Shown: positions 1 to 35,043 of the stretch, piece by piece | Numbering within the stretch: position 1 is the stretch's first letter | How the letters are laid out: the number at the start of each line of letters is the position of its first letter | Assembly (NCBI GenBank): GCA_017466275.1 | Contig: JAFTUL010000051.1 | Coordinates: 1-35,043 of the forward strand | Length of the DNA stretch: 35,043 nucleotides | Origin: Clostridia bacterium | GTDB taxonomy: Bacteria; Bacillota; Clostridia; UMGS1883 | Reading direction: 5' to 3' | Program-made: the position numbers and the translations under genes | The notes under the pieces: model-generated | The model's database searches: none | Told to the model about the DNA's origin: nothing | Seen by the model: the letters and a program-made list of their open reading frames with translations, nothing else

Positions 1-32
1 TCCGTCACATTCAAACCATACGAGGTTCAAAT

Positions 33-563
33 CTAAATATTTTTTGTCAATATTGAAAGAAACTCTGAATAAAAGGTCTGCGGGTCATTTTTGAATGCGG
101 CACAGATTTTCTTAGCCATAATTTCCTCGCTAACGGAAATTGATACCTTGAACATATCAAAATTACCCTCGGAAATTCCTAATGTAACGCTGTATTCAAT
201 ATCATTTACCTTGTCATAATCAGCCTTTATGCTGAGAGCGTTTCTTAAATCCTTTATTTTAATTTTTATAGTACGAAGTAGTCTTTCGCGTACAGTTTTG
301 GGAATTCTTTTTGAAAAGAATTGTAATGCCTGTGTTCCTTTTTCAGTAAGACTGTAAAACCGTGCATCATCCTCAATGTAGTAGGTTACAAATTCTTCTT
401 CCTCCAACTCGCCCATCTGTTGCTGGAGGTCAAAGTAGTTTATAAACGGCTCCAACGCAAGAATATCCACAAGATAGGAGTTGGGAACAGGCATTTTGAA
501 ATTATCAATAATAAATAGAGCAATAAGCTTTACATCTACTTTTTCGTCAAAAGAGTAATCCAA
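33..563 (-). CDS. DUF4364 family protein, probable winged-helix regulator
   Basis: A 176-residue acidic protein that I match to the DUF4364 family, small Firmicutes proteins predicted to be DNA-binding regulators. Residues 1-80 read like a winged helix: a helical start, a glutamate-rich turn (GELEEEEF, about 51-58) and a beta-wing ending in YSLTEKGTQAL, a phrase common in PadR/MarR-like folds. The C-terminal half alternates strands and helices and has no catalytic motif. The start codon is TTG at 563, supported by an AGGAGG eight bases upstream. It lies 22 bases after the ECF S-component gene on the same strand, so the two are probably co-transcribed. The target is unknown. No terminator is visible in the 32 bases between its stop codon and the window edge. 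Confidence 0.8.
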   Translation of the reverse strand: MDYSFDEKVDVKLIALFIIDNFKMPVPNSYLVDILALEPFINYFDLQQQMGELEEEEFVTYYIEDDARFYSLTEKGTQALQFFSKRIPKTVRERLLRTIKIKIKDLRNALSIKADYDKVNDIEYSVTLGISEGNFDMFKVSISVSEEIMAKKICAAFKNDPQTFYSEFLSILTKNI

Positions 564-585
564 GGAAAAGGCCTCCTGAAATGTT

Positions 586-1482
586 TTATTGGTCTGAAGA
601 GTCCATTCTTTCCATAAACTCTTCCTCTAAGTTTATCAAAGCACCGTTTTCGTCAATAACCAGCTCAGGCTGAGCATATTGAACGGGGAATGCTTTGGAA
701 GCAACAAAATTAACAATAACCAGTGTTATATAGATAACGAGTGTGTCAACGATAAATCCTGCAATAAATACCTCCATAAATTCGGAGAAAGAGGTAAGCT
801 CAACATTGGAATAATTATAGTGCAGGATATATTCATATATGGGATAACCTATAAATATCTTGTATATAATTGCTTTCAGCAGAACATTTACAACAACCGA
901 AACTACAAATCTTGTAACAATAGATTTTGACAAAAGGTCTGTGAAAAATCCCCTGAAGCGTGTTCCGAACCACATAGCCTTATGTCTGTAAAGAATCCAG
1001 CCATGCAAAAATCCTGCAATAGCCGCAAGAATTACATATCCGATAAAAAATCCGCTGTCAGGAGTCACAAGCATTCTTACAAGACAGCAGAGCGTAACAC
1101 TGATACAGCTTGTAACAGGGCCGAAGAAAAATCCGAGAAGGGCATTTACAATGATGTCAAGACTGATTTTTATCTCACGTATATCCTCGCTGATTGCAAA
1201 GGAAAACTCCAAATGTCCTGTAACACCCAAAATTATGTACAGTGCAACAAGAAAAATGATAACGATAATAGTAGAGGGTGCACGCAGGTGGCTCAAAGAA
1301 CTAAGGAGCATTGTCTTACAATTTCCGAAATAGTTCTGAAGCATCTCCAGAACAACCTCTTTACGGCTGGAAAAACCGTTGTATTTAGCATAACGTGGGT
1401 CAATATCCTTTTCTGTCATACCAGCAGCAAATCTTGAACCTGCAGCCTGTTCATCATAGTGTTTTTTGTTAGTACTACTCAT
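586..1482 (-). CDS. folate-family ECF transporter S component
   Basis: Integral membrane substrate-binding subunit of an energy-coupling-factor vitamin transporter, most like the folate-family S components of Clostridia. About five to six hydrophobic segments start near residue 65. The GHLEFSFAISEDIREIKISL stretch followed by a glycine-rich FFFGPV segment is typical of the family. ECF S components partner with a shared EcfT and two EcfA ATPases, which are not adjacent here. The ATG at 1482 is preferred because GGAG sits seven bases upstream; the in-frame TTG 21 bases earlier has no site. The product is 298 residues, longer than the usual S component of about 170-200, because of a polar N-terminal extension of about 60 residues and an acidic C-terminal tail. 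Folate specificity is inferred from family resemblance only. Confidence 0.8.
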   Translation of the reverse strand: MSSTNKKHYDEQAAGSRFAAGMTEKDIDPRYAKYNGFSSRKEVVLEMLQNYFGNCKTMLLSSLSHLRAPSTIIVIIFLVALYIILGVTGHLEFSFAISEDIREIKISLDIIVNALLGFFFGPVTSCISVTLCCLVRMLVTPDSGFFIGYVILAAIAGFLHGWILYRHKAMWFGTRFRGFFTDLLSKSIVTRFVVSVVVNVLLKAIIYKIFIGYPIYEYILHYNYSNVELTSFSEFMEVFIAGFIVDTLVIYITLVIVNFVASKAFPVQYAQPELVIDENGALINLEEEFMERMDSSDQ

Positions 1483-1547
1483 AAAAATCTCCGTTCTGCT
1501 CAAAGGAGCGAAAGTGGTTTTAAATGATTCCGAGTATATCTTTTTAT

Positions 1548-1576
1548 ATTATATAATATATGAGGTTTTTTTTCAA
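1548..1576 (-). promoter_or_regulatory. sigma-A promoter for the S component-DUF4364 pair
   Basis: On the minus strand TTGAAA (1571-1576) and TATAAT (1548-1553) are separated by 17 bases. The predicted leader to the ATG at 1482 is about 60 bases. I see no tetrahydrofolate riboswitch or other conserved aptamer in it. Confidence 0.7.
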
Positions 1577-1587
1577 CATCTTTTTAA

Positions 1588-2217
1588 CTAAACTTCAACT
1601 TTTTTACACACGGCAGAAGCAGGGCAGTTATCACATTTGGGATTTCTTGCTGTGCAGTATGCTCTTCCGTGTAGGACAAGCCTGTGGCAAAAATCGCTGT
1701 GCTTGTCACGTGAAAGCAGATTTTCCGTATCTTTTTCAACCTTAACAGGGTCGGTTTCCTTGGTAAGTCCCACTCTTTTTAAAATCCTCTTTGCATGGGT
1801 ATCAATAACCATTCCGCCCTTGCCGAAAATATCACCCAGGACAAGGTTTGCCGTCTTTCTGCCAACACCTGCAAGTGAAAGCATATCCTCCATATTATCG
1901 GGAATTTCACCGTCAAAATCGGAGAGGATTCTTTTGCAGCAGGCAATAATGTTTTTTGCCTTGTTATGGTAAAATCCCGTAGGTTTTATATCCTGCTCCA
2001 GTTTTTTTAAGTCAGCGTTGGCAAAGGCAGTTGCATCAGGGTACTTTTTAAATAAATCCTTTGTAACTATGTTAACGCGTGCATCGGTACACTGTGCCGA
2101 AAGCTGTGTCGCAATAAGAAGCTGGAGGGGAGTTTCGTATTCAAGAGAGCAGATTGCATCGGGATAAAGCTCTGCCAAAATATTAAAAAAAGCTTCTGCA
2201 CGTTCTTTTTTTCGCAT
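1588..2217 (-). CDS. nth: endonuclease III
   Basis: Base-excision repair DNA glycosylase/AP lyase acting on oxidised pyrimidines. At 209 residues it is the usual family length. The helix-hairpin-helix LAGVGRKTA (115-123) carries the catalytic lysine K121, and VIDTHAKR carries the catalytic aspartate D139. The C terminus holds the [4Fe-4S] cysteine pattern C188-x6-C195-x2-C198-x5-C204. The ATG at 2217 has AGGAGATGATAAT directly upstream; the reading frame stays open further upstream but would run into the divergent rarA. It is transcribed divergently from rarA with overlapping promoters. No terminator is seen between it and the S-component gene downstream, so read-through is possible. Confidence 0.97.
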   Translation of the reverse strand: MRKKERAEAFFNILAELYPDAICSLEYETPLQLLIATQLSAQCTDARVNIVTKDLFKKYPDATAFANADLKKLEQDIKPTGFYHNKAKNIIACCKRILSDFDGEIPDNMEDMLSLAGVGRKTANLVLGDIFGKGGMVIDTHAKRILKRVGLTKETDPVKVEKDTENLLSRDKHSDFCHRLVLHGRAYCTARNPKCDNCPASAVCKKVEV

Positions 2218-2236
2218 ATTATCATCTCCTGTAAGT

Positions 2237-2265
2237 ATTTTATCATAAAACACTTGTTTTTGAAA
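2237..2265 (-). promoter_or_regulatory. promoter for nth
   Basis: Minus-strand TTTCAA (2260-2265), 17-base spacer, and TAAAAT (2237-2242) preceded by TGA, which gives an extended -10. The -35 is weak. It overlaps the rarA -35 head to head. Confidence 0.5.
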
Positions 2266-2282
2266 GAAAAAGTTTGTATAAT
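2254..2282 (+). promoter_or_regulatory. promoter for rarA
   Basis: TTGTTT (2254-2259), 17-base spacer, and TATAAT (2277-2282), followed by the AAGGAAG ribosome site at 2301 and the ATG at 2317. This gives a leader of roughly 28 bases. Confidence 0.6.
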
Positions 2283-2316
2283 AATATTTGATATTTCTGG
2301 AAAGGAAGAACACGCT

Positions 2317-3570
2317 ATGAAAAGTCCGTTGGCAGACAGACTGCGTCCCCAATCGCTTTCAGATGTGGTCGGTCAGAAGCACATTTTAAGCGAGGGAAAA
2401 GTTCTTTACAATATAATACAGAGCGTTGAAATCACTAATATTATTTTTTACGGTCCGTCTGGCATCGGAAAAACCACGGTGGCAAATATTGCCGCAAAAA
2501 TTGCGAATAAGCCACTCTACAAGCTTAATGCAACAAATGCCTCCGTTTCGGATATAAAAGCAATACTTCAGGAAGCGGAAACAATGCTCGGTGCAGACGG
2601 TGTTATTTTGTATCTTGACGAGATTCAGAACTTCAACAAAAAGCAGCAGCAGTCGCTTCTGGAATGTATCGAAAACGGAAAAGTAACCCTGATTGCATCC
2701 ACCACGGAAAACCCCTATTTCTATATATACAATGCCATACTTTCACGCTCAACGGTTTTTGAATTTTATTCCGTTGATGCCGAGGATATAAAAGAGGCAC
2801 TTTACCGTGCGAAGGATACTCTTGAATACCCCGTAATATTAGAGGAGGATGCGGCAGAGCATATCGCGAGAACTGCCTGCGGTGATGTAAGAAAGTCCCT
2901 TAATTCCCTTGAGGTAGCCGTAATGGCGGCAACCCCCGACGAAAATCAGAATATTGTAATTGACCTCGCACTTGCGGAGGAAGTCACAATGAAAAAGGCA
3001 TTTCGTCATGACCGTGACGGTGACAGCCATTATGATGTTTTGAGTGCTTTCCAGAAAGCGGTGAGGGGGAGTGACCCCGATGCGGCACTTCACTATATGG
3101 CACGCCTTGTTGCGGCAGGTGATTTGCAGAGCATCTGCAGACGAATCCTCGTTATGGCGGCAGAGGATATTGGCCTTGCATACCCAAATGCAATTGTTAT
3201 AACAAAGGCTTGTGTGGATTCCGCACTTCAGCTCGGCTTTCCCGAGGCACGGATTCCCCTTGCGGAGGCGGTTATAATGCTTGCAACAGCACCCAAGTCA
3301 AACAGTGCAATCTGTGCCATTGATTCGGCACTTTATGACGTGCAAAGCGGACTTATGGGCGATATCCCACCCCACCTTAAAGATTCCCATTATCAGGGAG
3401 CAAAGAAAATGGGACACGGAAATAACTACAAGTACCCCCACGATTACCCGAACCACTACGTAAAACAACAGTATTTGCCCGACACACTTTTAGGCAGAAA
3501 ATACTATAACTATGGCGAGAGTAAGCTCGAACAGCAAACTAAAACATACTGGGACAATGTAAAAAAATAA
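2317..3570 (+). CDS. rarA: replication-associated recombination protein A (RarA/MgsA AAA ATPase)
   Basis: AAA+ ATPase of the clamp-loader clade that acts at stalled or gapped replication forks. Walker A is GPSGIGKTT (46-54) and Walker B is LYLDEIQNFNKKQQ (from residue 99), matching the DEIHRFNK pattern typical of RarA. The sensor stretch ASTTENP follows at about 128-133. The C-terminal half (LADRLRP at the N terminus; CRRILVMAAEDIGLAYP and a YPHDYPNHYVKQQYLPD stretch near the end) is the RarA-specific tetramerisation region. The product is 417 residues, about normal. The ATG at 2317 is chosen because AAGGAAG lies just upstream; an earlier in-frame ATG at 2254 falls inside the promoter. Its stop codon is part of the bidirectional terminator shared with the patatin gene. 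Confidence 0.95.
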   Translation: MKSPLADRLRPQSLSDVVGQKHILSEGKVLYNIIQSVEITNIIFYGPSGIGKTTVANIAAKIANKPLYKLNATNASVSDIKAILQEAETMLGADGVILYLDEIQNFNKKQQQSLLECIENGKVTLIASTTENPYFYIYNAILSRSTVFEFYSVDAEDIKEALYRAKDTLEYPVILEEDAAEHIARTACGDVRKSLNSLEVAVMAATPDENQNIVIDLALAEEVTMKKAFRHDRDGDSHYDVLSAFQKAVRGSDPDAALHYMARLVAAGDLQSICRRILVMAAEDIGLAYPNAIVITKACVDSALQLGFPEARIPLAEAVIMLATAPKSNSAICAIDSALYDVQSGLMGDIPPHLKDSHYQGAKKMGHGNNYKYPHDYPNHYVKQQYLPDTLLGRKYYNYGESKLEQQTKTYWDNVKK

Positions 3571-3595
3571 TGGGAGCTTAGCTCCCATTATTTTT
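3568..3595. terminator. bidirectional terminator between rarA and the patatin gene
   Basis: Nine-base-pair stem TAATGGGAG/CTCCCATTA (3568-3576 with 3582-3590), five-base loop, followed by TTTTT on the plus strand and an A-rich flank (rarA codons) that gives a U-tract on the minus strand. It ends both converging units, including the long rimP operon. Confidence 0.85.
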
Positions 3596-4436
3596 ATGCC
3601 ATAATTTTATCCTTATACTTCATCAATGTATTATAGCCAATATCGTACATTTCCTGAATTTTTTCGGGTCGTCTTTCCGTTCTTTTCCATTCTGATGTGT
3701 CAAGCTCGGGAGCAATCAGTATAACCTTACCCTCTTTTTCAAGCTCCAACAGCTTATTGTGAGTGTTGTTATACATTTCGGTACGGTTTTGGAGTGCCTT
3801 TTTAAATTCAGAATATTTTCTGTAAAGAAAACCGCTTATATCAAGTGCTTTTTCAGGCTCTTTTTCATAACTGCGTTCACGGGTGATTATGACAACAATT
3901 TTGTCGCAACCTTCGTCAATAGCTTTCTGAAAGGGAATAGAGTCCGTTATACCGCCGTCCATATACCGCTGATTTCCTAATTTTACAGGCTGAAACATAA
4001 TGGGGAGGGCACAGCTTGCCACAACTGTTTTCCACTTTCTGTCCTCGCTTGTAACGGTATGATATTCGCTTTTCCCAGTTTCAAGGTTTGTAAGTGCTGC
4101 AACAACCTTGCATCCCGATTTGTCGTAAGCTTCACTATCAAATGGAACAAGCTTGTTGGGAAGCTCGTCAAAGACGAAATCCACGTTATAGTAACTGCGT
4201 TTTTTCGGGTTAATGAGATGCCTCATACCCATATAACGCTTGTCATTAAGGTATTCAAGTCCGATTTTAAGTCCTCTGCCACGCTGATTTGAAACAAAGG
4301 AAATTCCGTTGGCAATTCCTGCAGATGTTCCTACAAGATAATCTGCCTTGAAGCCTATATCAATAAGAGCGTCAAGTGCACCTACGGTAAAGTAACCGCG
4401 GCTTGCACCACCCTCTAAAACAAGTCCTGTTTTCAT
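3594..4436 (-). CDS. patatin-like phospholipase/acyl hydrolase
   Basis: A predicted cytoplasmic lipid acyl hydrolase with a Ser-Asp dyad. All family signatures are present: oxyanion hole GGASRG (9-14), nucleophile elbow GTSAG with Ser38, and the DGG motif with Asp160 (YMDGGITDSIP). There is no signal peptide or membrane segment. It resembles the YjjU/RssA-like bacterial patatin subfamily; length 280. The ATG at 4436 is preferred over an in-frame GTG at 4445 because the AGGA at the end of ribF would be only one or two bases from the GTG but about eleven from the ATG. It is the last gene of the rimP operon, five bases after ribF. The substrate is unknown. Confidence 0.88.
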   Translation of the reverse strand: MKTGLVLEGGASRGYFTVGALDALIDIGFKADYLVGTSAGIANGISFVSNQRGRGLKIGLEYLNDKRYMGMRHLINPKKRSYYNVDFVFDELPNKLVPFDSEAYDKSGCKVVAALTNLETGKSEYHTVTSEDRKWKTVVASCALPIMFQPVKLGNQRYMDGGITDSIPFQKAIDEGCDKIVVIITRERSYEKEPEKALDISGFLYRKYSEFKKALQNRTEMYNNTHNKLLELEKEGKVILIAPELDTSEWKRTERRPEKIQEMYDIGYNTLMKYKDKIMA

Positions 4437-4441
4437 AAGAT

Positions 4442-5311
4442 TCACATCCTGTCTATATCTCGTTTTATCTGTGATTTAAGTTCGTCTATACTGTCAAATT
4501 TTCTTTCTTCACGAATGAAGCTTAAAAATTCAATTTTAATTTCTTTTCCGTATATATTACGGTTAAAGTTGGGAATATATGTTTCTGTACGGAGTGTCTC
4601 TCCGCCTACTGTCGGATTTATTCCCGTATTTGTAATGGCTGTGTAGCTGTCATTTTCCACCGTTACAAGTGTTTTATATACACCGTTTTTGGGGATAACG
4701 GTATGCTCGTTAAAAAATACATTTGCCGTGGGGAAGCCTAACTTTCTTCCAAGTTGTTTCCCCTCACATACAGTTCCCGAAAGGGAGAAGCTTCTTCCCA
4801 AAAGCTCATTTGCAGATTCTATGTCACCCTCGGAAATAAGCTCTCTTATACGGCTGGAGGAAACGCTCTCACCGTGAAGAATTTCACAGTCGCACACCAT
4901 AACCTCAAACCCGTACTGCTTTCCCAATTCCTGCAGTAGCTTGGTGTCACCCTTTCCGCTTTTTCCGAAACGGTAGTTATATCCGCATACTGCAAATTTT
5001 ACGTTATACTTATCTGCAAGTATTTCTTTTACAAACGTCTCTGTCTCCATAGAAAGAAGCTCTTTGCTGAGCGGAAGAAATTCTGTGTCAGCCCCCAGCG
5101 ATTCAATGATGTTCTTCTTTTCCTCGTTTGTTGTAAGGTACTTTACCCTGCAATCGGACAGAAGCTCCATCGGGGAAGAATCAAAGCTTAATGCAATGGG
5201 CGAAAGGTTATTCTTTTTTGCATAATCTACTGCAAGAGAGATAATTTTCCGATGTGCAATATGCACTCCGTCAAAAAATCCCAATGCTATTGCAGAGGGA
5301 GATTTTTTCAT
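4442..5311 (-). CDS. ribF: bifunctional riboflavin kinase/FAD synthetase
   Basis: Converts riboflavin to FMN and FMN to FAD. The N-terminal FMN-adenylyltransferase domain opens with GFFDGVHIAHR (from residue 11), the nucleotidyltransferase HxGH-like site, and later has SSSRIRELI. The C-terminal flavokinase domain has GRKLGFPTAN, the kinase PTAN motif, and a GVY turn. The product is 289 residues, slightly short for the family but with both domains complete. The ATG overlaps the truB stop codon by four bases (ATGA), the truB-ribF coupling seen in many Firmicutes. No FMN riboswitch is present, consistent with its embedding in the translation operon. Confidence 0.96.
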   Translation of the reverse strand: MKKSPSAIALGFFDGVHIAHRKIISLAVDYAKKNNLSPIALSFDSSPMELLSDCRVKYLTTNEEKKNIIESLGADTEFLPLSKELLSMETETFVKEILADKYNVKFAVCGYNYRFGKSGKGDTKLLQELGKQYGFEVMVCDCEILHGESVSSSRIRELISEGDIESANELLGRSFSLSGTVCEGKQLGRKLGFPTANVFFNEHTVIPKNGVYKTLVTVENDSYTAITNTGINPTVGGETLRTETYIPNFNRNIYGKEIKIEFLSFIREERKFDSIDELKSQIKRDIDRM

Positions 5312-6201
5312 TTATAAAACCCCTTTATAAGTCTGAGACATTCTCTCTCATCAATAATATCCGCCTGAGTGAGAGCAATAAACACTCCGTTTTCGTCATA
5401 AACACGGTAAAAGCTACCGATTGTTTTTCCTCTGTAATAAATGGAAACACCGTTTTTCACACGGTCGGCACGTTTTTTGTCAAGCTTAATGGCATCATAA
5501 TTTTCAAAAAACGAGTCGAGTGGGAGAATAGCTTTTTCTACCTCTCCTTTTTCGCTGAGTGCCATAAGCTCCTCGGGAGAAATTGCCTTATCAATCGTAA
5601 ACACACCTGAGGAAGTCCGCTCAAGTGCCTTGATACATCCACCGCAACCCAAAGCTTCGCCAATGTCTGAAGCAAGTGTGCGGATATATGTACCCTTACT
5701 GCAATGCACATTGACAGTTATTTCGGGGAGTTCAATTTTCTCAACCTCGATTGAGAAAATCGTTATATCACGGGCTTCCCTCTCAATTTCCACACCCTGT
5801 CTTGCAAGGTGGTAAAGACGCTGTCCGTTTACCTGAATTGCACTGTACATCGGGGGTATCTGCTTTATGTCACCCGTAAATTTCTTTAAAACGGCATATA
5901 TTTCTTCCTCGGTCACATTTACGGGATTTTCCTCGAGGATTTCCCCTGCCATATCAAGAGTATCAGTCTTTGTTCCGAGCAGAATTGTCGCACGGTAACG
6001 CTTATCTTCCATTGTCAGAAAGTCGGAAGCCCTTGTTGCAGGTCCTGCCAGAATGGGCAGAACACCGCTTGCCTCAGGGTCGAGAGTTCCTGTGTGGCCG
6101 ACCTTTTTCATATTAAGTGCCTTGCGGACTATTCCCACACATTTGTGCGAGGATATTCCAACAGGTTTATTCAAAATTATTATTCCGCAATAATCGTTCA
6201 T
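5308..6201 (-). CDS. truB: tRNA pseudouridine(55) synthase TruB
   Basis: Makes pseudouridine 55 in the T-loop of tRNAs. The catalytic aspartate is D41 in GHTGTLDPEASGVL (35-48), the TruB motif. Conserved NKPVGISSH (11-19), a YSAIQVNG-type motif and CSKGTYIRTLASDIG follow, and a PUA-like C-terminal region from about 240 completes 297 residues. The start is the ATG at 6201; an upstream in-frame TTG lies inside the nrnA stop region. ATG overlaps the nrnA TGA (TGATG), so the two are translationally coupled, with GGAG of the nrnA tail acting as ribosome site. Confidence 0.97.
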   Translation of the reverse strand: MNDYCGIIILNKPVGISSHKCVGIVRKALNMKKVGHTGTLDPEASGVLPILAGPATRASDFLTMEDKRYRATILLGTKTDTLDMAGEILEENPVNVTEEEIYAVLKKFTGDIKQIPPMYSAIQVNGQRLYHLARQGVEIEREARDITIFSIEVEKIELPEITVNVHCSKGTYIRTLASDIGEALGCGGCIKALERTSSGVFTIDKAISPEELMALSEKGEVEKAILPLDSFFENYDAIKLDKKRADRVKNGVSIYYRGKTIGSFYRVYDENGVFIALTQADIIDERECLRLIKGFYK

Positions 6202-7151
6202 CAAAGTTTCTCCAGTTCTTCTACAAGCTGTCTTTCAGCCTCTTCAATGGAAACACCGCTCAGGGTACAGCCTGCGGCCTTTTTGTGACCGCCCCCGCCA
6301 AACATTCGTGCAACAGGTTCAACGCTGTAATCTCCCAGGCTGCGGAGATTCACTCTGATGTCACCGTCGGGAAGCTCTTTCAAAAATGCACTTATCATAA
6401 CACCGTCAATGCTTCTGGGAAGCTGAGCGAGTGCATCGGCATCTGTTTTGTCAGCGTTGTATTTTACCATTGTTTCATTGGTAAGTTTTGCGGTAGCGAT
6501 TGTACCGTTTTTATAGAGCTTTATGGAATCAATTGCCTCTGCCTTTAATTTAAGCTGGGTGAGAGTGTTCCTTTCATAAAGCATACTGCAAAGCCAGGTT
6601 GTATTTATGCCTGTATCGGTAAGTGCAATTACAATTTCATAAGTGCGTCGGTTTACCGAAGCATACTGCAACGAACCCGTATCGGAAGAAATTGCACAGT
6701 AGAGATAGCTTGCTATCTCCTGCGTTACTTCTAAACCGCCAAGCACAAGCATTTCATAAATAAGCTCGCCCGTGGCACTTCTTTTCGGCTCTACATAGCG
6801 GATTTTACCGAAAGGAGCTGACTGGTAGTGGTGGTCAATGCAGACTGTGTTTTCCTTTTCTGCAAAGAATTTTCCCCAAAGCCCTATTCTGTCAACACCG
6901 CCCACGTCAACGGCACAGTAGCACTCATAATCAGGTGCAGTTACCCCGTCGGAATAGGGGATAACATCCGTGTCAAGAATGGAAAGATGTTTAGAGAGGG
7001 GAGTTTCCGTGAAAACATCGGATTTTATACCTTTGCTGCGGAGGGAAGCCCTCAGTGCCATTGCACTTCCGATACAGTCCCAGTCGGGGTTTGTATGCAC
7101 GAATATAGCAACTGATTTACTGTTTTTCAGATGTTCTATAACTTTCTTCAT
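6201..7151 (-). CDS. nrnA: DHH-family bifunctional oligoribonuclease/PAP phosphatase
   Basis: Nano-RNase and 3'-phosphoadenosine-5'-phosphate phosphatase that recycles 2-5-mer RNAs. The DHH metal site is visible as NPDWD (21-25), DVGGVD (82-87) and DHH (106-108). The DHHA1 substrate-binding domain ends in GGGGHKKAAG (285-294). Length 316 is normal. It sits between rbfA and truB, its usual Firmicutes neighbours, 19 bases after rbfA with AAAGGAA upstream of the ATG. Cytoplasmic; Mn-dependent by family. Confidence 0.94.
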   Translation of the reverse strand: MKKVIEHLKNSKSVAIFVHTNPDWDCIGSAMALRASLRSKGIKSDVFTETPLSKHLSILDTDVIPYSDGVTAPDYECYCAVDVGGVDRIGLWGKFFAEKENTVCIDHHYQSAPFGKIRYVEPKRSATGELIYEMLVLGGLEVTQEIASYLYCAISSDTGSLQYASVNRRTYEIVIALTDTGINTTWLCSMLYERNTLTQLKLKAEAIDSIKLYKNGTIATAKLTNETMVKYNADKTDADALAQLPRSIDGVMISAFLKELPDGDIRVNLRSLGDYSVEPVARMFGGGGHKKAAGCTLSGVSIEEAERQLVEELEKL

Positions 7152-7170
7152 AAAGAAGTTCCTTTCGGGT

Positions 7171-7512
7171 TTATTTTGAGATGTCGTTTAACAGCTTGTT
7201 AATGTGTGCACCGTATTCAATGGTGTTGTCAAGCTCAAAAGTGAACTCGGGGACAGCACGGAGCTTGATACGGCTTCCAACCTCTCGGCGGATAAAACCT
7301 GCCGCCGCTTTAAGCCCCTTTATAGCGTCGTGCTTTTCCTCGTCTGTTCCCATAACGGAAATATATGCCTTTGCATAACGCAGGTCGTTTGTAACATTTA
7401 CATTTACGACACTTGTCATCATGGGAATTCTGGGGTCTTTAAGCTCTCTTATGATATTGCTTAATTCCTTTTTTATTTCTTCATTTATTCGGTCTGTTCT
7501 TTTAAATGACAT
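7171..7512 (-). CDS. rbfA: 30S ribosome-binding factor RbfA
   Basis: Late 30S maturation factor that binds near the 5' helix of 16S rRNA. It is a single KH-like domain of 113 residues. RTDRINEEIKKELSNII at the N terminus and the LKDPRIP turn followed by alternating V/I strands (SVVNVNVTNDLRYAKAYISV) are typical. The ATG has an AAGGGC ribosome site. It is separated from infB by an 85-base gap containing a very strong hairpin, so its expression may be lower than or uncoupled from infB. Confidence 0.95.
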   Translation of the reverse strand: MSFKRTDRINEEIKKELSNIIRELKDPRIPMMTSVVNVNVTNDLRYAKAYISVMGTDEEKHDAIKGLKAAAGFIRREVGSRIKLRAVPEFTFELDNTIEYGAHINKLLNDISK

Positions 7513-7530
7513 AATATAGCCCTTCTTTCA

Positions 7531-7571
7531 AAAATAAGTAAATGAGGTTTTTCCCTCATTTACTTATTTTG
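7531..7571 (-). terminator. intra-operon hairpin terminator/attenuator between infB and rbfA
   Basis: A perfect 17-base-pair inverted repeat (7531-7547 with 7554-7570) with a six-base loop. On the minus strand the 3' arm runs into TTATTTTT, so it could act as an intrinsic terminator, or as a 3'-end-stabilising or processing hairpin after infB. No separate promoter for rbfA is evident between it and the rbfA ATG at 7512. Confidence 0.65.
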
Positions 7572-7597
7572 TCTTTGTTTCTAAATAAAATGTGCGA

Positions 7598-9871
7598 TTA
7601 TCTCTTAACTTCTTCCATGATGTAACATTCCACTACATCACCCTCTTTAATGTCATTGAAGCGTACAAATCCCATACCGCATTCGTAACCGCTTGCAACT
7701 TCCTTAACGTCGTCCTTGAATCTCTTAAGTGAATCAAGCTCACCCTCGTGAATAACGATACCGTCACGAACAATTCTTACGCTGCAGTTACGCTGAATCT
7801 TACCGTCTGTAACGTAGCAACCACCGATTGTGCCGACACCGCTGACTTTGAATGTCTGACGGATTTCAGCGTGACCGATAACAGCTTCACGGAATGTGGG
7901 AGCAAGCATACCTTTCATAGCAGCTTCAATTTCTTCGATAGCTTCGTAGATAACTCTGTACATACGCATATCTACCTTGTTAAGCTCAGCCGCGTTTCTG
8001 CCACCGACATCAGGACGAACATTGAAGCCTACGATAATAGCATTAGAAGCGGATGCAAGTGTTACGTCACTTTCAGTAATAGCACCTACTGCACCGTGGA
8101 TAACTCTAACACGAACTTCCTCATTGGAAATTTTCTCAAGACTCTGTCTTACAGCCTCAACACTACCCTGAACGTCTGCCTTAACAATGATATTAAGGTC
8201 CTTAACATCGCCCTGCTGAATCTGGCTGAAGAGGTCGTCGAGGTTAACTCTCTGTCTTGCTTTGTTAGCCTCATCCTTAATCTTCTGCTTTCTCATTTCA
8301 ACGACGTTACGTGCAGCACGCTCGTCTTCTACTACATAGAACGGGTCGCCGCCGTCTGGAGTTTCGCTGAGACCAACGATTTCAACGGGTGTAGAGGGGA
8401 TAGCTTCCTTAATTTTCTTACCCTTGTCGTCAACCATTGCTCTTACACGGCCTACTGCAGTACCTGTTACGATAATATCTCCCTGTCGGAGTGTACCGTT
8501 CTGTACAAGAACTGTCGCAACGGGACCGCGGCCCTTGTCAAGCTTCGCCTCGATAACAGTACCTCTTGCATGGCGGTTGGGGTTAGCCTTAAGCTCTTTC
8601 ACCTCTGCGGTAAGGAGTACCATTTCCAAAAGTGAATCAATGTTTTTATGCTGTTTAGCACTAACCTCTACACAGATAACGTCACCGCCCCATTCTTCGG
8701 GAACAAGACCGTGTTCTGTAAGCTCCTGCTTAACTCTGTCGGGGTTAGCACCCTCTTTATCAATTTTGTTAATTGCTACGATAATGCTTACCTCTGCAGC
8801 TTTTGCGTGGTTGATAGCTTCAATTGTCTGGGGCATAATACCGTCATCTGCTGCAACAACCAAGATTGCAATATCTGTAACAAGTGCACCGCGGGCACGC
8901 ATTGCTGTGAATGCTTCGTGACCGGGTGTATCAAGGAAAGCAATCTGATTTCCGTTGATATTTACCATATAAGCACCAATGTGCTGTGTAATACCGCCTG
9001 CTTCACTTGCGGTAACGTTTGTGCTTCTGATTGCGTCAAGAAGACTTGTCTTACCGTGGTCAACGTGGCCCATTACGCAGACAACGGGAGGACGGGGGAG
9101 AAGGTCCTTTTCCTCATCGGGAGCTTCTGCATCACTAAGGAGCTTATCCTCCGCTGTGATGATAATTTCCCTTTCAACCTCTGCACCCATATCCTCGGCA
9201 ATAAGTGCGGCAACATCATATTCGATTTCCTGATTCATAGCCGCCATAATACCAAGCTGCATAAGGCGTTTGATGATTTCAGTAGCACCCACCTTAAGCT
9301 TCTGTGCAAGGTCGCCGACAGTAATTGTATCGGGAATAACCACATGAATAGGCTGGGGCTTTTCCTCTTTTTTAGGCTTCTGCATTTCGGGCTGCTTGGG
9401 CTGATTCTTCTTCTGAGGCTGCTGCTTGTTTTTGTTCTTCTTAACACGCTGTTTGTTTGTTTCTGTATCTTTTATTTCGGGAGCAAGCTGTTCTGCTTTC
9501 TCCTTTGCAAGCTGCATATCAAGGTCAACTGCGTTTGTTCTTGTGTCAACATAACGAACAGTCTTTTTAGTGGAAATTTCTTCCTCGGGAGCATCCTCGG
9601 TGGAAACTTCGGGAGAAGAAGCTTTTTCCTTTTCCTTAGCCTTTCTTTCTTCTTCCGCTTTTTCCTGCTGAGAGTTCACATACTCCTCAATTGTTGAGCC
9701 ATCGTCAAACTTCTGTGTGTAATATTCCATTACAAGGCTCATTTCATCTGCATCCAAAGATGCGGCAGTACTCTTTGTAATTCCTGCTACTTCAGCGAGC
9801 ATTTTTACAATTTCCTTGCCGGGGATATTTATATCTTTTGCAATCTGGCTGATTTTCTGTTTTGCAATCAT
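7598..9871 (-). CDS. infB: translation initiation factor IF-2
   Basis: GTPase that brings initiator fMet-tRNA to the ribosome. At 757 residues: an N-terminal IF2N fold (1-55), a charged lysine/glutamine/proline-rich linker (about 65-175), a second IF2N domain (about 180-235), then the G domain with GHVDHGKT (268-275), DTPGHEAF (314-321) and NKID (368-371). The C-terminal domains II-IV bind fMet-tRNA. The linker is short compared with many IF-2 proteins. The ATG overlaps the ylxQ stop (ATGA). Open frames on the opposite strand are shadows of this gene. Confidence 0.98.
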
Positions 9872-10179
9872 TTCTGAACACCTCCGTAAATTTTAACGAT
9901 AGCTTTACCGAATCCCTCATCACAAACTGCTACAACCGGTACATTCTTTTTACCGATTGCACGGCTTAGAGATTCCTTGTCAGAATAAAATATAAGGTCT
10001 GTATTCCATTCCCTGCATTTTGCTTCTATTTTCCGGCGGTTACTTGCCCCCATATCTTCTGCGGCAACTACTAAGCAGGCTTTCCCATCATTAAGAGCCT
10101 TTTCGGTCATAAACACGCCGAAGCTGACTTTACCTGCGCGGACTGCCATGCCCAGCATACCAAGTAATCTATCGTTCAT
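9868..10179 (-). CDS. ylxQ: L7Ae/L30e-family RNA-binding protein YlxQ
   Basis: Small RNA-binding protein of the ribosomal L7Ae/L30e/S12e superfamily, 103 residues. The [17 protein letters not shown] opening, [10 protein letters not shown] and [14 protein letters not shown] match the family. By homology with B. subtilis YlxQ it may bind K-turn-like RNA; a precise cellular role is not established. Start and stop codons overlap its neighbours (TAATG with rnpM, ATGA with infB), so it is tightly coupled in the operon. Confidence 0.92.
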
Positions 10180-10427
10180 TAAATCAGTTCCTTTTTTATA
10201 ATTTCTTTAACTTCCTGAGGAAACGCACCCTTAAAAGCTCTTTCAAAAGAACGCTGTTTTTCAAACTTCTCACGGCAATCATTTCCTTTGCATATGTATG
10301 CACCACGGCCGGGAAGCTTTCCCGAAACATCCACCGAAAATTCCCCGTCTTTTTTTGTGATTCGGAGTAATTCATCTTTCAGCTTCATTTGCCTGCATAC
10401 AACGCACATCCTGAGTGGAGTGGACAT
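10179..10427 (-). CDS. rnpM: YlxR/RnpM family RNA-binding protein
   Basis: An 82-residue basic protein of the DUF448/YlxR family, reported in B. subtilis as a modulator of RNase P. The family signature is clear: RMCVVCRQMK near the N terminus with a CxxC pair, LLRITKKDG, and GRGAYIC before a short cysteine-containing helix (NDCREKF). It lies exactly where expected, between nusA and ylxQ, with ATG overlapping the nusA stop (TAATG). Confidence 0.93.
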   Translation of the reverse strand: MSTPLRMCVVCRQMKLKDELLRITKKDGEFSVDVSGKLPGRGAYICKGNDCREKFEKQRSFERAFKGAFPQEVKEIIKKELI

Positions 10428-11473
10428 TATGCCTCAGTCCCCTCATAGTCCTTGTCGCTCTTAATATCAATCTTCCATCCTGTGAGTCTTGCGGCAAGAC
10501 GTGCATTCTGACCTTCCTTACCAATAGCAAGGGAGAGCTGGAATTCAGGAACGATAACAAGTGCGGATTTGTTCTTTTCATCAATTTCAACGCTTAATAC
10601 CTTTGCAGGATTGAGAGCTGCACTGATATATTCTGCAGGGTCCTCGCTATACTGGATAACGTCAATCTTTTCGTCGTTAAGCTCCTGAACGATACCTGCT
10701 ACGCGGATACCCTTCTGTCCTACACAAGCACCTACGGGGTCAACGTTGGGGTCCTCGGAGAATACTGCAAGCTTACTGCGGCTTCCTGCTTCTCTTGCGA
10801 TAGACTTAATCTGAACTGTTCCGTCTGCTATTTCGGGAACTTCCTGTTCAAAAAGCTTCTTAACAAGACCGGGATGTGTTCTTGAAACGTTAAGGTTTAC
10901 ACTCTTAGTAGTCTTCTTAACTTCAAATACATATACCTTAAGTCTTCTTCCGGGAGTGTAATCTTCACCGGGAATCTGTTCGGAGGGGGCAAGAAGTGCC
11001 TCCGCAGTGCCGAGGTCAATCATAATTCCTCTGCGGTCAAGCTTTTCAACCTTACCGCTCATAACGTCGTTTTCCTTGTCGCTATATTCATCATACATAT
11101 TTCCGCGTTCTGCCTCGCGGATTTTCTGTACAACCATCTGCTTTGCTGTCTGTGCGGCAATTCTGCCGAACTTTGCAGGAGAAGCTTCAAAATCAACGCT
11201 GTCACCGATTGAATAACGCTTATTTATTGCCTGTGCTTCTTCAAGTGTGATTTCTGTAAAGGAGTCCAGGACATCTTCTACTACGGTCTTTGTGCAGTAA
11301 ACACGCATATCGCCGGTTTCACGGTTAACCTCTGCAAAGCAGTTGTAACCGCTGCCGAAATTTTTCTTGTAAGCAGTAACAAGTGCCGCTTCAAGAGCTT
11401 CAAACATAACTTCCTTTTTGATGCGCTTTTCCTGTTCAAGTGCATCAAGTGCGAGAATAAGTTCCTTGTTCAT
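10427..11473 (-). CDS. nusA: transcription termination/antitermination factor NusA
   Basis: RNA polymerase-associated elongation factor controlling pausing, termination and antitermination. At 348 residues it is the short Firmicutes form: an N-terminal polymerase-binding domain (1-about 130), an S1 RNA-binding domain (SGKVEKLDRRGIMIDLG), and two KH domains with CVGQKGIRV and the C-terminal LAIGKEGQNARLAARLTGW. The acidic C-terminal repeats of proteobacterial NusA are absent. The ATG follows rimP by 19 bases. Confidence 0.97.
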   Translation of the reverse strand: MNKELILALDALEQEKRIKKEVMFEALEAALVTAYKKNFGSGYNCFAEVNRETGDMRVYCTKTVVEDVLDSFTEITLEEAQAINKRYSIGDSVDFEASPAKFGRIAAQTAKQMVVQKIREAERGNMYDEYSDKENDVMSGKVEKLDRRGIMIDLGTAEALLAPSEQIPGEDYTPGRRLKVYVFEVKKTTKSVNLNVSRTHPGLVKKLFEQEVPEIADGTVQIKSIAREAGSRSKLAVFSEDPNVDPVGACVGQKGIRVAGIVQELNDEKIDVIQYSEDPAEYISAALNPAKVLSVEIDEKNKSALVIVPEFQLSLAIGKEGQNARLAARLTGWKIDIKSDKDYEGTEA

Positions 11474-11492
11474 TTTTTTCTAAACACTCCTA

Positions 11493-11948
11493 TCAAAATT
11501 TGAATGCAAGACGTACAGAAGCAGCCTTGCTTTTTTCAATTGTAATCTTTTTATCGTTTTCCAAAACGGTGATAATACCGTCAGAATAACCTGTAAGTAC
11601 ACCGCTTATCTCCTTTTTGCCATCAAGGGGTGCAAAAAGCTTGATTTCGATTTCTTCACCCATCACCTTTTCAAAATGCCAGTCACGGGTAAGCGCGCGG
11701 TCAATACCGGGGGAGGAAACTTCAAAAATATACGCTTCCTTAATAAATGTCAAATCATCTAAAAGCGGACTTATTTCACGGCTTACATTTTCGCAATCCT
11801 CAATGGTTACGCCGCCGTCCTTGTCAATGAAAAGACGGAGGAAATATTCACTGCCCTCTTTTTTGTACTCGGTGTTGTAAATATATACACCGTGCCTTTC
11901 GCAAACGTCGAGAGCAAGTTTTTCAAGTGCTTCATCAATCTTTGCCAA
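11493..11948 (-). CDS. rimP: ribosome maturation factor RimP
   Basis: 30S assembly factor, first gene of the operon. The family core is visible: a FLRLFIDKDGGVTIEDCENVSREI strand-turn region, then FEVSSPGIDRAL. I place the start at a TTG at 11948 because it has an AGGGGTGATGG ribosome site six to ten bases upstream and gives 151 residues, the normal family length. A longer in-frame reading from 12008 would begin in the leader hairpin and has no ribosome site. A rare start codon on the first gene may lower its yield relative to nusA. Confidence 0.93.
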   Translation of the reverse strand: MAKIDEALEKLALDVCERHGVYIYNTEYKKEGSEYFLRLFIDKDGGVTIEDCENVSREISPLLDDLTFIKEAYIFEVSSPGIDRALTRDWHFEKVMGEEIEIKLFAPLDGKKEISGVLTGYSDGIITVLENDKKITIEKSKAASVRLAFKF

Positions 11949-11982
11949 GTTACCATCACCCCTAAAAAAGTCTGATACAATG

Positions 11983-12015
11983 CGAAAGAGTGGGTTTTTG
12001 CAACCCACTCCTTCG
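11983..12015 (-). promoter_or_regulatory. leader hairpin in the rimP 5' untranslated region
   Basis: Fourteen-base-pair stem with one G-U pair (11983-11996 with 12002-12015) and a five-base loop. It begins within about 10 bases of the predicted transcription start and ends about 25 bases before the ribosome site. There is no U-tract after it, so it is unlikely to be a terminator. A 5' stabiliser or protein-binding site is possible. Confidence 0.6.
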
Positions 12016-12029
12016 TTTATGTCAAAAGT

Positions 12030-12058
12030 ATTATATCATCTAAATATATAGAATGCAA
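12030..12058 (-). promoter_or_regulatory. sigma-A promoter of the rimP-to-patatin operon
   Basis: Minus-strand TTGCAT (12053-12058), 17-base spacer, and TATAAT (12030-12035) preceded by TGA (extended -10). It is the only strong promoter seen for the ten genes downstream. Confidence 0.8.
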
Positions 12059-12074
12059 GCTTTTTTTGAAAATA

Positions 12075-12584
12075 TCACAAATTTTGTTCTTTCTGTATCT
12101 TTCTGACAAAAGGTTTTTCAAGTACTCTCTTGAATGCAATGAATTTTCCCTCGTTTCCCTTGTGCAACGGTTTTGTCAGAATGGCAAAGCATCCTGCTCT
12201 TTTTGCACCCCACACATCGGTAAAAATCTGGTCACCGATAGCGGCTATCTTATTCATAGGAAGATTCATTTCCTCTGATGCTTCATTGTAGCCGTATTTT
12301 TTAGGCTTTAATGCTTCGTGAACGAAAAACTCCACACCTATTTTTTCGGTGAAATTCTTTACTCTGTCGTACTTGTTGTTGGAAACTACGCACAGTTTGA
12401 GTCCTGCTGACTCAAAAAGGCGAAGATGTGCCATAGTTTTTTCGTCGGGAATGGGGACATCGTGACCGATAAGGGTATTGTCAATGTCAAGAATAATTCC
12501 CTCAATACCTTTTTCTTTAAGGTATTCGGGAGAAACATCTTTTATATTTTCAAAATATGCATCTGCGTAGAAATTCTTAAACAT
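12075..12584 (-). CDS. yqeG: YqeG-family HAD-IIIA phosphatase
   Basis: A 169-residue HAD-superfamily protein of the YqeG type. The nucleophile motif is DIDNTL (33-38, Asp33 and Asp35), motif II is VVSNN, and the acidic motif is GDQIFTDVWGA. The family is related to phosphatidylglycerophosphate phosphatases, but the substrate of the bacterial proteins is not settled. The ATG at 12584 has a GGAGG seven bases upstream, lying inside the last codons of ogg, and overlaps the ogg stop by eight bases. It is normally near yqeH/aroE in Bacillus; here it ends the clpE operon. Confidence 0.9.
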   Translation of the reverse strand: MFKNFYADAYFENIKDVSPEYLKEKGIEGIILDIDNTLIGHDVPIPDEKTMAHLRLFESAGLKLCVVSNNKYDRVKNFTEKIGVEFFVHEALKPKKYGYNEASEEMNLPMNKIAAIGDQIFTDVWGAKRAGCFAILTKPLHKGNEGKFIAFKRVLEKPFVRKIQKEQNL

Positions 12585-13392
12585 TGTATTTCCTCCAATA
12601 GAAAAGATACTGTTGTGCGAACCCGCTGTAAGAACCAAACTGTGATTCGCCAAGTTTTTTTGCATCCTTTGAATCAAATTCTTCTTCCATAACCCTTTTT
12701 ATCCATACATCAGCAGGGAAGAGGTCGTATTTACCGAGGGAAAACAGAAGAACACAGTCGCATACCTTGTCACCTACACCGTAAAGGGTAAGAAGCTTTT
12801 CCCTTGCGGAGGGTGTGTCAAGTGTGTCAAGAATGTTCCCGTCAATATCACCGTCTGCCACAGCCTTTGCGGCTTTCAGTATGTACGGTGCGCGGTAACC
12901 TACGCCCAATGCACGAATGTCCTCCTCGGAAAGTGTGGAAATTGTTTCGGGGGTGGGGAAGGAGTAGTATGTTTTTTCTTCAAACTTAATTTCTTTTCCG
13001 TAAAGTCTGCATAGCTTGTCCACGCAGTTTTTGATTTTGGGAATAGAACTTCTCTGGGATATTATAAAGGAAATAAGTGCTTCAAAAAAATCCTGTCTGA
13101 GAATCCGTATCCCGTTTCCAAAATTTACAGCCTTATCCATAGTAGTATTTATATTTACTGCACTTTTTACGGCAGAATAATCTCTTTCAGCATCAAGGTA
13201 TCTTTTCCAGAAGCTTTCATAATCTTCGGGAGTAATACCCTGTATATCAACAGTGCTTCCTTTTGCTGAAATCCTGACTGCCTGCGAATTGGCAACTCCT
13301 ATATAACTGCCGTCGGGCTGCTTTTCCCAACGGAAGCATTGTCCGCAGTCAAATGTATGCTCAGGGACAAAATCTTTAATCTCTACTATCAT
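12577..13392 (-). CDS. ogg: 8-oxoguanine DNA glycosylase (OGG1-type)
   Basis: Bifunctional DNA glycosylase/lyase that removes 8-oxoguanine opposite cytosine. It has the OGG N-terminal domain (FDCGQCFRWE at 14-23) followed by the HhH-GPD domain: LYGVGDKVCDCVLLF with catalytic lysine K209, and LFPADVWIKRVM with catalytic aspartate D228. At 271 residues it matches the eukaryote-like OGG found in Clostridia such as C. acetobutylicum. It is not AlkA: the N-terminal QCFRW and the GVGDKVCDC pattern favour OGG. The gene is four bases after the dehydrogenase-like gene and overlaps yqeG, so it is co-transcribed with clpE. Confidence 0.9.
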   Translation of the reverse strand: MIVEIKDFVPEHTFDCGQCFRWEKQPDGSYIGVANSQAVRISAKGSTVDIQGITPEDYESFWKRYLDAERDYSAVKSAVNINTTMDKAVNFGNGIRILRQDFFEALISFIISQRSSIPKIKNCVDKLCRLYGKEIKFEEKTYYSFPTPETISTLSEEDIRALGVGYRAPYILKAAKAVADGDIDGNILDTLDTPSAREKLLTLYGVGDKVCDCVLLFSLGKYDLFPADVWIKRVMEEEFDSKDAKKLGESQFGSYSGFAQQYLFYWRKYNV

Positions 13393-13396
13393 TTCG

Positions 13397-14314
13397 TTAC
13401 CTCGCGTGTTTTCTCATTGGTTTGTCAATTTCGGAAATAACCCTGTTTATAAAATCGTCTGCTAAAGCATTTTTGTGAGTTTCAAAAGACAGGGAGGAGG
13501 CTCTTTTAAGCCAGTCTGCCGCATTTTTCATAGATAGTTCTGTTTCAAGTATAGCAGAAAATGTCAGCAAAGAGGAAAAAAGCACGGCGTTATTCATCTG
13601 CTCGTAGGGGAGAGTCTGCCTTGTATAAACCTTTCCTTTATCCGTATAGATAACCGAATACCCATCAGGGGTGGGAGTTGAACAAAATCCTCCCGTGTAA
13701 CCTATATGCATTTGCAAAATTTTTGCAGCTTGCTCTGTTGTAAGCACTACATCAAACTGCGGTATGGTATTCATACACGTAAAAAGTGCTTCGTCAAAGG
13801 ACAAATACTCTTTCTCAATGTGCATTGATTTATCATATGCATTTGCAAGTGCTTCTTCAAGGAAAGGACCTGTATCCCTATCATTGCAAACTGTAAGCTT
13901 TTTCTTTCTTTTAAGGGAAAGGTCAATAGCAATTTCTACAGCTTTATTAATATTCCCACGGTTCAATATGTGTGTGCAGATAATCTCGTCTTCTTTTTCT
14001 TCAACGCAAACTGAGGACGAGGAGTGGCAAATTGCACAGCCTTTTAAAAAGTGTAGCTCTGCATATTCTCCAAGAATGTCTTTCAACTGTTTTGATATGT
14101 CCATGTTTATAAAAACAGCGTCACTTTTTTGAAATTCATCAGTAAGCATAGAACGAAAAGCATCTATACAGTAAGGGGATGTATCCGTCTGCAAATAGGT
14201 AAATACGGCACTTTTTCTGAACTTTCGAAAGAGTGCCTTTACTACTTTCTCACATTTTATAAGCTCCGCCCTCTGCATGGGAGTATTGTATAAAAACAGG
14301 AATTTACTACTCAC
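13397..14314 (-). CDS. degenerate isocitrate/isopropylmalate dehydrogenase-fold protein
   Basis: A 305-residue protein I align by eye to the isopropylmalate dehydrogenase family. The diagnostic stretches are FQKSDAVFINMD (61-72, like the KSDAVLLG strand), AVEIAIDLSLKRKKKLTVC (125-143, like the A-F-ARKRRKKV-S helix-strand), PQFDVVLTTEQAAKIL (175-190, like the P-FDVIVT-N-FGDIL motif) and an alanine/leucine-rich helix near 232-260. Catalytic features look lost: the two metal-binding aspartates of FGDILSDxA align with K188 and M192, the DKAN lysine aligns with N144 (R146 is nearby), and no Tyr of the RELTGGIY motif is present. It starts with GTG eight bases inside clpE, with GGAG nine bases upstream. 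Function unknown; possibly a pseudoenzyme. Confidence 0.65.
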   Translation of the reverse strand: MSSKFLFLYNTPMQRAELIKCEKVVKALFRKFRKSAVFTYLQTDTSPYCIDAFRSMLTDEFQKSDAVFINMDISKQLKDILGEYAELHFLKGCAICHSSSSVCVEEKEDEIICTHILNRGNINKAVEIAIDLSLKRKKKLTVCNDRDTGPFLEEALANAYDKSMHIEKEYLSFDEALFTCMNTIPQFDVVLTTEQAAKILQMHIGYTGGFCSTPTPDGYSVIYTDKGKVYTRQTLPYEQMNNAVLFSSLLTFSAILETELSMKNAADWLKRASSLSFETHKNALADDFINRVISEIDKPMRKHAR

Positions 14315-16568
14315 AAATAATTTCTCCGTCTTTCATCAAAATGGTTACTTCATTTTTATAGGAACCGCTTATTATAATGTCCGCTATCTTATCTTCAATT
14401 TTGCGACCGATAAGCCGTCTTAAAGGCCTTGCACCAAGATGCTCGCGTACAGCTTCAGTTACAAGCATTTCTTTTACATCATCAGTTACGGATAGAGTAA
14501 TTCCCTTGCTTTCAAGCATTTCTGAAAGTTCAGAGAGCATAAGCTCAAGGATTTCTTTCATCTCACTGTGGTTAAGCTCGTCAAACACTATGATTTCGTC
14601 AACACGGTTAAGGAATTCGGGACGGAAAATGGATTTAAGTGCACGGTTAACCTTTTCCTTATTCTGCTTGGAAATGCTTTCTGCAAAACCGATACCGCTT
14701 CCTTTCCAGTCACTTCCCGCATTGCTTGTCATAACGATAACGGTGTTTTCAAAGCTTACCACCTTGCCGTGGCTGTCGGTTATTCTGCCGTCGTCAAGTA
14801 TCTGTAGCATAATATTAAGAACATCGGGGTGTGCCTTTTCAATTTCGTCAAAAAGCACCACGCAATATGGTTTTCTTCTCACTTTTTCGGTGAGCTGACC
14901 TGCATCATCATAGCCCACATATCCGGGAGGAGAGCCAACCAATTTTGAAACAGAGTGCTTCTCCATAAATTCTGTCATATCTACACGGATAAGTGCATCC
15001 TCGCTGTCAAAAAGCTCTGTTGCAAGTTGTTTTACAAGCTCTGTCTTACCAACGCCCGTAGGTCCAACAAAAATGAAGCTTGCAGGACGGAGCTTTTTGG
15101 AAAGTGCCGCACGGTTTCTTCTGATTGCACGGCTTACTGCGTTTACCGCCTCGTTTTGCCCTATAATGCGTTTATGAAGTCTTTCTTCAAGACCGAGAAG
15201 CCTTTCAGTTTCCGCCTGAGTAATCCTCTGTACGGGGATTTTTGTCCATGATTCAACTACATAGGCAATGTCTTCGGGAGTCAGACTCACATCTGAAAGC
15301 TGTTCTTTAAGGTTGTCAATCTCCTGACGGAGAGTACATTCACGGGTTTTTAATTCAGCAAGCTTTTCATAATTCTGCTCCGTATTTTCCTCTTCAGAGG
15401 GTGTATTTTCTTCCTCTATCTGTGTTGTGAGAGTGGCGAGCTCCTTTTCTGTGCGTGCTATCTGCACAAGAATTGCGTTTTTGAGGTTTGCGCGGCTTCC
15501 TGCCTCGTCGATAAGGTCAATTGCCTTGTCGGGCAGAAATCTGTCTGTGATATATCTTCTTGAAAGATTAACGGCAGTATTTATAACCTCGTCAGAAATC
15601 TTTACTTTGTGATAATTTTCATAATATCCCTTTATTCCGCGGAGAACTTCGACGGTTTCTTCGGGAGACGGCTCCTCAACGATAACCGTCTGGAAACGCC
15701 TTTCAAGGGCAGAATCCTTTTCAATGAATTTTCTGTATTCGGTAAGTGTGGTTGCACCTATTACCTGAATTTCACCTCTCGCAAGAGCGGGTTTTAAAAT
15801 GTTTGCGGCACTCATTGCACCCTCGGCATCTCCTGCACCGACAATATTATGAAGTTCATCAATTACTAGTATAACGTTTCCGAGCTTTTTCGTTTCTTCT
15901 ATAATTCCTTTAAGCCTTGCCTCAAACTGACCGCGATACTGTGTTCCTGCCACAATTGCGGTGAAGTCAAGAAGATATACTTCCTTATCAAGAAGCTTTT
16001 CGGGAACGTTTCCGCTTACTATTCTTTCGGCAAAGCCTTCTGCAATGGCTGTTTTGCCTACGCCGGGTTCACCTAAAAGTGCAGGGTTATTCTTTGTACG
16101 GCGGTTAAGTATCTGTACAAGTCTTTCTATTTCACGGTCACGTCCCACGACCATATCCACCTGACCGCTTTTTGCTTTTGCAGTCAGATTTGTGCCGTAA
16201 GTGTCAAGAAGCTTTTTCTTTTTCTCGGGCTTGTTTTTAGATTTATCCTTTTTCTCGGATTTTTCACTATCCTCAATTCCGTTTTCGGGGGAAGAGGCAG
16301 GAAAACCTCCGAACATATTGGAAAAAAAGTTTGCAAGAGGATTTCCTCCAACGTCAGGAGCATTTTCCTCATTTTCAAACATATCCATCATCTGTGCTTC
16401 TAAGTTTTCCATATCACCCATATCAAGACCACCTGCCATCTGTTGCATGGTGTTAATGCCAAGATCCCTTGCACAGGGCATACATAAGCCTTCATTGACG
16501 GTTTTCCCGCCTTCCATACGGGTTACGAATATAACAGCAACATTTTTGTTGCAGCGAGTACATAACAT
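14307..16568 (-). CDS. clpE: ClpE-type Clp protease ATP-binding subunit
   Basis: Two-domain AAA+ unfoldase that feeds ClpP. The N terminus is a four-cysteine zinc finger (C3-x2-C6, C29-x2-C32) rather than Clp_N repeats, which is the ClpE arrangement. A flexible glycine/acidic linker runs to about 120. D1 has GEPGVGKT (166-173) and VIDELHN. A coiled-coil middle region with a UVR-like KLAELKTREC stretch lies at about 370-425. D2 has GPTGVGKT (502-509) and LFDEIEKAH. The IGF tripeptide at 626-628 is the ClpP-docking loop. Length 753. I chose the ATG at 16568; the in-frame TTG at 16577 is too close to AAAGGA. I see no CtsR (GGTCAAA tandem) or CIRCE operator upstream and no mcsA/mcsB/ctsR nearby. 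Confidence 0.93.
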   Translation of the reverse strand: MLCTRCNKNVAVIFVTRMEGGKTVNEGLCMPCARDLGINTMQQMAGGLDMGDMENLEAQMMDMFENEENAPDVGGNPLANFFSNMFGGFPASSPENGIEDSEKSEKKDKSKNKPEKKKKLLDTYGTNLTAKAKSGQVDMVVGRDREIERLVQILNRRTKNNPALLGEPGVGKTAIAEGFAERIVSGNVPEKLLDKEVYLLDFTAIVAGTQYRGQFEARLKGIIEETKKLGNVILVIDELHNIVGAGDAEGAMSAANILKPALARGEIQVIGATTLTEYRKFIEKDSALERRFQTVIVEEPSPEETVEVLRGIKGYYENYHKVKISDEVINTAVNLSRRYITDRFLPDKAIDLIDEAGSRANLKNAILVQIARTEKELATLTTQIEEENTPSEEENTEQNYEKLAELKTRECTLRQEIDNLKEQLSDVSLTPEDIAYVVESWTKIPVQRITQAETERLLGLEERLHKRIIGQNEAVNAVSRAIRRNRAALSKKLRPASFIFVGPTGVGKTELVKQLATELFDSEDALIRVDMTEFMEKHSVSKLVGSPPGYVGYDDAGQLTEKVRRKPYCVVLFDEIEKAHPDVLNIMLQILDDGRITDSHGKVVSFENTVIVMTSNAGSDWKGSGIGFAESISKQNKEKVNRALKSIFRPEFLNRVDEIIVFDELNHSEMKEILELMLSELSEMLESKGITLSVTDDVKEMLVTEAVREHLGARPLRRLIGRKIEDKIADIIISGSYKNEVTILMKDGEIICE

Positions 16569-16597
16569 AAAATTCAATTCCTTTCTTCGTGCATAAC

Positions 16598-16626
16598 ATT
16601 ATAACACAGTTTCGGGTTTAATTCAA
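16598..16626 (-). promoter_or_regulatory. sigma-A promoter for the clpE operon
   Basis: Minus-strand TTGAAT (16621-16626), 17 bases, then TATAAT (16598-16603) preceded by TGT (extended -10). This gives a leader of about 20 bases before the ribosome site. Confidence 0.75.
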
Positions 16627-16725
16627 TCAAAATATAGAAAATTCATAATATAGCCATAACTACCAAATGTAGTGCTTTTTATTAAAAAATTTGTAAGGTT
16701 TTACACAATTTTTCGAAATTTTGTA

Positions 16726-16754
16726 TTGCACTTTCCTTTTATGTGTGATATGAT
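16726..16754 (+). promoter_or_regulatory. sigma-A promoter for the SLH-protein gene
   Basis: TTGCAC (16726-16731), 17-base spacer, TATGAT (16749-16754), then AGGAAGGAGG at 16767-16776 before the ATG at 16786. Confidence 0.65.
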
Positions 16755-16785
16755 AATAACAAGTATAGGAAGGAGGACGATAGAA

Positions 16786-18645
16786 ATGAAAAAAAGATTT
16801 CTGTCCGTTATCATTACACTTTGTTTAATATTCTCCTGCACAGCGCTTCCTGCGTTTGCGGCAGGCACATTCCCCGATGTACTTTCCCCCGACCACGATT
16901 GGGCGGCAAAGCAGATTGAAGAAATGACAGACCTTGGTATTATCAAGGGTTATACAGATGGTACATTTAAGCCTGACAAGGCTATAACCAAGATTGAGGC
17001 AGTTATTCTGTTTTCCCGTGTTGCGGGCTATTCAAACAGTGCATACTCCAAGATTGCTGACCTTGCGTATGAAAAGTATCAGTATCTTCTTCAGGAACTT
17101 GATATAGAGTCCTACAATTCTTTCAAGAGAGAGATTTCTTTCCTTGTATATAAGGGTATTCTTGATGAAGATGAGATTGTGTCTTACCTTGAAGATGGTA
17201 AGTATCAGGAAGCTTTCCCCCGTAAGGATGCGGCAATGTTCATTGCAAACTTTATGGATGCTGAAATTGAGAGAACATATTCCGACCAGCTTGACTTTGC
17301 AGATAATTCCACAATCAACCATAGTGATGCAGGCTATATAGCATACGTTGTTGAAAATGGTTTTATGAACGGTGTTCAGACTGAAGACGGAAGCGTTATT
17401 TTTGATGCCAACGGAGCACTTAGCCGTGCTCAGGTTTGCGTTCTTCTTTACAGAATTATGGAAAAGCTTGATATGACTATTGAAGCAGGTGTTGTTAATT
17501 CTGTAAATCCCGACAGCGGTGTTATTAATCTTACAACAGCAGACGGAATAACGAAAGACTATGCAGTTCCTTCAAAGGCAAAGGTTTTGATTGACGGAAA
17601 CAGTGCTGCCGTTTCATCAATTCTTTCAAACAGTGATATAGTTGTTGTTAGATACGGAAGAGAAATTCATTTTGTTGAAGCAATCAGTCCCGAATCCAGC
17701 AAAACAATAAGCGGTACTGTTCAGAGTGTTGTTTCAAAAGACAGTTATACAAGACTTTCTATTACTCTTGACGGAACAGATGAAGTTGTATCTTACTATG
17801 CAACATCAGATTACAAGGTAACTACAAACGGCGTTGCAGACAGCATTTCTGCTGTAAAGACAAATGACTATGTAGTTGTTAAGCTTTTGGGAACAGAGAT
17901 TGTTTCAATTGACCGTGTGACAGCAGAGGCTACTGTTCAGGGTACTGTTAAGAATATAAATCTTGAAAATCCCATAACACTTTCCGTTCTTGTAAAGGAC
18001 GAGCTTACAAATTCTGAAAATGTATTCAGCTACAAGCTTGCATCCGACGTTATCATCCGCCGTGACGGAAGCAGCGTATCTCTCCGTGAAATCTATGCAG
18101 GGGATAAGGTTGTTCTCACAATAAAGCGTGGTGTTATAAGCAAGCTTGTTGCAACAAGCACACAGGGTAGTAATTCCGGTACAATAACAGCTATCAAGAT
18201 TGCAACACAGTCATACCTTACAATTTCATCCGGCGGTGTTGAAAAGGAATATCCCATTTCAATGGAAGCAACATACAATGTAGGCGGAAAAACTGCTACA
18301 ATATATGACCTGCGTCTTGGTAATGTGGTTAAGCTTACATTAAGCGGTTCTACAATAACAAAGGTTGAGCAGAGTGCAGAGTCCGAATCAACCTCCAAGT
18401 CAGGTGTTGTAAGCGAGATAAGTACTTCCTACTACTATGTAGAAATCACCACCGACAGCGGTGTTGAAGAAAAAGTATTTGCAAGCAAGCTCGGTAACGG
18501 TATCGGTGCAAAGGTTATCGACGGTACAACAGGTAAGGAAATGAACTTCAAAAATATTAAGAAGGGTGACCACGTTATAGCAACAGGTGCATATTCCAAC
18601 GGCTCATTTGTTGCAGTAACATTCGTTGTAACTCCTTCCAAATAA
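16786..18645 (+). CDS. secreted SLH-domain protein with five beta repeats
   Basis: A 619-residue exported cell-surface protein. The signal peptide is residues 1-25 (MKKRF, hydrophobic core, LPAFA cleavage). Three S-layer homology domains follow: about 28-82 (WAAKQIEEMTDLGIIKGYTD, then GTFKPDKAITKIEA), a divergent second at about 110-158, and a third at about 182-226. SLH domains typically bind pyruvylated wall polymer. From about 234 to the end there are five repeats of about 70 residues, each starting G-x-V-x-x-[IV] and containing a charged GD/ND-x-V-x-[LV]-x turn, probably beta-barrel or OB-like; their ligand is unknown. The ATG at 16786 has a near-perfect AGGAAGGAGG. It is monocistronic between its own promoter and terminator. 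Confidence 0.9.
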   Translation: MKKRFLSVIITLCLIFSCTALPAFAAGTFPDVLSPDHDWAAKQIEEMTDLGIIKGYTDGTFKPDKAITKIEAVILFSRVAGYSNSAYSKIADLAYEKYQYLLQELDIESYNSFKREISFLVYKGILDEDEIVSYLEDGKYQEAFPRKDAAMFIANFMDAEIERTYSDQLDFADNSTINHSDAGYIAYVVENGFMNGVQTEDGSVIFDANGALSRAQVCVLLYRIMEKLDMTIEAGVVNSVNPDSGVINLTTADGITKDYAVPSKAKVLIDGNSAAVSSILSNSDIVVVRYGREIHFVEAISPESSKTISGTVQSVVSKDSYTRLSITLDGTDEVVSYYATSDYKVTTNGVADSISAVKTNDYVVVKLLGTEIVSIDRVTAEATVQGTVKNINLENPITLSVLVKDELTNSENVFSYKLASDVIIRRDGSSVSLREIYAGDKVVLTIKRGVISKLVATSTQGSNSGTITAIKIATQSYLTISSGGVEKEYPISMEATYNVGGKTATIYDLRLGNVVKLTLSGSTITKVEQSAESESTSKSGVVSEISTSYYYVEITTDSGVEEKVFASKLGNGIGAKVIDGTTGKEMNFKNIKKGDHVIATGAYSNGSFVAVTFVVTPSK

Positions 18646-18656
18646 TAAGTAAAAAC

Positions 18657-18692
18657 GAAAGGTTCTCATCTTGATGGTGAGAACCTTTTTTA
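18657..18692 (+). terminator. terminator of the SLH-protein gene
   Basis: Stem GGTTCTCA/TGAGAACC (18661-18668 with 18678-18685), nine-base loop, then TTTTTTATT; the preceding A-run extends the stem. Confidence 0.9.
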
Positions 18693-18720
18693 TTGTAGGC
18701 TCAAGTTCCTTTTTGTACAC

Positions 18721-18762
18721 AAAAAATGAAGGTACCAACCAAAGTTGATACCTTCATTTTTT
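18721..18762 (-). terminator. terminator of tRNA-Leu
   Basis: Fourteen-base arms AAAAAATGAAGGTA (18721-18734) and TACCTTCATTTTTT (18749-18762) plus an inner CAAC/GTTG helix. It lies one base downstream of the CCA end of the tRNA on the minus strand. It is symmetrical and would also stop plus-strand read-through. Confidence 0.85.
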
Positions 18763-18763
18763 A

Positions 18764-18846
18764 TGGTGCGAGAGACGGGACTTGAACCCGTATGGTCTCC
18801 CACACGCACCTTAAACGTGCGCGTCTGCCGATTCCGCCACTCTCGC
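18764..18846 (-). tRNA. tRNA-Leu (anticodon AAG), CCA encoded
   Basis: Class II tRNA of 83 bases. The acceptor arm GCGAGAG pairs with CTCTCGC, followed by A and an encoded CCA at 18764-18766. The D-arm is GCG...CGC with GGCAGA, and the T-arm is ACGGG-TTCAAGT-CCCGT. A short variable arm TGG-GAGA-CCA is present. The anticodon stem CACGT/GCGTG has one U-G pair, and its loop TTAAGGT places AAG at 34-36, reading CUU and, if A34 is converted to inosine, CUC/CUA. Alignment to the standard leucine tRNA frame (TGGCGGAAT, GACGCG) fixes this reading. Confidence 0.93.
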
Positions 18847-18879
18847 ATATTGAATGTGTCTTTCGTGACAACGTAGATA

Positions 18880-18908
18880 ATTATAACAGAGTAGTATTGG
18901 ATTGTCAA
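18880..18908 (-). promoter_or_regulatory. consensus promoter of tRNA-Leu
   Basis: Perfect TTGACA (18903-18908), 17-base spacer, and perfect TATAAT (18880-18885) preceded by TGT on the minus strand. It starts about 25 bases upstream of the tRNA 5' end. Confidence 0.9.
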
Positions 18909-19000
18909 CATCTTTTTTCAAAAAAATCAAAAATTTTTATTTTGTAGTTTCTATGTACAAAAATGCTCTTACAGATGTTATGTTCTATTGGATTTTTTAG

Positions 19001-19030
19001 TTGACAAAATATAAATATTTATGGTATTAT
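19001..19030 (+). promoter_or_regulatory. promoter of the pheST T-box leader
   Basis: TTGACA (19001-19006), 18-base spacer, TATTAT (19025-19030). Transcription start is expected near 19037. Confidence 0.7.
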
Positions 19031-19036
19031 TAAGTA

Positions 19037-19279
19037 CAGCGTTGAACGTGTGTAAGTAGAAAAGGCGTATCGCTTCCGAGAGAGGGGGAGTCACGGGCTG
19101 AAAGCTTCCCTGTAGTGTGTCTTTTTGAATTTCAGCACGGGAGCCCTCCGTGAAAAGCTGTGTGCGTTAAGCGGAGCGTGATACTGCGTTAATGTATAAA
19201 AGTGCAGGGCAATTTGCCTTGAATAAGGGTGGTACCGCGAGAACTCTCGTCCCTTTGTGGACGGGAGTCTTTTTGTTTG
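19037..19279 (+). promoter_or_regulatory. T-box riboswitch, phenylalanine specific
   Basis: A tRNA-sensing leader. The conserved T-box core AGGGTGGTACCGCG is at about 19226-19239, the Stem I distal-loop motif GGGCTGAAAGCTTCCC is at 19095-19110, and GCGTTAAGCGGAGCG-type joining sequences lie between. In the specifier region GAATTTCAGC the codon TTC is at 19131-19133 followed by A; even the alternative register (TTT) is a Phe codon, agreeing with pheST downstream. Uncharged tRNA-Phe should stabilise the antiterminator formed by the T-box and block the terminator at 19243-19275. Confidence 0.93.
19243..19275 (+). terminator. T-box regulatory terminator
   Basis: Ten-base-pair stem ACTCTCGTCC/GGACGGGAGT (19243-19252 with 19259-19268, one G-U pair), six-base loop, then CTTTTTG. 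It is the off state of the pheST T-box. Confidence 0.9.
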
Positions 19280-19326
19280 TTTTGTTTATAAATAAAAGTT
19301 TACATATATTAAAGGAGGTTATTCGT

Positions 19327-20358
19327 ATGAACAGTAAAGTTAATGACATTAAAAAACTGTTTGACGAAAAGCTCACTCTTGTTACTACTTCCGAGCAGGT
19401 TGAAGAATTAAGAGTTGAGTTTATGGGAAAGAAAGGTCTTGTAGCCCAGCTTATGGCTGAACTCAAGAACGTTCCCAATGAAGAAAAGAAAGCATTCGGT
19501 CAGGAGGTAAATATTCTCAAACAGGAAATCGAAAAGGCAATTTCCGAAAAGAGAACAGCTATCCTCGAGGCTGAACAGCAGAAGCTTATTGACAGTGCAG
19601 AGCAGTATGATGAGTCCCTGCCTTACGATATAAAGACAGGCTCTTATCACCCCATCACTCTCGTTCAGCGTGACCTTGAAAGAATCTTCACATCAATGGG
19701 GTTCACTATCGAAAACTATTCTGAAATTGTTGACGATTACCATTGCTTTGAGGCTCTTAATATCCCCAAGCATCACCCCGCTCGTGATATGCAGGATACT
19801 TACTATTTGAGCACAGAGAATCAGCTCCTCAAGACTCATACATCTGCGGCACAGAATGCAATTATGAAGAAATACGGTGCACCTCTCCGTGCAATTTTCC
19901 CCGGCAGATGCTTCCGTAACGAATCCACAGATGCGTGCCACGAAAATACATTCTTCCAGATGGAAGGTATTATGATTGATAAGGATATTTCTATCTCAAA
20001 CCTTATCTACTTTATGAAAACAATGCTTTCCGAAGTGTTCCAGAAGGATGTTACAGTTCGTCTTCGTCCCGGATTCTTCCCCTTTGTGGAACCCGGTTTC
20101 GAGCTTGACATTAAGTGCCTTAACTGTGGTGGAGAAGGGTGTCCTTCTTGTAAAAACTCCGGTTGGCTTGAGCTTTGCCCCTGCGGTATGATTCACCCCA
20201 ATGTGCTTACTCACGGTGGTATTGACCCGGAAGAATATACAGGCTTTGCATTCGGCCTTGGTCTTACCAGACTTGCAATGATGAAGTACGGTGTAAAGGA
20301 TATCAGAACATTCAACAGCGGAAGTCTTAAGTCACTTTCGCAGTTTAGGAATGAGTAA
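19327..20358 (+). CDS. pheS: phenylalanine--tRNA ligase alpha subunit
   Basis: Catalytic class II subunit of the alpha2-beta2 PheRS. It has an N-terminal coiled-coil tRNA-binding region (1-90), motif 2 region FPGRCFRNESTDACHENTFFQMEG (given only in part here: FPGRCFRNE then FFQMEG), and the active-site GFAFGLGLTRLAMMKYG motif 3. A cysteine-rich turn with C-x2-C and C-x2-C pairs (LNCGGEGCPSCKNSGW) replaces the simpler loop of proteobacterial PheS and is usual in Firmicutes. The ATG at 19327 follows a perfect AAAGGAGG. At 343 residues it is full length. Regulated by the T-box upstream; pheT follows 18 bases later. Confidence 0.97.
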   Translation: MNSKVNDIKKLFDEKLTLVTTSEQVEELRVEFMGKKGLVAQLMAELKNVPNEEKKAFGQEVNILKQEIEKAISEKRTAILEAEQQKLIDSAEQYDESLPYDIKTGSYHPITLVQRDLERIFTSMGFTIENYSEIVDDYHCFEALNIPKHHPARDMQDTYYLSTENQLLKTHTSAAQNAIMKKYGAPLRAIFPGRCFRNESTDACHENTFFQMEGIMIDKDISISNLIYFMKTMLSEVFQKDVTVRLRPGFFPFVEPGFELDIKCLNCGGEGCPSCKNSGWLELCPCGMIHPNVLTHGGIDPEEYTGFAFGLGLTRLAMMKYGVKDIRTFNSGSLKSLSQFRNE

Positions 20359-20376
20359 GGAAGGGGGAGAAAAGTA

Positions 20377-22737
20377 ATGTTAGTTTCAATGAATTGGATA
20401 AAAGAATATGTTGACCTTACTGGTGAAGACCTTGAAAAACTCATTATGAAGTTCACTCTTTCTACTGCTGAGGTTGAAGATATTTATTTTAAAGGTAAAG
20501 AAGTAAATAATGTTGTAGTTGGTGAAATTGTTTCGTTTGAAGCACACCCAAACTCCAAGAAGCTTCACATATTAAAGGTTGACGGTGGTGACAGAATCTA
20601 CGATTGCGTATGCGGTGCTCCCAATGCGGCTCTCGGTCTTAAGGTAGCCTTTGCAAAGGTTGGCGGTAGCGTTCCCGGACTTGAAATCGCAAAACGAGAA
20701 GTTGCAGGTTACGTTTCCGAGGGTATGTGCTGCAGCGAGGCAGAGCTTGGCCTGAGTGATGAAAATAGCGGTATTATGGAGCTTGACTCCTCACTTAAAA
20801 ACGGTACAGACTTAAAGGAAATCTTCGACATAGATGACGTTGTGTTTGAGGTTGATAATAAGTCTCTTACAAACCGTCCTGACCTCTGGGGTCATTATGG
20901 TATTGCCCGTGAATTTGCGGCACTTACAAAGAAAGAGCTTAAACCCCTTTCTCTTACAGAGCCCGTTTACAGTGGAGAAAAGAAAATCCCCGTAACAGTT
21001 ACAAGAGAGGACCTTGTTTACAGATATTCTTGTCTTGAGGTTTCTGACATTACAAAAAGTGTCAGCCCGATGAATATGCGTATCCGCCTTTATTACTGCG
21101 GTATGCGTGGAATAAATCTCCTTGCTGACCTTACAAACTATATTATGCTTGAACTTGGTCAGCCTACTCACGCATTTGATGCAAGAAAGATTGACGCTAT
21201 CAAGGTTGGTACTCCTGACAGCGATATGAAGTTTACTACCCTTGATAACACAGAAAGAGATATTGACAAGGATACACTCCTTATTTATAACAATGACACT
21301 CCTGTTGCAATCGCAGGTATTATGGGCGGTCTTGATTCCGAAATCGTTGACGGAACAACCTCCGTTGTGCTTGAAAGTGCTAACTTTGACGGTGTATGTG
21401 TTCGTAAGTCTTCTTCAAAACTCGGGCTCCGTACTGATGCAAGTATGCGTTACGAAAAGATTCTTGACCCCGAAATCACAATTACTGCAATTAAGAGATT
21501 TTTGAATCTCCTGCTTGAAATTGACCCCGGTGCAAAGGTTTCTTCACAGATCACCGACGAATATGTGAAGAAGTATGACACAATCGGACTTTCCTTTACA
21601 AAGGCATACGTTGACCGCTATACAGGTATTGATATTCCTAATGAGCAGATTCTTTCTACTCTTAATCTTCTTGGCTTCAATGCAAAGCTTGACGGTGAGG
21701 AATTCAGCGTAACAGTACCCTCATGGCGTGCTACCAAGGATGTTACCATAAAGGCTGATGTTATTGAGGAAATTACCCGTATCTACGGCTATGATAACTT
21801 TGATATTACAACAACAAGAAGTGCTCTTGTTCCTGTAAGAGAAACAGTTATGCACCGCGACAGCGAATGGATAAAGGATATTCTCGTTCAGCGTTATATG
21901 ATGAACGAAGTGCATTCCTACATCTGGTGCGACGGTAACAAGTATAAGAAGCTTGGTATCGATGTGGAGGAGAATGTAACAATTCTCAACATTGCAACAC
22001 CCGAAAACGGTACTATCCGTAACAGTATGCTTCCCACACTTCTCACTTTTGCATATGAGAATAAGCAGTACGCTCCTGCATACGGACTTTTTGAAATCGG
22101 CAGAGTGGTAGAGGGTGTGACGGCAAATGGAGAAGCTAACGAAAGACAGCATCTCGGCATCACACTCTTTGACAAGACCTGCAGTGAAAAAGAACTTTAC
22201 TTCAAGGCTGTTGAAATTGTGAGATATATTGCAGACCAGCTCCGTCATACAGAGCCGAAGTTTACAAGAATTGCTCCAGCACATGCTTGGCAGCATCCCA
22301 AGAATACTTCGGAAATCTCCGTAAACGGACAGACGATTGGTGTTCTCTGCACACTTCACCCCTCTAATCTTAAGAAGATTGACAAGAATGCGGCAGTTGT
22401 ATGTATAGAAATTGATATGGCAGATTTTGAAAGCTCAAAGGCTAATGCACTCAAGTTTAGCGAGCCTTCAAGATTCCCCGGAGTGGACTATGACCTTTCA
22501 CTCGTTACAAACGGTAAGAAATATAGCGAAATCTCCTCCGCGTGGGAAAACGAAAGTATTCCTGAACTTGACGGAGTGAAGCTTGTTGATACCTATGAGC
22601 TTGACGGGGAAATGTCAATTACTCTCCGCTTTGCATTCTCCTCCTCTGAAAGAACTCTTTCAATGGAAGAAATCCAGAAGCATATTGACAAGATTATAGC
22701 AAATCTTACAGGTTTGGGTGTAACACTCAGAATATAA
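20377..22737 (+). CDS. pheT: phenylalanine--tRNA ligase beta subunit
   Basis: Large subunit of PheRS with editing activity, 786 residues. Domains in order: an EMAP-like tRNA-binding domain (about 40-150, HPNSKKLHILKVDGG), the B3/4 editing domain (about 210-390, with GQPTHAFDARKI), the B5 domain (about 400-470, RATKDVTIKADVIEEITRIYGYDN region), the catalytic-like core and the C-terminal anticodon-binding FDX-ACB domain (FSEPSRFPGVDYDLSLV). The ATG at 20377 has a purine-rich AAGGAAGGGGGAG site upstream. It is followed by a strong terminator. Confidence 0.97.
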   Translation: MLVSMNWIKEYVDLTGEDLEKLIMKFTLSTAEVEDIYFKGKEVNNVVVGEIVSFEAHPNSKKLHILKVDGGDRIYDCVCGAPNAALGLKVAFAKVGGSVPGLEIAKREVAGYVSEGMCCSEAELGLSDENSGIMELDSSLKNGTDLKEIFDIDDVVFEVDNKSLTNRPDLWGHYGIAREFAALTKKELKPLSLTEPVYSGEKKIPVTVTREDLVYRYSCLEVSDITKSVSPMNMRIRLYYCGMRGINLLADLTNYIMLELGQPTHAFDARKIDAIKVGTPDSDMKFTTLDNTERDIDKDTLLIYNNDTPVAIAGIMGGLDSEIVDGTTSVVLESANFDGVCVRKSSSKLGLRTDASMRYEKILDPEITITAIKRFLNLLLEIDPGAKVSSQITDEYVKKYDTIGLSFTKAYVDRYTGIDIPNEQILSTLNLLGFNAKLDGEEFSVTVPSWRATKDVTIKADVIEEITRIYGYDNFDITTTRSALVPVRETVMHRDSEWIKDILVQRYMMNEVHSYIWCDGNKYKKLGIDVEENVTILNIATPENGTIRNSMLPTLLTFAYENKQYAPAYGLFEIGRVVEGVTANGEANERQHLGITLFDKTCSEKELYFKAVEIVRYIADQLRHTEPKFTRIAPAHAWQHPKNTSEISVNGQTIGVLCTLHPSNLKKIDKNAAVVCIEIDMADFESSKANALKFSEPSRFPGVDYDLSLVTNGKKYSEISSAWENESIPELDGVKLVDTYELDGEMSITLRFAFSSSERTLSMEEIQKHIDKIIANLTGLGVTLRI

Positions 22738-22747
22738 CAAATTTGAC

Positions 22748-22784
22748 TTAAAGGTATCTTTCCCCGGAAAGATACCTTTAATTT
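22748..22784. terminator. terminator of pheST
   Basis: Long inverted repeat TTAAAGGTATCTTT / AAAGATACCTTTAA with a CCCCGG loop (arms 22748-22761 and 22768-22781), followed by a short T run (ATTTC). Confidence 0.8.
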
Positions 22785-22794
22785 CGGCAAAAAG

Positions 22795-22823
22795 TTGACA
22801 TTTGCTTTAAAATATTATAAATT
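22795..22823 (+). promoter_or_regulatory. probable promoter for the WbpM-like gene
   Basis: A perfect TTGACA (22795-22800) with TAAATT at 17 bases (22818-22823). An alternative TATAAA sits at 15 bases. The -10 is weak, but the -35 and position support it. Confidence 0.5.
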
Positions 22824-22863
22824 AAATAAGAATGTGCAATAAGAATTTACAGGAGAAGATATT

Positions 22864-24747
22864 ATGTTTTCTAAAAAATATTCAACTACCTTGCAAATTA
22901 ATAATTTAAAGCGTGTTATGGTAATGCTTTTCTGTGATGTTTTTATCATTATAGCAGCAGCGTTAATGGCAGCAATGCTGAAAGGGAATGATTTTATTTA
23001 TGACCCCATATCTTTTTACGCAGGAAAGTACAGAGAGCTTATTCTTCTGATTTTTGTAATGATTTCTTCAATGGGACTTGCAGGAAGCTATACAACAAGC
23101 TGGAGATATGCTGAATATTCTTCTTATGTTTATATGTATATGGCATCGTGTAGTGCAACTGTTCTGACATATGCACTTTCCAGAATACTCGTTTTAAAGG
23201 AACTGAAATTTGCTTTTTCTGACTATCTCCTTATCGGGCTTATTTCAACCTTTGGCTTTACGATTGAAAGGTTTATGGGAAGATATTTACGTATTTATAT
23301 GAGACGAAAAGAGCTTAAAAGAGAAAATGCAAAGAAAACCCGTGTCATGGTTATCGGTGCAGGCGATACCGGTTCTGCCCTTATCAGAAGTATGCGTAAG
23401 GATACTATGATGTACCCTGTGGTTGCAATAGATGACGATGCCAAGAAACACGGTATGGTTATTTCCGATGTTCCGATTATAGGCGGCAGAGAGAAAATTC
23501 CCGTTGCGGTACAGGAATACAAAATTCAGGAAATTATTATTGCAATTCCGTCAGGAAACACTCCTGAGCATAATGCAATTATGCGTATCTGCAAAGAAAC
23601 GGGGATAAAGACCTCTACTGTTCCCTCTCTTTTTGAGCTTGTCAGCGGAAAAGCCAGCATAAGCCAGATTCGTGAGGTTACTCCTCAGGACCTTTTGGGA
23701 AGAACTGAGGAAATTATTGAGGGTAAGGATATTTTTGGTTACATAGAGGGAAAAACTATTATGGTAACAGGCGGCGGCGGAAGCATAGGAAGTGAGCTTT
23801 GCCGTCAGATTGCCAGATTCAATCCCAACAAACTTATCATATTTGATATTTATGAAAATAATGCATATGATTTGCAGCAGGAGCTCAGGAAGAAATATCC
23901 CGAACTCAGACTTGAAGTTCTTATCGGCTCTGTCCGTGACAGGAAAAGACTGGAGGAGGTTTTTGAGACCTATAAACCGAAAGTTGTTTTCCACGCAGCG
24001 GCACACAAGCACGTTCCTCTTATGGAGGACAGCCCTGACGAAGCTATTAAAAACAATGTATACGGAACATATAATGTTGCTTCAACTTGTGAAAAATTTG
24101 GTGTTGAGCGGTTTGTTCTCATATCAACGGACAAGGCTGTTAATCCTACAAATATAATGGGTACGAGTAAACGTATTGCAGAAATGGTTATGCAGAGATT
24201 TGCACTCAGCCAGAAGAAAAACGGTGGAAAGACTATCTACGCGGCAGTTCGTTTCGGTAATGTTTTAGGAAGTAACGGCAGCGTTATTCCTCTTTTCAAA
24301 AAGCAGATTGCCGAGGGTGGACCCGTAACAGTAACCCATCCCGAGATTAACCGTTTCTTTATGACAATACCCGAAGCATCACAGCTTGTAATGCAGGCGG
24401 GTGCACTTGCCGAGGGCGGTGAAATCTTTATTTTGGATATGGGTGAGCCTGTTAAAATCGTAGATCTTGCAAGAAACCTTATTGAACTCAGCGGACTTGT
24501 TCCCGATGTAGATATCAAGATTGAATTTTCAGGACTTCGCCCCGGTGAAAAGATGTACGAGGAAATTCTTCTTGATAAAGAAAAGCACGCTGCTACAAAG
24601 CATGATAAAATATTTATTGAGCAACCTATAAATGATTCAGACAGGCTTATTAAGGAGATATTTGACCTTAGGGAGGGACTTTCCTGCGAAATACCTCTTT
24701 ATGACGGTATGATTGAATGGTTTAAAAACGAAATTGTTACAAAATAA
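22864..24747 (+). CDS. membrane-anchored nucleotide-sugar 4,6-dehydratase (WbpM/PglF/CapD family)
   Basis: Probable UDP-N-acetylhexosamine 4,6-dehydratase that supplies modified sugars for surface glycans or glycoproteins. Four hydrophobic segments (about 18-40, 58-78, 88-108, 118-135) anchor it. Next comes a first Rossmann domain with VMVIGAGDTGSA (161-172), then the SDR catalytic domain with MVTGGGGSIGSEL (300-312) and STDKAVNPTN followed by MGTSKR (421-437). In this subgroup the catalytic Tyr of SDRs is replaced by Met in MxxxK, as in WbpM and PglF. At 627 residues it is the long, membrane-bound type. AGGAG stands nine bases before the ATG. No other glycan genes adjoin it, so its product is uncertain. 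Confidence 0.92.
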   Translation: MFSKKYSTTLQINNLKRVMVMLFCDVFIIIAAALMAAMLKGNDFIYDPISFYAGKYRELILLIFVMISSMGLAGSYTTSWRYAEYSSYVYMYMASCSATVLTYALSRILVLKELKFAFSDYLLIGLISTFGFTIERFMGRYLRIYMRRKELKRENAKKTRVMVIGAGDTGSALIRSMRKDTMMYPVVAIDDDAKKHGMVISDVPIIGGREKIPVAVQEYKIQEIIIAIPSGNTPEHNAIMRICKETGIKTSTVPSLFELVSGKASISQIREVTPQDLLGRTEEIIEGKDIFGYIEGKTIMVTGGGGSIGSELCRQIARFNPNKLIIFDIYENNAYDLQQELRKKYPELRLEVLIGSVRDRKRLEEVFETYKPKVVFHAAAHKHVPLMEDSPDEAIKNNVYGTYNVASTCEKFGVERFVLISTDKAVNPTNIMGTSKRIAEMVMQRFALSQKKNGGKTIYAAVRFGNVLGSNGSVIPLFKKQIAEGGPVTVTHPEINRFFMTIPEASQLVMQAGALAEGGEIFILDMGEPVKIVDLARNLIELSGLVPDVDIKIEFSGLRPGEKMYEEILLDKEKHAATKHDKIFIEQPINDSDRLIKEIFDLREGLSCEIPLYDGMIEWFKNEIVTK

Positions 24748-24818
24748 AAATAAGAAAAATCCCATTATAAAGCCGAAAAAAGACTCTAAACAATAAAAAT
24801 ATCTTTAAATTTTTAAGA

Positions 24819-24855
24819 AATTGTTACAAAAAAGCTTGCAATTGTTACAAAAAAG
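24819..24855 (+). repeat. tandem TTGTTACAA operator-like repeats
   Basis: Two 16-base copies of AATTGTTACAAAAAAG at 24819-24834 and 24840-24855, start to start 21 bases. Each holds the dyad TTGT-T-ACAA. The second copy overlaps the -35/spacer of the promoter at 24836-24864. A third, shorter AATTGTTACAAAA lies in the last codons of the preceding gene (24732-24744). A repressor or activator site is inferred. Confidence 0.6.
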
Positions 24856-24864
24856 TGATAGAAT
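24836..24864 (+). promoter_or_regulatory. promoter of the secreted cysteine-hydrolase gene
   Basis: TTGCAA (24836-24841), 17 bases, TAGAAT (24859-24864) preceded by TGA (extended -10). The tandem repeats lie on and just upstream of it. Confidence 0.6.
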
Positions 24865-24931
24865 GTATCAGGCAAAAGGGAAGAGTATGTCTTTTTTGCA
24901 TTAAATTCTATTTCTTATTTGGAGTAATTGT

Positions 24932-25624
24932 ATGTCTTTTATGAAAAGGTTAAAAAGAATATTTGCCCTGACAGCACTTATGATTATAACCGTAAATACC
25001 GCACATGCGGAGTTTTACTCAGTTCCTCAGGAATTAACTGGATATGGGGAGAGGATTTACAGTTCAGCCCGTTCATATTTCGGCAGAAGAAGCTTCAGCG
25101 GTTATTGCGGAACATATGTAAAGTGCCAACTTAGAGCAATGGGGATTTTTGAAAATCAGTATGATGTTCACGGTAACGGAAATCAATGGTATGCAAATTT
25201 TGAAAATGTAACACAGACCAGCGGCGGATACTATGTGTATAGAGAAAGCGGAAGCGACTGTCTTTATAAGCTTCAGGACAAATACGGTACAAACCTTAAA
25301 AATATTGTACTAAGTTTTCCTATACAATCAGGACGTTCTGCGGCAAGACCGGGTGCAGGCCATGCCTTTGTTATTTATGAAATTCGTGACGGTATCGCCT
25401 ATTACTCGGAGTCTTTCGGGTTTGGAGGTTTCAGCGAGGGTCAGGTTATAGCCGAGGATATAGATTCTCTTTTGACCAGATACACAAGAAGGCACGGTGC
25501 TTTGACCGGCTGTGTAATGCTCTCTGAAAATGAAATCCTTTCAGAAGAAGAGGAATACCTGAAAGTTGTTGAAGCGTTTATATCAGCTTTGGAGAATATG
25601 TCCGAGAGTGTTACAGTTGCATAA
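24932..25624 (+). CDS. secreted papain-like cysteine hydrolase (CHAP/NlpC-like), family uncertain
   Basis: A 230-residue exported protein of no family I can name with certainty. The signal peptide is residues 1-26 (MKRLKR, hydrophobic core, NTAHA cleavage). The mature part has the layout of a papain-fold amidase/peptidase: SGYCGTYVKCQL with candidate nucleophile C59 at a helix start, then much later GAGHAFVIYEIRDG with candidate H144 at a strand start, and YYSES about 14 residues on as possible third residue. CHAP and NlpC/P60 enzymes share this Cys...His...polar order and usually cut peptidoglycan peptides. The C-terminal tail (about 200-230) is acidic and helical. It precedes mltG, another wall enzyme, across a terminator hairpin. 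The ATG has TTGGAG upstream. Confidence 0.6.
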   Translation: MSFMKRLKRIFALTALMIITVNTAHAEFYSVPQELTGYGERIYSSARSYFGRRSFSGYCGTYVKCQLRAMGIFENQYDVHGNGNQWYANFENVTQTSGGYYVYRESGSDCLYKLQDKYGTNLKNIVLSFPIQSGRSAARPGAGHAFVIYEIRDGIAYYSESFGFGGFSEGQVIAEDIDSLLTRYTRRHGALTGCVMLSENEILSEEEEYLKVVEAFISALENMSESVTVA

Positions 25625-25637
25625 TTTTGTCTATCTT

Positions 25638-25667
25638 AATTCCCGTGTACAAACACGGGAATTTTTT
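25638..25667 (+). terminator. terminator between the cysteine-hydrolase gene and mltG
   Basis: Eleven-base-pair stem AATTCCCGTGT/ACACGGGAATT (25638-25648 with 25653-25663), four-base loop and a six-T tail (25662-25667). Only 31 bases separate it from the mltG ATG and I see no promoter there, so mltG may rely on read-through. Confidence 0.85.
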
Positions 25668-25698
25668 ACTTAAAATAAGAAATACGGAGATGATTTCA

Positions 25699-26709
25699 AT
25701 GAAGAAAAAAATCATAGTGGGTATTACTCTTGTAATTGCTTTGGTGGTGGCTTTTGTTGCTCTTACTATGTTTATGGAGTACACACGTACAAATTCCTCC
25801 GACAAAACTGTTACGGTGCAGATTCCCAAGGGTGCTTCTGAAAAAAAGATTGCTGAAATTCTTAAAGATAACGGAGTAATTGACTACGAAATCACTTTCC
25901 GCTTCAAAATGAAAAATTCTCCCTACCGCGGCAAGCTGAATTACGGAAAATTCGTGTTGAATAAGAATATGTGTCTTGATGACCTTATTGAAACTCTGGC
26001 AAAGCCCGGTGAATTTGAAAAAGGGATTACCATAACAATTCCCGAGGGTTACAGTGCTGAAAAAATAGCCTTGCTGTGTGAAAAAAAGGGCATATGCACT
26101 GCAGAAGAATTTCTGAAAGAGCTTTCCGAGGGTGCATTTAATAATGATTTTATAAAGGACATTCCCGATAAAGACGGTGTTAAATATAAGCTTCAGGGTT
26201 ATCTTTTCCCAAGCACATATAATTTCAGCAAGGATGCTGATGCATCTAAAGTTATAAACACACTTCTTTCCGAGTTCCAGACACAGTATAATAAAGTAAA
26301 GGATATGCTTCCCGAGGGAATGACTATGGCGGAGGCAATTAACCGTGCGGCACTTATTGAAAGGGAAGCGAAGATTGATTCTGAAAGGGAAATGATATCG
26401 GGTGTTATAGAAAACAGACTTAACATTGATATGATTCTCCAGATAGATGCCAGCGTTGTATATGCAATTTCCGACGGACTTTATGATGTTGACAGAGTGT
26501 TGTATAAGGATTTAGAGGTTGATTCTCCTTATAATACCTATAAGTTCAAGGGACTTCCTGCAGGGCCTATCTGTAACCCCGGTCTTGAATCAATCCGTGC
26601 GGCAATGAATCCGACCGAGCATAAATATCTTTACTATCATACAGATACTAATAAGAATGACGGAAATCATATTTTTAGCGAAAATTTTTCCCAGCATACG
26701 GCAAAATAA
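25699..26709 (+). CDS. mltG: endolytic transglycosylase MltG
   Basis: YceG-family lytic transglycosylase that cuts nascent glycan strands and sets their length. Residues 1-25 form a single N-terminal membrane anchor with positive-inside MKKK. A LysM-like domain (about 35-105, VQIPKGASEKKIAEILKDNG) precedes the catalytic domain, which has AALIEREA with catalytic E221 and LQIDASVVYA, then GLPAGPICNPGLESIRAAMNP. At 336 residues it is typical for Firmicutes. The ATG at 25699 has CGGAGATG upstream; in-frame starts further up lie in the terminator. Confidence 0.95.
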   Translation: MKKKIIVGITLVIALVVAFVALTMFMEYTRTNSSDKTVTVQIPKGASEKKIAEILKDNGVIDYEITFRFKMKNSPYRGKLNYGKFVLNKNMCLDDLIETLAKPGEFEKGITITIPEGYSAEKIALLCEKKGICTAEEFLKELSEGAFNNDFIKDIPDKDGVKYKLQGYLFPSTYNFSKDADASKVINTLLSEFQTQYNKVKDMLPEGMTMAEAINRAALIEREAKIDSEREMISGVIENRLNIDMILQIDASVVYAISDGLYDVDRVLYKDLEVDSPYNTYKFKGLPAGPICNPGLESIRAAMNPTEHKYLYYHTDTNKNDGNHIFSENFSQHTAK

Positions 26710-26721
26710 GGGATAAAAGCT

Positions 26722-26940
26722 ATGGAAAAATATATTGTAGACAGATTTGAAGAGGAATATCTGGTTCTTGAAAAAGAAACTGGAGAAACTCTTGATGTTC
26801 TCAAAAAAGAAATCCCCGATGCAAAAAAAGATGATGTAGTAATTTTTGAAAACGGGAAATATACTGTTGATAGAGAAGAAACAGAGGCACGCAAAAAAAT
26901 AATTGCAGAAAAATTGCGTAAACTATTTGAAAAGAAATAA
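26722..26940 (+). CDS. DUF3006 family protein
   Basis: A 72-residue cytoplasmic protein with the DUF3006 opening (M-x-Y-x-V-DRFE-x-x-Y-L-V-L-E) and a small beta-rich body ending in a lysine-rich helix. No enzymatic residues are known for the family. It lies 12 bases after mltG and probably shares its transcript. Its last codons carry the -35 of the mgtE promoter. Confidence 0.85.
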   Translation: MEKYIVDRFEEEYLVLEKETGETLDVLKKEIPDAKKDDVVIFENGKYTVDREETEARKKIIAEKLRKLFEKK

Positions 26941-26955
26941 ATTTTATGGTAAAAT
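26927..26955 (+). promoter_or_regulatory. promoter for the mgtE leader
   Basis: TTGAAA (26927-26932) inside the DUF3006 gene, 17-base spacer, TAAAAT (26950-26955) preceded by TGG (extended -10). The transcript would begin near 26962, giving a leader of about 150 bases. Confidence 0.6.
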
Positions 26956-26961
26956 AATATA

Positions 26962-27112
26962 AATACAATTTTTGTGAGGTGAGAAGAATGGACGCAGGAG
27001 GTAATAGTAAAATCGGACGAAGTATGCCTGACCGCGTTCATTTTTCGCGGTTATAGGCACCCTTTGTCCCTCAGACAGAATAAAAATATCATAATGAAAT
27101 GAGGGATTAGTC
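26962..27112 (+). promoter_or_regulatory. structured mgtE leader with sequestered ribosome site
   Basis: Two helices are visible. Hairpin A: TGCCT plus ACCGCG (27025-27029, 27031-27036) pair with CGCGGT plus AGGCA (27046-27051, 27055-27059), covering the last codons and stop of a small ORF. Hairpin B: TCCCTCA (27067-27073) pairs with TGAGGGA (27100-27106), which contains the mgtE Shine-Dalgarno GAGGG seven bases before its ATG. The same CCTCA can pair instead with TGAGG at 26975-26979, the ribosome site of the small ORF. It does not match the M-box consensus. Confidence 0.55.
26988..27056 (+). CDS. 22-codon leader ORF upstream of mgtE
   Basis: ATG at 26988, stop TAG at 27054-27056, predicted peptide beginning MDAGGNSKIGR and ending VHFSRL. 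A GAGGTGAG ribosome site stands four to eleven bases upstream, better than many real genes here. It lies between a candidate promoter and mgtE, and its 3' third is inside hairpin A, so ribosomes translating it would open that helix. I do not recognise the peptide; a cis-acting leader peptide is the likeliest role. It is too short for coding statistics. Confidence 0.5.
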   Translation: MDAGGNSKIGRSMPDRVHFSRL

Positions 27113-28468
27113 ATGGCGGAGAACAGAGATGTTCTTATCACCGAAATGATTATGCGTCTGATTGAAGGGAAGAAATACGCTTCAGTCCGTGATGCAATGG
27201 AAACAATGCACGCTGCCGACATTGCCGCAATTTTAGAGGAATGTCCCAAGGAGCAGGTGCCGCTTATTTTCAGACTTCTGCCCAAGGAGCTTGCGGCAGA
27301 AACCTTTGCTCAGATGGAGGAAGACCATCAGGAGCTTTTGATACAGAGCTTCAGCGACAGTGAACTTAAAGAGGTCGTTGACGAACTTTATGTAGACGAT
27401 GCCGCTGACCTTGTAGGTGAAATGCCTGCAAATGTTGTAAAAAGAATACTCAGGCAGGCAGACCCCGAAAAAAGAAAGCTTATTAACGAAATACTTAAAT
27501 ACCCCGAGGACAGTGCAGGAAGCATTATGACAACCGAGTATGTTTCCCTGCGTCCAGATATGACCGTCGAAGATGCCATAAAACGCATCAGAAGAACGGG
27601 TGTGGATAAGGAAACCATCAACACCTGCTATGTTACAAAGCAAAACAGAAAGCTTCTAGGTATAGTAACTATAAGAACACTTCTTCTTGCGGAAGAAAAT
27701 GCCACTATGCAGGAGCTTATGACAGAGGATGTAATATCTGCTCTTACAACTCAGGACCGTGAAGAGGTGGCTCTTGACTTTACAAAGTACGACCTTTCTG
27801 CAATGCCTGTTGTTGACGAGGAAAACCGTCTTGTCGGTATCGTTACCGTCGACGACGTTATGGATGTATTGCAGGAGGAAACTACCGAGGATATTGAGAA
27901 GATGGCGGCTATTATCCCACTTGACAAGCCCTATCTCAAAACGGCAGCGTTTAAAATGTTCCTTAGCCGTGTGCCGTGGCTTCTTATAATGATGCTGTCG
28001 GCAACTTTTACAGGACTAATTATCACGCACTATGAAACCGCACTTGCCGCAAATATAGTTCTTGTAGCAAGTATTCCCATGCTGATGTCAACGGGCGGTA
28101 ATGCAGGAAGCCAGTCGTCAGTTACGGTTATCCGCGGACTTTCAATTGGGGAGATAGAATTCCCCGACATTTTAAGAGTAATGTGGAAAGAAATCAGGGT
28201 AGCAATTCTTTGCGGACTTACGCTGGCAGTAGTTAGTTATTTTAAATTTATACTGTTTGACGGTGTAGGCTGGGATGTAGCTCTCGTAATATCGCTTACC
28301 CTTTTTGTAACGGTTGCCGTTGCGAAGATTGTAGGATGTACGCTTCCCATGATTGCAGACAAAATCGGATTTGACCCTGCAGTTATGGCAAGCCCCTTTA
28401 TAACAACAATTATTGACGCCGTTTCATTGGCGATATATGTAAATATAGCAATGAATCTATTGTTATAA
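27113..28468 (+). CDS. mgtE: magnesium transporter MgtE
   Basis: Dimeric Mg2+ channel of the inner membrane, gated by cytoplasmic Mg2+. At 451 residues with the standard order: the N domain of helical repeats (about 20-125, ADIAAILEECPKEQ and LVGEMPANVVKRIL), two CBS domains (about 135-250, AGSIMTTEYVSL and MPVVDEENRLVGIVTVDDV), a plug helix and five membrane helices. The selectivity region STGGNAGSQSS is present. Its ribosome site is in hairpin B of the leader described above, suggesting translational control. It ends in a clear terminator. Confidence 0.97.
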   Translation: MAENRDVLITEMIMRLIEGKKYASVRDAMETMHAADIAAILEECPKEQVPLIFRLLPKELAAETFAQMEEDHQELLIQSFSDSELKEVVDELYVDDAADLVGEMPANVVKRILRQADPEKRKLINEILKYPEDSAGSIMTTEYVSLRPDMTVEDAIKRIRRTGVDKETINTCYVTKQNRKLLGIVTIRTLLLAEENATMQELMTEDVISALTTQDREEVALDFTKYDLSAMPVVDEENRLVGIVTVDDVMDVLQEETTEDIEKMAAIIPLDKPYLKTAAFKMFLSRVPWLLIMMLSATFTGLIITHYETALAANIVLVASIPMLMSTGGNAGSQSSVTVIRGLSIGEIEFPDILRVMWKEIRVAILCGLTLAVVSYFKFILFDGVGWDVALVISLTLFVTVAVAKIVGCTLPMIADKIGFDPAVMASPFITTIIDAVSLAIYVNIAMNLLL

Positions 28469-28470
28469 AA

Positions 28471-28495
28471 AAAGGCGGTCAATGACCGCCTTTTT
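28471..28495 (+). terminator. terminator of mgtE
   Basis: Stem AAAGGCGGTC/GACCGCCTTT with AAT loop (28471-28480 and 28484-28493) followed by TT and a preceding A run. Only 16 bases before the uvrC ATG, so uvrC needs read-through or initiation within mgtE. Confidence 0.88.
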
Positions 28496-28511
28496 CGTAC
28501 AGGTGAGTATT

Positions 28512-30350
28512 ATGAATGAAATAATTTTAGAAAAACTTGATAAATTGCCCCAAAAACCGGGTGTGTATATGATGAAAGACGCAGGCGGAAGAATTATCTA
28601 TGTAGGTAAGGCAAAGATTCTTCGAAACCGTGTCCGTCAGTATTTTCAGGCGTCTGCTAATCATAGTCTGAAAACCAAGGTTATGGTGTCTAAAATAGCT
28701 GACCTTGACTACATCATCTGCGACAGCGAGATGGAAGCACTTGTCCTTGAGTCCAATCTTATCAAGGAAAATAAACCAAGGTATAACATTCTTCTTAAAG
28801 ACGACAAACATTATCCATATATTAAAATAACCATAAACGAGGAATATCCACGTATGCTTTTTGTCCGCAGGATAGAAAATGACGGTGCAAAATACTTCGG
28901 CCCGTACCCAAGCGGATATTCAATCAAGGAAACAATGGAGCTTTTGAAAAATATTTTTCTTTTGCCCCATTGCCATAAGCAGTTTCCCCGTGATTTGAAA
29001 AAGGACAGACCTTGCCTTTACTATTCAATGGGGCGTTGCAGCGGAATCTGTCAGGGTAATGTTTCACCCACGGAGTATAAAAAGATTTTTAAAAACATCA
29101 TAAAATTCCTTGAGGGTAAGGATGAAGAGGTTATAAGTCAGCTTCAGGAAGAAATGCTCGAAGCATCCCGAAATCTTGAATTTGAACGTGCAGCACTTCT
29201 TCGTGACCGTGCCGCATCTGTACAGAGGCTTGGCGAGCAACAAAAAGTCATTACCGACAGCGTGGGGGATGTGGATGTTATTGCGGTTGCAGCGGAGGAT
29301 TCTCTTGCTTCTGCAGAGGTATTCTATATCCGTGGAGGCAGACTTATCGGAAAGGACAGCTTCGACCTTTCTCAGGGTATAAATCAGGAGCCGAGGCAGA
29401 TTATTTCGGAATTTGTAACTGCATTTTATGCCCGTGATAATTTTATTCCGCAGACTATACTCCTTTCTCATTATATGGACGACCTTGAAACAATGGAGGA
29501 GCTTCTCACCGAGAAAAAGGGCAAACGTGTCTATATAAAAGTGCCTGCACGCGGTGATAACAAGAAAACCGTTGATATGGCGTATAATAATGCCCTTAAA
29601 AATATTGAAAACTATAAAACCGTTCAGGTAAAGGAAAAGCTCCGTGTAGAGTCCGTGACGGAGCTTGCAAAGGCACTCAAACTGGAGGTTATTCCTGACA
29701 GAATTGAGTCCTACGATATTTCCCATATATCGGGAGCAGATCCCGTTGCATCTATGATTGTATTTGAAAACGGAAAAAGTGCAAAAAAAGAATACCGCCG
29801 TTTCAAAATCAAAACGGTGGAGGGTGCAAACGATACGGCATCACTACGTGAGGTATTGCTCAGGCGTTTTACCCACGAAAAAAGAGAGGGCGACGGAAAA
29901 TTTTCTGTATTACCCGACCTTATTCTTCTTGACGGCGGTAAAGGTCAGTTAAGTACTATTAAGGAGCTGTTCAATGAAATCGGAGTGGATGTGCCAGTAT
30001 TCGGTATGGTGAAGGACGACAAGCACCGTACCCGTGCACTTCTCAGCGAAGATGGGGAAGTGTACTTAAACCCCGTCAGCTCAGTATTTCACCTCATAAC
30101 AAACATTCAGGATGAGGTACACCGCTTTGCAATCGAATATCACCGCAGTCTGCACCGTAAAAACACTATTGAAAGCGAGCTTGAAAAAATTCAGGGAATA
30201 GGAAAGCAGAAGAGAATTGCACTTTTAAAACACTTTAAAAGTATCGGTAAAATTAAAACTGCATCGGTAAACGAATTGCTTTCCGTAAAAGGAATAAGCC
30301 TAAAAAATGCGGAGGATATATCGGAGTATTTTAAAAACAAGGAGGGGTAA
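28512..30350 (+). CDS. uvrC: excinuclease ABC subunit C
   Basis: Nuclease of UvrABC nucleotide excision repair. The GIY-YIG domain is at the N terminus (GVYMMKDAGG, IIYVGKAKILRNRVRQYF, residues 17-45), followed by a C-x7-C motif region (PCLYYSMGRCSGICQG), a UVR motif (about 200-235), the RNase H-like 5' nuclease domain with ESYDISHISG and LILLDGGKGQL, and a C-terminal double HhH (IQGIGKQKRIALL, VKGISLKNAEDI). Length 612. The ATG at 28512 has CAGGTGAG upstream; an earlier in-frame ATG lies in the mgtE terminator. No LexA-like box is seen. Confidence 0.97.
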   Translation: MNEIILEKLDKLPQKPGVYMMKDAGGRIIYVGKAKILRNRVRQYFQASANHSLKTKVMVSKIADLDYIICDSEMEALVLESNLIKENKPRYNILLKDDKHYPYIKITINEEYPRMLFVRRIENDGAKYFGPYPSGYSIKETMELLKNIFLLPHCHKQFPRDLKKDRPCLYYSMGRCSGICQGNVSPTEYKKIFKNIIKFLEGKDEEVISQLQEEMLEASRNLEFERAALLRDRAASVQRLGEQQKVITDSVGDVDVIAVAAEDSLASAEVFYIRGGRLIGKDSFDLSQGINQEPRQIISEFVTAFYARDNFIPQTILLSHYMDDLETMEELLTEKKGKRVYIKVPARGDNKKTVDMAYNNALKNIENYKTVQVKEKLRVESVTELAKALKLEVIPDRIESYDISHISGADPVASMIVFENGKSAKKEYRRFKIKTVEGANDTASLREVLLRRFTHEKREGDGKFSVLPDLILLDGGKGQLSTIKELFNEIGVDVPVFGMVKDDKHRTRALLSEDGEVYLNPVSSVFHLITNIQDEVHRFAIEYHRSLHRKNTIESELEKIQGIGKQKRIALLKHFKSIGKIKTASVNELLSVKGISLKNAEDISEYFKNKEG

Positions 30351-30366
30351 TTACCCCTCCTTGTTT
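30335..30366. terminator. perfect 32-base palindrome, shared terminator of uvrC and the Xre gene
   Basis: Arms AAACAAGGAGGGGTAA (30335-30350) and its exact reverse complement (30351-30366), no spacer; the real hairpin would have a loop of about four bases and a 14-bp stem. The symmetry centre falls exactly between the two converging stop codons, so UvrC and the regulator both end NKEG. Tails are short. Confidence 0.75.
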
Positions 30367-30593
30367 ACTCCATAGAATATTGCGTCAAAATCAGTATTTA
30401 AAATCTCTTTAATTAAAAGTAGCTCATCTGCATACAGGTGCCTTTGCCCAACCTCAATTTTTGCCATGGCACTTCTTGTTATATCGCATCCGCGAAGTTG
30501 CAGTTTCGCAGATAAAATGTCCTGTGTCATACCAATGCTTTCGCGGATAGCTCTTATGTTATGACCGATTTGTGTTTCGATTATTTTATTCAT
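30351..30593 (-). CDS. Xre-family helix-turn-helix regulator
   Basis: An 80-residue DNA-binding protein that is essentially one HTH_3 domain. The layout is IGHNIRAIRESIGMTQDILS, with recognition around ITRSAMAKIEVGQRHLYADELLLI, ending in a short amphipathic tail. There is no sensor domain. It is divergent from a secreted WG-repeat protein, and TGCAC repeats lie between the two genes, so autoregulation and control of that neighbour are likely. AAAAGGAG precedes the ATG. Confidence 0.9.
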   Translation of the reverse strand: MNKIIETQIGHNIRAIRESIGMTQDILSAKLQLRGCDITRSAMAKIEVGQRHLYADELLLIKEILNTDFDAIFYGVNKEG

Positions 30594-30605
30594 AATAACT
30601 CCTTT

Positions 30606-30680
30606 TGCACTTATACGAGAACAATATATTGACTTTATTATATTATGATGTTATAATAAAAATGCACCTATACAAGTGCA
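30606..30680. promoter_or_regulatory. TGCACYTATAC operator repeats between the Xre and WG-repeat genes
   Basis: Direct repeats TGCACTTATAC (30606-30616) and TGCACCTATAC (30663-30673), and an inverted GTGCA at 30676-30680, so the second site is a dyad TGCAC-N8-GTGCA. They flank the plus-strand promoter and overlap the minus-strand -35 (GTGCAA on the plus strand, 30676-30681). Confidence 0.6.
30629..30657 (+). promoter_or_regulatory. promoter of the WG-repeat gene
   Basis: TTGACT (30629-30634), 17-base spacer, TATAAT (30652-30657). The opposing repeat at 30663-30680 is centred near +10 of this promoter, a typical repression position. Confidence 0.75.
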
Positions 30681-30681
30681 A
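30653..30681 (-). promoter_or_regulatory. promoter of the Xre gene
   Basis: Minus-strand TTGCAC (30676-30681), 17-base spacer, TATTAT (30653-30658). It overlaps the other promoter's -10, and its -35 is part of the operator dyad. Confidence 0.55.
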
Positions 30682-30700
30682 AACATAAGGAGGTATTACT

Positions 30701-31795
30701 ATGAAAAAATGTAGTTTCAGAATTTTTGGCATCTTGATGGTTGTGATGCTTCTTTTGCAAGCTTTTGTTTTTGCATACGATGACGGAAGCGAAGACGGTA
30801 TGTTTAGAGTGATTGACCTCGGTGATGTACAGATTGCCTACACAAACAGACTTGGTATGGGGCTTCGTGATTCTTATATGTACCGTGGTTGCGGTGTGTT
30901 TGATAAAGACGGAAAGGTTATTGTAGAACCAATCTATAATGAAATTCTTCCTCCGTCAGAGGGACGTGCCGCCTTTGTTTTAGATGGAAAAATAGGATTT
31001 TTTGACGAAAACTGGAACGTTGTAATAGAGCCAAAGTATTTCTGTAATGTGTATCCCCTTAAAATCAAATTTTCAGAAGGACTTGCGGCTGTGGGAAAGG
31101 GAAGTTTTTCCGAAAAAGTTCTGTGGGGGTATATTGACCGTGATGGCAATGAGGTTATTGACTTTATTTACGACAGTGCCGAAAATTTTGAAAACGGAGT
31201 TGCACGGGTAGGTCTGGAAGAGGGCGTATATAACTACAACACAAAGATGAAAACGGGCAAAATTGATAAGGACGGAAATGTTTTAGAGCCGTTTAAATTT
31301 TCATACTATTGGGGAAACGAGTATCTGTGGGAAAATGAAACCCTTGATGTTCTTCTTAGTGAAAATCTGGTAGAGCTTAATGGTAGGCGTTATGAAAATG
31401 CAGACCTTGAATATCCCTTTATAAACTACCATGGTTACAGCTACATTCCTCTTTCATACTATGGGTGCAGAATGATGGGCATAAACTGTGACTGGACTCC
31501 TGATGAGGGTGTAATGCTCTCGGGCGGAGGCGAAATGGCAGAGGATATTGTGGGTAAAAACGGTATGAAATCGGGGGTTTACCAAAAGGCGAAAATCTAC
31601 AAGGGCAAGCTTTCTGTAAATGGAAAGGTATATGAATACGGTGATACCTCATATCCACTTATTACTTTTCGTAATGTAGTATATATGCCAGTTTTATGGC
31701 AGACAGGCATGGAAGAACTGGGGATAGATTACAAATTTCTTCGTGCTGACCAGATAGGCGGCGAGGACGGCTGCATGGTATTTCAAACAAAATAA
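30701..31795 (+). CDS. secreted WG-repeat protein with copper-amine-oxidase-N-like domain
   Basis: A 364-residue exported protein. The signal peptide is residues 1-26 (MKKCSFR, long hydrophobic core, FVFA cleavage). Residues about 65-200 contain WG-type repeats of about 35-40 residues: GVFDKDGKVIVEPIYNEI, IGFFDENWNVVIEPKYF and WGYIDRDGNEVIDFIYD, a beta fold often found in secreted or lipid-linked Clostridia proteins. From about 220 to the end two motifs (VELNGRRYENADLEYPFINY and SVNGKVYEYGDTSYPLITF) resemble the copper amine oxidase N-terminal domain, a non-catalytic beta module of Firmicutes surface proteins. No enzyme active site is visible. AAGGAGG precedes the ATG. Role unknown. Confidence 0.82.
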   Translation: MKKCSFRIFGILMVVMLLLQAFVFAYDDGSEDGMFRVIDLGDVQIAYTNRLGMGLRDSYMYRGCGVFDKDGKVIVEPIYNEILPPSEGRAAFVLDGKIGFFDENWNVVIEPKYFCNVYPLKIKFSEGLAAVGKGSFSEKVLWGYIDRDGNEVIDFIYDSAENFENGVARVGLEEGVYNYNTKMKTGKIDKDGNVLEPFKFSYYWGNEYLWENETLDVLLSENLVELNGRRYENADLEYPFINYHGYSYIPLSYYGCRMMGINCDWTPDEGVMLSGGGEMAEDIVGKNGMKSGVYQKAKIYKGKLSVNGKVYEYGDTSYPLITFRNVVYMPVLWQTGMEELGIDYKFLRADQIGGEDGCMVFQTK

Positions 31796-31820
31796 AAAAA
31801 GAGGCGTCAGCCTCTTTTTT
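31795..31820. terminator. bidirectional terminator between the WG-repeat gene and dinB
   Basis: AAAAAAGAGGC, GTCA loop, GCCTCTTTTTT (31795-31805 and 31810-31820). U-tracts exist on both strands, serving both converging genes. Confidence 0.9.
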
Positions 31821-31849
31821 CATTGCAAAAGGATAACCTTGTCATCCAC

Positions 31850-33040
31850 TTATATTCCAAGGTCATTATTCATAATATTTGCATTCTGTACAGAATCCTT
31901 GCCGTATTTGTCACGGATAGCATCAAGCGTCTTTTCAAGGCTTTCTCGTTTAGGGTCTTTAGCTTCATCAAAAAAGCTTATCTGCTCAGCCCCGTTTTCG
32001 GGGACTATACCTCCGCCCGTTACCGTCAGCATACGGATAGGGTTTTTCATATTCCAGCTTCGGCGGATAATTTCCATTGCCTTGTCTGTTATGTCCTTTG
32101 CAAGGTTGGTAGGGCTATCCAGTTTTTTCTGACGTTGTATGGAGTGCAGGTCAGGGTCCTTGATTGTAACCTGTACCACGGTGCATTTTACACCTTTTTT
32201 CCGCATCCTTACGGCAATACTTTCACTAAGGTAGGAAATACCGCACAATATATCCTTTTCTCCGTACAAATCCCGTTTGAATGTCATTCCGTTACCTACG
32301 GACTTGACTTCATCATTTGCGTGGGGGTCAACGGGTGAATTGTCCTCACCCCGTGCATAATGGTAAATGGTTTCACCTTGTTTCCCGAGTAGCTTTATAA
32401 TATCGTTTTCGTTACTCTCGGCAAGGTCGCCGATTGTTTCTATATGAAGCTTGGCGAGTGCTTCTCTTGTCCGTCTGCCCACAAAAAGCAAATCCCCAAC
32501 GGGGAGGGGGTAGACTATTTCCTTGAAATTTTCCATTGAAATGACCGTTGTTGCATCGGGCTTTTTGTAGTCGCTTCCAAGCTTTGCAAATACCTTGTTG
32601 AAAGAAACACCCACGGAAATAGTGATACCAATTTCTTCCCGAATCCTTTTACGCAGAATTGATGCAATTTCCTCACCGCTCCCAAAAAGCCTTTGTGAGC
32701 CCGTCACATCAAGCCAGCTTTCGTCTATGCCGAACTTTTCCACCAAATCGGTGTATTCAAGATATATTTCATTAACCCTGCGGCTGTATTCCTCATACAA
32801 ATCGTGATGGGGAGGGACTATTACAAGGTCGGGGCATTTCTTTTTTGCGGAAAAAATGGTTTCCGCAGTCTGGATATTGTATTTTTTTGCAAGCTCATTT
32901 TTCGCAAGTATAATTCCGTGCCTTGCCTCCACACTTCCGCCCACAGCCATAGGAACATTTTTAAGGTGGGGATTAAGCGCACACTCAACGGATGCAAAAA
33001 ATCCGTTACAGTCACAATGCAGTATTACTCTGTCTTTCAC
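31850..33040 (-). CDS. dinB: DNA polymerase IV (Y-family)
   Basis: Error-prone translesion polymerase. The palm has DCNGFFASVE (first metal site) and KFGIDESWLDVTG with the Asp-Glu pair; fingers and thumb follow, then HhH PVGDLLFVGRRT and the little-finger domain. Near the C terminus QISFF is a beta-clamp binding motif. The start is GTG at 33040: AAGGAGGG stands seven bases before it, giving 396 residues. The in-frame extension further upstream lies in the promoter and has no ribosome site. I see no LexA-like GAAC-N4-GTTC box, so SOS control is not supported by sequence. Confidence 0.93.
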   Translation of the reverse strand: MKDRVILHCDCNGFFASVECALNPHLKNVPMAVGGSVEARHGIILAKNELAKKYNIQTAETIFSAKKKCPDLVIVPPHHDLYEEYSRRVNEIYLEYTDLVEKFGIDESWLDVTGSQRLFGSGEEIASILRKRIREEIGITISVGVSFNKVFAKLGSDYKKPDATTVISMENFKEIVYPLPVGDLLFVGRRTREALAKLHIETIGDLAESNENDIIKLLGKQGETIYHYARGEDNSPVDPHANDEVKSVGNGMTFKRDLYGEKDILCGISYLSESIAVRMRKKGVKCTVVQVTIKDPDLHSIQRQKKLDSPTNLAKDITDKAMEIIRRSWNMKNPIRMLTVTGGGIVPENGAEQISFFDEAKDPKRESLEKTLDAIRDKYGKDSVQNANIMNNDLGI

Positions 33041-33062
33041 ACAAAATCCCTCCTTTGTTGTT

Positions 33063-33091
33063 ATTCTATCACACAATATAAGTTTAATCAA
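33063..33091 (-). promoter_or_regulatory. promoter of dinB
   Basis: Minus-strand TTGATT (33086-33091), 17 bases, TAGAAT (33063-33068) preceded by TGA (extended -10). Confidence 0.65.
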
Positions 33092-33108
33092 CTGTATAAA
33101 AAATGCTC

Positions 33109-33138
33109 TTGACAAAAAAATATCCAATATGTTAAAAT
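33109..33138 (+). promoter_or_regulatory. promoter of the cobalamin riboswitch-ecfT transcript
   Basis: TTGACA (33109-33114), 18-base spacer, TAAAAT (33133-33138) preceded by TGT (extended -10). Confidence 0.7.
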
Positions 33139-33160
33139 TACAACGAATTGAATAGATTCA

Positions 33161-33341
33161 CGCAATGTGTCGTATATGCCGTGTGGGCATATGCGGTGAA
33201 AAGAGAATCGGGTGAGAATCCCGAGCGGAACTGCCGCTGTATGCGTTTGAGAGAATACGTCGTGACGAAAGTCGGTCACTGAGGAATTGGGAAGGCTGAC
33301 GTATTTTCGATTGAAAACGTAAGTCAGAAGACCTGCATTGT
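33161..33341 (+). promoter_or_regulatory. cobalamin (B12) riboswitch
   Basis: The conserved aptamer elements are in order: GGTGAAAAGAGAATCGGGTG (start 33195), GAATCCCGAGCGG, CTGCCGCTGTATGCG, AGTCGGTCACTGAGGAA (33270s), and the B12 box AAGTCAGAAGACCTGC (33321-33336). P1 is probably CAATG (33163-33167) with CATTG (33336-33340). Adenosyl- or related cobalamin binding should switch off the downstream ECF genes. Confidence 0.93.
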
Positions 33342-33428
33342 TGGTGTCACTTGTCGCTACAATTTTTAGCGTTGGCAGGTGGTTTGTGTTTGTTGTGCAA
33401 CAAATACAAAGATTTCACAGGCACACAG

Positions 33429-33457
33429 CTGTGGCATTTTTTGCCGCGGTTTTTTTC
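33429..33457 (+). terminator. riboswitch-linked terminator
   Basis: Stem CTGTGGCA/TGCCGCGG (33429-33436 with 33442-33449, two G-U pairs), T5 loop, then seven T residues. An earlier GCAGGT (33375-33380) can pair with ACCTGC of the B12 box (33331-33336), a plausible alternative fold. Confidence 0.7.
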
Positions 33458-33489
33458 TTTTATAATTTTTCAGAAAGGGGTGCATAAAA

Positions 33490-34377
33490 ATGAACGAATT
33501 CAAGACCTGTCATCCGATGGTAAACTTCCTCTATTTCTTTTTGGTAATAGGGTTCACTATGTTTTTGATGCACCCTGTATCATTAGGGATAACGCTTTTT
33601 TGTGCTATATTATACTCCTTTGTGCTGAAAGGAAAAAGAAAGGCACTCAAGAGTATCGGGGTAGCCGTTTTTGTAATTTTGATTACCGCAATACTGAATC
33701 CGCTTTTCAGCCACTACGGAGTAACGGTTATAACGTATCTTCCTACGGGAAATCCACTGACGGCAGAATCAATCTGTTACGGAATTGCGGCAGGGGTTAT
33801 GCTTTCGTCCGTGCTTCTTTATTTTTCCTGCTTCAATATGGTTTTGTCGAGCGACAAGTTTACTTATCTTTTCGGGCGTATTATTCCAAAACTATCTATG
33901 GTATTTTCAATGATAATACGGTTTGTCCCGACTCTAATATCGCGTCTTAAAGAAATTTCTGCCGTTCAGAAAACTCTGGGCAGAGACATTTCAAAAGGCG
34001 GTATTATAAAGCGTGTCAAATGCGGTATAAAAATTTTGTCAGTCCTTATCACCTGGTCACTTGAAAATGCAATAGAAACTGCCGACAGTATGAAAAGCAG
34101 GGGGTACGGACTTTCAGGGAGAACGTCATACACAATATTCAAACTCGAAAAAAGGGACAAGCTGATGCTTTTAAGTATGGGTATCTTGTCAGCGGTAATT
34201 CTCTGGGGAATACTGTCAGGGAAGTTAAATTATAGCTATTTCCCCGTGCTTTACACCGAAAAATTAAGCTTTTTGTCACTGTGCATGCATACGGCATATT
34301 TGTTTTTATGCTTAACACCTGTTTTACTTGAATGGAGGGAGGCTATACGATGGAATGTTATAAAATCGAAAATCTGA
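33490..34377 (+). CDS. ecfT: ECF transporter transmembrane component EcfT (CbiQ-like)
   Basis: Membrane scaffold subunit of an energy-coupling-factor importer, 295 residues. There are about six hydrophobic segments (about 12-32, 36-50, 58-75, 95-120, 225-245, 265-285). A long cytoplasmic coupling helix region contains SMKSRGYGLSGR, the EcfT coupling motif (x-RG). AAAGGGG precedes the ATG. The cobalamin riboswitch upstream suggests import of B12 precursors, cobinamide or cobalt. An S component is not seen before it and would have to lie beyond the window or elsewhere. It overlaps the ATPase gene by 28 bases. Confidence 0.88.
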   Translation: MNEFKTCHPMVNFLYFFLVIGFTMFLMHPVSLGITLFCAILYSFVLKGKRKALKSIGVAVFVILITAILNPLFSHYGVTVITYLPTGNPLTAESICYGIAAGVMLSSVLLYFSCFNMVLSSDKFTYLFGRIIPKLSMVFSMIIRFVPTLISRLKEISAVQKTLGRDISKGGIIKRVKCGIKILSVLITWSLENAIETADSMKSRGYGLSGRTSYTIFKLEKRDKLMLLSMGILSAVILWGILSGKLNYSYFPVLYTEKLSFLSLCMHTAYLFLCLTPVLLEWREAIRWNVIKSKI

Positions 34378-35043
34378 CATTTAAATATCCTGCATCCAAA
34401 AGCTTTGCCCTCAGGGATGTTTCTCTTACCGTAAACCGTGGGGAGTTTGTAACAGTATGCGGTCATTCGGGTTCGGGCAAGTCCACACTTTTAAGATTAC
34501 TAAAGCCCTCACTTTCTCCCAAAGGGGAGAAAACAGGGGAAATCCTTTTCTGCGGTGAGGGTATCACTCTTGTGGAAAACCGTACCCAAGCGGAGAAAAT
34601 AGGCTTTATTATGCAATCCCCCGAAAACCAGATTGTAACAGACAAGGTATGGCACGAGCTGGCATTCGGCCTTGAAAGCATTGGGGCAGATAATTCACAA
34701 ATACGTGCGAAAGTTGCTGAAATGGCATCATTTTTTGGCATAGAGGAATGGTTCCATAAAAAGACAACTGACCTTTCGGGAGGACAAAAACAGCTTTTAA
34801 ACCTTGCCTCCGTTATGGTTATGCAGCCTGATGTTTTAATTCTTGACGAGCCTACAAGTCAGCTTGACCCCATTGCATCGGGTGAGTTTTTGAACGTGCT
34901 TTCCAAAATTAACAGGGAGCTTGGAGTAACTGTCATAATTTCCGAGCACCGTCTTGAGAATGTGCTTGCACTTTCAGACCGTGTAATTCTGCTTGATGAA
35001 GGCAGGGTAATTTATAACGGAAAACCTTGTGAACTTTCAAAAA
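34350..35043 (+). CDS. ECF transporter ATPase (EcfA), partial at window end
   Basis: ABC ATPase subunit, 231 codons visible, 3' end cut by the window. Start ATG at 34350 follows GGAGGGAGG by seven or eight bases and overlaps ecfT by 28 bases. Walker A is GHSGSGKST, the Q-loop is IMQSPENQI (the SPENQ form is typical of ECF ATPases), the signature is LSGGQKQ, Walker B is VLILDEPTSQLDP, and the switch histidine is in SEHRLE. ECF importers often use two ATPases; whether a second domain or gene follows is not visible. Confidence 0.93.
   Translation, partial: MECYKIENLTFKYPASKSFALRDVSLTVNRGEFVTVCGHSGSGKSTLLRLLKPSLSPKGEKTGEILFCGEGITLVENRTQAEKIGFIMQSPENQIVTDKVWHELAFGLESIGADNSQIRAKVAEMASFFGIEEWFHKKTTDLSGGQKQLLNLASVMVMQPDVLILDEPTSQLDPIASGEFLNVLSKINRELGVTVIISEHRLENVLALSDRVILLDEGRVIYNGKPCELSK

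Follow-up and report, generated by a model that had tools for sequence, protein, structure and literature searches.

A conserved leader peptide and a predicted ribosome-position switch ahead of mgtE and other Mg2+ transporter genes in Clostridia

What controls mgtE in the stretch of Clostridia DNA analyzed here (contig JAFTUL010000051.1, 35,043 nt, hereafter the window)? The gene, at 27113-28468 on the + strand, encodes a 451-residue magnesium transporter (TIGR00400, 469.5 bits against a cut-off of 232.75), and its Shine-Dalgarno (SD) sequence, GAGGGA, lies at 27101-27106 on the same strand, 6 nt 5' of the ATG at 27113. Mg2+ sensing by a leader peptide is established in enterobacteria (mgtL), and the M-box is the known regulator of mgtE in Firmicutes. 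A sequence-only reading of the region had proposed a third arrangement, in which a translated leader peptide is combined with a switchable hairpin over the ribosome site of mgtE. We find this core idea strongly supported by conservation, in-frame codons, SD sequestration, and covariation; the observation is real, and it is more extensive than that reading recognized.

The layout ahead of the gene is largely as had been described, with all of the features on the + strand. The extended -10 promoter is confirmed as a sigma-A type promoter at 26927-26955, with TTGAAA and TAAAAT separated by 17 nt, 10/12 consensus matches, and a TG before the second hexamer. Transcription is therefore expected to start near 26962, upstream of the leader ORF. 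The 22-codon ORF with a strong ribosome site, also claimed earlier, holds up as well: it spans 26988-27056, encodes MDAGGNSKIGRSMPDRVHFSRL, and is preceded by the SD sequence GAGGTGAG (26976-26983), of which an AGGTGA-like form is kept at the same spacing in relatives. No intrinsic terminator-like site was found in 26850-27200. Directly upstream, positions 25627-26941 hold an mltG-like gene (TIGR00247) and a 72-residue ORF with no NCBIfam match, the end of which is overlapped by the -35 element.

The leader ORF is kept ahead of mgtE through the order of the window and across Oscillospirales-type Clostridia, in dozens of related gut bacteria. When relatives were searched with DNA, the first matches were the SD and start of the small ORF. 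Of the 36 stretches returned by a genome-wide pattern search, 33 are leaders that precede a Mg2+ transporter gene. With a second, looser pattern, 39 of 394 genomes of Evtepia's order gave a match, and the reversed control pattern gave 0; among 30 loci read from these matches, 28 precede a Mg2+ transporter and 2 lie inside a longer gene. Pattern matches at L025, L029, L040, L180, and L181 were discarded because they lie within longer genes or have no downstream transporter. To escape pattern bias, mgtE was searched by protein and the upstream DNA was taken regardless of its content, which gave 26 of 28 genomes in the window's order and 91 of 147 in Evtepia's. The test set consisted of 97 mgtE upstream regions from the Evtepia-order search and its seed genomes. 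By a loose rule (an SD, ATG or GTG, D at codon 2, a small residue at codon 3, and R or H by codon 16), a leader ORF is present in 44 of these 97 regions, against 2 in the reverse complement and 0-2 in shuffles; no leader was detected in the majority of the Oscillospirales mgtE regions sampled. The genome collections are mostly metagenome-assembled, and the leader is also available from a named strain, Evtepia gabavorous KLE1738 (NZ_QQRQ01000006.1), at L028.

Most of the leader peptides start (M/V)-D-(A/G/S)-(G/S), with M-D-A-G in the window, although the detection rule requires D at codon 2 and so accounts in part for the MD(A/G) start. The start codon is ATG (49) or GTG (9). Peptide length ranges from 20 to 48 residues, and the sequence is variable after residue ∼14, with no evident common membrane segment. 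Comparison of these copies indicates that coding constraint acts on the small ORF. Although the first CGA lies anywhere from 9 to 45 nt from the start codon, it is in frame in 57 of 69 cases (p 5e-17); CGAAGT, likewise at variable spacing, is in frame in 28/28, and indels within the leader ORF come in multiples of three. Among the 55 representatives (L001-L179 set), 47 have CGA as their first Arg codon, against 3.3% of the Arg codons of mgtE.

Which genes lie behind the leader bears on what it may sense. Nearly all of the independently found copies precede a Mg2+ transporter gene, encoding either of two MgtE subtypes or, twice, an MgtA-type ATPase. A divergent mgtE (TIGR00400) is downstream of the leader at L053, and similar leaders are found at L174-L179. 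At L174 and L176-L179, related leaders accompany the second MgtE subtype, which is divergent (∼25% identity to the MgtE of the window), MDGSSHSRR... and MDSSSCDRS.... At L022 the leader stands ahead of the gene for an MgtA-family Mg2+ P-type ATPase (TIGR01524, 782.8 bits, above the cut-off), and at L197 ahead of an MgtA-type gene fragment that is cut by the locus end and has two Mg2+ ATPase models as its best matches. Within L197 (1260-2069) the order is an M-box (99 bits), a terminator-like hairpin, tandem leaders MDAGSRRK... and MESGSKRS..., and the MgtA-type ATPase gene; the transcript thus appears to carry two stacked kinds of Mg2+ control. Because the leader precedes both MgtE and MgtA genes, it tracks Mg2+ import, and we infer from the controlled genes, together with the M-box co-occurrence at one locus, that Mg2+ is the signal.

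Is the leader itself an M-box? The sequence-only reading had named an Rfam M-box match as evidence against its proposal. The window contains no M-box (RF00380) at the gathering score, and 26900-27180 contains none at E<=10; the same tool detects M-boxes at other loci. M-boxes are absent from the other leader loci scanned, L197 aside, and are found upstream of leaderless mgtE in four genomes (L101, L126, L130, L154). Identification of the mgtE leader as an M-box or other Rfam family was rejected, there being no Rfam match in the interval. Elsewhere in the window, a T-box leader (RF00230, 110 bits) lies at 19033-19257 on the + strand, with an ORF beginning at 19192, and a Cobalamin riboswitch (RF00174, 71 bits) lies at 33148-33354, upstream of an ORF at 33351.

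The leader RNA is instead predicted to form a three-stem switch (T, B, and C). In the minimum free energy fold, the 5' arm of stem T (26983-26995, + strand), which covers the SD-start spacer, the start codon, and codons 2-3, pairs with GCGTTCATTTTTC at 27034-27046 and masks the start codon of the leader ORF (P=0.80 without a ribosome in the window). T pairing is kept at GTG-start leaders, e.g., L157, L079, and L081. Stem T was also considered as an intrinsic terminator on account of its U run, and this was rejected: the U run pairs with the pre-start spacer and is absent in most relatives, and no terminator was found. Hairpin B (27066-27107, + strand) joins GTCCCTCA (27066-27073) to TGAGGGAT (27100-27107) and, as had been claimed, buries the mgtE SD in the computed folds. 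The same folds agree with the proposed hairpin A over the last codons and stop of the small ORF (27025-27059, + strand; 27025-27036 with 27046-27052 and 27055-27059), which is nested in stem C and exclusive with T. Stem C, which is short in the window (8 bp), pairs GGACGAAG from the Gly10-Arg11-Ser12 codon region (27015-27022, + strand) with CTTTGTCC (27062-27069, + strand), of which 27066-27069 is common to the 5' arm of B.

Complementarity was assessed as duplex energy against dinucleotide shuffles in ∼55 representatives with <80% identity. Enrichment was seen for T, start codon with ORF end (Fisher 4e-15, control 0.73), for sequestration of the mgtE SD by B (Fisher 2e-13, control 0.01), and for C, ORF codons with the stretch 3' of the ORF stop (Fisher 2e-12, controls 0.92 and 0.0025), combined P values that overstate independence because related sequences are pooled and the best-duplex score is used. 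Of the features that the sequence-only reading had proposed to check in related Clostridia, the peptide (44/97 against 0-2) and B-type SD masking recur. Outside the window's order, hairpin A within C is not clear, and it was rejected as a general family feature. Covariation in C is strong: own partners beat swapped partners (z -7.6), with a statistic of -3.84 against -0.67 +/- 0.40 for shuffled partners. The pairs include GGACGAAG:CUUUGUCC in the window, GGCCGAU:AUCGGCC (L087), CCCCGAA:UUCGGGG (L111), ACCGAA:UUCGGU (L084), and UUUGGGAAAAG:CUUUUCCCAAA (L131). At least three bases are common to the 3' arm of C and the 5' arm of B in 43 of 54 leaders, where 30.5 would be expected.

The exclusive pairing that the sequence-only reading had placed at the heart of the switch, the anti-SD CCTCA (27069-27073) with the TGAGG of the small ORF's own SD (26975-26979), was not supported. 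It amounts to 5 bp with an ensemble probability of 0.001, and relatives are not enriched for it (Fisher 0.51). We rejected it as the switch; the anti-SD strand is contested instead by the mgtE SD (B) and by the ORF codons (C). In the computed folds, the competitors of A and B are T and C, which were absent from the earlier account.

The predicted effect of a ribosome on these folds depends on where it sits. The structural evidence is wholly computational, and the ribosome was modeled as a simple unpaired block. The two folds of the window are near-equal, at -40.6 kcal/mol for T+B and -40.0 kcal/mol for C+A (with C forced). With no ribosome, T and B have probabilities of 0.80 and 0.82, and the mgtE SD is 12% open. 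Placing the ribosome at the start, or with any of codons 2-4 in the P site, raises C to 0.99, lowers B to 0.02, and leaves the SD 64% open. A ribosome on codons 6-14 restores B to 0.94-0.98, and opening of the SD does not exceed 4%. Intermediate values are reached at codons 16-18, where P(B) is ∼0.4-0.5, before codons 20-22 close the SD again; this fall in P(B) means that a simple open/close picture is not clean. Across the family, the mgtE SD is more accessible when the ribosome sits at the start (0.31) than when it sits on codons 5-15 (0.16; 35 up and 3 down, p 1e-8), a difference that is lost once the ORF body is shuffled.

Taken as a model, these computations suggest that the element is probably a leader-peptide, mgtL-like translational attenuator of Mg2+ transporter genes that responds to ribosome position. 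Without a ribosome, the T+B fold would keep mgtE closed. If a ribosome is held at the start or on the first four codons (M-D-A-G), T would be prevented, C and hairpin A could form, B would break, and mgtE would open; a ribosome that has advanced to codons 6-14 would cover C, letting B form again and close mgtE. The conserved CGA lies within codons 6-14 and may slow the ribosome there; our guess as to why the codon is nearly fixed is that CGA is decoded slowly and so parks the ribosome over the C arm. The sensor would then be the ribosome itself, lingering on the first codons in low Mg2+ (mgtE on) and moving on when Mg2+ is ample (mgtE off), where both the Mg2+ response and its direction are deduced from the controlled genes. 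More tentatively, the M-D-A-G codons and the near-fixed rare CGA might form a ribosomal Mg2+ gauge across Oscillospirales-type Clostridia, replacing the M-box or stacked on it, in which a pause at the start would open the transporter gene and progress to CGA would close it.

The same folds can be read in a way closer to E. coli mgtL, with low Mg2+ causing early abort rather than lingering: the ORF body would be left free, C would form, and mgtE would open, and full translation in high Mg2+ would close it. The acidic residue at position 2 (E in the second of the two L197 leaders) fits such drop-off, as does the closure of mgtE in silico by ribosomes on the ORF body, and mgtL does employ early acidic residues and low-Mg2+ drop-off (PMC11282234). 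However, the ribosome-free window RNA adopts T+B with mgtE closed, and only one of the first 14 residues of the window peptide is acidic, with no EPDP or proline run in the peptide, so we regard drop-off as possible but doubtful. It is also conceivable, if unlikely, that the leader senses some other state of translation, such as initiation rate or CGA decoding, and that Mg2+ transporters respond because ribosomes need Mg2+. An almost fixed CGA without an established Mg2+ link would suit this explanation; the specificity for Mg2+ transporter genes and the M-box 5' of the tandem leaders at L197 argue against it.

A Mg2+-binding riboswitch, in which folding of a T/C pseudoknot depends on Mg2+ and the ORF is incidental, is less probable still. 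The T and C pairings do cross each other, and pseudoknots are often Mg2+-dependent. Against this stand the coding-type constraint on the frame, start codon, SD, and CGA codon of the ORF; a strongly conserved unpaired core was not seen; and a pseudoknot freeing the transporter gene at high Mg2+ would regulate it the wrong way round. Direct ion binding, which the sequence-only reading had allowed, found no specific support. Finally, a functional small protein (e.g., an MgtE partner) with secondary RNA pairing is very improbable because, although the peptide start is kept in many genera, the residues after ∼14 and the total length vary (20-48 aa) with no evident common membrane segment, codons are constrained for pairing, and unrelated transporters are served by the same leader.

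If the ribosome-position attenuator is correct, it would be a second independent case of the ribosome as a Mg2+ gauge, with a leader that is widespread in Clostridia, apparently unrelated, different in output (ribosome-site masking), and marked by a near-fixed CGA codon. No published leader peptide of mgtE was found in the literature searched, with most subscription papers outside its scope. In mode of action, the nearest known case is the mgtL leader of mgtA, from which ribosomes drop off early when Mg2+ is low (PMC11282234). As in Salmonella and E. coli mgtL, a short ORF with an early acidic residue lies 5' of a Mg2+ transporter gene and control by ribosome position is proposed, translation being argued here from coding constraint. 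Unlike mgtL, the window peptide MDAGGNSKIGRSMPDRVHFSRL has no EPDP motif or proline-rich N-terminus, and the predicted output is SD sequestration rather than a Rho-dependent terminator (PMC11282234). The mgtE motif SRC-65-1, a riboswitch candidate reported in Thioalkalivibrio only (PMC11109978), is likewise upstream of mgtE and has the SD and start codon of the gene at its stem base; compared by description, it differs in taxonomic range. The M-box (ykoK, RF00380) resembles the leader in governing mgtE or mgtA in related genomes, but the mgtE leader element includes a small ORF under coding constraint. In erm-type attenuators, a leader ORF is combined with alternative stems, the resting fold hides the SD of the gene, and a held ribosome opens it. 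Here, too, the computed alternative stems share the strand that hides the SD; unlike erm-type systems, where drug-induced stalling occurs within the leader, opening is predicted for a ribosome on the first codons, and the downstream genes encode Mg2+ transporters.
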